A stretch of DNA of 64,000 nt from contig NC_021284.1 in assembly GCF_000400955.1 (NCBI RefSeq), forward strand, positions 620,001 through 684,000, written 5' to 3'. The DNA comes from Spiroplasma syrphidicola EA-1. GTDB lineage: Bacteria; Bacillota_I; Bacilli_A; Mycoplasmatales; Mycoplasmataceae. Positions 1 to 64,000 of this stretch are shown in pieces (position 1 is the stretch's first letter; the number at the start of each line of letters is the position of its first letter). Made by a program: the position numbers and the translations under genes. The notes under the pieces are model-generated. The model was given only the letters and a program-made list of their open reading frames with translations. It ran no database searches and was not told the origin of the DNA.

Positions 1-1723
1 TTTTTTTTGTTTTTCTTAAACTTCTTTTCCCTACTTGCTTAATATCATTTTGTTCGTTATCTTTGCTAGCATTATTGAATGTTTCCCCATATTTTAATTT
101 TTTTAAATTTGGTCGTTTTTTTGGATCAATAATTGAAACATATTTTTCCTCGATAACTTTATTTTCTTTACCCAGAGTTATTTTTGGTTCAGCTTTAATG
201 TCATCGGAAATCGATGATGCCATTGCCATAGTCTGTTGCTCTTTTTTAAGTTTTTCTTCATTTGAAATTACCAAAGACTTAATTTCTAAAAGCTTATTAT
301 TATCCAATTCTGTATTATTAGGATTTGATTTAATAACTGTTTTAATCGCCGTTGATTCAGCAATATAATTTGAAATAACTTTGCCATCAAAAATCCGTTT
401 TTTACCAAGGGTATTTTTGAAAGCGGCACCACTAATTTGTTTTTGTTTCGCTAAAATTTCTTGAGTTGTCACTCGTTTACGACGTGGAGCTGGTTCAGCA
501 CCTTTTTTTTGTGATGAACCAATAAATTCTTTTCATTGTTGGGGAGTTAAATCCCGACCAGCAATTAATTTTAACTGTCCTGGTGATAACTTAAAGTTTT
601 GATTAATAACATTAATTTTATTAAGACTTTCTTGCTCCTGATGAGTTTCAACTTCCAGGTTTGTCTTTACACCAGTCTTGGCAAGACGATCATTATTATA
701 TTGTGGTTTAACACTATCACGACGTTTTAATAGTTCAACTTGAGTCTTACTTAACCCAAATGTTTTTGATTTTAATTTAATTCGTTCATTAAATGATACA
801 ATTTCTTTATTTTCAGAAATAGCATTATCTTCATTTGCTAACATTTCATCAAAAAAATTTGTGGTTGGTTGTTCATTAAAAGGTGATGGTAATGAGGCGT
901 CTTTTTGACTATTTTCACCTGATGTTAAAGTCTTTGACCTTTGAGGATATCCTGAACTAGTGTTTTTTACATCATTATTTCGTTTTTTTAATAATTCCAA
1001 TTGTGTTTTATTTAACCCAAATGTTTTTGATTTTAATTTAATTCGTTCATTAAATGATACTAATTCCTTATTTTCCAAACTAGTGTTATCATTATTTGCT
1101 AACATTTCATCAAAAAAATTTGTGTGAGGTTGATCAGCAACCCGCGATGATAGTGAATCCTTTTTCTGCACGTTTTCATTTGATGTTTCAGCATTCAAAT
1201 TCTTAAGATTGCTTAAGCTAAGTTGTTTTTTCCCATTCTTACGGCTTTTTAATAATTCTAATTGTGTTTTACTTAATCCTTTATTTTTGGCACTTAATTT
1301 AATTTTTTCGTTAAACATAAAAGCATTAGTTTCCGATGAACTATTATTAATTAATGGTAGCGGGACTTGGTTAACTTTCTTAATTTGTGGGCTAGCATTT
1401 GAATGCAAAACTTTTTCTGACTTTCTTTCGTTACGTAAATGTTTTGTTGGTGCTGTTGTTCCCTTCGATTCTGTTAATTTTTCCCCCAAAAGGTTTTTAA
1501 CAAATTTTAAATATTGCGCTTGGTATTTTTGAGATAGATCTGTTGTTTTTCCTGAATTTTTGTCTGTTGTTTTCATTAATTTTTGATATTCTTGTGAAGC
1601 TTTTCAACTTTTAATTAAAATTTTTGACATTTCCGGTGTTTGATCTGGCAAGATAAATTGTTTGTTTAATTCTGCTAACTTAATATCTTCTGTTTTGTTT
1701 ATCATTGCAAGATTTTTTTTCAT
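1..1723 (-). CDS. Repeat-containing hypothetical protein, 3' end outside window
   Basis: Unrecognised family; no function is proposed. About 574 residues are visible and the C-terminus lies beyond the left edge. The frame is open from the ATG at 1723 if UGA codons (such as the one at 533-535) are read as Trp. An RBS (GAGG) lies 8-10 bases before this ATG. The protein is rich in Lys, Asn, Ser and Glu, with no signal peptide or membrane segment, so it is probably cytoplasmic. Its centre holds three tandem copies of an 87-residue unit with the core FNERIKLKSKTFGL followed by KTQLELLKRR; the middle and last copies also share NFFDEMLAN. A fourth degenerate core (LSPGQLKLIAGRD) follows. The remainder after the repeats is highly charged, which suggests a scaffold or nucleic-acid-binding role, but this is a guess. 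Confidence 0.75.
752..1340. repeat. Tandem in-frame repeat, 261-bp period
   Basis: Near-identical DNA starts at 752 and at 1013 (about 120 bp each, few mismatches), and a diverged third copy starts at about 1274. The 261-bp period equals 87 codons, so copies can be gained or lost without a frameshift. Confidence 0.8.
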
Positions 1724-1764
1724 TTTCTTTACCTCTATTTGCTATAAATAAAATTTCTAAATAA

Positions 1765-1770
1765 ATTATA
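1765..1770 (-). promoter_or_regulatory. -10 box for the repeat-protein gene
   Basis: A TATAAT hexamer reads on the minus strand 42 bases before the ATG at 1723. A convincing -35 at 17 bases was not seen. Confidence 0.45.
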
Positions 1771-1930
1771 TCATTTTTTTGAAAAAAATGATACAATTAA
1801 TTACCAATAAAAATAAGGGGAAAAGTTGAAAAATACCCCTAAAAAACGCAATAAAATAAGGGTTTTTAGGACCTCAAGAAGATATTCCAACATTTACCAA
1901 TTTCTTATTTTCCTATCTCCGGCTAAAATA

Positions 1931-1960
1931 AAAAAAATTAACATAATTATGTTAATTTTT
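1931..1960 (-). terminator. Intrinsic terminator after the symporter gene
   Basis: A palindrome (TTAACATAATTATGTTAA) is flanked by A and T runs on both sides and lies directly after the symporter stop codon. It could work on both strands. Confidence 0.75.
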
Positions 1961-3531
1961 TATTTCGCATGTCTGGCTTTTTTCGCCGCCATTTTTTCTT
2001 TTAAAGCTAATTGTTTTGCTTCTTTTAAATCATCTTTTTTAATTCGGTTTGATAAAACTTCTTTTTGTTTTGCTAATTGTTTAGCTGATAGAATTTCACT
2101 ATCTTCGCCAATCAACCCTTCCGTCTTCGCGGTCATGGAGGCGACAGCTACTCCGGCGACAACATTGACAGCTGTTCGACCCATATCAAATAAGCCATCT
2201 AAAGCCCCAATAATTGCATAAACTGGTCCAAACATAGAAGCATATCCTAAACCACCTAAAACCCCGCTAGTAACAACTGCGGCTGTTCCGGGAATTCCGG
2301 CAATTCCTAATGAAGCAATTAAACAAATAATTAAAGACATAATAAAGAAGACTGCTAAGCCACCACTAAAGCCACTTGCAATTTTATCACTACCAGTTCA
2401 TAAAAAACTAGTAACTAAGCCCGCTTGAACCCCAGCACAGGCCATCAGACCTAACGATGTCGAAAGTGGCGCAATTGTTGAAACAACTTTATCATCAACT
2501 TTCATATCATCTTTCAATGTTTCCATTGCAACAGGTAATGTTGCATTTGAAGATTGGGTTGCAAACGCTTGTACCAATGGTTTTCAAGCTGCTTTTCATC
2601 ATCCTTTCAAACGGAAACCAAATAAGAATAACATCAATGTTAAGAAGGCAACAGAAATTAATAATGATAAGTATCCTAATCCAATTACTTTTCCAATTGT
2701 TGCTAAGGCTCCAATTGGTCGTGAAGTAATTGCTGTTGTAATCATTGAAATAACGGCAATTGGCATGATTTTCATAAATGTCATTAACATTGAAATAACT
2801 AAATCTCAACCTGTATCCATTGCATTACGAATTCGTGCCATTTGTTCAGGTTTACGTTTGTTTAGCATTTTAACCGAATGCCCTGTTATTGCTCCTAAAA
2901 CCATCACGGGAATAATAACTCCTAAAGCTAATGCTCCAATAAAGTTTTTAGGCATATAATCCCAAATAATTTGTGGTAATGGTTTTGTTTCATGGTTACC
3001 ATTTGGATCATTTCCTTCAACTTGTGAATCAAGATCCATTCCAGCGCCAACTTTAAATAAAATTCCTAATCAGAAAGTTATAATAAAGGCAAAAGTTACA
3101 TTTAATAATAATAACCCAATTCCTTTTAAAGTAATACGGCCAATTCCTTTTTGCCCTGGTTTAGCAGTGATTCGGAAAATCGCTAAAAATACGACTGGAA
3201 CTGTTAATAATAAAATTCCATTAATAAAGATTTCTTTTAATAAGTTTGCTCAAATATTAAATTGCATTACTCAAGTATGTTCTTTTAAGCCTTCAGCTGT
3301 TTGGGGAAAACCAATAATTGCTTGGATAACAATCCCGAAAACTAACCCAATTCCTAATCCCATTAAAATTCGATAAATAAATTTAACTTTATAACGATTA
3401 ATTAGGATAAAAAATGGAATGATAACTGCATAAAAAACAAGTACAGCAACAAGTGTCTGCCAAGACCCTAACGCTAAAAAGTCATTTAGAATACTAGACC
3501 CTGCATTATCTGCTAATAAATTAATTGTCAT
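1960..3531 (-). CDS. Dicarboxylate/amino acid:cation symporter (DAACS family)
   Basis: Membrane carrier of the glutamate/aspartate/dicarboxylate:Na+ or H+ family; it probably imports acidic amino acids or C4 dicarboxylates. It is 523 residues long, slightly more than the usual 420-480, because of a long loop around residues 165-190 and a charged, lysine-rich C-terminal tail. Many hydrophobic segments are visible. The family's re-entrant region is recognisable (ATQSSNATLPVAMETL), as is the later GIPGTAAVVTSGVLGGLGY stretch. The frame is continuous with UGA as Trp. The start at 3531 has an AAGGAG RBS. A hairpin terminator follows the TAA stop, so the gene is probably transcribed alone or as the last gene after nox. 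Substrate cannot be told from sequence. Confidence 0.88.
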
Positions 3532-3561
3532 TTTTTGTTATTTCTCCTTTTCGCTATTATT

Positions 3562-4908
3562 TTATTTTAATAATTTTGATATTGCAATATGAATAATATC
3601 AGTTGTCCGAGAAAATGGTGGAGCATATGGTAAGTCAATTTGTTCTAAAATACTATCAACTTTAACTTTATTCCATATAATTGCAACTAAACCATAAATT
3701 CGTAAGACCGCTTGATTGCTTCCAACCATTTGGGCTCCTAATATTATTTCATTTTTTTGATCATAAATTAACTTTAACATTAGTTCTCCTTGATTAGAAA
3801 CATAATGTGTTCGATCTTTATCCTTTATCAAAACAGTTTTAATATCATAGCCTTTTGCTTGGGCTTCAACAGATGTTAAACCCGTGCGAGCAGCTTCAAC
3901 CCCAAAAACTCGAATAATTGCTGTTTGTAATGATCCGACAAATTTTGCTGGTTTACCAGTGATATTATCAGCAATTACCCGGGCGATTTTTGAAGCAACA
4001 GTTGCTAAGGGGCTGTAAATGTCTTCCCCCGTTAAATAATTTTTTGAAGTAGCACAATCGCCCCCACTTCAAACATGAGCAAGATTTGTTTGACCGTGTT
4101 CATTAACAACGATTGCATGGTTTGTTAGCATTTTTAAGCCTGTTTCTTGTAAAAAACTAGTATTTGGAATAAAACCAACACTTAATAATACTGCATCACA
4201 GTCTACAATGTTTCCCGTTGCTAATTTAACCCCAACTATTTCGCTGTCCTTAACTAAAATTTCTGTCACTTGTTCTTCTAATAATACTTCAACATCATTT
4301 TTAATTAATTCGGCTTTAATCATGGCACTAATTTCTTCATCATATTGTTTCGAAACAACATTATTTGCCATTTCAATTAATGTGACATCTTTTTGCAAAT
4401 GTCGTAGGGTCTCACACATTTCTAACCCAATGAAACCAGCCCCAATCACAACGATTTTTTGAATTGTTTGGTCTGTAGCTAAGGTTTCTTTAAAACGAAC
4501 ACCATCTTCTAGCGTTGTTAAAGTAAACACTTTTGGATGATTAACATTCATAATGTTAGGAACAATTGGTCGTGCTCCTGTGGCAATTACGACTTCATCA
4601 TAGAAATCGGTTTTTTCAACTTGATTTTCATCAAGAAATGTAATCATTTTATTTTTCGGATCAAGTTTTGTTACTTGACTATTTGGATGAATAATAATCC
4701 CTGTTGCTTCAAATTGACTAATTTGGCGCGCAATTAATTTATCAGGGTCTTGAAAATTATCAGCGACAAAATAAGGAAGACCACAAGCTCCTAAGGAAAC
4801 ATAGTTATGTTTTTGATAAACAACAATTTCCATTGTTGGATCATTACGTTTTAAGCGCGCAGCAACACCCATCCCAAGGGCTGCTCCACCAATAATAATT
4901 GTTTTCAT
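3562..4908 (-). CDS. nox: FAD-dependent NADH oxidase / CoA-disulfide reductase family
   Basis: Flavoprotein of the pyridine nucleotide-disulfide oxidoreductase class with a single redox cysteine. In Mollicutes such enzymes reoxidise NADH with O2 (Nox) or reduce CoA disulfide. The 448-residue length fits. An N-terminal FAD-binding GGAALGMGVAA lies at residues 7-17. The active cysteine is Cys42 in SLGACGLPY, as in enterococcal Nox and CoA-disulfide reductase. The NADH-binding motif VIGAGFIGLE is at about residue 155, and SVGFIPNT comes later. The ATG at 4908 overlaps the ridA stop (TAATG), so translation is coupled. Sequence alone does not separate water-forming oxidase from CoA-disulfide reductase. 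Confidence 0.88.
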
Positions 4909-5288
4909 TAGCAGGCAACAACCTCAATTTCTACTTTTGCATCTTTTGGTAATTTACCAACTTCAAAAGCAGCGCGAGCTGGTTTAATATCACCAAAAAA
5001 ATCAGCATATACTTCATTCATTTTAGTGAAATCATTCATATCTTTTAAATATACCGTTGTTTTACAAACATTTTCTTTTGTCATCTTAGCTGCTTGTAAA
5101 ATTACTAAAACATTTTGTAACGCTTGCTCGGTTTGAGATACAATATCATCACCAGCAAAATTGCCAGTCTTAGGATCAATTGGTAATTGACCTGAAATAT
5201 AAAGGGTCCCATTTGCTGCTAAAACGGCATGTGAATATGGCCCAATTGCGGCGGGAGCTAAATCTGAATTGATCATTTTATTTTTCAT
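4908..5288 (-). CDS. ridA: RidA (YjgF/YER057c/UK114) imine deaminase
   Basis: A 126-residue protein of the Rid family, which hydrolyses reactive enamines/imines such as 2-aminoacrylate released by PLP enzymes. Family marks: SDLAPAAIGPYSHAV near the N-terminus, LYISGQLPIDP, and the conserved arginine in KPARAAFEV. The ATG at 5288 was chosen because a GAAGGAG RBS lies 9 bases upstream; a longer in-frame start upstream lacks one. The gene overlaps the end of the malY-type gene by 11 bases and its own stop overlaps the nox ATG, so the three are one coupled unit. A PLP beta-lyase directly upstream is a plausible source of the imine substrate. Confidence 0.93.
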   Translation of the reverse strand: MKNKMINSDLAPAAIGPYSHAVLAANGTLYISGQLPIDPKTGNFAGDDIVSQTEQALQNVLVILQAAKMTKENVCKTTVYLKDMNDFTKMNEVYADFFGDIKPARAAFEVGKLPKDAKVEIEVVAC

Positions 5289-6483
5289 TGATAATTTCTC
5301 CTTCTGTTTTTTTAAACTCATTTACTATTTTAATAATTCGTTGGCAAACTTCAACCATTACTTTTGGTTTAATTGCTAAATTTAACCGGAAGAAGCAATG
5401 ACATGAATCAACAAAATCCTCGGCAAATTGTGGTAAAACTTTAATGTCTTTAATTAATAAATCCATCATTTCGAGATGAGAAATCCCGGTTTTTTCAAAA
5501 TTAATGCAACATAAGAATGTTCCTTGCGGAATTATTGGGACTAATTCTGGACATTGTTCTTTAAAAGTATTAATAATATACTCAAGATTTTGTTGATAAA
5601 TTTTTTTTGATGTTTGTAAATATTTTTCACCATATTTAAAACAACTAATGCATGCCGCTTGGGCAAAAATATTTGGAGAAGATGAGATATGACGTTGATC
5701 AAGAATAGTAGCTATTTTTGCTTGGTCAACTGGATTTTTGACAATCCCCCAACCATTATGAATCCCAGCTAAATTAAACGTTTTATTAATTGAACTAGCA
5801 ACAATAATGTTATCATATTCTTCCCAAAATTTTAAAAATGAAATAAACTGATTTTGATATAAAGTTATATCCCCATGAATTTCATCTGCAATTAATATTA
5901 TACTATTTTCTTTACAAATTTTAACAATTTCACTCATTTCTTCTTTTGTTCAAATCCGCCCCCCAGGATTAAGTGGTGAACAAACAACAAAAGCCCTTGG
6001 CTTTTCTGCTTTAATTTTAGCTCGTAATGCAACAAAATCAAATGTAATTTGATTTTGTTCAACAATTAACGGAACGACAACTGGTTTACGGTCTAAAACT
6101 TCAATTGTGTGAAATAACGGTTCATAAATTGGCGTACAAATTAAAATTTTATCTTTAAATGTTGTCAAGGCTTCAATTATCGTGGCAACAGTAAAAACTG
6201 TACTTGGTGTGAAAAAGAAATTTGATAAAGAAAGTTCGACATCTTTTGTTTTTTGATGTCATAATAATAAATTTTCCGCAAAATCTTTACGTAAGATTTG
6301 ATATCCATAGTAAGGATACTTTGCCCTTTTGACAATACCACGAACAATTTTTCGGGGCAGAGGCAAATCAGAATCAGCAATTCATAACCCAATTGCATCC
6401 TCTGGGCTAATATTATACTTGGTAATAATTTCATGGTAATTTCAACGTTTTTGGTCGATTTTTCGACATGAATGAAAATGCAT
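5278..6483 (-). CDS. malY: MalY/PatB-type PLP C-S lyase (aminotransferase class I/II fold)
   Basis: Fold-type I PLP enzyme of the MalY/PatB group, usually cystathionine/cysteine beta-lyases making pyruvate, ammonia and a thiol. The 401-residue length is typical. Visible marks: the N-terminal DQKRWNYHE (as in MalY substrate-side regions), the phosphate/ring contacts CSPLNPGGRIW and ADEIHGD, and the PLP lysine at about residue 234 in SSINKTFNLAG. The frame is continuous from the ATG at 6483 (AAGGAAG RBS 9 bases away) once UGA is Trp, so there is no frameshift. First gene of a malY-ridA-nox operon. The exact substrate is not decidable here; sulfur amino acid breakdown is the best guess. Confidence 0.88.
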
Positions 6484-6568
6484 TATTATAAACTTCCTTT
6501 CTATAGATAATCTTATCATTAATTATTGAAAAAAAAATTCTGAAAATAATAAAAAAAAGTAAAATAAT

Positions 6569-7000
6569 TTACCTTTTTATGTTTTCTTGCTGCTGCAAAA
6601 ATGTTTCTAAAATTAGTTGAGCAGCAAGACTATCTTTTTTTGTTTTTCGTTTTTGCCGTGACAAATTTGCCTCTAACATAATTTGGTTGGATAATCTTGT
6701 TGTTAACCGCTCATCGACAAGATGAATGTTAATTGTTACCCTTAACAATGATTTTAAAATTGCTAAAAAATCATCAACCATCACAGCCCGAGGGCCAATT
6801 GTATTATTCATATTTTTTGGATACCCAACAATTAAATCGGTTACTTTTTCCGCCACAATTATCTGATAAATATCATTTGCTGCTTTGCTAAAATCTTGCT
6901 CATCAAAATAATAAGTTCCCCGGCCACTGGCAATAACCCCATGACTAGACGCTAGCCCAATTGTTTTAGTACCAATATCTAATGCTAAATAAAATGCCAT
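6569..7000 (-). CDS. ruvX: RuvX/YqgF putative pre-16S rRNA nuclease
   Basis: A 143-residue protein of the RNase H-like YqgF/RuvX family, involved in 5' maturation of 16S rRNA and once called a Holliday junction resolvase. The first catalytic Asp lies in LALDIGTKTIGLA (residues 4-16), the middle motif is VGYPKNMN and the third is the conserved VDERLTT. The ATG overlaps the alaS stop (TAATG), which implies coupling. The alaS-ruvX order is common in Firmicutes and Mollicutes. Confidence 0.93.
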   Translation of the reverse strand: MAFYLALDIGTKTIGLASSHGVIASGRGTYYFDEQDFSKAANDIYQIIVAEKVTDLIVGYPKNMNNTIGPRAVMVDDFLAILKSLLRVTINIHLVDERLTTRLSNQIMLEANLSRQKRKTKKDSLAAQLILETFLQQQENIKR

Positions 7001-9744
7001 TATTGTTCAAAGACCGCCATTGGGTTAGCTAAAAATTCCGCTAAGGCAGGAACATTTTTAAAGCCACATTGCGCTAAGCCAGCATTACCTCCCCCATTGC
7101 CTTCTAATAATTGGCAAAGATTTTTAACAATTTTATTTGCTTGATACTGTTCAGTTAAATCATGACTAACTCCAACAACAAGTTTTGCTTGTTGGGGATT
7201 ATTGTCATCAATTAAGCAAGCGATAATTTTGTTAAAACGAGCTTTGTAATCATCGATTAACATTTTTAAAGCTGGAATTGATAATTCTTCTGGGGTTTGA
7301 TAAACTAACAGATTTATATCCCCAATTGTTGTTATTGGTAAAGCATGATATTTAGTTAACACCGTTTTGATTTTTAACTCTTCGAGTTCTTTTTGTCATT
7401 GTTTAAATTGTTCTTTATAAAGCCCTGCTAAATTTTTTAAAACATCAAAATTATTTTTATTCGCCGCTAAATTATTAATTTTTTCAGCCAAAGCTACTAA
7501 TTGTTCATCGTTAAGAAGATTTTTTTCTTGATTATATTTATCAAAATAATTACTTAAACTTTGGATTTCTTTTTGAAATTGATCATTAACATAAGCCGCA
7601 ATTGTCTTATGGGAAGTGATGGCATGAACTCGGAATGTTCCAGCCCCTTTTGATTCAACACCAGTTACCAATAAGTCTTCTACTTCAACAGAGTTAGTAA
7701 CATGTGTTCCCCCACATAATTCACAAGAATAGTGCCCAAATTTAATAATTCGAACTGTTGCATCATATTTTTCCGTGAAAAAAGCTAAAGCATGATGTTC
7801 TTCAAGGGCTGTTTTTAAATCAGTATAAATAACTTCACAAGGAATCTGGGCTAAAATTGCGTTTTGAACTGATTGCTCTACTAACTGTAGATCATTTGCA
7901 CTAATTGGCTGATTATGACTAATATCAATTCTTAAGCGTTCTTCATCATTATATGATCCAATTTGCATTGCATGATTACCTAACACTTCTCGTAAAGCAG
8001 CGTGTAGTAAATGTGTTCCTGAGTGATTTTTACGTGTGTAAAATCTTTTATCACGATCAATTGTTGCATTAACTAAATCATTTAATTTTACTGTTCCTGT
8101 TACTTTAACATAGTGTAGATGTTGCTTATTTGGACCTTGTTGCACATCTATGACTTGAATTGTGGCTTTATCGTTTGTCATTAAACCGCTATCACTAGCT
8201 TGCCCCCCTTTTTCGGCATAAAATGGGGTTTGATCAAGAATGATATAACCTTCACAATCAGTTAATTCATTAACAACAATATCATTGGCAAACATGAAAA
8301 CTACTTTTGCCCCTTCAACTTCATCTTGGTCATAACCCACAAAAGTACTATTAACATCTAATGTTGTAAAAATTTCTGACTGCAACTGCATTGCTTTTAC
8401 ATCTTTACGATTAGTACGAGATAATGTTCGCGCCTTATCTAGTAATTCATAAAAACCTTTGACATCAACACTAATATTAGCGTCATTTGCTTCTTCTTCA
8501 ATTAGTTCGATTGGGAATCCATAACTTTCAAATAGCCGAAAAGCATGTTCTTTTGAAATTTGGTGGTATTTATCTTTCACTTCATTAAATAACTTGCTAC
8601 CTTGTTCTAATGTTTTTAAGAATTTCTCTTCTTCATCAAAAATCGCTTTTTTAACAACTTCTGCTTTTGGAATTAAATAATGATAAAAATCCCCCATAAT
8701 TTCAATCACAACATCAACAAGTAAATATAAAAATGCTTGGTTTAATCCTAGTTTTTTTCCATATAAACTTGCGCGACGAATTAAGCGGCGAATAACATAG
8801 CCACGATCTTTATTACCAGGAAAAGCCCCATCCGCAACCGCAAAAGTAACAGCACGAATATGGTCAGCAATAACTTTAAAAGCTGTATTAATTTTAGTTT
8901 GATCGTCTTTAGGGACAAAAAAGTTATTAATATCATATTGATAACGGTGATTTATTAATTCTTCAACCTTCTTAATTAACGGCATAAATAAATCAGTTTC
9001 AAAATTAGTTGGTGTTTCTTGAACAATTGAAACAATTCGTTCTAAGCCAGCCCCCGTATCAATATTTTTCCGTGGTAATTCGCTATATTCCCCAGCGCCA
9101 TTATTATTAAACTGGGAAAAAACAATATTTCAAACTTCTAAATAACGGTCGTTTTCAATATCTTCTTGTAGTAATTTAATACCTAAATTTAACGGATCAT
9201 ATTTTTCGCCACGATCATAAAAAATTTCTGTATTTGGTCCACATGGTCCCGCTCCAATTTCTCAAAAGTTAGTGTCTTTATCTCCTAAAATTATTTTTTC
9301 GTCTGGAATCCCAATGCTATTATGTCAAATATCGTATGCTTCTTTATCTTCTTTATAAATTGTAATATATAGTTTTTCCGGATCAAATCCAATTCATTCT
9401 TTACTTGTTAAAAATTCTCACGCAAAAGCAATTGCTTCTGGTTTGAAATAATCCCCAATTGAAAAATTTCCTAGCATTTCAAATAAAGTATGATGGCGCG
9501 CCGTGTAACCAACATTTTCAATATCATTTGTCCGAATTGATTTCTGTGAATTAACTAAACGTGGTGCTGGAGGTGTTTTGCGACCATCAAAATAAGGTTT
9601 CAACGTTGCAACTCCAGAATTAATTCACAATAATGAATCATCATCAATTGGAATTAATGAACATGGTGCTAATTCAAAATGGTTTTTACTTTTAAAAAAT
9701 TCGATTCACATAGCACGAATTTGATTTGATGTTATTTTTTTCAT
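7000..9744 (-). CDS. alaS: Alanyl-tRNA synthetase
   Basis: Class II synthetase that charges tRNA-Ala; cytosolic. The 914 residues include all usual parts: the class II catalytic core from the N-terminus ([29 protein letters not shown]), then an editing domain with the zinc ligands HSGTH at about 574-578 and CELCGGTH at about 680, then the C-terminal DHHA1-type region ending in [13 protein letters not shown]. The ATG at 9744 has an AAAGGG RBS. The frame is continuous with several UGA Trp codons. It is the first gene of an alaS-ruvX pair. About 100 bases upstream is the end of the preceding gene with its own terminator. Confidence 0.97.
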
Positions 9745-9842
9745 ATAGAACCCTTTCTTTGTTTGTTAAATAAAATAATCATAAGAATTATAGCATATTC
9801 AGGGCTGAAAAAAACGGTTAATTTTGTTATCGCCCCAGAACT

Positions 9843-9876
9843 TAAAAAAAAAAAAAAAACTGCCAAGCAGTTTTTA
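9843..9876 (-). terminator. Intrinsic terminator after the polytopic membrane protein
   Basis: A 7-bp stem AAACTGC/GCAGTTT with a 3-base loop (9857-9873) is followed on the minus strand by a 13-16 base T run. Confidence 0.92.
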
Positions 9877-11094
9877 TCTGTGACCACGGACAAGTAGTAA
9901 AAATGATATCACCAAAATTAATGAAAAGATAAAAGTTGTAATAATTGAAATATAGGCTGGATATTGGAAATATTTTTGGAAGGCAATAATTAATACTAAC
10001 TGTCAAACAACACCAATAATTAATCATACTAGCATTTGAATAAACATTAATAAATTATACGAAAAGCGACGTAAGTTTTTTAAACGATACAACATAAAAT
10101 ACAATGGGAAAAAACTGGTAAAAATTAAAACTAAGGCAATTGCGATAATAACATAGTTTGCAGTTTGAAAACCATTTAAAGGAATAAAGGTTGGGAAAAT
10201 CATGACAGCAATAAACCCAAAGAATAATAAGATCATTCCAATATTACTTCCTAATCTTGTTCGTAATTCACGTCTTGAACTAATATTGACAAAACCTAAT
10301 CATTGGCTGAAACTACTTGCGCCACCATAAGATAATGATTGTGGAGTAACTACCCGTACCGCTTGATTAATAATTAAACTAACAAGGTAAATTACAAAAA
10401 AGATTGGTGTTAAAAAGATTAAAATAACCATTCCCGCCTGTAAAACAGCAGTTTGGTTACTAAAGAAATGATTTAAACCAAATTGATTAATCACCAATCC
10501 CACAATTGAAAAAATTGTTGGGTGAAAAGTTGTTCCATTTTCAAAAGTAACAATATTGCCATCAGCAGATAAATTATATCACGCCAATTTTTGACTATTA
10601 TTAAAAGCTGAATTATCTTGAATTGCTATCAAAAATAGTCCGATAAATAATAATAAGTAAGTAATAATCCCAGTGATTCGTTTTGATAATAATGTTATTT
10701 TAACTAATCGCTCATTTTTTCATTTTGCTTGATTATTGATAATTGATAACGTAATAACAAAAATTGCTAATCCTCCCCCAATTAAGGTAAAAATTGGTAA
10801 AAAAATGTATAACAATAATGATCAAAACTTAAATAAACCTAGCCCTGGTAAACTAAAAATTCCTTCAAATGATGAATATGATAATAAAAAATTAAGTAAT
10901 GAATAAGCACTATTATTGCTAAGATTTGCTAACGGATTATTTGTTAATCCCGGAATACTCAAGGCAGTAATGGCAGCGGCTTTAATATCACCAACTTGAC
11001 CATTTAAAACAGGAATAAAGACAACTGATAACAAAATTGTTAACAATGTTACTGCTCAAACAGCACTAAATTTAATTCACGTTTTTATAGACAT
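9874..11094 (-). CDS. Polytopic membrane protein, unknown function
   Basis: No family recognised. The 406 residues contain about eight or nine hydrophobic segments, for example near residues 8-30, 85-115, 130-150, 200-235, 285-310, 315-340, 350-375 and 380-400. There is no lipobox; an extracellular Asn/Ser-rich loop (residues 50-75) and a polar loop (about 150-180) separate the helices. Start ATG at 11094; stop TAA at 9874-9876 followed directly by a strong terminator. The frame is continuous with UGA as Trp. The gene sits alone between alaS and the rsh gene. A transporter-like or permease-like role is possible but nothing in the sequence proves it. Confidence 0.75.
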
Positions 11095-11204
11095 AACTTC
11101 CTCCAAAAATCTATTTTTAAAGCTCCACTGTTTATTATAACAACCTTCAAAACAATATTAATTGAAACTATACTAAAATAATACCATATTTTATTACGAA
11201 AAAA

Positions 11205-13454
11205 CTACATTAAAATTCTTTCAACCGTTTTAATATCGGGAATTGATAATAATGACGAGCGAATTTGGCGCAAACGATCAACATTAGCAACTTTAATAAT
11301 TAACTTAATTGAAATTGTCATTAAATCACTACTTGTATTTGCATTAATCATCTGAATTGAAGCATTTAAATGACTTAATACTTTCGTAATATCTGCTAAT
11401 AATGCTGGGCGATCAATTGCTTCAATTCTAATCCCACAATCATATTGTTTATTTTTACATACAAGTTCATTTCAAACAACATCAACTTGACGTTCTTGTT
11501 TATCTTCACTTTGAATATTATGACATTCTTTTAAATGCACTTTAATTCCTTCTGATTTTGAGACATAACCAACGATATCTTCATAAGGAATTGGTAAACA
11601 ACATTGTGAAATAATAACTTTAATACTTGTAATTCCTTGGACAATAATGTCATCTTTTAATTGCGCTTTTTTATATTTTTTATCCTGTAACTTTTTCAAA
11701 ATCTTTTGATTTTGATTTGTATCAGGATCATAATAAATTAAATTAACTGCTTCTTCAATTGTATATTCATCATTAGCGACATCTAATAAGAAATCTTCAA
11801 TATTTGTATAGTCAATTTCGCGTAGCCGTTCTAATTGTGTGTCAGCATCAACTAATTTATATTTTAAATCTTTTTTACCAATATATTCTTCAATCTGAGC
11901 TTTAGCGGTTTTAATTTTCTCCAAGTTTTGTGTTTTTAAATCACCACTTGTTTCAACTAATTCTTTTTTTAAGTATTTCCGAATTTTTTGGACAGCGGAT
12001 GAAGTTTTGGCAATCACTAATCAGGAATGATTTGGTTTTTGGGTCACTGATGTTTTAATATCAACAACATCTCCTGATTTTAAGACGGTTGCAATTGGGG
12101 AAAATAACCCATTAATTTTGGCCCCAATTGTTTTTTCCCCAATTTCAGAGTGGATTTTATAGGCAAAGTCTAATACTGTTGAACCAAATGGTAATGTCAC
12201 AACTTTCCCGTTGGGAGTTAAAACATAAACTAACGAAGCAAAAATATCATTTTGAATAATTTCTTCCATTACTTGGTCAGGCTTATAAACTTCTTGCTGT
12301 ATTTCATCGCGTTCATGAACGGTTAAATTTTCAAGGTCTAAAATTCGCTTGAAAATATCTAGCCGATCATCAATGTCTTTTTGTTTTTTCTGCACATCAT
12401 AATTTTCGCCTTCTTTATAGCGTCAGTGGGCAGCTACCCCTTGTTCAGCAATTTCATCCATTTCTTCTGTCCTAATTTGAACTTCAAAAATTGAACCATC
12501 TTCAGCGGCAATTGTTGTATGTAAAGATTGATATAAATTATGTTTTGGCGTGGCAATATAATCTTTAAAACGGTTATTTAATGGGGTATATTGTTGATGA
12601 ACAAACCCTAATACTTTATAACAGTCGTCAATTGAATTAGTAATAATTCTTACCGCTAAGATGTCATGAATATCATCAAAATTCTTTCCAAACTGATTCA
12701 TTTTTCGATGAATTGAATAAATTGATTTACTGCGACCATAAATCTTAACATCCATTTTTTTCTGGTTAATTAAAATGTCTTTCAATTCCTCAATTTTTTT
12801 GTTAATAGTATTTTCCCGTTCTTTATTACTTGTTTCTAATAAAGTAATAATTTTATTATATTCTTGCGGGTTTAAAATTTTAAATGATAAATCTTCAATC
12901 TCTGATTTTACTGCCTTCATCCCTAAACGATGGGCAATCGCTGAATAAATTTCTAAACTTTCTTTAGCAATAATTTGTTGGCGTTCAGGGGATAAAAAAT
13001 TAATTGTTCGTAAATTATGTAAACGATCAGCTAATTTAATAATAATTACCCGAATATCTTTCGCCATTGATAAATAAAGCTTTCGTAAATATTGGGCTTT
13101 AATTTGGGTACGATTTTCTTTTGCAAAATAACTAACTTTTGTTACTGCTTCAACTAAATTAGTAATTTCAAGGCCGAACAGTTTTTGCATTTCTTCATAA
13201 GTCGCAGGGGTGTCTTCAAAAACATCATGTAATAATCCGGCAATTAAAGTTTTTGGCCCCATTTTTCATTGGGCTAAAAAAAAGGTTGTTCATAATGGAT
13301 GAATAATATAAGGTGCCCCACTTTTACGAATTTGGCCACGATGTTTTTCTTCGGCAAATTCATAAGCTTTCACAATTTCATTTAAACTCTTTTCATCTTT
13401 AATATAGAGTTTAATTTGTGCTAAGACATCTTCAAATTTTATATTCTGATCCAC
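11205..13454 (-). CDS. relA: RelA/SpoT bifunctional (p)ppGpp synthetase/hydrolase
   Basis: Long RSH enzyme that makes and degrades the stringent-response alarmone. The 749 residues hold, in order, the HD hydrolase (HDVFED at about 76-81), the synthetase (YGRSKSIYSIHRKM, EVQIRTEEMDEIAEQG), a TGS domain (TPNGKVVTLPFGSTVLDFAY), a linker with conserved Cys residues (SQCCLPIPYEDIVGY) and a C-terminal ACT domain. The intact HD and EVQIRT motifs suggest both activities. Translation starts at GTG 13454, set by a GAGGTG RBS six bases upstream. Its own promoter overlaps the end of apt. It is the only RSH gene in this window. Confidence 0.96.
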
Positions 13455-13494
13455 TATAAACACCTCTTTTACTTACATAACAATAGCGTTTATA

Positions 13495-13523
13495 ATTATA
13501 TACTTATTTAGCTTAATATTCAA
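13495..13523 (-). promoter_or_regulatory. Promoter for relA
   Basis: TTGAAT (13518-13523) and TATAAT (13495-13500) read on the minus strand with exactly 17 bases between them. The -35 lies inside the last codons of apt, so relA can be transcribed separately from the apt-secDF side. Confidence 0.7.
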
Positions 13524-14028
13524 CTAATGATGTTGTTGAATATTTTAATAACCCTGAATCTTTTGGTACGGAAGTTAAATTAATTAAAAATCCTAAACCA
13601 ACAACCGTTGCTCCTTGTTCTTCCACTAAGTCACAAATTGCTTTAACAGTCCCCCCAGTGGCAAGAACATCATCAATAATCAAAACCCGATCATTTGGTT
13701 TGATTGCATCAAGATGCATTTCTAACATATTTTCGCCATATTCTAAACTATAATTTTTGCGAACAACAGTCCGGGGTAACTTTCCTGGTTTACGAACAGG
13801 GACAAAACCAACATTACTATTAAAACTAACCGCCGGCCCGAACAAGAAACCTCTTGCTTCAGGGGATAAAATTACGGTTGGTTTTAATTGTTTTACCAAC
13901 TGGCTAAATTCCTCAATTACGTAGTGAAAAGCACCAGCATCATTCAATAATGGGGTAATATCTTTAAAACTAATACCTGGGGTCGGAAAGTCAGGAACAT
14001 TAACAATATATTTTTTTAAATCAATCAT
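13513..14028 (-). CDS. apt: Adenine phosphoribosyltransferase
   Basis: Purine salvage enzyme that converts adenine and PRPP to AMP. The 171-residue size is normal. The PRPP-binding motif VLIIDDVLATGGT lies at about residues 118-130, and the N-terminal DFPTPGISFKDITPLL is typical. The ATG at 14028 was preferred because AAGGAG precedes it by 9 bases; the RBS overlaps the secDF stop region, so the two genes are probably cotranscribed. Salvage of this kind is expected in a Mollicute lacking de novo purine synthesis. Confidence 0.96.
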   Translation of the reverse strand: MIDLKKYIVNVPDFPTPGISFKDITPLLNDAGAFHYVIEEFSQLVKQLKPTVILSPEARGFLFGPAVSFNSNVGFVPVRKPGKLPRTVVRKNYSLEYGENMLEMHLDAIKPNDRVLIIDDVLATGGTVKAICDLVEEQGATVVGLGFLINLTSVPKDSGLLKYSTTSLVEY

Positions 14029-14041
14029 TTTGATGCTCTCC

Positions 14042-17000
14042 TTAATCATTTATCCCGATGACAATTTGTTCATCAATTTCAACTCGTTGTGAGTCTAAGT
14101 AATTTTTTACCCGAATTTTATTTAAGGCACGGTATTTTTCTAATGATACTCAAATTGGAATTCCAATTAACAATGTTGCAAACATTCCAAAGAAAATTCC
14201 TAAGAAAATTACCAAGTTAAAGCCAAATAAACTTCCTGAAAATGCTGCTAATACTAATAATAATGAACCTAAAATAATTAATAATGTTAAACAATGTTTA
14301 AACATTTGTTTAATTGTAATATTAGCAATTTTTTGTAAAAAGTTATTTGCTAGATCATACTGATGGAACTCTTTATTAATTACTTTTATTTCTTTTTTAT
14401 TTTTCTTTTTAATTTCAGCCGCTTGAGTTTTAATCGCTTTAATTTGCGCTTTAAAAGTCTCTTTAAATTCGCCACGTTTTAATTCCGGGTTTGCTAAACG
14501 TAAGGCTTTAATTTCAGCTTTGACATACTGTTTTGGTTCATTACGTAGTTTTTTAACTGCGTTATGATGTTTTGACATATAATTAAAGAATTTTTCGTAT
14601 TCAACATTATTAACTGTTCGTTTATTTTGTTTTGCTCGAGCCATAATAATTGTTCCAATTGCCATCGCAAAACCAAAAATAGCAATAAAGGCAACCAACA
14701 TTTCAAAAGTAATTAAAATTTGGAAAATAATCGCGATTGAAACTGTAATTGATAAAGCAAATAAACTTCCTAAAACAATTCCAACAAACTGCGCTCAATC
14801 TAAACGGAATAATGTATAAACAAAAATACATAAAATTCCAATTGCAAAACTAATTAGGGTAATAATTAAAGCTTTTACTTCCATAATTGGATTAGTTTGA
14901 TACATATTAATTCCGCTATCTTCTGCTGATGCTCCATAATATGAAGCAATTGAAGCTAATAATGCTCGGGCATAGTTAGAACCAGTAATATTTGTACTTA
15001 CAACTAAAACTTTTGTATCATTTAAACGTTTAATTGTATATAAGTTATAAGTAAATTTCGTTTTTATTTTATGTTCACGAATGATGGTATCAAGATGGTT
15101 AGCTAAATCTGCTTTGGCTTTTTCTTCATTTTCATGATCTTGTCAATATTCGCTTCCAATTGTGATTTCTGTTCCTTTTTTAATTGAACTATCAAAATTA
15201 GCGGCTCCTGTTAAAGCAATAATAATTGCGGCAATAACTAAAATCAATCCAGCAATTGGTGTTCATTTTGAAAAGTGGTAAAAACGCGCTGTTAGTTTTT
15301 TTGGTTTTTTACTTTTTTTCAAACTATCATTAATTGGAGTTTCTGTCCCCACCACATCACTTTTTGCTGGGGTTTCACTTCCAACTACTGTTGCTGTTGC
15401 TGTTGCTGTTGCTAATAATTTATCATCGCTATGATAAGAATACCCGTTTTTTTTCTTTTTCAAAATTAATTTATTAAATGAATATTGGGGAATATCTAAT
15501 CACTTAAATTTTTCTTGTCAACGTAATTTAATTACAACTCAATATAATAATCGTGCAACAGCAAAGACCATTACCATTGCAATAATTAAGTTAACTAATA
15601 AAATTGTTGCAAACGATTTAATATTATTTGTTCCAACTCAGAATAAAGATAATCCTAAAATAATTAACACAACAACTGCATCAACAAATAAGGCAATTGT
15701 TTGTTTATTAGCAATCTTAACCGCTGGTTCATAGGGAACACCATTTTCATAACGTTCACGCTTATAGCGAGAATAAAATAGAATATTTCCTTCTAATCCG
15801 ATTCCAAAAGCAATAATTAATGCTGAAATACTTTCAGGAGAAATTTGAACCCCTAGTAATGATGAAAAATATAGCGTTAAAATAATCGTAAAGGCTAATG
15901 TTAAAACGCCAATAAAACCAAATAAACGATAGTAAACTATTAGATAAACAAAGATTGCTAACGTTAAAACGCCAAGAATTACCATTGAAATAATAAAGAT
16001 TGGTTGTGATACAACTGGATCAATTTCACGGTATCCCGAAATTACAAAGGCATAACCACTTAGCCCACCATTAATTAAGTTACTAATTTGTTTTGCTTCG
16101 GTCGCAGTTGTTGTTTGAATTGTATTTGAGTTAGCCCCTGCTCCAACCCCTTTATTAATTGAATCTCAGTTAATTAAATATTTTTTATATTTATCTGTTA
16201 ATTTTTTTGAATAGTCAATAATCTGTTTTAATTTTGGACGAATTGGATCAAGATAAATATTTGAAATTGCCGCTTTATCGTTTGGATCAATAATTAAATC
16301 ATTATGTTTAACATCCTGAAAAGTAAATTTCTCACTTTTCATAACTTCAACTAACTGGGCTCCAAATAATGAAGTTGTTAAGAGATTATCGCGTTTTGTG
16401 CTAGATGTTCCAGCATCATAATATTCAAAATTAAAAATTTTTAAAACATTATTATCGGCAGCTAAACTTAACTGATTAAAAGCAGTACGAATAATTTCAA
16501 TATTATCAGTATCATGGCGTAAATCATCAATAAATTGACCAATATCCGTTCAAATATACAATGGTTGTGCATTACCTTGTTCTGGTGTTAGTGAATTAAT
16601 AATTTCATTTCACTTAACTTGGTCTTTGATTTGTAAAGTAATAACTGGATTACGAGCTTGGTCAACCCCTGTTGTTGAGCCCGAAATAACATCACTTAAT
16701 GGTGTTCTTTCATTATCTTTAACCAATAAATCTTTTCCTGTACTATCAGTTAAATAAATTGCTCCTAAACGTTGAATATTATTAATTAAATCATTAAAAT
16801 TAGTGAAATTATTTTTACCAATCATGACTTCAACACTATGTTTCCCTAATGTTTGTAAATATAAATTAGAATTATTTAAAGGGTCTAACTTGGCTTTCAA
16901 TAATTCTAAACCTTTTTCACTATTTCCATTTGGAGTATTAGGGTCAGGATTAGTTACGGAATGATCATAAACATCAACTTGAACTTGGTATCCACCAGAA

Positions 17001-17173
17001 TAAGCTATCCCCGTTTTGTACTGATAACGGAAATTATCGGCAGAAAAAAAAGAACCAACAATAATAGCAACAGCAAATAAAACTAATATTGAAATTCGAG
17101 CAATTAATTTAGTAATTTTTTTCTTATCAACTGGGCTTTTCTTAGTTTTTTTTGTTTGTTCTACCTGTTGCAC
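14042..17173 (-). CDS. secDF: Fused SecDF protein translocase subunit
   Basis: SecD and SecF fused in one 1043-residue chain, assisting Sec-dependent export using the membrane potential. SecD half: first TM at about 26-45, large extracellular P1 region (residues 50-380) and a block of five TM helices containing AFGIGLEGNILFYSRYKRERYE. SecF half: TM around residue 640, then P4 loop and five TM helices, ending in GIPIWVSLEKYRALNK. The two halves are joined by a cytoplasmic linker with an Ala-Thr run and a Lys-rich stretch (residues 570-640). GTG start at 17173 with weak GGTG RBS. The frame is continuous under code 4. comN-like and secDF neighbour each other as in Bacillus. Confidence 0.93.
15389..15412. 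repeat. Hexanucleotide microsatellite in secDF linker
   Basis: Four perfect copies of TGTTGC encode an Ala-Thr run in the SecD-SecF linker. Because the unit is six bases, copy number changes stay in frame. Confidence 0.85.
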
Positions 17174-17237
17174 TATTTTAACACCACAATTCTTTCTTTT
17201 TTGATTTTGCTATTTATATTGTACACTATAATTAAAA

Positions 17238-17528
17238 TTATTTCTTAAACATATCTTCAAATTCTTCTAAAGAAATATTTTTGTCCATCACTTTTTGGTT
17301 ATTCATAAATTCAATAATCCGGTTAATTTTAATATTAAAAATATAAAATGCCCCTTCACTAACATCTGTAATTTTTCGATCAGGTAATATTACTTGTAAT
17401 AAATAATTAGTTACATCAAGCTCGCTAATATTTGCGTTAATTAGTTTTAGCTCAATTGTTTTTAAACTAATCATTTTTTGCAAATACTTGCTAAGTTGGC
17501 GTTCATTAAGTTGTTTATTTTCTTCCAT
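17238..17528 (-). CDS. ComN-like post-transcriptional regulator (probable)
   Basis: A 96-residue soluble protein, Lys/Glu/Ile-rich, that resembles the short ComN/post-transcriptional regulator family: an N-terminal helix with LKTIELKLINANISELDVT, then an I..FMNNQ segment near residues 73-80. In Bacillus the comN (yrzD) gene lies next to secDF, and the same order here supports the call. In B. subtilis ComN acts on comE mRNA; Mollicutes lack that target, so the role here is unknown. The assignment rests on size, pattern and context. Confidence 0.5.
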   Translation of the reverse strand: MEENKQLNERQLSKYLQKMISLKTIELKLINANISELDVTNYLLQVILPDRKITDVSEGAFYIFNIKINRIIEFMNNQKVMDKNISLEEFEDMFKK

Positions 17529-17581
17529 ATAATCACCTTATGTTATTTCATTTTATATTATAAACTAACTTCTTTTAAAAA

Positions 17582-18550
17582 TTAACTATTTTCAAATTTT
17601 TTAAAATTTATTTTTTGTAAAAAGCCCTGCCCTTTTACAGTTATTACGCGACCCCGGTTTGTTTTTTCCAAAAATCCTAGCTTTAATAACAGCGGTTCAA
17701 CACTATTAGTAATATTTACCACTGGTTCATTTAAAACTTGGGCAATCATATCAATCCCTGTTGGCTTATTACCAAAAGTATTATTAATAATCGATAAATA
17801 GTTAATTTCTAATTTACTGATTCCCCCAAGATAAATTTGTAAATTTTTAAAAACAACTTTAATCAAAACAATTGTGATTATTTTACAGTTTGTTGTTAAG
17901 GCGTAGTCATAAATCCTTTTAAACAAATTGATGGCAATCCGAGGATTAAAACGGCTATGTTGGGCAATAAAATATGCTTCTGGCATTCCTAATTTAATTG
18001 TTTGTTGTTGGGCACAATTAAAAATTATTTGTTGCAAGTCAGCTAGCGTATAATTATTCATTGTTAAATTAATGGGAAAACGTTGAATTAAGGGTTGGGA
18101 TAAATGATAAAGATTTGTAGTTGCTCCTATTAAGGTAAATTTTGGTAAAGGAATATTAATATTTTTACTATTATAATCTTTGCCAATAATTAAATTTAAA
18201 GTATTATCTTCTAAGACAGGATATAATAACTCACTAACTTCTTTACTTATCGCATGAATTTCATCAATAAAAACAACCTCAAAATCTTTTAATTGCGTTA
18301 AAACACATATTAAATCACTCGGTTTTTGCAGATTTGGACCATGTAAAATATGGGTTTTTGTTTTTAACATCACCCCTATTAAATAGGCTAAACTAGTTTT
18401 CCCAACACCAGCTGGACCAGAAAGCAAAATGTGATCAACAGCGCGGTTTTCTAATTGACTAGCAGTAATCGTAATTTGTAAATTAGTTTTAAGATCTTCT
18501 TGGCCAATATATTGTTCTCAAGAAGTTGGGCGAAAATTAGCTTTGCCCAT
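17582..18550 (-). CDS. ruvB: Holliday junction DNA helicase RuvB
   Basis: AAA+ hexameric motor of branch migration, partner of RuvA. The 322 residues include Walker A GPAGVGKTS (about residues 44-52), Walker B VVFIDEIHA, the sensor stretch TLIGATTNLYHL and a C-terminal winged helix (IAQVLNEPVVNITNSVEPLL). It is divergent from Firmicute RuvB in its middle part, as in other Mollicutes. The ATG at 18550 lies inside ruvA (14-base overlap), so translation is coupled. Confidence 0.92.
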
Positions 18551-19106
18551 TATTTGCACTGATTTGCTTTAACACAGCCGTTAAATATTGTTCCAAATTA
18601 CTCTGCTCGGGAAGCGCATTTAACGCCCGGTAAATTATTGGTAGTGAATACCCTAGTTTTTTTAAGCAGTCAATCATACTATTTTGAATATTATTATAGC
18701 TTTTCCGAAAATAAATTTTTTGTAATGTTGTCATGATTAAACGAGCACTGTGATTTTTTAACCCTTTCAATTGGCATAATTCTTCAATCGCGCCATTTTT
18801 AATCATTCCTAAAAGTTGTTCAACACTTAATTGTTGTAAAACTAAACAAGCTGTTTTGACACCAATTGAGGGAATCATTAGTAAATCTAAAAATAGTTTT
18901 CGCGTCTCTAAAGTTAAAAACCCATATCATTGGTAATTAACATAATCATTGTTAACTAATGTTGTATAAAATTGATAAGATTCATTTGTTTTAATTTTAA
19001 GCGGTTTGTAAGTAATAATCATAATTTCATAACCTTGATTATTAACATCTAGCCATACTTTTTGACTAGCAACATTTTGAACTATTCCTGTTAAATAATT
19101 AAACAT
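18537..19106 (-). CDS. ruvA: Holliday junction branch migration protein RuvA
   Basis: Tetrameric junction-binding subunit. The 189-residue protein has the N-terminal OB-fold (GIVQNVASQKVWLDVNNQGY), a HhH region around PSIGVKTACLVLQQLS and QLKGLKNHSARLI, and a small C-terminal domain that contacts RuvB (CLKKLGYSLPIIYRAL). Start ATG at 19106 with GGAG RBS. Overlaps ruvB by 14 bases. The pair forms a compact two-gene unit; no ruvC is present in this window, as is common in Mollicutes. Confidence 0.92.
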
Positions 19107-19161
19107 TATCTTACTCCTTTCAGATAATAATTATCACAACGATCATTTATTTCCTCTAAAT

Positions 19162-19190
19162 AAAAAAAGACTTATTCTTGTCTTTTTTTT
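19162..19190 (-). terminator. Intrinsic terminator after the exonuclease-like gene
   Basis: Stem AAAAAGAC/GTCTTTTT with an 8-base loop, followed on the minus strand by seven T residues. It includes the stop codon of the gene. Confidence 0.8.
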
Positions 19191-19951
19191 CCGTAACTAA
19201 TAAAAGTTTTTAGCAAACTTGTCATTTTTAATAAGTCATTATAATTTTTATCAATAATTTCATTTAAATGTTCTGCTTGATATTGTTGCAAATTTTGATA
19301 AAGATTTTTTTTATCATATGAATAAAAACCATCCAAGCGCCGTCAAATATTATCTCAGTACTGACGATCATTATTGGCCGGACGTAACATAATTTGATAT
19401 AACTCATCAAAGCGTAAAAACTGGTCAATTTGTTTAACTTTCAAAGGGGTTGAATCTTCGCCCAGATACAGCTGAAATAAAGTTTGATTTGCATATAAAT
19501 CATAAATATCAATTATTGTTAATTTTTTTAATCGAAATCAGCGCGGTCAACGTTTCGTCATTACAGTAATTAATTCTTGTTCTAATTCTTTACCCAGAAC
19601 TAACAATGTTTGAATATTATGTTTACGAACTAGTTTAGTAAGAAAAAGGGCAAATGATTTAAAACTATGTAGTTTTTTATCATTTATATTTCAATTTAAA
19701 TGATAGTGATATGCCATTAATTCATCCAAAGGTTTTTTTAATAAGGTTGTTGGGTTAAGAATAACATTAACACCAACTAAAAAAGGTTTAGCGTTACATT
19801 CTTTTAGATGATCATAATCCTTATAATCTTTTTTAAAATGATACGCTTCAAAATCAAGGGCCAAAATTGGAAATTGCCATTGTTTTATTAGCGCCGCAAT
19901 TTTACCTTGATCATATTTAATTAATAAATCATCTTTTCTTTCGTCTTGCAT
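19172..19951 (-). CDS. Hypothetical protein, possible DEDD-type 3'-5' exonuclease
   Basis: A 259-residue soluble protein with no firm family match. It carries a D-x-E pair in LALDFEAYH (about residues 30-38), like motif I of DEDD exonucleases, a middle segment TLLVLGKELEQEL that could be motif II, and a late FYSYDKKNLYQNLQQYQ that could hold the last Asp. These are visual resemblances only. The ATG at 19951 is the first in frame after a stop but has no good RBS, so the start is uncertain. It follows the large helicase gene by 44 bases and precedes ruvAB, a neighbourhood of DNA-processing genes. Confidence 0.4.
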
Positions 19952-19995
19952 CTGTCTTGTTCATTTCTTGTTTTTTTAATTATATCAAATTAACC

Positions 19996-22725
19996 TTAAA
20001 TTACCGCAAATTGCCCAGTTAAATATTTACTATCTAATAACTGTTCAAAGCTTCCAATCCCAATATAGCGATATAACTTTAATTTTAAATTTGGATAACT
20101 TAAATTAATCTTATTTTGTAAAAATAAATATTTTTTAATTTCCTTATTTTCCATATCTTTAACAATTTTATGATTAATTGTCATTTTTTCGGGTACCGAT
20201 CAATAAAATTTTTGCTGTTGGTCATCATAACCTGTTAACTTCCCATAACCTTGGCCATCTTCATCCGCTAAAATAACTTGATAATGATTATCAAAAGTTA
20301 AATATCCCGCTTGAAAAGCAATAATTCGTAATGCCCCACGGTTCAATAAAAAATTTGTTCGACCAATTATTGCTAAAACTTGTTTGACCGTAAAGGTACA
20401 TTGTTTTAATAATAAATTATTTGCCCCTCCTGCCGTTTTCAGCAAAGTTTCATGTTCTAACTTATATTTTAAAATAATTAACAATTCACGGACAATCATT
20501 TGATTATTATCAATAATTCTTTGAACTAAATCAACTTCCTTTTGATAATTTGGTAATAACTTTTCAAAGACCGAATGGCTAGTTACTTCATATAATAATG
20601 ATGTTACCAATAAATTATCATATTCCAAATTAATTTCGCCAGGTGATAATTTTTGGGCTAACCGTAAATAAAAGTAATTAACAATCTCATAACTGTCTAA
20701 AAACAAGAATTGTTTTAATAAATTTTGATTACGTTGTAAATCATTTTGCCCAGGACTATACTTACGATAATTATTGGCAAGGCGCAAATAAAAATCATTA
20801 ATATGATTATAAAATTGATAAATTGACATTTCGACATCAACTAGTAGTCGAGATAATCCTTCATCCTGATATTTTTGATAATATTCTTCGATTTGCGGTT
20901 GCAAGCGGTTTTTATGGTGATATCATTTTTTTAAATTATTAAGAATTAACTCTTGCGCTTTTTTTTCTAACGTAATTGTACAATTATATGGCAGCCCTGC
21001 TTGTTGAGTTAACGATTTTATTGATGTTAGGTTAGGGTCAAATAAATTTTTAATTCCAATCGTCAAATCATATTTACTATCAATATTACTAATTAAATCG
21101 TAAACCTCTAATTTCCCTTTCCGAGCCGTTTTTCGTAAGCCACGCCCTAATTGCTGTAAATAAACTGTTCGGGAATTAGTTGGGCGTAGAAGAATAATTG
21201 TATCAATTTCTGGGACATCAAGACCTTCATTAAACATGTTAACAACACATAAATAATTAATTCGACCAGTTTTAAATTGATGTAAAATTGTCGTGCGTTG
21301 GTCACTAACTTCGCTTGTTAAATAAGCGGCGCGCAGATTTTTGCTCTGTAAAAAATTGGCAATTATTTTCGCATGCTCAGTTGTCACACAAAAGATTAAA
21401 GCTGTTGGATGAGCATAAACGCCCAAGTACTTTTCAATTGTGTTAAATAATAAATCATTACGCGCGGGGGTATTTAATTTCTGGAAAACTTGACTATCAG
21501 AAGATAAGTCCACCCCTTGTAAATCAGTGGTAATATCGTCAATACAGTAATAATCAAAAGCGGCTAATAAGCCCTGATTAATGGCGCTTCATACTCTTAA
21601 TTCATAAGCATATTCATCATCAAAATATTCTTTAATTGACTTACCATCTTCTCGTTCGGGGGTTGCTGTTAAGCCTAAGATTTCGCGGGGTTGAAAATAA
21701 TTAAATACCTTTTCAAAACTTACTGCTGCAATATGATGGGCCTCATCAAAAATAAGATAATCAAAATGATTTGGGTCAAATTGATCTAAATTATTTAACA
21801 TTGTTTGAATTGTCGCAAACAAATGATCTTGCTTATCCGGTACTTTTCCTTCAGACATTAAAAGACCAAAGGTATTATCTTGTAATACTGTCCGGAAAGT
21901 TTTTAGCGCTTGCTCAACAATTTCGCGCTGATGAGCTAAAAATAAAATTTTTAATCTTCGTTTATGGCGTTGACATTGCTTCAAATAATCAAACGCCCCA
22001 ATGACAGTTTTTCCTGTCCCTGTTGCCATGATCACTAAATGTTTGTTTTTACCTCTTCCCCGACGATATTCTAAATGGTCAATAATTTTTTGTTGGTAGT
22101 CGTACAAATATTTTTTAATGGTCTCAAATTCAGTTTCGTTAGTACCAAACATTCCAACAATTTGCTGTTCTTGATTACGGGCAATTTTTGCTAATAATGC
22201 TTGGCGCGCTGTTTGATCATTAAAATTAATTAAATTATTTTCTCAGAGATGATTAAACTCATTAATCATTTTTGTAATAACATCCTTGTTTGCTGGTTCT
22301 TCCAATTTAACATTTCATTCCCGACCAGTAACCATTCCACGGTAAGTTAAATTAGAAGAACCAATAATTACTGTTGACTGATGATTTGGTCGCGAAAAAA
22401 TTGAAGCCTTAATATGAATTCGCTCACTTCGCTTTTCAAAATTATCTTCAACATGAATTAAAATATTATTATAAGTTGTAACTAACCGTTCTAGCTCATT
22501 AAAATCATTAAATTGGGCTAAATCATCAAATGTCGTTGTAATAATGCGAATCATAATATTATGATTTTGACAATATTTAATTGATCTTTCAATTTTATTA
22601 ATAATACTTTTTGAAATAAAAGGAAAAATCAATAGCACTTCTTGCGCACTCCGCATTTCTGCATTAAATTCGGTAATTAATTCTTGCGCAATATGATTGG
22701 TAAATAATTTGCTAATGTGATTCAT
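19996..22725 (-). CDS. Phospholipase D-like nuclease / DEAH-box helicase fusion
   Basis: A 909-residue fusion. N-terminal PLD-like domain (residues 1-135) with HIKASIF and IIGSSNLTYRG, the HxK/GSSN signature of PLD-type nucleases. Then a superfamily 2 helicase: Walker A IMATGTGKTVIG (about 235), LIFDEAHHI (about 328), GLTATPERED, helicase C region with QQLGRGLRKT. The last ~300 residues form a long C-terminal region like that of COG1061/DUF3427 proteins. Whether it serves DNA repair or defence is not known. The frame is continuous with UGA as Trp. The RBS AAAGGGG abuts the ATG at 22725 with no spacer, so the start may be downstream. Confidence 0.85.
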
Positions 22726-22754
22726 CCCCTTTCTGAAAAATAGGCGGCGCTAAC

Positions 22755-23780
22755 TTATTTAACATCAACTATATCAAACTGATTGGCTCAATTTAAACTA
22801 TCTTTTAATCAGTTTAAATCAATTTGCATTTTTGTAATAATATCATTAGTTACATGATCTCAATCACTAAAAAATTCAACATCATTAATTACCATTTTAT
22901 GGTCATTTCAGCCATCAACTAAATAACTCTGGAAAATTAAAGTTAAAATCCCATCCTCAAATATCATCACAGGGATTGTTGCTGATTTTTGTTGTTCAGC
23001 AATTAGTTTCGTTTGGACAGATGGGGGTAAAACATGACTAAGATCTTTTTGATTGCTCCCCACAACAAAAATGTCATCAAAAGTAGGATTACCAGTTTTA
23101 ACTGTCTGGGCTGGACGGAAAAAATCATTATTAAGATCAACTAATTGAATTATCATATTATCTTTAACGGGTTTTTTCAAAGGTTTTAAAGTTAAAATTG
23201 GAACCCGATAAAAAATTGGTTCAGTATAATTTGAACTAGTTTTCTTCTTTGTTTTATGGGTAATTGACCCTAAAGATATTTCAAAACTAGTATGATGTAA
23301 ATTTAAAACTTGGTCTATTTTTGTATTATTTTCAAGATTAACAACTTTACTTGGTGGTAAATTATAACTGCTGCTAATATTAATTACATCAATTTTATCC
23401 TCAAAAGTTTCTTTTAGACCCCAGTCATATAACTTTTTAAAATCTAAATTATCTAAAATGTTTTTTTGCAAACGCATTATTTTTGTTCATTTAATTAAAT
23501 AATAAATAATAAAACCGTCAAAAACTAACCCTAAGATAATTGTTACGACAGGAATAAAATAATATAGTCCTGGTGTTTTTTTAATATAAAACATTGCAAA
23601 AATAAAAATTGCAACTAATGTTAATAAGGGTCCAAAAAATAACATTCAGCGGATCGCAATTTGTCATTTTTTTGTTGGTGATTTAAAAATAACCTTGCTT
23701 TTATTAAATTTTGCTAAAACGCTATTAATTTCGTTTTTTGATTTTTGTACTCAGCTACTTTGTTCGGTTTGCTTTGCCAT
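22755..23780 (-). CDS. DUF3137-like membrane protein
   Basis: A 341-residue protein: a short polar N-terminus, two hydrophobic helices near residues 45-65 and 72-95 (MLFFGPLLTLVAIFIFAMFY, then FIPVVTIILGLVFDG), and a soluble C-terminal domain of about 240 residues. This layout and the sequence of the soluble part (LTLKPLKKPVKDNMIIQLVD, NPTFDDIFVVGSNQ) resemble DUF3137 proteins, which are common in Spiroplasma and have no known function. ATG at 23780, RBS GAAGGA. It lies between the helicase and the spiralin-like lipoprotein. Confidence 0.6.
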
Positions 23781-23888
23781 AAATTTATTTTTTCCTTCTT
23801 GCTTATCATTAACTTTACTATTATCTTCATTATAAACTACCTTATCTTAATTTAGCAAATTATTCTGTTTTTTCTTTTTTAAGGGTGA

Positions 23889-24878
23889 TTATTTTAAAGT
23901 GATTGTAAATTGAAAATAATTAGCCAAAATTAAACTAGTTGGCGTGGCGGAAACTGTCATAATCACTTTTACCCCGGCAGTTTGAAGAGCACTATCAGCT
24001 TGATCATTTGTGATAGAAAAATCTTCGATTGCAACAGAGATATCAAATTTTGCTTTAATTGCTTTTATTATCGTTGCTATTATTTCTTGATTGTCATTTA
24101 AACTATCATATGTGGCCATTAAATCAGTTGGAAATTCGAATGGTTTAATTTCAACTAAACTAAGATCTTTTTTAGCACTTAACGTATCAATAAAAGTAAA
24201 ATCACCTTGAATTAAATAACTATTAGCTTGGGCATGAACAGTAAAAGTGACAACTGTATCAGCAGTTTGAAAATCCGGTTTATCTTGATAATCATTTGTT
24301 AAATAAAAATCTTTTTGGGAAGTAACAAGATTTAAAGTTTTATTAATACTATTAGTAACAGCTGTTAAAATAGTTTGATTTTGATTTAATTCTTGATAAT
24401 TAGCCCCCTCTTGCGCAATTGTTTGTAAATCTGGCACGTGAACATTTTTAATATCTTGTTTGTTAACCGTTGTTACCATAATATCAATTGCATATTCTGT
24501 ATTCAAAGCATACCCAGCGTTAATTAAATTTTGCTGATCATTTTGAATAGCTGAATCAAATTTGTTTAAGAAAATTTTAATTGTGGCTATTTGTCCAACA
24601 GTAACTTTTACTTCATCATTATTGCTTATTTCGCTACCATTATATCAAATCGCATAATTAGCAATTTTAGTTGCGCTTTTATCATCAGTTAAATTGTAAC
24701 GAACTTGCATATAAGTATGTAAGTTCGCAAAAATTTCAGCCCCTGTTTGGCTATCTTTAATTTGGAAAGTATCTAACAAATTTTTTTGGTAATTAGCAAT
24801 GGCTCCACACCCTAAAACAGGAGTTGTTGTCATAATTACTGATGATATGACAGTCATCATTGTTAAAAGTTTCTTCAT
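23889..24878 (-). CDS. Spiralin-like surface lipoprotein
   Basis: Secreted lipoprotein of 329 residues. The signal peptide (MKKLLTMMTVISSV) ends in a lipobox PVLGC with Cys24. Two spiralin-type repeats are visible in the second half: DFYLTNDYQDKPDFQTADTV and DFSITNDQADSALQTAGVKV, each followed by a beta-rich stretch with T-V-[HS]-A. Spiralin carries the same DFxITNN..D...A.kDVkVTVkA pattern. This suggests a member of the spiralin family, the most abundant surface protein of several spiroplasmas, with a longer N-terminal region. Function in spiralin is host-glycan binding and vector transmission; not shown here. The promoter with TATAAT lies about 40 bases upstream of the ATG. Confidence 0.7.
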
Positions 24879-24918
24879 TATTATTTTTCCCTTCTTTTTC
24901 TTCAAACATATATTAATT

Positions 24919-24946
24919 ATTATACTATTAACTAAAACATTGTAAA
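24919..24946 (-). promoter_or_regulatory. Promoter for the spiralin-like lipoprotein
   Basis: TTTACA (24941-24946) and TATAAT (24919-24924), 16 bases apart on the minus strand, just after the terminator of the upstream lipoprotein gene. Confidence 0.6.
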
Positions 24947-24948
24947 TT

Positions 24949-24980
24949 AAAAAAATACTTATAAATAAGTATTTTTTTAA
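24949..24980 (-). terminator. Intrinsic terminator after lipoprotein A
   Basis: Stem AATACTTAT/ATAAGTATT (24954-24973) with AA as loop. T runs flank it on both strands. Confidence 0.85.
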
Positions 24981-24985
24981 TTTTT

Positions 24986-26854
24986 TTAAACTGTTTTATC
25001 TGATAATAACATCTCAAATGTTAAATCATTGTTTGTTGTAAATGTCGCATTTGGGTCATGTTTTGACGTTAATTTAAACTGTAAATTAGTAAATTGAAGT
25101 TTCATATCTTTTGCCTGCAGAATTTGGTCTAAGTTTGGGTCTTCAGTATTTTTAAAGACATCTTGAAATTCTTCTCATTGATCACTTTGATTTTTAAACA
25201 TCACTTTTAAGCGACCTTGCAGTAATTCCACATTTAATTGTCCTAGCTGATTAGCATTTAATCCCAATGATGGTAAAACCGTATTTCATAACGGTCCCAT
25301 AAAATTTTTTAAAGTAACCTCTGGTAGATTATTTTTAACATCAGCTAGAATTCCTTTTATATTATCTTTATTAAGAATATTTTGATTAAGTAAATCAACA
25401 CCTCCTTTAGAAATAGTACTAAATTCATTTAAAATACTCATAATTAATTTTGTTGGTCTTAATTCTAAGCCTTTTACTAAAGGAAGATCTTTACCAAACA
25501 AAAAACCTTGAATAATTGGTAAGACGGCCCCAATGTTTAGCTTAAGGTTAAATGCTAAGTCTGGCTTATAACCAAGTATGGCTAAACCAATTAAGCTATC
25601 CAAATTCGTTTTAACATTTTTAAAAAATAACTCATCTTCTCCCCAAGCATTTTTAATTCCATTTTGAACATCGCTATTAACAGGAGATAATAAAAATTGT
25701 ATTAATTCTAAAATAACGTTGTTACTTTTAAAATCATTACTAATAAATCATTGTAACAAAGCAATTATGCTTGGGGCCATATTTGTTAACAAATCCCCAA
25801 CTGTTCCTTCAATAATAACAAAAGGGTTGGAAGTACTAGGTTTTCCTTCACCTATTGTTTTATTAAGTGATATGTCCAAAATTGAAACTTTAGCTATGGT
25901 CATTATATTCTTATCAAGTTCAGCCAAAAAGCTAGCTCAATTTTGATCAAATTTATCAGTTCCAATGCTACTTAAATCGACTAAATTAATGCTATGTCCC
26001 ATCATTGTATTAATCATACCAACAAAATCATATAGGGTTGCCAATGATAATTTAATGGGTAATCCTGGAATTTGTAAATCAAAACCATTATTTGTACTGT
26101 GCCCTTTCCCCATTAATTCCATTACAAAATCTGCAACAGTATTAATTGGTTCTGTTACTCAATTAATTTCACCACTAAAAACAGTTATACCTTTTGAGGT
26201 TTTAACATCAATTGTTGTTGTACCATAATTAATGATGCTATCATCACTTTTTTTGGTAGTTGCTCCTTTTACACTAGGTCTTGCGCTAATTTTTGAGACA
26301 GTAAAATTAAAACTACTTTTAAATTGAGTTTTCAAGGCTTTGGTCATTATTGCTGAATCAATTTTGTCGGGTGTAAATTGCCCAGGAACAACAAAGCCAT
26401 TATTGTCAGCTGTAAAACTAGTTAACTTTTCTAAATTTGTTTTAACAGTACCAAGTTCATTTGTTAATCAAAAAATCTTGTCATTTCAAAATTCTTTTCC
26501 TTGATATTTAAGACTAAGATTAGCAGTACCGTTATTAACTGTTGCCATAGCAGCTTTAGTATTGCCTTGTAAAACTGGTTCTTCATAATCTTTTTCTAAC
26601 ACTTTAACTTCATAATTAGAAGATAAATGCAATTGTTGAATAATATCTTTTACTAAACGATTTTGTTGATTACCATCATCACGACTTAAAATAAACGGAT
26701 TTTTTTCATCTTGATATAATTTTAAAAAATCCTTCACTTTTTCTGGTGATAATTGATCTGATGGTTTCTGCGTATTTGAATGACATGCCACTACAGTAGT
26801 TACCCCTGTCATACTAATAGTTAACGCACTTAAAATGGTTAATAATTTTTTCAT
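24986..26854 (-). CDS. MOLPALP-type surface lipoprotein A
   Basis: A 622-residue lipoprotein with signal peptide MKKLLTILSALTISMTG and lipobox VVAC (Cys24). It resembles the large family of Mollicutes lipoproteins annotated MOLPALP in Spiroplasma; the function is unknown, presumably at the cell surface. Conserved landmarks: SRDDGNQQNRLVKDI (about 60), FWNDKIFWLTNELG (about 122), INWVTEPINTVADF (about 230), GTVGDLLTNMAPS, and a C-terminal end FTTNNDLTFEMLLSDKT. It is a tandem paralogue of the next gene, matching it almost from end to end. The frame is continuous with UGA as Trp. It is expressed from its own promoter with a structured 5' leader. Confidence 0.75.
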
Positions 26855-26906
26855 ATTCTTTCATCTCCTTTTGTTTTAAATTTAAAAACCATAAAAATTG
26901 AAAAAA

Positions 26907-26984
26907 TATCTCAATACAATAATAATTAAATAGGTCCAAAACGATAAAATCATAATTGTTGCTTTTTGAGATAGGTACATTATA
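26907..26984 (-). promoter_or_regulatory. Promoter and structured 5' leader of lipoprotein A
   Basis: TATAAT at 26979-26984 (minus) places the transcript start at about 26972, exactly at the 5' arm (26966-26973) of an 8-bp inverted repeat whose 3' arm is TTGAGATA at 26914-26907. The 3' arm is followed by a run of T. The loop includes ATGATTTTATCGTTT, also present in the leader of lipoprotein B. Confidence 0.55.
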
Positions 26985-27026
26985 ACTTAAAAAATGAAAA
27001 AATTTATGTTCTTTTTTAAATAAAAA

Positions 27027-27086
27027 AAGAACTTTTATCTAATAAATCAGAAATTTGCTCTCTTTTTTATTGTCAAAAAGTTCTTT
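27027..27086 (-). terminator. Probable terminator after lipoprotein B, long loop
   Basis: AAAGAACTTTT-type arms at 27027-27037 and 27075-27086 can pair, with about 37 bases between, and the distal arm runs into T residues on the minus strand. The loop is long, so confidence is moderate. Confidence 0.5.
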
Positions 27087-27092
27087 AAAACG

Positions 27093-28934
27093 CTATTTTG
27101 TTTTATCTGATAATAACATTTCAAATGTTAAATCATTGTTTGTTGTAAATGTTGCATTTGCGTCAACTTTTGAAGTTAATTTAAACTGTAAATTAGTAAA
27201 TTGCAGTTTCATATCTTTTGCCGCCAGAATTTGTTTTAAGTTTGGTGTATCACCATCTTTAAAGACGTCTTGGAACTCTTCTCATTGATCGTTTTGATTT
27301 TTAAACATTACTTTTAAACGTCCTTGTAATAATTCAACATTTAATTGTTCTAACTGATTAGCATCAAATCCTAGTGATGGTAATGCCGCATTTCATAACG
27401 GTCCCATTGCATCTTTTAAAGTAAGATTAACTTCTGGAATAAATCCCAAAACCAATTTTGTAACTCCTTTTAAATGAGTTTTATTAATAACACTCTGGTT
27501 AATTAGGTCAAATCCATTTGCTGATAAAGTACTAAACTCATTTAAAATACTCATAACTAATGTTGTTGGTTCTAATTTTACTAAAGGCCCAAAAGCAATA
27601 TCAGCTGTTAATTTAAGTTCTGAACCGAAAAGATTTAATGAAATACTAAATGGTAAATCCTTTTTATATCCTACTAATGCTTGGCCTAATAAACTATCCA
27701 AATTAGTATTTGTTTTATTTATCATTGGACTTTTTTCCCCATAAGTTTTAACTAAACCAGCTTTTACTTTTGGATTAACATCACTTAATAAATATTGCAA
27801 TAATTCCATAACGGCATTATGTGATTTAAAATCATTACTAATAAATCACTGTAATAAAGCCATTAAACTTGGGGCCATATTTGTTAATAATTCCCCAACT
27901 GTTCCATTAACTTTTAATGTGCCACTGATATCAATATTAATTGGAATATTAATAATTGAACTTCCAATTAATGATTTTAATAGGCCATCAAAAGTTGTTA
28001 AAAAGTTTTGCCATTCATTATCAAAATGATCAGTTCCAATGTTATCCAAATTAACTAGTTTAATCCCATTTCCAATTAATGTGTTAATTAGCCCAGCAAA
28101 TGTATATAGATTTCCTAATGATACTTCAATTGGTAGCCCTGGAATTGGTAATTTAAAATCAAACCCATTATTTGAGCTATGACCTTTTCCCATTAAATCC
28201 ATTGCGAACCCAGCGACAGTATTAATTGGTTCTGTTACTCAATTAATTTCACCATTAAAAACAGCAATGTCGTTTGATGTTGTTACTTCAATTAATGTTT
28301 TTCCATAATTAATCAATTGTGCATCTTGTGTTTCGCTTGGTGTTGAATTCAAACTAGGAATGTCAGTTATTTTCTGAACATTAAATTTAAAAGTATTTTG
28401 GAATTGTTTTTTTAACTGCGCTGTTAAAATTTCAACCGTAATGTCATTTGGGGCTATTGCTCCAGGAACAACAAAACCATTTGTTGATTCAGTAAAAATG
28501 TCTAATTTAGTTAACTTAGTTTTAATATTGCTAAGATCATTTGTTAATCAGAAAATTTTGTCATTTCAAAATTCTTTCCCTTGGTATTTTACGCTGACCT
28601 TTGCTTCTCCATTCCGAATTGTTGCCACTTCTGTTCTGTTTAATGCTTCAAGATCTGGCAATAAATAACCATTTTCTAAAACACTAACTTCATATTCCGA
28701 AGTTAAATGTAATTGTTGAGTAATGTCTTTTACTAAGCGATTTTGTTGATTACCATCATCACGGCTTAAAGTAAAAGGATTTGCTTCATTTTGATATGTT
28801 TTTAAAAATGCTTTTACTTTTTCTGGTGATAATTGATCTGATGGTTGTTCAGTGTTAGCACTACAAGCAACAACTGATGTTACTCCTGTCATACTAATTG
28901 TTAGGGTACTTAAAATAGTTAATAATTTTTTCAT
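27093..28934 (-). CDS. MOLPALP-type surface lipoprotein B
   Basis: A 613-residue paralogue of the adjacent lipoprotein A. Same signal peptide type (MKKLLTILSTLTISMTG, lipobox VVAC), the same SRDDGNQQNRLVKDI, FWNDKIFWLTNDL, INWVTEPINTVAGF and MGKGHSSNNGFD landmarks, and the same C-terminal FTTNNDLTFEMLLSDKT. The N- and C-terminal 120 residues are most alike; the middle third (residues 270-450) has diverged more, which would fit exposed variable parts. The promoter region is also duplicated. Exact role unknown; surface location follows from the lipobox. The frame is continuous under code 4. Confidence 0.75.
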
Positions 28935-28996
28935 AATTTTTTAGCTCCTTTTGTCATATTTTTTAATATCAATAAACCCATAAAAATTGAAAAAAA

Positions 28997-29071
28997 TATC
29001 CCAAAACAATATTAAATTAAGTCCTAAACGATAAAATCATGGTATTGCCTTTTTGAGATAAGATAATTATA
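28997..29071 (-). promoter_or_regulatory. Promoter and structured 5' leader of lipoprotein B
   Basis: TATAAT at 29066-29071 (minus) puts the start near 29059, at the first arm (29051-29060) of a 10-bp hairpin closed by 28997-29006, with one G-U pair. A T run follows the 3' arm. Layout and loop motif match the leader of lipoprotein A. Confidence 0.55.
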
Positions 29072-29116
29072 TCGCAAAAAGAAAAAAAGATTAAATTTAT
29101 TTTTTGGTAAAAAAAG

Positions 29117-29141
29117 AAAAAAAGTAATAAAATTACTTTTT
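29117..29141 (-). terminator. Intrinsic terminator after the DJ-1 family gene
   Basis: Stem AAAAGTAAT/ATTACTTTT (29120-29140) with a 3-base loop directly after the stop codon, A/T runs on both sides. Confidence 0.88.
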
Positions 29142-29692
29142 TAATCACGAATAACTAATTCATTTTGTAACGCAAAGACTTTTTCTGCTCCCAAAACACG
29201 GTCAGCAATGGCTAAAGCAAAGTTCATTGTTGAACCAACTGAAGCGCCAGTAATGATATGACCATCAGTAATTGCTGCCATTTCATCATTGTAGATCGCA
29301 TTTTCCATTCCTTCTGTGCAACCAGGATAACTTGTTGCTTCACGGTTATCTAGTATTCCTAAATGACCCAAAATTTGGGGCGCTGCACAAACTGCCGCAA
29401 TTGTTTTTTCATCATGATTAGCTTTTAATAATCATTCTTTAATTTGACTATTTTTAGCAAGATTATCAACCCCTACTTTACCCCCTGGTAAAATAAAACC
29501 ATCATAATCTTCATATTTAACCTCTGTTACCAACTGGTCAGCTTTAATTACGACCTGATGGGATGAAGTTACTTCTAATTGATCTGTAATACTTACTAGA
29601 TCAACTTTAATTTGACCACGACGTAAAACATCAGTAGTAATGATTGCTTCTCCCTCTTCAAACCCTGGTGCCAAGAACAAGGCAAATTTCAT
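29141..29692 (-). CDS. DJ-1/PfpI family protein
   Basis: A 183-residue protein of the DJ-1/YajL/PfpI superfamily, usually linked to oxidative stress, deglycase or chaperone roles. The Glu in PGFEEGEAI (residues 9-17), the nucleophile elbow Cys in IAAVCAAPQILGHLG (about residue 105), and the GASVGSTMNFAL end region are intact, so it resembles YajL more than a protease. The ATG at 29692 is preferred because GAGGTG is six bases upstream; a GTG three codons earlier overlaps that RBS. Confidence 0.9.
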
Positions 29693-29771
29693 ATTATACA
29701 CCTCTTTTCACTAGTAATTATATTATATTTTTATATAATTGTTAAGAAGGAATAAAAATTAGGTGATGAAA

Positions 29772-30185
29772 ATGCGACTTTTTCCAAATATCTTTTCAAA
29801 ATTAAATAAAAAAAGTGCTAAGAACCCTCATTATGCGTTAAAAGATACAAAAATATTAACAATAAACAGTGTTCCCCAAGACTTGTCAATTAAAGTAATT
29901 CACAATTTAAAAGACAAAGTAACAAGTCTAATTCAACCAAAAAACATTACAATGAAAGATGGTTACTTATTGCGGAAAGTCCATGCTTTTAATAGTTTTG
30001 GAATGTTTTATCATGTTGATGTTATTTTTTGTAACAAAAACTTTCAAGTTATCAAACAAATTGAAAATTTTGGTCCCCAAAAAATTAGTCACTATTTTAA
30101 AGATAGTTATTTTATTTATTGCTTAGCTCCTGGGATGATTAAATTTTTAAATATCAAAGAAAACGATATTTTAAGAATTATTTAG
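29772..30185 (+). CDS. DUF192-like small protein
   Basis: A 137-residue protein on the plus strand, in a divergent position relative to the DJ-1 gene. The second half (FNSFGMFYHVDVIFCNKNFQ, then YFIYCLAPGMIKFLNIKENDILRI) matches the general pattern of DUF192 proteins: GMxF near the start of the domain, then a V-x-hydrophobic-D-[VI]-[IV]-F strand, and a final G..K-x-GD..[RI]. No signal peptide is visible, while many DUF192 proteins are exported. The start is a choice between ATG at 29766 and 29772; the latter has AGGTG at the right distance. Function of the family is unknown. Confidence 0.55.
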   Translation: MRLFPNIFSKLNKKSAKNPHYALKDTKILTINSVPQDLSIKVIHNLKDKVTSLIQPKNITMKDGYLLRKVHAFNSFGMFYHVDVIFCNKNFQVIKQIENFGPQKISHYFKDSYFIYCLAPGMIKFLNIKENDILRII

Positions 30186-30240
30186 TTTTGGATAAAAAAG
30201 AGTTATAATAATGTTAAATAATGAGAAAGGAAAAGAAGAG

Positions 30241-30663
30241 ATGGCAAAAAGTAAAAACGGTTGAACATTTACCATTAATATTACTTTTCAAAAAATAATG
30301 ATTTGAATTGCAGGATTATGACTATTTATTATGGCAATTCTAAATTCATTCGGAGTTATTGGAGCAAATATTGAATTATATGGTAAAGATAGTGGGTCAA
30401 TTATTTTAATATCATCATTTTTATATTTATTTGTAACAACATTTGTTCGTCACAAATGATCAAAATTAGTTGTGGGAATCGTATTCTTAACATTTGCTGT
30501 AATTGGAATCATTGGCGCTTTAATTACATCTGTTAATCAAATTTCAACATGATTAATCTTTGTGGCAGAATTAGTAACAATTATTGGCGCTTTAATTTGA
30601 TTATTAGAAGGTTTAGGCGTAATTAAAATTCGCACAAAAAATGCTGCAACACCAAGTGCATAA
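30241..30663 (+). CDS. Four-helix membrane protein, unknown function
   Basis: Readable only if UGA is Trp (five such codons). The 140-residue product begins MAKSKNGWTFTINITFQ and has four hydrophobic segments at about residues 18-42, 52-70, 75-95 and 103-125, then a short basic tail (IKIRTKNAATPSA). RBS AAAGGA 11 bases before the ATG. It follows the DUF192-like gene by 55 bases on the same strand and ends in a strong terminator. No family recognised. Confidence 0.7.
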
Positions 30664-30668
30664 AAAAT

Positions 30669-30701
30669 AAAAACTTTATTTAAATTAAATAAAGTTTTTT
30701 T
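30669..30701 (+). terminator. Bidirectional intrinsic terminator
   Basis: Long A/T-rich inverted repeat (AAAAACTTTATTTAA and its complement), between the convergent four-helix gene and hpf; T runs on both strands. Confidence 0.85.
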
Positions 30702-30718
30702 CTGCCATAATTTACTCT

Positions 30719-31096
30719 TTACTCTTGTTCATCCAAATCAACATCACTATACTCATCTTCCTCAATTACCTTAGCAAAAGAAGTTCTTTTTGTATGATTT
30801 GTTATGATTTTATCTTTGATTTTTTTTAACTGTTCTTCTAATTTTTTTAACACCAAATCAACGGCTTTATAAAAATCCTTGTTTTTACTTGTTGCGGTTA
30901 AAAAATTATTTTTCCCCGCCAAATCAATTGACACTTTAATATCGTTTTCTCCAATTTTTGTATATTCGAGGTCAACATGTACTAGTTTATTATTTTTCAT
31001 AATTTCATATTTTTGAATTTTATCTAATGTTGTTCTAACATGATTATCCATCGCTTCAGTAACTCTAATATTTTTACTACGAATAATATATTGCAT
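30719..31096 (-). CDS. hpf: Ribosome hibernation promoting factor (short form)
   Basis: A 125-residue HPF/RaiA protein that binds the 30S decoding centre and puts ribosomes into an inactive state. The N-terminal beta-alpha-beta fold is plain (IIRSKNIRVTEAMDNHV, HVDLEYTKIG, KVSIDLAGKNNFLTA, KDFYKAVDLVLKKLEEQL). The C-terminal dimerisation domain of long HPF is missing; instead there is a short acidic tail. RBS GAGG before the ATG at 31096. TATAAT lies 26 bases upstream, overlapped further up by a palindrome that may be an operator. Confidence 0.92.
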   Translation of the reverse strand: MQYIIRSKNIRVTEAMDNHVRTTLDKIQKYEIMKNNKLVHVDLEYTKIGENDIKVSIDLAGKNNFLTATSKNKDFYKAVDLVLKKLEEQLKKIKDKIITNHTKRTSFAKVIEEDEYSDVDLDEQE

Positions 31097-31121
31097 ACCT
31101 ATTCCTCTTTTCTATAGTTTA

Positions 31122-31161
31122 ATTATAAACCTAAAATAACCAGGATGATAATGATATTATC
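31122..31161 (-). promoter_or_regulatory. hpf promoter with palindrome over the -35 region
   Basis: TATAAT at 31122-31127 (minus). The -35 region is poor but is covered by a perfect palindrome GATAAT-GAT-ATTATC at 31147-31161. No T run follows it, so it is more like a protein-binding site than a terminator for nadE. Confidence 0.4.
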
Positions 31162-31184
31162 GTCATTTTTAAAATAATATTTAA

Positions 31185-31931
31185 TTATTTATGATAATTT
31201 GGTAAATTACGAAACGGTTTTAAGGGTGATTTCGCTAAATTACGCTTATGTTCAGAGATCTTATGCAAATAATCAATCCGTGTTTTAATACTTTCTGCAA
31301 CTGGTTCACCAAGTAAAAAAGCATCTAACTGTTGATATGAAAAACCCATTTCCGCTTCATCGGTTTGGTTTTCTCATAATCCGGCTGTTGGTAATCGGTC
31401 AATAATTACATCATTAACTCCTAAGAGTTTGGCTAAAGCGCGAACATCTTGTTTTAATAAATGGACTAATGGAACTAAATCAACTCCCCCATCACCATAT
31501 TTTGTGAAATAACCAACATGCCATTCATCAGCATTATCTGTTCCTAACACTAAATAACGATTGGCCTGAGCCAAACTATATAACGTTGTCATTCGCAAAC
31601 GCGGTTTAATATTAGCCGCTGCTAATTGATGCTGATTTAAAGGTAAATTTTTTAATAAGGTTTGATAAGTTTCGCTAAGATCAATTGTTAAAGTATTTAA
31701 GGAATGTTTTTCAACCAACTGTTGAGCAAATTGTTCATCAACTGGATCAGACTGGCAGGGCATAATTACCGTTAAATAATTATCTGGGAAAGCTTTTTTT
31801 GCTAACAATGCTACGACAGCTGAATCAATTCCACCCGATAAACCAACAATCACTCCAGCACATTGGGCAGCAGTAACTTCGGCTTTAATTCAAGATACTA
31901 AATATTCTTCATATTGTTCAATTGTTGTCAT
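31185..31931 (-). CDS. nadE: NAD+ synthetase (ammonia-dependent)
   Basis: Last step of NAD biosynthesis: amidation of nicotinic acid adenine dinucleotide with ammonia and ATP. The 248-residue size fits the single-domain, ammonia-using form. PP-loop motif GLSGGIDSAV is at about residues 30-39; NADEWHVGYFTKYGDGGVDL is the conserved substrate region. The ATG at 31931 follows the obg stop by one base, with GGA-rich codons of obg acting as RBS, so the genes are coupled. Confidence 0.95.
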
Positions 31932-31932
31932 C

Positions 31933-33234
31933 TTATCCATTCCATTCTAATTCATATTCAAAGATTTTGACCAAATCACCATCTTTGATGCCTTTTTCTC
32001 TTAGCATATCAAACACTTTTAAACTTTGTAATTTTTTATTAAAGACTAGTAAATTATCATAAGTACTAATTGGATTTTTTTGATATGCTTTATGAACATC
32101 TTCTCCCGTTACTTCTCATAAACCATTTCCTAAATTAATAACTTTGACATCAATTCCGGCTTCTTCAAATTCATAAACTTTATAATCCGCTGGATTTTCT
32201 TCGCCTTGATTAATTTCTCATAATGCTTGACTATCACTAACGGTTGCTAATTTATCACCAATTTTTAACAGCAGTTCATCTAGATGCTGGGAAAACAATC
32301 CACTAATTTCAATGATTTCAGCAGTTGGTAACTTTTCTTTAAAATCAGTTAAATTAAGGGCTGATAAATCAATATCCATTTTGTTTGCCACAATAATTTC
32401 AGGGCGATGAGCTAAATTAATATTGTAGCGTTCTAATTCCGAACGAATATTTAAATAGTTTTGATAAACATCTTCTGTCCCATAATTTCCCGACATATCA
32501 AGGACATGGACAATTATTTTACAACGCTCAATATGACGTAAAAATGCAAAACCTAAGCCCTTCCCTTCAGCAGCCCCAGGAATTAAACCTGGTAAATCAG
32601 AAACAACAAATGTTCGCCCTTTACTATCTTGAGCAACACCTAATTGGGGAGTTAAAGTTGTAAAAGGGTAATCAGCAATTTGAGGTTTTGCTTTTGAAAT
32701 CTTTGATAATAATGTTGATTTTCCAGCGTTTGGTAATCCAACTAACCCAACATCAGCTAGGACTTTTAATTCACAACGAATTTCTAATTCTTGTCCTAAT
32801 TCACCAGCTTCAAAAATTGTTGGCGCCTTATTTTTACTACTCGCAAAACGAGCATTGCCACGACCACCTTTACCACCTTTTGCAATAATAACTTCTTGAT
32901 TATGTTGAACAATATCACAAATTATTTCGTCATTATCATTATTATATATTAATGTTCCCAATGGGACGTGAATATATTTATCGGGAGCATTACGGCCATG
33001 CATATTTTTAATATCCCCTTTATTACCATCTTCGGCTTTAATTTCACGTTGATATTTTAAATCTAATAGCGTATTCATCCCCTCATCGCCAACAAAAATA
33101 ATGTCACCACCATGACCACCATCTCCTCCTGATGGGCCACCTTTTGGGACATACAATTCACGATGAAAAGCCACTGCGCCGTTTCCACCATCACCAGCTT
33201 TTAATTTAATCTTTGCTACATCGATAAATTTCAC
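31933..33234 (-). CDS. obg: Obg family GTPase (ribosome assembly / stress)
   Basis: Essential GTPase of 50S assembly. The 433 residues hold the Gly-rich Obg fold (KAGDGGNGAVAFHRE, residues 12-26; GGPSGGDGGHGGD), the G domain (G1 GLPNAGKST, G3 DLPGLIPGAAEGKGLG, G4 NKMD) and a C-terminal OCT domain (NPADYKVYEFEEAG), which reads through only with UGA as Trp. GTG start at 33234. The upstream neighbour is a DnaJ-domain gene and downstream is nadE. Confidence 0.96.
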
Positions 33235-33252
33235 GAGTAATTCACCATTCCT

Positions 33253-33876
33253 TTAACCTTTATTTCTTTTTAAAATTAATTTTAATTTAATATCCCCTTT
33301 TGGTCCCCCATTATAACCATCACTTCCTTGTTCTTTTAACACAATAGTTTGTTTGGTTTCTTTAAAATTTGTTACATTAAATTGCACTGTTTTTTCAACT
33401 TCAAATCTTGCTAAACCTTGGCAATTATCACAAAGATATTTTTTCTTATTAAAAATAACATACCCTTTACCACTACAACTTGTACAATTTTCTTCAATAA
33501 ACAAATTGAATGAAATTACTGAATTAAATAATAGACTTGTCAATTTTGCTTTTACTTTTCCCGTTAATAAAGGTCCTTTTTTAACTTTTTTAGGGATTTT
33601 TTTAAGTAAATATCCACTATTAAAAATCTGACCTTCACTAGCATAATCAACTTGATACTCTTCAACAAAATTTAACTGATCATATTGAGATCTTTTATTA
33701 TCATCTGATAAAATTTCATATGCTTCTGAAATTTCCCGAAATTTAAGTTCGGCATTTTTTTCAGTTGAAATATCAGGATGGTACTTTTTTGCTAGTTGAC
33801 GAAAGGCATCTTTAATCTCATCTTTAGTTGCTGTTTGAGCAACATTTAAAATTTTGTAATAATCCTTTTCGTACAT
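33253..33876 (-). CDS. Short DnaJ-domain protein with a reduced zinc finger
   Basis: A 207-residue protein. The J-domain (residues 4-70) is complete with HPD at about 33-35, so it should stimulate a DnaK. After it comes a linker and one pair of CxxC motifs (CTSCSGKG and CDNCQGLA), where normal DnaJ has two pairs, followed by a strand-rich stretch ending near GYNGGPKGDIKLKLILKRN, the hallmark of the DnaJ C-terminal domain. The RBS is AGGAG. It is not the standard full-length DnaJ (about 370 residues) but a half-size relative; specific client unknown. Confidence 0.85.
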   Translation of the reverse strand: MYEKDYYKILNVAQTATKDEIKDAFRQLAKKYHPDISTEKNAELKFREISEAYEILSDDNKRSQYDQLNFVEEYQVDYASEGQIFNSGYLLKKIPKKVKKGPLLTGKVKAKLTSLLFNSVISFNLFIEENCTSCSGKGYVIFNKKKYLCDNCQGLARFEVEKTVQFNVTNFKETKQTIVLKEQGSDGYNGGPKGDIKLKLILKRNKG

Positions 33877-33987
33877 ATTGACTCCTTATTTTGTAAAATT
33901 TAGGTAAACTATGATTAATTATATCTTAATTTTAATAACTTTTTTATCTAAACCCAAAAATTATTAAAATATCTTTTATTGAAGTGA

Positions 33988-34932
33988 TTATTTTTGACTC
34001 AAATAATTACTTTCCTTTAAATCCGTAATTATTTTTTGACAAACTGTTTCAAAATTAGCATAGGAAAATTGATATCAATTAACATCACTTAATTGATGTT
34101 TAAATCATGTAATTTGTTTTTTAGCATAAATTTTATTGGCCTTGACCATTGCCATAATTGCTTCTTGCTCGCTAATTTCCCCTTTTAAAAAACTAACAAT
34201 TTCTCGACATCCAATAATATGCATACTTTGATATGCTAAAGACTGATGACATTGTTGATAAGCTTCGGCAACTTCAGCAAATAATCCCCGTGCTGTCAAA
34301 GCTAATACCCGTTCGGCAATCCGATGATGTAATTCATCTTTATCGGGTAACAGTCCGATAATATAAGGTTTAATATATCAAGTATTTTGATCACGATCAT
34401 TGGTTGATTTTGGAATTTGATTTTGCTCATAATATTCTAAAGCGCGCAGAATTCGTTTGCGGTTATTATAATGGATTTTTTCACTTTCGGCTTTATCAAC
34501 AACTGCTAGTTTTTCTCACAATTCTTGATTAGAATAATCATCATATTTTGCCAAATTAGCGAAGTTACGACCTTGCGAAGAAAACTGATAATTTTTTAAA
34601 AGAGCATTAATATATAAACCACTGCCCCCAACAACAATTGGCAATTTATGATCAGCCACGATTTCATTAATTGTTGCTCGTCCGGCTTTTTGAAAATCAC
34701 TAATTGAATAACTAGCTGTTAAATCCAAAAAGGAAAGAAAATGATGTTTAATTCCTTGCTGTTCCTCAAGCGTAATTTTATTAGTTGCAATATCTAAACC
34801 ATTAAACATTTGCGTAGCATCGGCATTTAGACACTCTCCATTAAAGGTTTGGGCTAATTTAATTGACAAATCAGTCTTGCCACTAGCGGTTGGGCCAATA
34901 ATTAAAACTACTTTAATTTCCTTCATTTTCAT
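33988..34932 (-). CDS. miaA: tRNA dimethylallyltransferase
   Basis: Adds a dimethylallyl group to N6 of A37 in tRNAs reading U-starting codons. The 314 residues include the P-loop GPTASGKTDLS (about 13-23), the DATQMFNGLDIATNK segment, VVGGSGLYINALL and a tRNA-binding C-terminal half with HRIAERVLAL and QSMHIIGCREIVSFLKGE. Two in-frame ATGs (34932, 34926) compete; AAAGGAG lies 4 and 10 bases before them, so the second may be used. A structured RNA with a terminator lies just upstream. Confidence 0.94.
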
Positions 34933-34984
34933 TAAACTCCTTTAATATAACTATAACTTTTTTTAAAAAAATTACTAGACAATT

Positions 34985-35014
34985 GAAAAAGACTAAGTAA
35001 AACTTAGTCTTTTA
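34985..35014 (-). terminator. Intrinsic terminator 53 bases before miaA
   Basis: Stem AAAGACTAAG/CTTAGTCTTT (34988-35012) with a 5-base loop and T runs on both strands. On the minus strand it ends the structured RNA before miaA. Confidence 0.88.
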
Positions 35015-35145
35015 TTTTATCTTTAAAATAACCCTGAACCGCTTTAAGTGCTTGGGTGTAGAGTTATTGATTTATATAGCGGTTAATAACCCCAAACACA
35101 CCTTAACGTTATAACAAACGTAGAAAACTGTCCTTACGGACAGTT
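34985..35145 (-). ncRNA. Putative structured RNA with pseudoknot, ahead of miaA
   Basis: Unknown class. On the minus strand, 5' to 3': an 8-bp hairpin with GTAA tetraloop (35145-35126); a 5-bp hairpin (35121-35106); a two-part stem GGTGT/ACACC (35102-35098 with 35059-35055) and GGGTTATT/AATAACTC (35092-35085 with 35068-35061); a 16-base loop whose AACCGC (35084-35079) can pair with GCGGTT at 35042-35037, making a pseudoknot; then a 10-bp terminator hairpin with T run (35012-34988). No ORF fits this stretch. It may be a free RNA or a terminator-controlled leader of miaA. It lacks the known sequence marks of SRP RNA and tmRNA. Confidence 0.5.
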
Positions 35146-35178
35146 ATATTTTAACATATTTTTTGTTAATTGCTTATA

Positions 35179-36213
35179 TTAGAAAAATAATTCTTTTGGT
35201 AAAACAATTTTACCAATAATATAATTATGTAAATTTCCATAAGAATCAGCAATTACTAATTTAACGCCTAATTCTTCATCTAATGGTAAGATTGGTAAAT
35301 TTTCAAAAACATTATCATTACTACTAATAACGGGTTTACCTTGAACAAAATGCTTTGTTCATTTTTTTGGATCTCATGTTGTAAATGTAATTGAAACATT
35401 TGTAATACTTTCATCAACATTTGTTCCCTTATCTCGCCCTCATAAACTTAGCAAATTAGTATAATATTCAAAATCAACGTTATTAATAAAGTTATTAATA
35501 ATTGTAAAGTAGGAAATTCCTTGGTCATACTCTCCATCTGGTGAATAGTTACTATCTAACGGATTTAATGACCAATCACGAGGACTATCTTTTTTATATC
35601 AATCCTGATATTCATAACGTAATTTATCAACAAACAGTCATTTTGGCTGATTTGCTTCAGTACTATTGCTATTATAATTTGGGAAATAATAATAAGCTAA
35701 ATCGTTTAAATCTTGAACTAAAGTATTTTTTTCTTGATCGGTTCAACCTGGCTTATCTTTGTCTTTTCCACCTGGATTATATTTTTCAACCACCGTTTTT
35801 CATGGTGAATTAACGATATCTTTTGTTGTTAGTAAGTGTTGCCCCATATATTTGAAACTATCTTTTGGCAAGGTAGGTTTTTGAGTACTATGACGTAATG
35901 TTGGTCCAGTTATTTCCGGAATATTTTTTTTATCATTATTTTTAATTTTTGTTACTAAAAGATCTTTTTCTGGAACATAATTTGGCTTTAATCAAACATT
36001 TAAATCATAGTTAAATAACGTTGAGATTTTAGGTTCTTGCCCTTCCTGCCCTGGTTCAGAATTTAAAACAATACTATCAAGGGCTTTTTTTGCCTGATTT
36101 GAGATAGAATTATTTATAATATATGGATATTCATTAATATTACAACTAACAACAAGACTAGTTGTTGCATTAAAAACTGAAATTGTCGTAAACATCGTCA
36201 ATAATTTTTTCAT
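35179..36213 (-). CDS. Lipoprotein, unknown function
   Basis: A 344-residue secreted lipoprotein: signal peptide MKKLLTMFTTISVFNATTS with lipobox VVSC (Cys24). The mature part is rich in Asn, Asp, Lys, Trp and Tyr, with PGGKDKDKPGWTDQEKN and YYYFPNYNSNS segments, and has no membrane helix. No family is recognised. The frame is continuous with UGA Trp codons. It has a good promoter 46 bases upstream of the ATG and is alone in its transcription unit; the stop lies 33 bases before the putative structured RNA. Confidence 0.75.
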
Positions 36214-36258
36214 TACTTTGCCTACACTTCCTTTTCCGTTAATTTTGAACGTGGTATT

Positions 36259-36287
36259 ATTATACTAAGTTCGAATTCATTTTGCAA
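36259..36287 (-). promoter_or_regulatory. Promoter for the lipoprotein gene
   Basis: TTGCAA (36282-36287) and TATAAT (36259-36264) on the minus strand, spaced by exactly 17 bases. Between this and 36406 no gene is seen. Confidence 0.75.
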
Positions 36288-36406
36288 GAATTGCATTTTT
36301 TTTATCTTCTTTTCCTAAAATTATCCGAAAAAAAGGATTAAAAAAGCCATCAAAATAAGGTTTTTTATCATTTATTTAAATTAATCGTTATTTTTTGTAA
36401 AAATAA

Positions 36407-36658
36407 CTATTTTTTTACGAAATTGGGGGCAAAACAATTACAATATTATTTGTTTTACCTTTAATAACTGAACTTGTCGCACTGGCACTAATAATAATTG
36501 AAATAAATCCATATTTACTATTTGTTAAACTAATAGGATTATATTATGAGCAATTTCAATTAAAAATTTCGTAACTATAATTATTATTTTTCCTAATTGG
36601 TTTTAATATTTGAACAGCCGATATTCTTTGATTAATTGGTCCTATTTTAAACAATTAA
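36407..36658 (+). pseudogene. Decayed membrane protein gene
   Basis: One plus-strand frame reads a convincing hydrophobic protein: EIGGKTITILFVLPLITELV and NPYLLFVKLIGLYYEQF, then TAA-CTA-TAA (36572-36580), then in the same frame LFFLIGFNIWTADILWLIGP up to TAA at 36656-36658, using UGA as Trp twice. There is no ATG at the 5' end. Two helices before and one or two after the stops suggest a small polytopic membrane protein inactivated by in-frame stops and loss of the start. Family not recognised. Confidence 0.45.
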
Positions 36659-36668
36659 GGACAAATAA

Positions 36669-36691
36669 AAAATGGTTATACTAACCATTAA
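36669..36691 (-). terminator. Intrinsic terminator after the HNH-like gene
   Basis: Stem AATGGTTA/TAACCATT with a 3-base loop, next to the stop codon; T-rich tail on the minus strand. Confidence 0.8.
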
Positions 36692-37095
36692 TATTTATTT
36701 CAAATTGGTGAAACTTCATGTACTTTCATACCAGATCCTTTTATGATTTTATTAGTTTTAACATTAGTCGGTTTTTGAAATTCCCTTTTATTTTCACTTT
36801 GTACTTTTCCCTCAACAGCAGCTTTTCAATCATTTAAAGTACCACGACGCGCTTTAGAATTTTTTCAATGCATTGCTAGACAGTTGTTAACTTCTAATTT
36901 ACCACCCTTATCTAGTGGTACTAATAAATCAATTACTCAACCGAATTCACTTTCTTGATTTAACTCTCCAATTTTGATAAAAGCACCAGCAATATCACGA
37001 CGGAACAATAAATTATTTCTTCCCCCACCTTGCTGGGTATTGTCTCAAATCATTCTAATCTCTGGTTCTGATAATTTTTTACTAAAATTTGTCAT
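36688..37095 (-). CDS. HNH-like protein lacking the catalytic histidine
   Basis: A 135-residue protein readable with UGA as Trp. Residues 31-85 follow the pattern of a compact HNH nuclease family (R-[RK]-D-x-x-GA.I, then S-E-[FY]-GW-[EV]-ID-H-[IL]-P, KGG, and N-x-LxxLHWKNN): here FRRDIAGAFIKIG, SEFGWVIDLLVPLDKGG and NNCLAMHWKNSKARRG. The position of the first catalytic His is Leu57, after Asp56, so nuclease activity may be lost, while the later H-W-K-N is kept. The tail (residues 86-135) is Lys-rich. RBS GAGAGGA, -10 TATAAT about 30 bases upstream, terminator right after. A DNA-binding role is possible. Confidence 0.5.
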
Positions 37096-37206
37096 AAAAT
37101 ATGTCCTCTCTGATTAATTATATTAATTATACCTTATTTTTTCTCATTTTTAAACCCCTTGTGAATGATATTTTAGAAAAGGATATGACTGTAAAAAAAA
37201 TTAAAA

Positions 37207-37240
37207 AATAAAAAGTAAAGTTTTATTCCTTTACTTTTTT
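37207..37240 (-). terminator. Intrinsic terminator after the TMEM164/YwaF-like gene
   Basis: AAAAGTAAAG/CTTTACTTTT inverted repeat around the stop codon, with T runs on both strands. Confidence 0.75.
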
Positions 37241-38113
37241 ACTATTTTTTACTGCTGATACGTTATCTTTTTTCGCTTTAATTTTATTAATTAAAACATA
37301 AACCCAAGAATCATGTAATTTTGTTTGGCCATTGTCTTGATAGAATGGTTTTAAACCTCGTAATAATCAGTATGATAAGGTCATTCCCCCTAATCCCATC
37401 ACAAAAATCGTAAACATCGTATTAACAAAACTACCAAAATCAGTTCCTAACCATGGGCGAAAATCAACTGGCCCAGGGGTAATTTCTTTGCCCATGTAGA
37501 TAAAACTAGTACCAAATGATGTATTAACAATATACATTAATAAAGCATAGATTAGTAAACTAAAAGCTGATAATTTAATTCATTTTCGATCAAATTGACG
37601 TTTTCCATATAAGTAACTATAAAAATAGATATAAAAACTTAAGAAATGAGCAACAAAGAATTCTCAAAAACGAATTGAAGTAATTGGATTAGTTTGTACT
37701 TGTCCTTCGGGAATAAAAATACTTAGCCATGAAGCAAAAATTGGAAAGAAAATAGTTAAACTAAAAAACTTATTATTCTTTCAAAATACTGTAACAATTG
37801 AAAAGATTTGTGTTAACGCACAAAAGTCAAACGGCAAAATTCCAGTTCAATTAATGCCAGCTTCTTGATATGCTTTTAAGTTAATTGCTTGCATAACTCT
37901 TAGGTAAATCATAAAGAGAATTTGAACACCAACTAACGAATATAAAAAATAATTTGTTTTTGATAAATATGCATACCCCTTTGGGAAAGCATATAATGAA
38001 AAAGTAATTCCTAAACACATTATTAATGGAATAATGTGTTGTCAGCTATACAATTCCCACAATATTGGAGCATCGGGGGAATTAAATTCAAATGGATTAA
38101 ATGTTAATAACAT
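37223..38113 (-). CDS. TMEM164/YwaF (TIGR02206-like) integral membrane protein
   Basis: A 296-residue protein with six to eight hydrophobic helices; readable as one frame only with UGA as Trp. It resembles the YwaF/TMEM164 family: an N-terminal WELYSWQHIIPLIMCLG helix, a central LPFDFCALTQIFSI (where family members have LPLHLC), a TSIRFWEFFVAHFLSFYIY helix with a conserved His, and a Lys-rich cytoplasmic tail. The family's biochemical role in bacteria is unknown; human TMEM164 is an acyltransferase. ATG at 38113 with AAAGGAA RBS. Monocistronic by its terminator. Confidence 0.7.
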
Positions 38114-38240
38114 AGTTTCTATTCCTTTTTAATATCTTTTACTTATAAATATTCTAACTTTTAAATTATATCTGATTTTTATAAAATTTAAAATTTTTTT
38201 AATGTTCTAAAAAATATTATAATAATTAGATCAAATATAA

Positions 38241-38797
38241 TTAAATTTCTTTAATAACTTTTGCTGGAATCCCAGCAGCAATAACATTTTTTGGAATGTT
38301 TTTAGTAACAACACTGCCTGCTCCAATAATTGAATTCTCACCAATTACAACCCCTGGTGTCACTGTTACATTTGCACCAAGTCAAACATTATTTTCAATA
38401 ATAATTTCTTTTGAAATTGTTCCTTTTCGAAGAGTTTTATCAACAGGATGATTAGTTGTCATAATATTGCAATTAGGTCCTATTAAAACATTATCACCAA
38501 TAACTATTCCACCCCGCCCCAAAAAAGAACAACCAAAATTAATAAAACTATTTTTACCTATCTCAAAATTCTTCGCGTAATCAAAATAAATTGGCGTTAA
38601 AAAAGAAAATCCTTCCGGTAAAGGTTTATTAATTATTTTTGAAAATAGTTTTAACTTTTTTTAGTCCTATTAGATTTATAATTTAAAATTTTTAATTGTT
38701 TTTGTGTATTATCAATCGCTTTAATTATTTTTGTAATTTCAATATCCGTTGGTAAAATTAATTCACCATTTTTATCTCGTATAAAAATATTACTCAT
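38241..38797 (-). pseudogene. Hexapeptide-repeat acetyltransferase, frameshifted
   Basis: LacA/maltose O-acetyltransferase-like gene broken into two frames. Part 1 (38651-38797): ATG with GGAG RBS, 48 residues beginning MSNIFIRDKNGELILP, ending at TAA. Part 2 (from about 38660 down to TAA at 38241) continues in the +1 frame with KLFSKIINKPLPEGFSFLTP, then a left-handed beta-helix: IGDNVLIGPNCNIMTTNHPV (catalytic His), [32 protein letters not shown]. The switch lies at a run of seven A (minus strand), so a one-base insertion, slippage of polymerase or ribosome, or a sequencing error are all possible. The helix part is otherwise intact. Confidence 0.65.
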
Positions 38798-38858
38798 TTC
38801 AAAATCTCCTTATTCAATTAAACTTAACAATTTCATATTTTTTTACATTATAATATAA

Positions 38859-38939
38859 AAATGTTTCTTCTAACTAATTATATTAGATAATAATCGAAAA
38901 GATTTTTATTTAATATAATTCTAATTAAAAGAAACATTT
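38859..38939 (-). terminator. Very long hairpin after rpsO
   Basis: Arms of about 27 bases (38859-38885 and 38911-38939) pair almost fully, with two wobble/transition sites and a 2-base bulge, and a 25-base loop. T-rich on the minus side. It probably ends the rpsO transcript; a short inverted-repeat (MITE-like) remnant is an alternative. Confidence 0.6.
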
Positions 38940-38961
38940 GAATGAATTACTATCCTTGTTA

Positions 38962-39228
38962 CTATTTACGAAGTCCTAATTCTTCAATAATTGCTTTGTA
39001 ACGAGCAAAGTCTTTTTTTGTTAAATATGCTAATAAATGTTTACGTTGTGAAACTTTTTTTAACAAACTACGACGTGAAACAATATCTTTACGGTGTCTT
39101 TGTAAATGAGCAGTTAAATTTGCAATATCTTCTGTTAATAAGGCGATTTGCACTTCTGCTGATCCAGTATCATTTTTACCACGCGCATGCTTAGCAACTA
39201 ATTCTTCTTTTTTTGCTTTTGAAATCAT
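38962..39228 (-). CDS. rpsO: 30S ribosomal protein S15
   Basis: An 88-residue S15, which binds 16S rRNA early in 30S assembly. [34 protein letters not shown] and [19 protein letters not shown] are unmistakable. ATG at 39228 with AAGG RBS. It follows the truB-ribF pair, an order seen in many Firmicutes (truB-ribF-rpsO), and is followed by an unusually long hairpin. Confidence 0.98.
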
Positions 39229-39326
39229 TGTATTTTTCCCTTCTAATTGGTGGTTTATTATGTTAAAACAAAGTAAATAAAAGAAGGTAACTTTAAAAAC
39301 AATGTAATAACAACCTAAATAACATT

Positions 39327-40211
39327 TTATGCTTTATTATGAAAAAAATCAATAGTATTTTTTAAATCTTTTTCCAGGGTTATTTTCAAATCAGCTAAAC
39401 TATTTACACTAATATTATCGCGCAAATAATCTTCAAATATGATTGTTAACTCCCGACCATACAAATCACCATCAAAATTTAACAAATATGTTTCAACACG
39501 TTCTTGACCATTCTTATTTCAATAACAAGTCATTCCCTGATATTGTTGCTTTTGATAAATAACAGTTGAAACATAAACACCATAGGGAATTAATAACTTA
39601 TTTTTAAGATAGAGATTAGCAGTCGGAAAATTAATTAATCGGCCTTGCTGTTCCCCTTTTTCAACAATCCCAATAATTTGGTATTTCTGAAAAAGCATTT
39701 TATTGGCAGCAATAATTTGATGTTCTTCTAATAATTTGCGAATTGTTGACGAAGAATAATTAAAATCCCGTGAAACAATAGTGACATTATCTTTGCCAAA
39801 AAAAGAAATTAACTTATCAACATTTCCCAAACGGTCTTTACCAAAACAAAAATCTGATCCAACAACAACCTTTGTAACGTTAAAACGTTCTTTTAAAATA
39901 GTAAGAAAATCAAATCATGATAATGCTAAAAACTCTTCACTTACCAAAACACTTAAATAGTAATCAAAGCCAAGTTGAGCAATAATTTCTTCTTTTGCTT
40001 TATTTGAAATTATTGCTGTTTGGTTGTTATTAAAAAAATCGGTTACTCGTTTTGAAAGGGTAAAAAAAAGACTCTTATTATTTGTTACGGCTTTAATTGC
40101 CCCAACTTGTTCTAATAATTTTAAATGACCCGGATGGATGCCATCAAAAAATCCTAAACATGCTACTTTTTCTTCAGTTAAATTAGGTTCTGTTCAATTT
40201 AAAATTTTCAT
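39327..40211 (-). CDS. ribF: Bifunctional riboflavin kinase / FAD synthetase
   Basis: Makes FMN and FAD from riboflavin. The 294 residues have the N-terminal adenylyltransferase ([14 protein letters not shown] with HxGH at about 26-29; [10 protein letters not shown]) and the C-terminal flavokinase ([22 protein letters not shown]). The start is 2 bases after the truB stop, so expression is coupled. Continuous with UGA as Trp. Confidence 0.95.
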
Positions 40212-40213
40212 TA

Positions 40214-41134
40214 TTAGTACTTGTCCCCTTCACTGGTTGGCGTAGGGCCTTGTTCATTTGATCATAATCCTCGTTGGCAAGCATATACATGTTTACCAAT
40301 ATGTTTATAAATTGCTAAGACATTTTTATGCTTATCAATAATAAAAATATTTGGATCACTATGATTAATAATTACAATAGGTTTTCCTTGACGAATTTCT
40401 TCATCATAATGATACATTAATAACGGCTGTTTATTAATAAACAAGGCATCATACATCGAAATAATATCTTTTTGGTCCACATCTTCAACTTTAACAGCAT
40501 CAGCTAACTTAAAATTTCCTGACTGGACACGAGTTAATTTTTCAACTGTTGCCAATACTCCCATTTTATCGGCAATATCTTCAACTAAACTACGAACATA
40601 TGTTCCCTTTGAACAAAGGACACTAAATTGAATTGTTTGAGTTGCATGGTTATAATTTTTAAATTTAATTGCTTGAATTGTTACTGTTCGTGGTGTAATT
40701 TGTACTTCCTGTTCAGCGCGGGCATATTCATATAATTTTTTACCATTTACTTTTATCGCCGAGTATTTTGGGGGATATTGTTCATAAATAAAACCATTAA
40801 AACTTTCAAAAGCTTTTTTAATAACTTTCTTTTTCATTTTAAATGGGGCAATTTCTTCCATTATTTTCCCCGTTATATCCCCAGAATCCGTTTTAATAAA
40901 CAATTTCATTGTGACATCATAGCCTTTATCTGCTGTTAATAAATAATCACTGATTTTTGTACCATTATTCAATAAAACAACTAATAACCCTGTTGCTAAT
41001 GGATCAAGGGTCCCCGCATGACCAATTTTATTAACTCCTAGTTTTTTCTTAATAATTTGAATAACTTGGTTACTAGTTTTACCAACTGGCTTATCAATTA
41101 ATAAAATACCATCATTTAACATTGTTGTGCTCAT
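40214..41134 (-). CDS. truB: tRNA pseudouridine(55) synthase TruB
   Basis: Modifies U55 in the T-loop of tRNAs. The 306 residues hold the catalytic Asp in GHAGTLDPLATGLL (about residues 37-50), DKPVGKTSNQV at the start, YPPKYSAIKVNGKKLYEYAR and CSKGTYVRSLVED. ATG at 41134 with AAGGAGG seven bases upstream. The C-terminal tail after the last UGA Trp ends in SEGDKY. Confidence 0.96.
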
Positions 41135-41232
41135 CCTAGTCCCTCCTTATTCCTTAACTGCCTTTAATTATAACATTTCTTCAAATGGTTTCAGCAATAA
41201 AACGATAACATTTATGAATTCTTTTAAACTTA

Positions 41233-41261
41233 TTGCTAATTGAATTCAGTTCGTTTATTAT
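41233..41261 (+). promoter_or_regulatory. Promoter of intergenic transcript 1
   Basis: TTGCTA (41233-41238), 17 bases, TATTAT (41256-41261) on the plus strand, opposite in direction to truB and coaX. Confidence 0.55.
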
Positions 41262-41267
41262 ATTAAG

Positions 41268-41444
41268 TTATGAAAAATAAATACATTCTAATAATTGCAA
41301 ATTGTTCTAGCCTTTCCTTATGTGCAAAAAATAATTGCGAATAGCAGTATTTTATAAAAATAATTTAAAATTAAAGTTTGTTTTTCATACGCCTAATCAG
41401 TCAGAGTTTTAAAGGCTGTTAATTTACTCTGACTGATTTTTTTT
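41268..41444 (+). ncRNA. Putative small transcript 1 (plus strand)
   Basis: About 175 bases between a promoter-like sequence and a strong terminator (12-bp stem AATCAGTCAGAG/CTCTGACTGATT at 41395-41438, then eight T). The only ORF is a 24-codon ATG frame at 41270-41344 that would be leaderless (starts MKNKYILIIANCSS), so either a short mRNA or a small RNA. No known RNA class recognised. Confidence 0.45.
41395..41444 (+). terminator. Intrinsic terminator, plus strand
   Basis: A 12-bp perfect stem with a 20-base loop and a run of T only on the plus strand, so it serves a plus-strand transcript although both neighbouring genes are on the minus strand. Confidence 0.88.
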
Positions 41445-41462
41445 ACAAAAAAAATAAATAAT

Positions 41463-41491
41463 TTGCAAGTTTAAAAAAAATGTAATATAAT
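41463..41491 (+). promoter_or_regulatory. Promoter of intergenic transcript 2
   Basis: TTGCAA (41463-41468), exactly 17 bases, TATAAT (41486-41491). Near-consensus and the best plus-strand promoter in this intergenic region. Confidence 0.7.
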
Positions 41492-41497
41492 TACAAA

Positions 41498-41666
41498 GTC
41501 TTAAGTAAGACAATATGGATAAATCAAATATAGTATTCAGAAGGACAGATTAAGTAATCTTTATTAATCTATAATAAAGAAACGAACTAATAAGTGTATA
41601 ATACTTAACTGGCCTTTTATACAAAATATCTCAAAATAAAACAGTACTGTAAAGTACTGTTTTATT
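41498..41666 (+). ncRNA. Putative structured small RNA 2 (plus strand)
   Basis: The predicted start falls at a 6-bp hairpin GTCTTA-AG-TAAGAC (41498-41511). A second hairpin of the same shape, AGATTA-AG-TAATCT, follows at about 41547, then an A/T-rich stem and a final terminator hairpin (41638-41663). The longest ATG frame has 12 codons. Promoter, serial hairpins and terminator together suggest a free small RNA; class unknown. Confidence 0.5.
41638..41666. terminator. Bidirectional intrinsic terminator
   Basis: 11-bp stem AAAACAGTACT/AGTACTGTTTT with a 4-base loop between the plus-strand transcript and the end of coaX; A and T runs on both sides. Confidence 0.9.
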
Positions 41667-42437
41667 TTATTTAATAACTTTATTATCAACTAATAACGCC
41701 AATAAACCTTTGAAAATTAAGGTTTCATCGCGATGATATGTTGAGAAAAAAGTTTGGAAATATCTACTATTGCCACCAGTTAAAATAACAGTTAAATCAG
41801 GGATTTGCTGTTGAATTTGTTCAACTAAACTTTTAACAGCATACCCATGACCATTAACAAGACCTAAATTAATAGCTTCTTTAGTATTTTGACCAATATA
41901 CTTATCTTTTTCTAAAGTATATTCAAACTCCTGTAATAATTGCGCATTATTAAATAAGGCAATTGCCGATGTCTCTAAGCCAGGCATAATGATCGTCCCA
42001 ATTAGTTGTTTTTGCTTTACTAAAGTAATTGTTGTTGCTGTTCCCATATTAACAATAATACAATTGTCTTTTTGATAATTTTGGACAGCTGCATAAGCCC
42101 CAACTAAAATATCTGCCCCAACATTGCGCGGATTTGGCACCGCTAAAAAATTTTCTGGAACAGTTAAATTTACTTTAACTTGATAAAAAGATCATTGCAT
42201 ATCTTGTGCTAACTGGCGGAATAAGTTATCTCACATTGGCCGAACTGATGATAAGCATAATAAATGAAAATCTTTTAGGCTTTTACCAATTGCTAAAATT
42301 GCCATTTCTAATTTATCAAATAAGTATTTTTCCGTTAAAATATTTTGACTAGGAATAATTAAAAACGGGATAAGTTTTTTATTATCACTAAGGGCAAACT
42401 TAATTGCCGTATTACCAATATCAACTAATAATTCCAT
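41667..42437 (-). CDS. coaX: Type III pantothenate kinase
   Basis: First step of CoA synthesis. The 256 residues show the ASKHA-type features of CoaX: N-terminal VDIGNTAIKFAL (residues 5-16), PRNVGADILVGAYAAV with the conserved GADR-like motif changed to GADI, VNMGTATTITLV and ILTGGNSRYF. RBS GAGG. It follows coaBC by 15 bases, so two CoA-pathway genes form one operon. Confidence 0.93.
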
Positions 42438-42452
42438 TGTAAATCCTCATTT

Positions 42453-43604
42453 CTAGCATTGGCTAATAATCTTTTGCACAATTTGTCCGGCGATTATTAA
42501 TTTTGAAGCTTTACTAATTTTTTCAACCTCAGTTTTTGTTAAAAAGATAATTTCATTGTCGTTTTGTTGCATACTCTTTGTTTGATTAATAATTAATAAA
42601 TCAAGATTTTTATCAATTAATTTCTGCCGAGCATAATCTAAATCAAAATCATTTTGAGCACTAAAACCTACTAAAAATTGATGGGTTTTTTTGGCCCCTA
42701 AATGAGCCAGAACATCAATATTACTATCTAATGTTAATTTTAAAGAGGGATTCTGGCGTTTGGCAATTTTCCCTTTAAAAGGTTCCTTAATTTGATAATC
42801 ATTTAATGCCGCACAACAAATAACAATATCTTTTTGATCAAAGTTTTTAACCATTTGCGCTAACATTTCCTGATTAGTATTAACTTTAAGATGATCATAA
42901 TATACTGGAAAATCTGTATCCCCAACAATCGTTGTTAAAGCGCAACGACTTCAAGTCAATACTTGGTGTAAGGCGTCACCCATTAAACCAGAAGAATTAT
43001 TTGTTAAATAGCGAATATCATCAAGATATGTTTTTGTCCGACCAAAGTTTAGTAATACCTTTTTCGCTTTTAAATTGTTTTGATAAGTTAAATATTTAAT
43101 AATTGTTTGATAGACATCTTCGGATTCTCATGCTCGGCCGATCCCAATCGTTTTACAAGCTAGTAGACCCTCTTTAGGTGGGAAAACCCCAACACCATCA
43201 GCAATTAACTGTTTAAGATTACGTTGGTTGGCTGGTGACTGATACATAATATTATTCATTGCCGGAAACACCATTTTATAACAATCACTAGCGCTATAAA
43301 CTAGGCTAGCTAAATTATCAGTAATTCCAGCCGTAATTTTAGCAATAAAATCATGACTAGCTGGATAGCAAACTAATAAATCAGCTTGGGCAGCTAAATC
43401 GATATGGACTGATTTACTGTTCTTATCATAGTATTTTTCAGTAAATAACTCGCTAAAAGCATCAGAGGGTATTGATGGTAAAAAATATTTGACATCTGGT
43501 GTTAACACTAATTTAACATCATGGATAACTTTTAATTGTTGATATAAAGCTAAACCTTTTGGGGCGGCAATACTACTTGTTAGAATTAAAACTATTTTAG
43601 CCAT
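42453..43604 (-). CDS. coaBC: Bifunctional CoaBC (PPC synthetase / decarboxylase)
   Basis: Converts 4'-phosphopantothenate and cysteine to 4'-phosphopantetheine. The 383 residues have an N-terminal flavoprotein decarboxylase (LTSSIAAPKGLALY, VHIDLAAQADLLVCYPAS with the active His, FPAMNNIMYQSPANQ) and a C-terminal synthetase (GRTKTYLDDIRYLTNNSSG, KRQNPSLKLTLDSNIDVL, LVGFSAQ). Start ATG 43604 with GGAG 9 bases upstream; a TTG just before is less likely. Cotranscribed with coaX. Confidence 0.93.
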
Positions 43605-43667
43605 CAATGTTAACTCCTTAACCTATTTCTTATCTAAAACTAATAATATCCTATTTCAATAAAATAA

Positions 43668-43696
43668 AAAATATATTTTTACCAAATATATTTTTT
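43668..43696 (-). terminator. Intrinsic terminator after the 154-aa gene
   Basis: 13-bp A/T stem (43666-43678 with 43684-43696) with a 5-base loop, overlapping the stop codon. Confidence 0.8.
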
Positions 43697-44159
43697 ACCC
43701 ATTCGAACGCAACATTTTCTTTGCATCTGTTCGAACATAATTTAATTGTTCTGTTCAAGCCATTCATTCTAAATAACGATAGTAGAATGTTCGAACATAA
43801 TTTAATCTTGACCCATAATTTTCTAACGTAATAATTTTTACTTCTTTTAAAAATTTTAAATACATGTAATGTAAATCTGCTTCTTTTTTATAAACATTAT
43901 AGTGTAAATCGGCAAACTCTTTAACAATTCCAATAATTGTTCGTTCTAATCCTGAAGTTTTCTCTTGAATTAATTCCGCAATCATTTTATCTTTTGTTGC
44001 TAAATCATTATTAACATTTTTATTCAAATAATAAACTTTAACTTTTAAACTAAAAACTGGATTAACATTTGAAGTAATATGTTCATTTTCAGTAATTAAC
44101 GTTAATTCTTTTATTACTGAATTATAGAACTGACTACCATTATAATCTTTTACTTCCAC
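43695..44159 (-). CDS. Hypothetical soluble protein, 154 aa
   Basis: Unrecognised. Soluble and mostly helical: KELTLITENEHITSNVNPVF near the N-terminus, a Lys/Glu-rich middle, and an aromatic C-terminus (NYVRTFYYRYLEWMAWTEQL) followed by NYVRTDAKKM, so NYVRT occurs twice about 20 residues apart. GTG start at 44159 set by GAGGTG six bases upstream. Eighty bases downstream of the nucleotidyltransferase-like gene on the same strand, so possibly cotranscribed. Confidence 0.6.
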
Positions 44160-44239
44160 TTTCTCACCTCATAATTTTTTTCTTGTTGTAATATTATAGC
44201 ATATTTTTTTTAGTATAAATTAATTTTTAAAAAAGATTA

Positions 44240-45586
44240 TTAATTATCATAACCAATAATATAGTCATCATTTTTTAAATTTTCCACCGCTGAAAGCATT
44301 GCTTGTAAGCGCATATAGTAATTTGAAGCTGAAATAATTGGATATTTATAATCAAAATAGGTTTTAATATAAGTTGATTTATTGCGATAAGTTGCTAATC
44401 ATTTATGGGCAATTAGATTTAATTCTTCCATAATTTCGCGTTGATTAACACTAATTGCATCCCGTCTTTTTTCAGCTGGTAATTTTTTAAATAATTCTGT
44501 TGCCTTCTTTTTAAAATTAATTGCGTAATTAATAAATCCAACTGGTCCTGCAACTTTAATTGGAGTGACATATAAACTTAAATCATGGTTACGACAAAAG
44601 TCATAGTGAATTCGTGATAGTTCCGATTTTTTTAACTCATTTTGAATATAATTTAAATCATCATAATTTTTTAGATTAAATATTTTAAAATCAATAAAGT
44701 AATCATAAGGAGTTAAAAAGCAACTATTAGTATACCAACTATAGCGCGAAATTGATTCAAAGATTTCTTCTTCAATAAATTCTAATTCCCGGAAATAATA
44801 AGTTTCTGACATCCAATAACGTTCAAGAATATAGAAAATTAATTCTTCCCCATCAATATTATTAATGAATCAATTTTTTTGAAAAGCAGTACTACGATAT
44901 TTTGCTAATGTTTCTTCATCCAATTCAACATCAGCAGTTACTTTTTGCAAATATTTATCGTATTGTTTAACAAAATATTCATAGAATCATCGTAAAACAA
45001 GAATATAAATAATATAATAATAACCAAACTCACTACCAACAACATATTTAATCATTTTTACCAATGATCTTAGCAAATTATTGGAAATTTTGTTTGCTTT
45101 ATTAAACGCTTTTACAACACTAATAACATTATCTTTTTTTTCAATTCCATTTCGTCAGAAAACATAACCTAGTTCATCATTACTATTTTTTTTATAAACA
45201 AATGGAATAATTCGGACTGTTAAAATAATTTCATCATCAATTTTATACTCTAAATATCCTTCATTTTGAGTATTTTTTTGAAATGGATCAACCCCACTAA
45301 AACGTTTAATTTCTTTTCCAATATCTTGAAACATCTTATCGCGAAGACCACTTTTTTCTTGGGGGAAATGCTTAATCACAGCAATTTCTAACTCCAACTT
45401 ATCATATTTGGTCATTGTTTTACAACCGTATTCCCCTAACGCAACAGTTTCATATCCTAACGCATTAAAAACTTGGCGATAATGGGCAAAAATTGCTTTA
45501 ATTTTCTGCCGAAAATTAATTTGTAAATCAAAATGTTTCTTGATAATACTATTTAATTCTAAAAACTTGGCTTTTTTAGCTTTCAT
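44240..45586 (-). CDS. Hypothetical protein, possible nucleotidyltransferase fold
   Basis: A 448-residue soluble protein without a firm match. Residues 25-135 resemble a Pol-beta/OAS-type nucleotidyltransferase: a helix ending in VALGEYGCKTMTKYD (G-[SC]-x-x-[GT] region), a strand DKLELEIAVI where family members have a D-x-D, a helix with MFQDIGKEI, and a strand LTVRIIPFVYKK where they have a third Asp and V-P-A. The catalytic Asp positions are here Glu or Arg, so activity is doubtful. The second half is aromatic and helical (YYYIIYILVLRWFYEYF). Located between fhs and a 154-aa unknown protein; 13 bases after fhs, so in that operon. Confidence 0.5.
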
Positions 45587-45599
45587 TGTGTTCCCTGTT

Positions 45600-47204
45600 C
45601 TATTTAATATTAATTATTTTATCCCCAATTAAAGCGATATTATTAGCATTTGGCGTTTGATTTAAGCCTGGCAATGTAATAATGTCCGATAAATAAATAA
45701 TAAAATACTTTGCTCCTGAGTTTATTTTAACATCCCGAATTGAAATTACATTATTATTACTATCATTATTACCAGTAATTGTTTGATGATTTTTCGCCAT
45801 ACAAACCGGTCAATGACGAAAGGGACTGGTGTTATATTTCGCAAGTTTCTTTTCGGCCACTTCCGAAAAAATAACTTTTTCCACCCCATATATCTTTTGA
45901 CAAATTGTTATAATTTTGTCAGTAACTGTTGTTGTTTGGGGATTAAATAATGGTTGATATTCTTGTTGCTCTGTTGTTTTGGCAATTATTTTATTAACCA
46001 AATCAACATCAGCATTAACCCCATTTTGATAAGTTGTATTAATTCCATAACTGATATCTTGGTTAGTTAATCATTCTTCTAAACAATTTAATTCGCTAGG
46101 ATCATCTTGAGAAAATTTATTAATACAAACAATAAATGGTAAATTATACTGTCTAATAATATTTATATGTTTATTTAAATGTTCAAAACCTTTTTGTAAA
46201 CTAATTAAATCAACTAAATCTAATTGTGCTTCTGACATACCCCCATGCAGTTTTAAAGCACGAATTGTTACAACTAAAACTGTACAAGCAGGAGTATATT
46301 CTTGTTGCAAATTAATAATATCATTAAATTTTTCAAATCCTAAATCACTACCAAACCCAGTTTCAGTAACAACATAATCAGCTAGTTTTAAGGCTAAGTC
46401 CGTTGCTATTAATGAATTTGTCCCATGCGAAATGTTGGCAAATGGCCCACAATGAACAAAAGCTGGGGTATGATATTTTGTTTGAACTAAATTAGGACGA
46501 ATCGCCTCTTTTAATAAAGCCATAATCGATCCCGTAATTTTTAATTCTTTTAAATAAACTGGTTCTTGTTGGAAATTATAAGCAACAATTGTATTGTTTA
46601 GACGGTCTTCTAGATCTGCTAAATTTTTACTCAAAGATAAAATTGCCATAATTTCACTGGCGGCGGTAATTTGAAAGTGTTCAGTTCGAACAATATTATG
46701 TCCTAAGTTTAATGTAACATTTCGTAAAGCCCGATCATTAATATCAAGGCAGCGCTGCCAAATAACTTTATTTGGATCAATTGCTAAAGCATTATTTCAA
46801 TATAAAATGTTATCAATCACAGCGGAAACTAAATTATTGGCACTAGTAATTGCATGGAAATCGCCAGTAAAATGTAAATTAATTTCTGGTTCCGGAATAA
46901 TAACACATTCTCCACCCCCAGTTGCTGAACCCTTTAAGCCAAAAACTGGCCCTAATGATGGTTCACGCAAAGCTAAAACAACTGAATAATTTAAGTGGTG
47001 CATTAAATCAGCAATTCCAATCGCAGAAGTTGTTTTACCTTCCCCAGCTTTTGTCGGATTAATTGCCGTTACTAAAATTAATTTCCCTTTCTGAGGAAGC
47101 GTGCTAAAAACTTCTGCTTTAACTTTTGCAATATGATTACCATAGAAAATTAATTGCTCTGTTGTTAGACCAAGTTTTGTTGCAATTGCTTTAATATCTT
47201 TCAT
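45600..47204 (-). CDS. fhs: Formate-tetrahydrofolate ligase
   Basis: Makes 10-formyl-THF from formate, THF and ATP. The 534 residues show the ATP-binding TPTKAGEGKTT-like motif (NPTKAGEGKTTSAIG at about 48-62), GLKGSATGGGECVIIPEPEINLH-type substrate loop, FANISHGTNSL and a later VTIRALKLHGG. Slightly shorter than the usual 550-560. ATG at 47204 with GAGAGGA upstream. Divergent from folD with a 114-base shared promoter region; the two enzymes supply one-carbon units for formyl-Met-tRNA and thymidylate. Confidence 0.95.
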
Positions 47205-47318
47205 AACAAGCTAAATCCTCTCTTTTATTATTAAATTAACAAAAAAAATATTTTATAAACATTAAATTGTTATAATAATTATAGCAATATTTTATCATAC
47301 TAAAGGAGAAATGGAATA

Positions 47319-48182
47319 ATGGATAGCAAAATAATTGATGGCAAACAAATTAGTACGGAAATTAAAACACAAATAAAAGAACAAATTATTGCCTGAAAAA
47401 ATAAAGGTTATCGAGAGCCAAAATTAGTTATTATTCAAGTTGGTGATTTAGCAGCTAGTACAACATATATTAAAAATAAAAAAATAGCTTGTGAAAAAGT
47501 TGGAATTATTTGTGAAATTATTAAGCACCCTGCCGAAATTAGGGAAGATATTTTAGTAAACGAAATTAAGCAATTAAATAATGATAATAATGTTGATGGA
47601 ATTCTTGTTCAACTCCCCTTACCACCACAAATTAATGCCTTACTGATTACTGAAACAATTGCAATTACAAAAGATGTTGATGGTTTTTCCCCAACAATTC
47701 TTGGGCAAATGTTATTGAGTAATGCCTCACCAAACGAAATCGTCTTACCAGCAACCCCAAAAGGAATTATGAATTTATTTGAATATAATAAAATTGACTT
47801 AACAGGTCAGCATGTCGTTATTGTTGGACGTAGTAATATCGTCGGAAAACCAATTGCTAATTTAGTTTTAAATGCCAATGGAACAATTACTGTTTGCCAT
47901 TCTAAAACAAAAAATTTAGCAGCATTAACAAAACAAGCAGATATCTTAATTGTGGCAATAGGTAAAGCAAAATTTATTACCAAAGAAATGTTGAAAAAAG
48001 ATGTTATTATTATTGATGTTGGTACCAACTATGATGAAAATAATAAACTATGTGGCGATGTAGATTTTGAGAATGTGATTGACGATGTTAAACAAATTAC
48101 ACCTGTTCCTGGCGGTGTTGGGCCAATGACAATTGCGGGTTTACTACAAAACTTGATGTTATTATATCAATCACATTTATAA
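47319..48182 (+). CDS. folD: Methylene-THF dehydrogenase / cyclohydrolase
   Basis: Interconverts methylene-, methenyl- and formyl-THF with NADP(H). The 287 residues show [14 protein letters not shown] with the catalytic Lys (about residue 55), [31 protein letters not shown] and [18 protein letters not shown] at 47319 with AAAGGAG 10 bases upstream; an earlier ATG at 47311 runs into TAA at once. Its original terminator hairpin was split by the IS element that follows. Confidence 0.96.
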
Positions 48183-48185
48183 AAT

Positions 48186-48199
48186 AAAAAAGTTACTTT
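48186..48199 (+). terminator. Left arm of interrupted folD/rbfA terminator
   Basis: Fourteen bases AAAAAAGTTACTTT here are the exact complement of 49482-49495 (AAAGTAACTTTTTT). With the IS removed they form one bidirectional terminator; now 1.28 kb separates them. Confidence 0.75.
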
Positions 48200-48201
48200 C
48201 T

Positions 48202-49477
48202 TGAATACCTACAATAAAATAGACACATAAAAAGTTAGTTATGTGTCATAATTTTATTGAAAGGTATTCTTTTATTATGGGAACAAAATGATTTACAAAA
48301 AACGAAAAACTTAATATTTTAAAATATTATAAGGAACATGGTTGAGCAAAAACAATTAAAAAATTTGAAATTACAACAACAACTTTATCTCGTTGAAAAA
48401 AAGCAATTAAAATTAGTGGCGAAAAAGCATTAGAACCAGGGAAAGGTCCACAATCAAAAGGGATTCGCCGAACAGGGCGACCAAAAGATCTTAACTTTGA
48501 ACAAATGACAAAAAAAGAATTAATTGAATATATTGAAATGATTCAAGATGTAAAAAAGTCCTTGACCAAATCGAAAAAGAAGAAATTCCAAACGATTTGG
48601 TCCTTAAAGAAAAAATACAAGATTAAATATTTATGTAAAATTTTAAATGTTTCTAGAGCTGGTTATTATAATTGATTTAATAGTGGTATGAAAGCATTTA
48701 ATAAATGAAATAATACAATTGCAAAAATAATTAAAACATTATTTCTAAGTTTTAAGAAAATTTATGGATATAATATGCTAACGTTAATTATCAATAAACT
48801 ATATAACTGAAATTTAAAACCACATATTGTTTATAGATATATGAAGAATATGAACTTGAAGTCAATTGTTAGAGTCAAAAAATTTAATTATCGATTATCT
48901 TCTGGTAGTAAAAGACATGAAAATATCATGAATCAAGATTTTTCAACCACAGATATTAATCAAAAATTAGGAACAGATATAACATATTTACTAACAAATG
49001 ATAAAACCTACTTTTTATCAATTGTTAAAGATTTTCATACTAATGAAATTTTGGACTACCAAATAAGTAATAATTTAGGAACAGAATTTGTTTTTAAAAA
49101 TATAATTAATTCTTGAGTAAAAGCTGGAAAACCATCAACTTGAGTACTGCAATCAGATCAAGGTTTTCATTATACAAATTCTGATTATGAAAAATTATGC
49201 AATTATCTTGGAATTAGAATTTCAATGTCCAGACGTGGGAACTCTTATAATAATGCCCACACAGAATCATGGTTTGGCACTATGAAAACTGAATTTTTAT
49301 ATCATATAAAAAGAAAAAAACGAACAGCTAAATGAATTAATGAAAATCTTCCTAAATATATCTACTTTTACAACAATTTTAGACCACAAGTCAAATTAAA
49401 AGGAATGAGCCCTGTTCAATACAGAAAGTCATTCCCTCAAGTAACTTTTTAAGTGTCTATTTTTCTTGACATATTCA
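48202..49477 (+). mobile_element. IS3-family insertion sequence (1276 bp), complete
   Basis: Ends read TGAATA at 48202 and the complement at 49477, as in the IS3 family, with imperfect inverted repeats of about 40 bp (core AAAATAGACAC.TAAAAAGTTA). A 3-bp direct repeat TCT flanks it (48199-48201 and 49478-49480). It carries one full-length transposase ORF and sits exactly between the two arms of the terminator shared by folD and rbfA. Confidence 0.92.
48277..49452 (+). CDS. IS3-family DDE transposase, OrfA and OrfB fused in frame
   Basis: A 391-residue transposase reading with UGA as Trp. The N-terminal helix-turn-helix (NILKYYKEHGWAKTIKKFEI, TTLSRW) is followed by the IS3 OrfB-like HTH (LKKKYKIKYLCKILNVSRAG) and the rve core with DDE: Asp in LGTDITYLL, Asp in LQSDQGFHYTNSDYE, Glu in YNNAHTESWFGTMKTE, and a C-terminal FYNNFRPQVKLKGMSPVQY. 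No stop or frameshift between the OrfA and OrfB parts, which is unusual for the family. A slippery A-AAA-AAG at 48552-48558 in the -1 frame would give a 116-residue OrfA-like protein. Confidence 0.95.
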
Positions 49478-49500
49478 TCTAAAAGTAACTTTTTTATTAA

Positions 49501-49842
49501 TTATTGCTTAATTTTATCTAAAATATCATTAATACGATTAGCATTGGCCAAAGCATTATCATAGATAAATTCTAATTCTGGACATTTATAAATGTCTAAT
49601 TTTTTCGCTAATTTACTACGAATTTCTTTACGATAACTTTCAAGAGCGGATTCAACTTCTTCTTGTCTTTGTTCTAATAATGATGAGTAATAAATTTTGG
49701 CATATCCTAGATCACTTGTTAATTTAACATCATGAATAATAATTTGGTTAATTAAGGGGTCTTTAATTTCGCGTTGCATAATTAATGTTACTTCCCGAAC
49801 AATAATTGATTGCATTCTTTCAACTTTAACTGAATTTTTCAT
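49501..49842 (-). CDS. rbfA: Ribosome-binding factor A
   Basis: A 113-residue KH-fold protein needed for late 30S maturation. VERMQSIIVREVTLIMQREI, DPLINQIIIHDVKLTSDLGYAKIYY and PELEFIYDNALANANRINDILDKI are typical. ATG at 49842 with GAGGA; upstream in-frame codons lack an RBS. Its terminator arm (49482-49495) lost its partner by IS insertion. Confidence 0.93.
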   Translation of the reverse strand: MKNSVKVERMQSIIVREVTLIMQREIKDPLINQIIIHDVKLTSDLGYAKIYYSSLLEQRQEEVESALESYRKEIRSKLAKKLDIYKCPELEFIYDNALANANRINDILDKIKQ

Positions 49843-49967
49843 ATAAATCCTCTTTTCATTTTTGTATAGTTTAATTATACTGAAAAGTATTAATAATGAT
49901 AAGTCTTGAATAAAAACTTTATTTAGTGTAGTATTAAAAAAATATTGATAATTTGAAAGAGGCAACA

Positions 49968-50831
49968 ATGAAACAACATTTAAATAAAATATGATATAAA
50001 GATTATCTATGATATTTTAAAATCTTTACTGCCGGATTAGCCTTAGGCTTTTTAATTTATGGTTTTTACATGGATGTTTTTGTTGAATATTGATATATAA
50101 AACCCTACCCATCAATTGGTATCGAAGATAAGTTCTATCAAAATCATGCTCATTTTCAAAATTTTGATTTATTAATGAGTTTCTATTCTGTCCAAGTTAA
50201 TATTATTACAATTGTTTGATTGATTCTTAGTATTTTTAATCATCATAAGGAAAACAAAACATGATTCTTTGGGGTTAATGTTAAATTAGCAATTCTTAAT
50301 TGAGATATTATTATGTTTATTATTTTTTGAATTGGGATTATTACTGGTTTTCGTACTAATCAATTAAATCTTGGTGATTTTACTACCGCACAAAAAGCTT
50401 GTACAACTGTCACCCATTTTATCTTACCAATTTTATTTTTTATTTATGTTTTTATTTCTTTTGGAACAACAACTATCAGTTTAAAAAAAGAATTTTGAAT
50501 TAAAGATTTGTGACTTTCAGTTAGTTATCCTTTATTCTATTGAATTTATGTCTTAATTCGGGCAAAAATTTGATTACTAGACTATGAAACGCTATGGGCT
50601 TTCCCCTATCCTTTTTTAGATATTTATAATCCTTTTATAGAAAATGTTTCACCGACCGGGATGGTTTTCTTAATTGGTTTTAGTTTCTTTCTTATTTTTG
50701 GTGGGGTTCAACTTTTATTAACTTGATTCAATAATGCGATGTATAAAGTTTTTTTAAAAAATCAAAATAAAGTTCTCTGATATGAAAAAATAATAATTAA
50801 AATTAAAACAAAAATAAAAAAAAGAAAGTAA
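49968..50831 (+). CDS. Pr6Pr-like polytopic membrane protein
   Basis: A 287-residue membrane protein readable with UGA as Trp (many). About six hydrophobic segments (near residues 22-42, 72-95, 108-128, 148-168, 185-205, 230-255). The order of motifs resembles Pr6Pr-family proteins of Spiroplasma and other bacteria: FYSVQVNIITIVWLILSIF, TTVTHFILPILFFIYVF with a conserved His, YPLFYWIYVLIRAKI and YPFLDIYN. No biochemical role is known. RBS AGAGG. Divergent from rbfA; a bidirectional terminator follows. Confidence 0.6.
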
Positions 50832-50849
50832 TTAGTTACTTTCTTTTTT
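50819..50849. terminator. Bidirectional intrinsic terminator
   Basis: AAAGAAAGTAA/TTACTTTCTTT stem with a 4-base loop between the convergent Pr6Pr-like and hydrolase genes; A/T runs on both sides. Confidence 0.9.
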
Positions 50850-51930
50850 TGTTGTCACAATTTGTAATAAATAAATTAATTTCATTTAAATAATTAACAG
50901 GATCATAGTGAATTCCACGAACATGATCACAATTGAATAAAACTTTACGACTAAGGTTCGTTTTTTCAAAGCCTTTTTTATTATAAAAAGCCTGATTACC
51001 CATTTGATAAGGTGTGGCATGGTCTTTTTGATTTAATATATATAAAAATGGAATTTTCGCCACTAAATCTAAATTTTCCCCCGGATTAATTTCTTCGGGA
51101 TCATAACCACGTTGTTGTTCAGCATATAATTTAATCGCATAATAATGTTCATAATAATTGATTTTTAAATTATTCATATAGTAATAATACAATTCACTTA
51201 AACGATTAACTGTTGAGTCTAATACCGCCCAACCAACTAGTTCTTGCTTCTCACTAATCATTTTTAAATATTCAACAATAACAAAAGTCCCCATTGATCA
51301 ACCATGAAAATTAATTTCGCTAATTTTTGTTGCCGGTAAAGCTTTCAAAAAATTAACGATGCATTCTAAATCATGCTTCTCAAAATTACTCATCGTTGTA
51401 ATTTCCCCAGTTGATTGTCCATGGTTACGTTGATCAAAAACAACAATATTATAACCCTGACGTAAATAAATTAAACCAAAGAAAATGCTACGGAATTTAT
51501 GAGAATTTAAACCATGGACAACAACAACCCATTTATCATTATTATCATTTTTAACTCAGGATTTAATTGTAATAGTTTTTAACATCGCATCTTGATAACC
51601 GGGAACATCATATTCATTGATATCTCATTTTGTTGCCAATTCACTGGCTGTTGGCATCATTGCTTTAATTTTCAACCGTGTTGTTAGATCAACCAAGTAC
51701 TTTTTACAATATCCTTCTAAATCATAACCTTTTTTTCATCATGTACTGTGAGTTAATAACATTCGCCGATCTTGAATTGCATAGAACATTTTAATATATA
51801 TTTTATTTGCGGCTAAATATTCTTCGATTTGATCGGGAGCAACTATTTTATAAAGTCCTGGAATATTATTATATTGTTTTGTTTTTGAATTATTAAATTT
51901 TAACATTGGCAGAATTTTTGGCTTTTTCAT
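50836..51930 (-). CDS. Alpha/beta hydrolase family protein
   Basis: A 364-residue hydrolase of the serine aminopeptidase/esterase type (YjfP/BAAT-like). The oxyanion and GxSxG regions are clear: VVVVHGLNSHKFRS (about 158), VFDQRNHGQSTGEITT, and the nucleophile Ser in NFHGWSMGTFVIVEYL (about 220). Possible acid/His: FLYILNQKDHATP and NCDHVRGIHYDP. No signal peptide. ATG at 51930, one base after cdd's stop codon, no clear RBS, so probably translationally coupled. Spiroplasmas have several paralogues; substrate unknown. Confidence 0.85.
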
Positions 51931-51931
51931 G

Positions 51932-52327
51932 TTATTTTAAACTCGCTTGATTAAAGGCAAATGGTAATAAGTCCGCAACGGTTACTATTTGTTTTTCACC
52001 ATGACAATTATACATTTCAATTGGCGTTGTTAAAGGTAAAGTCTCAATCATAAATTGACGGCACATTCCACAAGGAGAAGAGATATTATCACTTTCAGTA
52101 TAGAGAAATAATTTAATGATATCTTCTTTATGATAACCCAAGGTATATACTTGGGAAATTGCTGTTCGTTCAGCGCAAATTCCAACTGGATATGCACTAT
52201 TTTCAATATTTACCCCCGCAACTTCACGACCATCTTGCAGTAAACAAATTGCGCTAACATGAAAATTTGAATAAGGAACATAAGCATTTTCTTTTAACTG
52301 CCCTAATTTTTCAAAATAATTTGCCAT
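51932..52327 (-). CDS. cdd: Cytidine deaminase
   Basis: Deaminates (deoxy)cytidine to uridine for pyrimidine salvage. The 131-residue protein is of the tetrameric type: VCAERTAISQ (zinc Cys and catalytic Glu) and SPCGMCRQFMIE (two more zinc Cys), YVPYSNFHVSA near the N-terminus. RBS AGGAG lies in the end of dgkA. Part of ybeY-dgkA-cdd, an order common in Firmicutes. Confidence 0.96.
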   Translation of the reverse strand: MANYFEKLGQLKENAYVPYSNFHVSAICLLQDGREVAGVNIENSAYPVGICAERTAISQVYTLGYHKEDIIKLFLYTESDNISSPCGMCRQFMIETLPLTTPIEMYNCHGEKQIVTVADLLPFAFNQASLK

Positions 52328-52337
52328 GATAATTCTC

Positions 52338-52769
52338 CTAACTAATTTTTAAATAAATTTTAATTACATCCACTAATGGGGGTAGCATAATTAATAAACC
52401 AATCGCAATCGCCAAAATTGAGTTAATTAAAGTCGCCGCAGCACAAATATCTTTAATTTTCTTTGCCTTAATATTATATTCAAAAGATAATAAATCAACG
52501 AAGTTTTCAACCATTGTATTAATTAGTTCAAACCCAATTACAATTCCAATTGTTAATAATAAAATCGCCCATTGAACATAACCAAACTCATTAGGGACTT
52601 CTTTTTGTAATCAAATTCCCAACCCGATGATTAAAACGGAAACAATTAAGTGAATAATTAAACTTGATTCTTCTTTAATTGCGGTATAAATTCCACGAAA
52701 AGCATTTGAAAATTTATTACGAAGTTTAAAAAAGACCTTTTTTTTATTTGAATTTCTATTTTCTGCCAT
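52338..52769 (-). CDS. dgkA: Diacylglycerol/undecaprenol kinase
   Basis: Small integral membrane lipid kinase of 143 residues. N-terminal basic part (NSNKKKVFFKLRNKFSNAF), then three hydrophobic helices with the family motif in FELINTMVENFVDLLSFEYN and KIKDICAAATLINSILAIA (about residues 80-115). In a wall-less bacterium the substrate is more likely diacylglycerol than undecaprenol, but this cannot be read from the sequence. Readable as one frame with a UGA Trp. Sits between ybeY and cdd. Confidence 0.9.
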
Positions 52770-52790
52770 GTTAATCCTCATTCCTTGTTT

Positions 52791-53267
52791 CTATTGTATT
52801 AGATTTCGAGTGATTTGTAAATCATCTAAAATTTTTCGTTGTAAACCAAACATAACTTCTTCATCAGCTGGTTCAATATGATCATATCCTAAAATATGAA
52901 GCATGCCATGTGTAAATAAAAAAGCTAATTCCCGACGTAAAGAGTGGTGATAAGCCTCGGCTTGTTCAATTGCTTTTTGCGGGCAAATAAAAATATCCCC
53001 TAAAACTCTAATCCCAAGTACTTTACCAAAATCAATTGGGCTCTCATCTTCAAGGGGAAAAGTTAACACATCAGCAACATAGTCTTTATTGCGATATTGT
53101 TGATTAAGTTCGACTTGTGTCGCAGGATTAACAAACGTCAATGATAATTCTAACGGTTCTGTAATCGCTAAAACTGTTTTAACATGGGCAAAAATTGCTT
53201 CAAAATCAGGCAAATATTTTTCCAGATCAATCGCTGTTTCGTTAGTAATGTCAAAGATATCTGTCAT
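52791..53267 (-). CDS. ybeY: Endoribonuclease YbeY
   Basis: Metal-dependent RNase for 16S rRNA 3' maturation and ribosome quality control. 158 residues. The zinc site HGMLHILGYDH (about residues 122-132) is intact, with YRNKDYVADVLTFPLED and LGDIFICPQKAIEQA upstream. First gene of ybeY-dgkA-cdd. Confidence 0.96.
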   Translation of the reverse strand: MTDIFDITNETAIDLEKYLPDFEAIFAHVKTVLAITEPLELSLTFVNPATQVELNQQYRNKDYVADVLTFPLEDESPIDFGKVLGIRVLGDIFICPQKAIEQAEAYHHSLRRELAFLFTHGMLHILGYDHIEPADEEVMFGLQRKILDDLQITRNLIQ

Positions 53268-53284
53268 CCGTTCACCCTCTTTTT

Positions 53285-53671
53285 TTAAAATAAAATATCT
53301 ATTAAATATTTTAGCATTGTTTTAGGGGGTAATTCAAGTTTTGCTAGTAAAAAAAGCGGAAATTGATAGGACACATCTCATGAAGCTAACGAATAACTCC
53401 CTGTTGGGGTTCGTTTTAAATCAAGACTTGTTTTTAGCCATGTTTTATTATACTGAAAATAAAGAATCGCTTTTTTATTGTTAAAATTAAGGTTTTCTTT
53501 CTTTGTTGGAATAAATTGAAAATCAACCTCGCTACTATCAAGGGGGTTAATATTTTTGATAATATAGCCTCCTTCAAAGTTCTTAACATAATTAAAACCA
53601 AGAAATAACATTAAAAAAATTGTTATTATCAGTAAAATAAGACTTAAAAAAGTAGTTTTACCTTTAATCAT
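53285..53671 (-). CDS. Small single-span membrane protein linked to the exporter
   Basis: A 128-residue protein: one N-terminal hydrophobic helix (FLSLILLIITIFLMLFLGF, residues 8-26) then a soluble, probably extracellular domain of about 100 residues (YIIKNINPLDSSEVDFQF, YFQYNKTWLKTSLDLKR). It overlaps the end of the exporter gene by 8 bases, so the two are coupled. The layout recalls a very short HlyD-like accessory protein, but no HlyD motif is visible. The last 30 residues follow a UGA Trp. Confidence 0.65.
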
Positions 53672-55715
53672 TTTGTTTAAACTCCCTTTCTAAATCAATG
53701 ATTTGTTCAAAACATTGCTCAATCATTAAATCATGACCAGCGTAAATAATAACTTTATTACGCTTTAACTTAAGTAAGAATTGGATTAAAAGTTTTTTTG
53801 ATACATTATCAACATTACTCAACCCTTCATCAATTAAATAAACATCGCGGTCTTGTCCTAACATTTTTATAAAATTAATGATTTGAATTTGTCCCTTTGA
53901 AAGAGTAGGTTCATTGGCATTAATAAGTGTTGTTAATTTAATTTGATTACGGTGAAAAACTGTTTGAATTTCTTCAAAATTAAAAATTTGATAATTGCAG
54001 CCTTGATTAAAATTAGTAATATTATCATAAACCGTTCCAGCAAATAAATATTGTTGTTGGACAAGACTATAAATTTTTGTAGCTATTAAACCTGGTGATA
54101 TTAACGTTAAATTATAATTATTATTTATTCTAATTTCACCCTCTTCGGTTAACAACATTTTGCTTAATAAAAGTAACAAGGTTGTTTTACCAATCCCACT
54201 ACGACCTTTCACAAAGAGATGACCAGAAAAAGTTAAGGTTACATTTTTAAATAGTATTTCTGCATCATTGGCATAAGATAATTCAACTAAATTAAGACTT
54301 GTAATCGTAGGTAAACTAACAATTTCGTTTTGTTCTGAGGCTTGTTTAAAAATAAAAGATCGCGTTCTTATAAAAGCGTCATAAAATTTTGTTTTTTGAA
54401 CGATTAAAACTGAATTACTAATAATAAAATCATTCATGTAAATCGCCAGGGCCGAATAAAATAATAAATCACCAATGCTAAAAACAGCATGAAAAATTAA
54501 GGTAAAAGAAAAATAAAAGATAATATAACTAATTATTTGGCTTAAAAAGCTTTGGAGCAAATTTTGCCCTAAAATAACTTGTTGGAGTTTAAAGTTTTTT
54601 GTCAAAAAAATATTTAGTTGTTGTTCTCATTGATAACTACAATATCCTGTTAAATTACTCCCCCGTTGGGCCAAAAAACTATCATACAAAGCAAGCGTGT
54701 GATTTTGCAGCTTTACCCCTTGATTATAATAAACTTGATAATGATATTTATGAACATGTAAAAATATCAGCATCATTAAAAAAGATAAAATATTTTCAAT
54801 TAAGACAATAATTAAAATTGTGCTATTCATAATCAGTAAAATAAAAAAACTTATTAAAAACATTAAAAAAGTAACTAATAGTTGCGAAAGATGACTACCC
54901 AGAAACGTGGCTAATAAAGCCAAGTCTTCTTGCAACTTGATTCAATTACTACGACTAATTTTGATGACTTCTTGATATGATAATTGATTAAAATTACTTA
55001 TAAATTGGCAGAGTAATTTTTTGGTAATTTGCTGATTTAAATAATTGTTTAAAAGCGTTGTAAAATAATTAACAAATAACCGAAAAAGTAAAATAATAAT
55101 AAAAGCAATAAAAATAATGCCCAGATCATTATTGACCGCATTAGTAAGTTGATCAAAATAGACTTTTAAAAAGCTTTTACTAAAAATTAAAGATAAATTT
55201 AAAAGAAGTGTTAAAGTAAAAATCGCGCAAAGAGTTTTGCGATAAGGTTTTAGAAAAACAAACAAACTAAAAAACGATGTTCGGTTAGAAACTCATTTAT
55301 TTGCTTTTTTAGTAAAGATAATAATCCCTTGAAAAATATTTAAAAAATCATCGCTACTAATTGAGGTAACTTTATCGCTACTAGGATCAGCCATTAAATA
55401 TTTTTGCCCTTTTTTTTCATAGATAATAATATAATGAAAATCGCCGTTCTCATTTTTAACATAAGCAATAAGGGGTTGGTCGATTTTTTGTTCAAGAAAT
55501 TCCTGATTAGTAATTTGATAAGGCGTAAAAGTTAGTTGATACTTATTTGCTAATTGACCTAAATCATAGATACTTAATGCTGTTTCGGGCTGGTAATATT
55601 GCATTTTTAAATCTAATAAACTAATTTTTTGTTGGTGATAATATTCAATTAGCATTCCTAAACAAGCAAAGCCACAGTCATTTCTACTTTCTTGTTTTAA
55701 AAAAGGATAAATCAT
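53664..55715 (-). CDS. Peptidase-containing ABC exporter (bacteriocin type)
   Basis: A 683-residue PCAT exporter: N-terminal C39 cysteine peptidase (Cys in QESRNDCGFACLGM, residues 9-22; His in FHYIIIYEKKG; Asp in MADPSSD), six-helix membrane domain (residues 155-440), and a nucleotide-binding domain with Walker A GRSGIGKTTLL, signature LSKGQIQ (for LSGGQ), Walker B DVYLIDEGLS and a GHD switch His. Such proteins cut the leader at a Gly-Gly site and export the peptide. ATG at 55715 chosen for its RBS; a TTG three codons upstream is possible. No precursor gene with a Gly-Gly leader was seen nearby. The frame is continuous under code 4. Confidence 0.9.
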
Positions 55716-55771
55716 TTCCCCCAACCTTTCTGTTAACTATTTAACAGCGAAAGTAACAAATTCCTTTTAAC

Positions 55772-55800
55772 AAAAAAACAGTTTTGCAACTGTTTTATAA
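55772..55800 (-). terminator. Intrinsic terminator after mgtA
   Basis: Stem AAAACAGTT/AACTGTTTT with a 4-base loop and T-run on the minus strand. Confidence 0.85.
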
Positions 55801-58509
55801 TCAGAACTTATAAATTTTTTTATAAATAATTTTAATAACGATACTAATCGCGGCAAATAAGAGGACTCCCCCCGCTAAATAAGCGTACCAAATGGCTGGA
55901 GGTGGCGCTAGTTGAATCCAGCTACCAACAACAGGAATATATGGTAAAGCAAACACAAAGATGATGATTGCTAATAATGGTAAAGCTAACGCTAATGGAG
56001 GACGATTTTTAAAGAGATTTAGTTTATCTGTTCGCATAAAGAATATCATTAAAATATGTAAAACGGCTCCCTCAGTAAACATTGTTGTTTGAAACTGATA
56101 AATTAAATTAACATTTTCTGGGTTATTATAATCAATTTGACCCATTGTTCCTAACGATGTTAAAATAATTCCCATTACAATAAAGTTTAAAACACTAATA
56201 AAAGTTACGGATGGACCATTTCAAAACGTAAATGAAAGAATTCCTTTTGTATCTCAATTCCGTGGTTTTTGGGCAAAGTCAGGATCAACTTTATCAAAAA
56301 CAACGGCTACTTGTGAAAAATCATATAATAAATTTTGAAATAAAATTTGAATTGGCGCCATTGGGGCAAAAGCCAATCATGATGAAGCAATTAACAATGA
56401 TAACATTAAACCAAAATTAGCCCCAATTGTTACTTTTAAATATTTAATAATATTTCCAAAGATATTACGACCTTCTAAAATCCCATGTTCTAAAACTGCC
56501 AATGATTTTTCTAACAAAATGATATCTGAAGCTTCTTTGGCAATATCAGTTGCGTTATTAACTGAAATCGCGACATCACTTTTTCGTAGCGCTAGCGCAT
56601 CATTAATTCCATCCCCCATATAACCAACTTTATGTTTATTACTTTTTAAAACATCAATTATTTTGGCTTTTTGTAAAGGGGTTAATTTGGCAAAAATTGT
56701 TGTTGTTTCAACAGCATGTTTTAACTGTTCAGGTGATAATTCATCAACTTCTTCCCCTAATAATGTTCCCTCAACTTTTAAGCCAATTTGGGCACAAACT
56801 GAAGTTGTTACTTGGGGTGAATCACCAGTTAAGATTTTCATTGTTACCCCATATTTTTTTAACAATTTTAATGTTTCTTCGACATCTTTTTTAACAACAT
56901 CTGTAAAACATAAAAATCCTAAAAAAACTAAATCTTGTTCATCAGCAATTGTTACTGCCGAGCTAGTCGTATTTTTATAAGCAATCGCAATTACTCGTAA
57001 ACCCTCTTGGTTTAATAATAATAAATCTTCAATTATTTTTAATTTTTGGGTTTGATCTAATGGGAGAATATCACCATCATTATCAAGGTAATTACAAACC
57101 GCTAAAATTTCTTCAACGGCCCCTTTACTAATTAAAGTATGTTCTTGTTTAGCAACATTATTTAATAACACTGACATTTTCCGGCGGGTAAAATCAAATG
57201 GAATTTCATCTAACATTTGATACTTATCTTTTAAATCACTAGTATAATTGACTCTTTTATAATCTAAAATAGCATTATCAATTTGATTACGCATCCCCGT
57301 TTGAAAATAACTATTTAAATAACCATATTTTAAAACTTGCGGATTATTAATTTTATTAACATTATAGTAATTAACTAATTTAATTTCATCTTCAGTCAAG
57401 GTTCCTGTTTTATCAGTACATAAAACATCAATCGCTCCTAAGTTTTGAACGGCATCTAATTGCTTAATAACAACTTTTTGTTTGGCTAAGCGCTTACTTC
57501 CTTTCGTTAAATTAGCGGCCACAATCATTGGTAATGATTCGGGTGTTAAACCAACAGCAACTGATACGGCAAAAACAACAGCATTTAACCATTGTCCTGT
57601 TCGCACCCCATTTAAAACTAAGACTAACGGTACCATTACTAAAATCATAATAATAATTAAACGGGTAATTTTTTTGATCCCGATATTAAAATTAGTTTCA
57701 ACTTTAATTGTTTGTAATTCGGTATTAATGGCTCCTAAATAAGTTGCGGCCCCAGTATTAACAACAACACCAATGGCACTACCACCAACAATACTGCTGC
57801 CCATAAAACAAAAGTTAGAAATATCGAATAAAGCTTTGTTGGTACTATTATTTAAAATTGTTTTATAAGCGGGAGTTGACTCCCCATTCAAAACAGATTG
57901 ATTGACTAATAAATTTTTGGTATATAAAATCCTTACATCACATGGGACAATATCGCCAGTTGATAAATAAATTAAATCCCCCGGAACAATTTTTTGGGCT
58001 TCAATTTTTTGGACTTTTGTGACTAAATTAGCAATATTTTGTTCATTAATTAACGTCATTTTTGTAGCACCAGTTCGAATTACAAATGCGGTTTTTTTAA
58101 CCAACTGTTGTAATTCTTTTGATGTTCGGAACGCTTTATAGTTTTGAACAATTGAAATTATCGCACTTAATAACATCATAATTAGAATAATTACCGCACT
58201 AGCTAATGCTAATGAGTCAGTAAATTTTGTCATAATATAATTAACAATTTGAAAAACTAAAATAAAAATTAATAATAAATTAAAAGGATTAATAAAAGTC
58301 ATAAAAATCTCTTTTAAAAAACTAAATTTCTCTGGCCGAATTTGCGCAAAAGTTTTTGTTTTTAATAAATTATTTGCTTGTTCATCATCATAACCAAGAT
58401 GAGGAATTTTTAGACTATTAAGTAAATTTTCTTCATTATCATTAGCAATTGCTTGATATTGAAGAAAAAAATCATGATCATTTAAACTTTTGGCACTAAC
58501 TTTTTTCAT
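55795..58509 (-). CDS. mgtA: Magnesium-translocating P-type ATPase (P3B)
   Basis: Mg2+ importer of the P-type superfamily, 904 residues. Phosphorylation site DKTGTLTEDE (about residue 368), TGES-like LNGESTPAYK, the hinge MGDGINDALALRKSDVAISV, and about ten TM helices including the C-terminal block. KPRNWDTKGILSF and QFQTTMFTEGAVLHILMIFF match the MgtA/MgtB group. The end reads through a UGA Trp and stops at TAA 55795-55797. RBS GGAG. Directly upstream of the peptide exporter with its own terminator. Confidence 0.95.
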
Positions 58510-58546
58510 TTCTCGTCTCCTATGTAAATATCATAACATTAAAAAA

Positions 58547-58578
58547 TAAAAAAAGATTTAAGAACATAAATCTTTTTT
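58547..58578 (-). terminator. Intrinsic terminator after the ABC transporter gene
   Basis: AAAAAGATTTA/TAAATCTTTTT stem with a 6-base loop; T run on the minus strand, next to the stop codon. Confidence 0.88.
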
Positions 58579-58587
58579 TACAATAAA

Positions 58588-60546
58588 TTAATTCATTAAT
58601 CCTGCTTCATATAATTTTTTAAAGCGGCCATCAACTTTTTTTAATTCTTCAAAGGTTCCAGTTTGACAAACCCCTTTTCCTTTTTCTAAAACTAAAATCT
58701 GGTCAACATTTTTAATGGTACTTAGACGATGCGCAATAATAATTGTTGTTCGCCCTTTCATTAATTTGTCTAGTTCAACTTGAATTTCTTTTTCAACGAT
58801 ATTATCTAAAGCACTAGTTGCTTCATCTAAAATTAAAATTTCGGGATTACGTAAGAACATTCGGGCAATTACTAAGCGCTGTTTTTGCCCCCCTGATAAA
58901 ATAAATCCCCGTTCTCCTAAGATTGTTTCAAAACCTTCTGGTAATGATGAGATAAAATCATATAACTCAGCTTTTTTAGCCGCTTCTTCAATTTCGGCCT
59001 TGCTAACATCAACGACCCCATAACCAATATTGTCATAAAATGTTCCATATAATAATTGAGGTTCTTGTTCAACATAACCAACATGGTCTAAATATGATTT
59101 CAAGTTAATTTCTTTTAAATTTTTATCATTATTAACATAAATAGTTCCTTTCGAAGGATCATAGTAACGTAATAATAATTTTGCAATTGTTGATTTACCA
59201 ACCCCGGTTTCGCCAACAAAGGCATATGATTTTCCTTGGACGAATTTAAAGTTAAAGTTTTCTAAAATGTACCGTTCTTTTTCATCATCGTTGTCATATT
59301 TAAAGTAAACATTTTCAAAGACAATATTACCAGAAATATCAGTTAAGCCCTGACGATCTTCATTGACATCAATTTTTGAAGTTTGTTCAAAAATGTCCGC
59401 TACCCGCATTGATGATGTTGAAGCTTGCGCTAAATTACCTAGTAAACGAACAACTTGAATAATTGGAAAAATTAGCGAGTTAATACTCATTGAAATTGAT
59501 AGCATTACGGTTGCATCTAATTTTTGTTGATTAACAAAAACAATCCCAACAATTAAAGCAATTGTATTCATACTTGTTAAAGTAGTAATAACAAAGGCAA
59601 TTAACAATGACTGGGCGCGAATTGCTTGCATACTTACTTTATAATAGTTTTTATGAATATCAGTAAAACGTTTTTTTTCATATTGACTAGTGCCACTAGC
59701 TTTAATTAGCCGAATAGTATTTAAACGGTCATTAACATCCCCATTGACATTTGAAACAACTTGACGTTGTTTATACATTAACCGACGAATAAAAGTAAAA
59801 CAAAAGGCTGTTAACAAGAGGATTCCAAATGAAATTCCTAGAATAATCCCTGATAATTCTGCTACTGTTCCAGCCCCATTTTTGAAGACATAATTACCAT
59901 TTTCATCTAGTTGCGGAATAATTTTACCATCTAATTCAGTATATTGTAAAATACGGTTATCTAGGGTAAACATAATCGCTATCGCTCCAAAAAAGGTAAA
60001 GAAAGCATTTAAAAAGTTTTGAGGAACTTGATAGGCTTGATCTCCTAAAATTTGTGTATCAGAAATTAATCTTGTTAAAATATCTCCCATTTTTTTATCA
60101 TGATAATAATTCATATCTAAATCAATTAACTTATTTAAAACTTTTAAACGAATATCAATTTCAATTTTTCGTGAAATTGATCCTCCTACTCAGTTTTGTA
60201 AATATAAAAAGATTCCTGATACAATAAATGAACTGGCAAATCCAATTGCTCAATAAATTAATGTCATTCAAGGCATTGCCGGATCAGATAAACTTGTCCG
60301 TGCAAAAATTCCTGTTTGCAATTCAGTCATAACAATATTTGTTAGTTTTGGTAACGCCACAGTAATCCCAGCTGTTACCATCACAAAAATAATTAACAGC
60401 AATCATCGAAATCAGTATTGCTTATAATAAATTGATAGTAATTTAAAAAATCCCATTTTTGAAGGTTTTTTATCTTTTTCACGAGTATTAGCAGCAAGAG
60501 TTTCTTCTTGACTATTAGTACTTGCTTGTGCTGTGGTTGTACTCAT
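58588..60546 (-). CDS. ABC transporter, fused permease-ATPase (multidrug/lipid type)
   Basis: A 652-residue half-transporter of the MsbA/LmrA/McjD type. A hydrophilic N-terminal tail (residues 1-30), six TM helices (about 40-370; an odd large loop at residues 195-225 between TM3 and TM4, acidic), then the ATPase: Walker A GETGVGKSTIAKLL, signature LSGGQKQRL, Walker B ILILDEATSALD, and HRLSTIKN. ATG at 60546 with AAGGAGG. Homodimeric or paired export is probable; substrate unknown. The frame is continuous with UGA as Trp. Confidence 0.92.
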
Positions 60547-60711
60547 TATTTTCCTCCTTGTTTTCAATGTTTTATGCTATGTTTATTTTACCGTAAATTA
60601 TAAAAAAACCGAATTATTTTTGTAAATGCGCTAATTAAAGTACTTTTTTACTATTAAATTAAAATTATAATAAATTTTAATGGCATTAATGATTATTATA
60701 ATCTTATAATT

Positions 60712-60748
60712 AAAATGATAGATGGCCAATATTATCTCTCATTTTAAT
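60712..60748 (-). terminator. Possible terminator after the propeller protein
   Basis: Inverted repeat TTAAAATGA/TCATTTTAA with a 19-base loop just after the stop, but without a clear T run. Between 60547 and 60711 nothing else is seen. Confidence 0.4.
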
Positions 60749-60749
60749 T

Positions 60750-62891
60750 TTATTGACTATTTAAATGATAAATCGAGGTTTTACTACTCAATAAAATAGT
60801 TTTATTTTTTAGTTGTATCATACTTATGTTAATAAAGTAATCATTTTCTAATATTTTTTCCTTAATTGTTCCATTATTATTCAATTGGTAAATTGCGGAA
60901 ATATAGTTAGATCAACCTCCAACGCCAGCCAGCACCGTTTCATCTTGCAATTGCAATAAAGAGACTCTTCCATTATTAAATTTTTGATCAACAATTAGTT
61001 TTTTGTTAAAACTATTAGGATCTAATTCATATATTGATCCATAAGGGAAATCAGTTCCAATTAACACCTTTTCATTATTAAGTTGTTTCATTGAATTAAT
61101 ACCACCATCTATTCCCTTATTAACTTTTTTTTCTACTGAAAAGCTTTGCCCAGATTTCCGCAATTGATAAATTGAGCCATAGCTTCTCACACTACTCTTT
61201 ACCGATACTCCTATCAAAATAGTGCCATCTTTTAGTTCCTCTATTGCATTAACAGCACCATCCTCAATATTTTTAATTAATCTTTCTTTAATTGAACCAT
61301 CACTATTTAACTGATAAATTACTCCCCCTATATTATTGTATTGACCCTCTGTCCCAGCTAAAATCATACCATCTGATAACTCGACCAACGAATAAACTGG
61401 CTTATTATCAAATTTTCTATCAACAACTTTCTTAATAATTTTACCATCAGAATTTAACTGATAAATCGAGCCAGCATCAGTTCCGGCCAAAATCGTCTCA
61501 TTTTTTAATTGGATTAATGACCTAATACTGCTATCAAAAGATTGTCCTGCTGGTTGTTCAACTTTTTCCTTAATTGTTCCTATGCTTGGATTAAAAATTC
61601 GATAATCAACTGTAACTGTTTCAGAACTAATAATATAATTCCGGCTATTGGAGTTAACTTTTATTTTGGCTTGATTACTATTGATAGAACTTATATCAAC
61701 CCCAATTTCATCAACATATAGTTTTGGATTTAATTTTTCAATTTTAGCTAGAATAGTTGTTGATTCATTATTTTTAATGTCTCCTAATTTAGTAGTTGTT
61801 AAAACTTCTCATAATAATTTTTTATTAGTGTTACTAAAATATACTTTTAATTGATCATTATGAACATAAACTTTATTATCTTCAATAACCTTTAAATCAG
61901 CAGAAACTATTTGGTTAGCAGTCTTAATATTTTCAATTGTAACATCATTGGTATCTAAACCAAGATTTGCCCTTTTAACTATTGTCAACAAACTTTGCGG
62001 ATCATTTGGAACATTAGTTAAATTTGAAAAATTATTTATCGTAACATCAGTTTTTAATGTTTTTAATTTAGCATAATAATAAACATTTATGAAAGAATTT
62101 AAATCATATCTATAACTTCATGATTTAACGGAAATTATTGCTGAAGTTTGAGTAATATTCTCAATTAATAATTCTTTAATTACTAAATCTGGGTTTTGTA
62201 GTTTCGCTGCATTTAAAATCGTTTCTTCCCGATTATCATCAATTTCCCCTAATTCAGGATTTTTTAAATGTTCATTCAAATTAATTCTTCAGTTTATAAT
62301 AGGTGCTTGACCATTAACATTCTTATTCGCAAGGCTGGTAAAATATCATCCTAAAACACTTCCTATTGTTGCCAAAATTAAAATTAAAGCTAACACTATA
62401 CCTAATAGCATTTTTTTAAACTTTAACAGATGAAAATCATGACGATTTAAAATCGCCATTTGTTGATTAAAATTACGTTGCATCATTAAATTATTTGTTT
62501 TTATTAATTGTTGGGCAATTGCATATGTTTCTTCTTTATTATTAACTGTTAACTGATTACTTTTATGCTTATTTTCTTTAATCCGATCAATTGTCGTTTG
62601 TGACAATATTAATTTATCATTAGCAATTTTTATTTTTGGTGAACCATCACCATTATATAAATCTTCTTTTCAAAAGAAAACATAAGAATCTTTTTTACAA
62701 AAAATAAACGCTAACGGAACCAAACCATTATCATTATCAATACTACGTTCCTTATCAACATAACAAGCAAATAATTTTAAATCCTTTAAATCTTTTATCG
62801 GATTCTTTTTTGCTGCAGTAATAACTTTTTTAAACTTTTCCTGACAATTATTACACATACTATCATAAAAAATTTTTTCTTTATTTTCCAT
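60750..62891 (-). CDS. Membrane-anchored protein with tandem domains and beta-propeller
   Basis: A 713-residue protein, one frame with UGA as Trp. N-terminal ~160 residues are cytoplasmic, with a Cys pair in MCNNCQEKF; one TM helix (LLGIVLALILILATIGSVLG, about 162-182). Then three repeats of about 65 residues (landmarks: NREETILNAAKLQNPDL, DPQSLLTIVKRANLGLD, ESTTILAKIEKLNPKL). The last ~270 residues hold about six units of 45 residues with the theme [IV]LAGT..GSIYQLNSDG-.IK, most like a beta-propeller. Type-II topology would put the repeats outside. A surface adhesin or sensor is possible, not shown. RBS GGAG; TATAAT about 46 bases upstream. Confidence 0.65.
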
Positions 62892-62936
62892 ATTTGTTTC
62901 TCCAATTGATACAATAAAAAATTCTAAATATTATTA

Positions 62937-62942
62937 ATTATA
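62937..62942 (-). promoter_or_regulatory. -10 box for the propeller protein gene
   Basis: TATAAT on the minus strand, about 46 bases before the ATG at 62891. Confidence 0.45.
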
Positions 62943-63039
62943 TATCTTTTGCTTTTTAAAAAATAAAAAAAGATTATAAATCAATTATATTTACAAATTT
63001 TTTTTGGTAAATTTTGGTAAATTGTCATTTAAATGAAAA

Positions 63040-63075
63040 AATAGTGAATTATGATAGATTAGTTCACTATTTTTT
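63040..63075 (-). terminator. Intrinsic terminator after the CorC-like gene
   Basis: Stem AAAATAGTGAA/TTCACTATTTT with a 13-base loop and T run, about 40 bases after the stop codon at 63115. Confidence 0.85.
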
Positions 63076-63114
63076 TAATTTAATCTCATTTCATTCCATT
63101 TTTTACTGAAATTA

Positions 63115-64000
63115 CTAATCTTCTAAATCATCATCAGGTTTTAAATCAGTTAATGATTCAATTTCAAACATTATTCCTTTCACATTACCACGACGGGTTT
63201 TTTTATTATTAATCCGAAAGGCATAATTATGATAAATAAATTCATTAGCACTCAGATTAGGATTTTTAATATCATAATTTGTTTGGCTGATAAACCATTG
63301 GTATAATGTTTGTCCCTGTGTATCTGGTGGGGCGGCAATTTGAAGATATTTTTGGAAAACTTTTGGGACACGCATATTACCATTAATTCAGAACATATGG
63401 TGACCAATTTCTTTCACTGATCCAGTTTCATCATCTTCATCATAGATTTCCCCAACTAGTTCTTCTAAAATGTCTTCCATTGTCACAACTCCTAAAAAAT
63501 CATTACTATCTTTACTTGAACTAACAATTGCCATATGAACTTGTTCTTGTTGCATGATTTCTAAGGCATCATCTAGCTTTAAATAACGCGATAAAAAAAT
63601 TGGTTCCGTTGATAATTTTTTAAAATCAAGTGTTTCATGGTCAATTAAGGCAATAAAAACATCCTTAATATTTAACAGACCAATTACTAAATCAGTTTTG
63701 CGATCTAAAACTGGCATCCGGGTATAACGCTCTTCTTTATAAAAAGTTTGTAATTCCCGTCATGGAATATCTGAATAAATTCATTTTACTTTATTCTTTT
63801 GGCGCATAACTGAACCAACATTTTTTTCATCAAAAACAATTGCTGATTCAATTAATTTTTTTTCATTTTTTTCTAATACCCCTTCTGATTCAATTGTTGA
63901 GATTAATTCTAACAATTCATTTTCGGTTGTAGATACTCCAGCATGGTGTTTTTTTATTACTAAAACTCATGTAAATGGATAAACTAGAATTTTTCAAAAG
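63115..64000 (-). CDS. CNNM/CorC-type transporter with CBS pair, 5' end outside window
   Basis: About 295 residues of the C-terminal part. From the right edge: the end of a TM domain (YPFTWVLVIKK), a linker with LISTIESEGVLEKNEKKLIE (typical of HlyC/CorC proteins), a pair of CBS domains (VGSVMRQ.., TRMPVLDRKTDLVIGLLNIKD, MAIVSSSKDSNDFLGVVTMEDILEELVGEIYDEDDE), and a C-terminal CorC_HlyC domain (WINGNMRVPKV). Such proteins are linked to Mg2+/Co2+ homeostasis. UGA as Trp in several places. TAG stop at 63115-63117 and a terminator follow. Confidence 0.9.

What the first reader, a model, noticed from the sequence alone, without database searches (positions are those of the whole stretch)
34985..35145. 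Structured RNA with pseudoknot and terminator directly upstream of miaA
About 160 bases without an ORF contain, on the minus strand, a GNRA-capped hairpin, a second hairpin, a two-part stem, a 6-base loop-to-3' pairing (AACCGC with GCGGTT) that makes a pseudoknot, and then a clean intrinsic terminator 53 bases before miaA. The GTAA loop makes sense only on this strand. This is how a riboswitch leader or a free small RNA would look, and I recognise no known class.
Basis: partly seen in the sequence, partly recalled or inferred. Interest (0 to 1): 0.75.

Follow-up and report, generated by a model that had tools for sequence, protein, structure and literature searches.

The report
Conserved pseudoknotted RNA leader before miaA
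Spiroplasma bacteria carry a strongly conserved, knotted RNA of about 120 bases just in front of miaA, the gene for a tRNA-modifying enzyme; it matches no catalogued RNA family and most likely acts as a built-in on/off switch for that gene.

Summary
On the minus strand at 35145-34985 lies a real structured RNA with a -10 promoter element, a GNRA-capped 5' hairpin, a second hairpin, a pseudoknotted core and a terminator, upstream of miaA. It occurs in all 14 held genomes of the genus (88-98% identical) and, by covariance model, in 40 of 60 genomes of the family: all 39 that have miaA plus one that has lost it. It was not found in the other genera, which lack miaA. Compensatory changes support P3 (9 bp) and P4 (9 bp); the loop-to-tail pairing extends to AACCGCT/AGCGGTT. 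Rfam has no match.

In the sister genera P4 plus a U-run is itself the terminator, 22-87 nt before miaA, often with no second promoter-like site. I read it as a transcription-attenuation, riboswitch-like leader of miaA whose effector is unknown. In the window's own genus, the RNA has gained a separate terminator and miaA a promoter-like site, so there it may also be a free RNA. The three copies no longer followed by miaA are the only ones with a changed pseudoknot core. Transcription, switching and ligand are untested.

The parts
35148..35156 (-). extended -10 promoter element TGtTAAAAT
   Evidence: a -10-like hexamer of 5 or 6 matches in the 41 copies measured; perfect TATAAT at a 5-nt gap from P1 in nearly all sister-genus copies
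35126..35145 (-). P1: 5' hairpin with GTAA (GNRA) loop, at the predicted 5' end of the RNA
   Evidence: the loop changes between GNRA and UUCG/UUAG/UUUG in relatives, so a stable cap seems to be what is kept
35106..35121 (-). P2 hairpin ACGTT/AACGT
   Evidence: a P2 of different sequence (AAGAATA/TATTCTT) sits at the same place in the sister genera
35091..35099 (-). P3 5' strand GTGTTTGGG (pairs with 35056-35048)
   Evidence: several pairs with changes on both sides
35078..35084 (-). PK 5' strand AACCGCT (pairs with 35043-35037); the core CCGCT is invariant in miaA-linked copies
35069..35077 (-). L2, conserved 9-nt single-stranded stretch ATATAAATC (family nnATAAATn)
   Evidence: 9 nt in nearly all of 30 distinct sequences (one has a 4-nt insertion)
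35060..35068 (-). P4 5' strand AATAACTCT (pairs with 35035-35027)
   Evidence: 6 of 9 pairs with changes on both sides
35048..35056 (-). P3 3' strand CCCAAGCAC
35037..35043 (-). PK 3' strand AGCGGTT
35027..35035 (-). P4 3' strand AGGGTTATT, followed here by only a short T run; in sister genera followed by a long U-run (the terminator)
34987..35013 (-). separate intrinsic terminator AAAAGACTAAG..CTTAGTCTTTT, specific to this genus
33988..34932 (-). miaA (tRNA dimethylallyltransferase, IPPT family PF01715), the gene downstream
   Evidence: PF01715 match E 1.5e-64 at G000:C1:654093-654812, i.e. window 34093-34812

Best explanation
This is the 5' leader RNA of miaA in the Spiroplasma group, a new family of cis-regulatory RNA that works by transcription attenuation. 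The promoter just upstream starts the RNA at P1, a stable 5' cap. The nascent core can fold in two ways. In one, P3 and the pseudoknot PK form a compact sensor fold. In the other, P4 with its inner pairs forms, and with the following U-run it is an intrinsic terminator in front of miaA. An effector binding the invariant core (PK CCGCT/AGCGG plus nnATAAATn) would decide between termination and read-through. In the window's own genus a second terminator and a miaA promoter-like site have appeared, so the released ~150-nt RNA may persist or act on its own there. Shown: conservation, covariation, promoter and terminator anatomy, linkage with miaA. Inferred: switching, its direction, and the effector (MiaA or tRNA, or an isoprenoid or other metabolite).
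For: (1) Linkage: among 60 family genomes, PF01715 (miaA) is in 39 and the RNA in the same 39 plus G019. In 38 of those 39 it lies directly upstream of miaA on the same strand (the exception is G012), while the upstream neighbour differs between clades. (2) In sister genera P4+U-run is the terminator and lies 22-87 nt before the start codon. In 17 of 25 such copies no second -10-like site lies between the core and miaA, although a -10 hexamer precedes P1. (3) Covariation in P4 (6 of 9 pairs) and P3; P4 is 100% paired in 17 sequences. (4) P3 alone (-5 to -13 kcal/mol) and P4 with inner pairs (MFE about -12 to -20) are comparable, and the inner pairs use P3/PK bases. (5) The three copies not followed by miaA (G012, G019, G264) are the only ones with changes in the five PK core pairs. 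G012's RNA is 89% identical to the window's, against 94-95% for species at the same miaA distance.
Against: In the window's genus a separate terminator follows the core and -10-like sites lie before miaA, so P4 need not control miaA there, yet the RNA is most strictly conserved there (94-98% against 61-65% for MiaA protein with most of the genus). Promoter, P3 and P4 persist in G012 and G019 without a linked miaA (P4 is partly broken in G264). P4 does not share bases with P3 or PK; only the weaker inner pairs do. Restriction of the switch to one gene in one bacterial family gives no comparative clue to the ligand. No expression data were available.
Confidence: 0.55

Rival explanations
1. A free, trans-acting or protein-binding small RNA. 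It is transcribed from its own promoter, capped by P1, ended by P4 (or the later terminator), and only happens to stay next to miaA by conserved synteny.
For: Own promoter and terminator in every copy; a second, separate terminator in the window's genus; conservation in the genus well above that of miaA; copies kept without a linked miaA in G012, G019 and G264.
Against: Upstream neighbours change between clades but miaA stays; it was not found in the genera without miaA; in most sister-genus copies no second promoter-like site for miaA was found; the core changes exactly where the link to miaA is lost.
Confidence: 0.3
2. Autoregulation by MiaA or by tRNA: the leader is a decoy for MiaA or senses unmodified tRNA. 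The conserved L2 (CUAUAAA in several species) resembles the Y-U-N-N-A-A-A anticodon loop that MiaA modifies. This is a sub-version of the leading explanation.
For: The RNA was found only once per genome apart from one nearby duplication, and next to miaA in nearly all; L2 keeps A-U/C-A-A-A/G in all distinct sequences.
Against: Position 33 (U) is A in part of genus g8 (CAAUAAA), position 38 is G in G030, and L2 is not a hairpin loop on a 5-bp stem. The resemblance was noticed after the fact and rests on the tRNA motif as known from memory.
Confidence: 0.12
3. A metabolite riboswitch for an isoprenoid precursor (DMAPP, IPP or HMBPP), the donor pathway for MiaA. This is also a sub-version of the leading explanation.
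For: IspH (PF02401) is present in 38 of 60 genomes, i.e. all RNA-bearing ones except G012 and G019, the two family genomes whose RNA core is altered and unlinked.
Against: Only two lineages; G012 keeps IspG and Dxr, so an annotation or assembly gap is possible; the RNA does not occur before the pathway genes.
Confidence: 0.1
4. Nothing regulatory: a chance fold plus the terminator of the upstream gene.
For: None beyond the AT-rich setting, in which weak hairpins are common.
Against: Near-invariant sequence within a genus whose MiaA proteins are about 62% identical, and covariation across genera.
Confidence: 0.01

Closest known systems
Riboswitches with H-type pseudoknot aptamers and terminator platforms (preQ1 classes, SAM-II, fluoride)
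   Same: Compact pseudoknot with an invariant core in a 5' leader, next to an intrinsic terminator before a single gene
   Different: No sequence match in Rfam; different helix order; downstream gene miaA, for which I know of no riboswitch; ligand unknown
Pseudoknot topology ABCABC ('pseudotrefoil', PMC3390330)
   Same: P3, PK and P4 strands occur in the order a b c a' b' c'
   Different: Here the third helix doubles as a terminator, and it is not shown that all three helices coexist
istR antitoxin RNA (RF01400)
   Same: Weak covariance-model score, 23.7 bits
   Different: Below the gathering score of 45; no relation in organism, gene context or core
tRNA anticodon arm (MiaA substrate)
   Same: L2 resembles the YUNNAAA loop in some species
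   Different: Not a hairpin loop, and the motif is not strictly kept

Membership tests
Any Rfam 15 family (4227 models) | score at or above the curated gathering threshold | tested here: not met
   (window) 0 matches; (region, permissive) only sub-threshold; (9 loci of relatives) only tRNA
istR (RF01400) | gathering score of 45 bits | tested here: not met
   23.7 bits
Transcription-attenuation leader (riboswitch-like) | lies in the 5' leader of a gene, read by the same promoter | tested here: met
   sister genera: P4 22-87 nt before miaA, 17 of 25 without a second -10-like site; computational only; in the window's genus equivocal
Transcription-attenuation leader (riboswitch-like) | an intrinsic terminator that competes with an alternative conserved fold | tested here: inconclusive
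   P4+U-run and P3/PK both supported; exclusive only through the weaker inner pairs
Transcription-attenuation leader (riboswitch-like) | conserved aptamer core with covarying helices | tested here: met
   PK core and L2 near-invariant, P3 and P4 covary
Riboswitch (small-molecule) | direct ligand binding that changes expression | not testable with these tools
   needs in-line probing and reporter assays
Free regulatory sRNA | stable separate transcript with a trans target | not testable with these tools
   no RNA-seq available; a separate terminator is present in the genus
ABCABC pseudoknot | three mutually crossing helices present together | tested here: inconclusive
   strand order and pairing shown; coexistence not shown
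Short coding sequence | frame kept with synonymous variation | tested here: not met
   read from the alignment: the open 23-codon frame of the genus is broken by a 1-nt insertion in G006, and the core is invariant at every codon position

The most novel reading that the evidence does not exclude
A previously undescribed RNA switch class that controls a tRNA-modification gene (miaA), with three interleaved helices, possibly sensing the isoprenoid donor or the tRNA i6A state; in the window's genus this cis-leader has been freed by a new terminator and gene promoter and kept under very strong selection as a stand-alone RNA.
Probability: 0.25. Interest if true: 0.85.

Novelty: new variant of a known kind. 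Interest (0 to 1): 0.62.

Why it matters
I found no description of it in Rfam or the open literature searched, and I know of no riboswitch or attenuator for miaA. The RNA would give a handle on how minimal bacteria control the i6A37 modification of tRNAs that read UNN codons. With about 30 distinct sequences, a clear fold and a conserved core, it is ready for ligand and structure tests. The contrast between sister genera (leader) and the window's genus (separate RNA) would be a rare view of a cis-element becoming a free RNA.

Tried and rejected
Rfam at gathering and permissive thresholds: nothing. BLAST beyond the genus: only weak hits; three (L050, L051, L058) proved to be true homologues by structure, the rest coding or chance. 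Exact-core pattern over 320 genomes: hits outside the family (G085, G089, G144, G310) and in G055 are chance or coding. Class-wide covariance search of 395 Bacilli: one marginal hit outside the family (G338, E 8e-4), whose alignment lacks the PK core. Pattern scan of named genomes: only Spiroplasma poulsonii and S. phoeniceum are real; viral contigs none. G295 and a second G034 hit: ordinary terminators. Small ORF: rejected, frame not kept. Literature on Spiroplasma riboswitches or sRNAs and on miaA leaders: nothing relevant. 6S, SRP, tmRNA and RNase P RNA: no Rfam match and wrong architecture. L2 as a -10 box for miaA: rejected, the hexamer is not kept in part of genus g8.

Full report
Setting. 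The window is from a code-4 mollicute with a single 1,107,344-base chromosome. Exact core matches in named genomes are Spiroplasma poulsonii and S. phoeniceum, so the window belongs to the Spiroplasma group. miaA is the minus-strand ORF 34932-33988. A lipoprotein-like ORF on the same strand ends at 35179.

Observation. The region folds better than 200 of 200 shuffles, z = -4.58 with the terminator and -2.70 without it. The plain minimum-energy fold does not show the pseudoknot; the comparative data do.

Conservation. All 14 held genomes of the genus carry the element, the best match per genome being 88-98% identical. The -10 element, P1, P2 and an almost unchanged core of about 85 nt are kept, while flanks cannot be aligned across the genus. 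Against most of the genus the RNA is 94-98% identical while MiaA protein is 61-65% identical and third codon positions about 55%. In 13 of the 14 the next gene is miaA.

Distant homologues. Three weak BLAST hits in another genus (g9) showed the same architecture with different sequence, again just before miaA. Reading upstream of miaA in other family genomes found it in every one that has miaA except G012. A covariance model from 17 sequences (R1) found the RNA in 40 of 60 family genomes, with E from about 1e-10 to 1e-18. One further good match, in a genome of another family (G264), lies on a 4.7-kb contig that carries a neighbour gene also found near the window's element, and is probably stray Spiroplasma DNA. 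PF01715 (miaA) is in 39 of the 60. The one extra RNA is G019, where the RNA is followed by a ribosome-binding site and ATG but no miaA, then tRNA-Gly. Nothing convincing appears in a sample of 395 Bacilli genomes.

Structure. P1 is a 5' hairpin whose loop is GTAA, GCAA, GAAA or GAGA in some species and UUCG, UUAG or UUUG in others. P2 follows. The core strands run P3a, PKa, P4a, P3b, PKb, P4b. P4 is 100% paired in 17 sequences with 6 of 9 pairs changed on both sides; slid controls fall to 38-61% of cells paired over the whole structure. In a curated set of 30 distinct sequences P3 has 5 of 8 pairs with changes on both sides, and the PK core CCGCT/AGCGG is nearly invariant. The P3 register within the window's genus was chosen by pairing, which leans towards P3; P4 was aligned without structure. 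Linkers are tight: PKa to P4a 9 nt, P4a to P3b 3 nt, PKb to P4b 0-1 nt (or 2 nt where only the five core pairs form).

How it may work. In sister genera P4b runs straight into a U-run, 22-87 nt before miaA. TATAAT precedes P1 (GATAAT in G017; G018 by eye), and 17 of 25 such copies have no other -10-like site between the core and miaA, so miaA is probably read through this terminator. Nearest-neighbour energies put P3 alone at -5 to -13 kcal/mol, with PK added on top, against minimum-energy folds dominated in most sequences by P4 plus inner pairs at about -12 to -20. The inner pairs reuse P3b and PKb bases. This is the anatomy of a transcription attenuator, and I take a bound effector at PK/L2 as the most likely control. 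The direction (on or off) is not determined.

The window's own genus differs. P4b is followed by a short T run and then a separate terminator, and -10-like sites lie between that terminator and miaA in the copies measured (which stopped after the first four copies of this genus). There the RNA could be released constitutively. Its stricter conservation there is not explained by attenuation alone and is the main reason for giving the free-RNA reading 0.3.

Unlinked copies. In G012 the RNA lies before a thymidylate-synthase-like gene and DHFR (read from sequence), 47 kb from miaA; the miaA side carries a transposase remnant and a repeat of the terminator sequence. In G264 a lipoprotein-like ORF follows. 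In G019 miaA is deleted. These three, and only these, change the PK core: A.A mismatch, A.C mismatch, and C-G to T-A. Without correction for relatedness that is 1 in 11,480 arrangements of 3 among 42 copies. G012 and G019 also lack IspH, present in the 38 other RNA-bearing family genomes, though G012 keeps IspG and Dxr. This is a lead to an isoprenoid effector, not evidence of one.

Known families. No Rfam family reaches its threshold in the window or at the element in relatives. The strand order is the rare ABCABC topology, listed for 51 of 1939 structures in PMC3390330. Literature searches found no description.

Verdict. A real, new RNA family; probably the cis-regulatory leader of miaA; effector unknown. 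A new class of a known kind of thing (structured leader or riboswitch candidate), not categorically new.

Noticed in passing
L015 and L009 (G002:C1:651102 and 662308): One relative carries two copies of RNA+miaA about 11 kb apart; in the copy at 651 kb miaA is broken into two frames, and its RNA copy carries changes in P1, P2 and the P4-P3 junction.
   Followed up: partly
L126 (G264:C22): A 4.7-kb Spiroplasma-like contig inside a genome assigned to another family of the order: probable contamination of that assembly.
   Followed up: partly
L081 and L012 (G012): The terminator sequence AAATTGATGTTAGTTTTTTAATTTG stands both after the RNA (153.7 kb) and before miaA (200.6 kb), beside a transposase remnant: the footprint of the rearrangement that split them.
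   Followed up: partly
G012 whole genome: IspH (PF02401) not found although IspG and Dxr are present; either the last step of the MEP pathway is lost or the gene is broken or missing in the assembly.
   Followed up: partly
window 35179-36213 (-): Lipoprotein-like ORF (344 aa, lipobox-like start) directly upstream; relatives have versions of it in the same place, and in G001 a transposase-like fragment interrupts it.
   Followed up: no
G002 to G013, many places: Weak repeated matches to the terminator end of the query (about positions 128-177), tens of copies in G013; probably AT-rich terminators or a repeat family.
   Followed up: no
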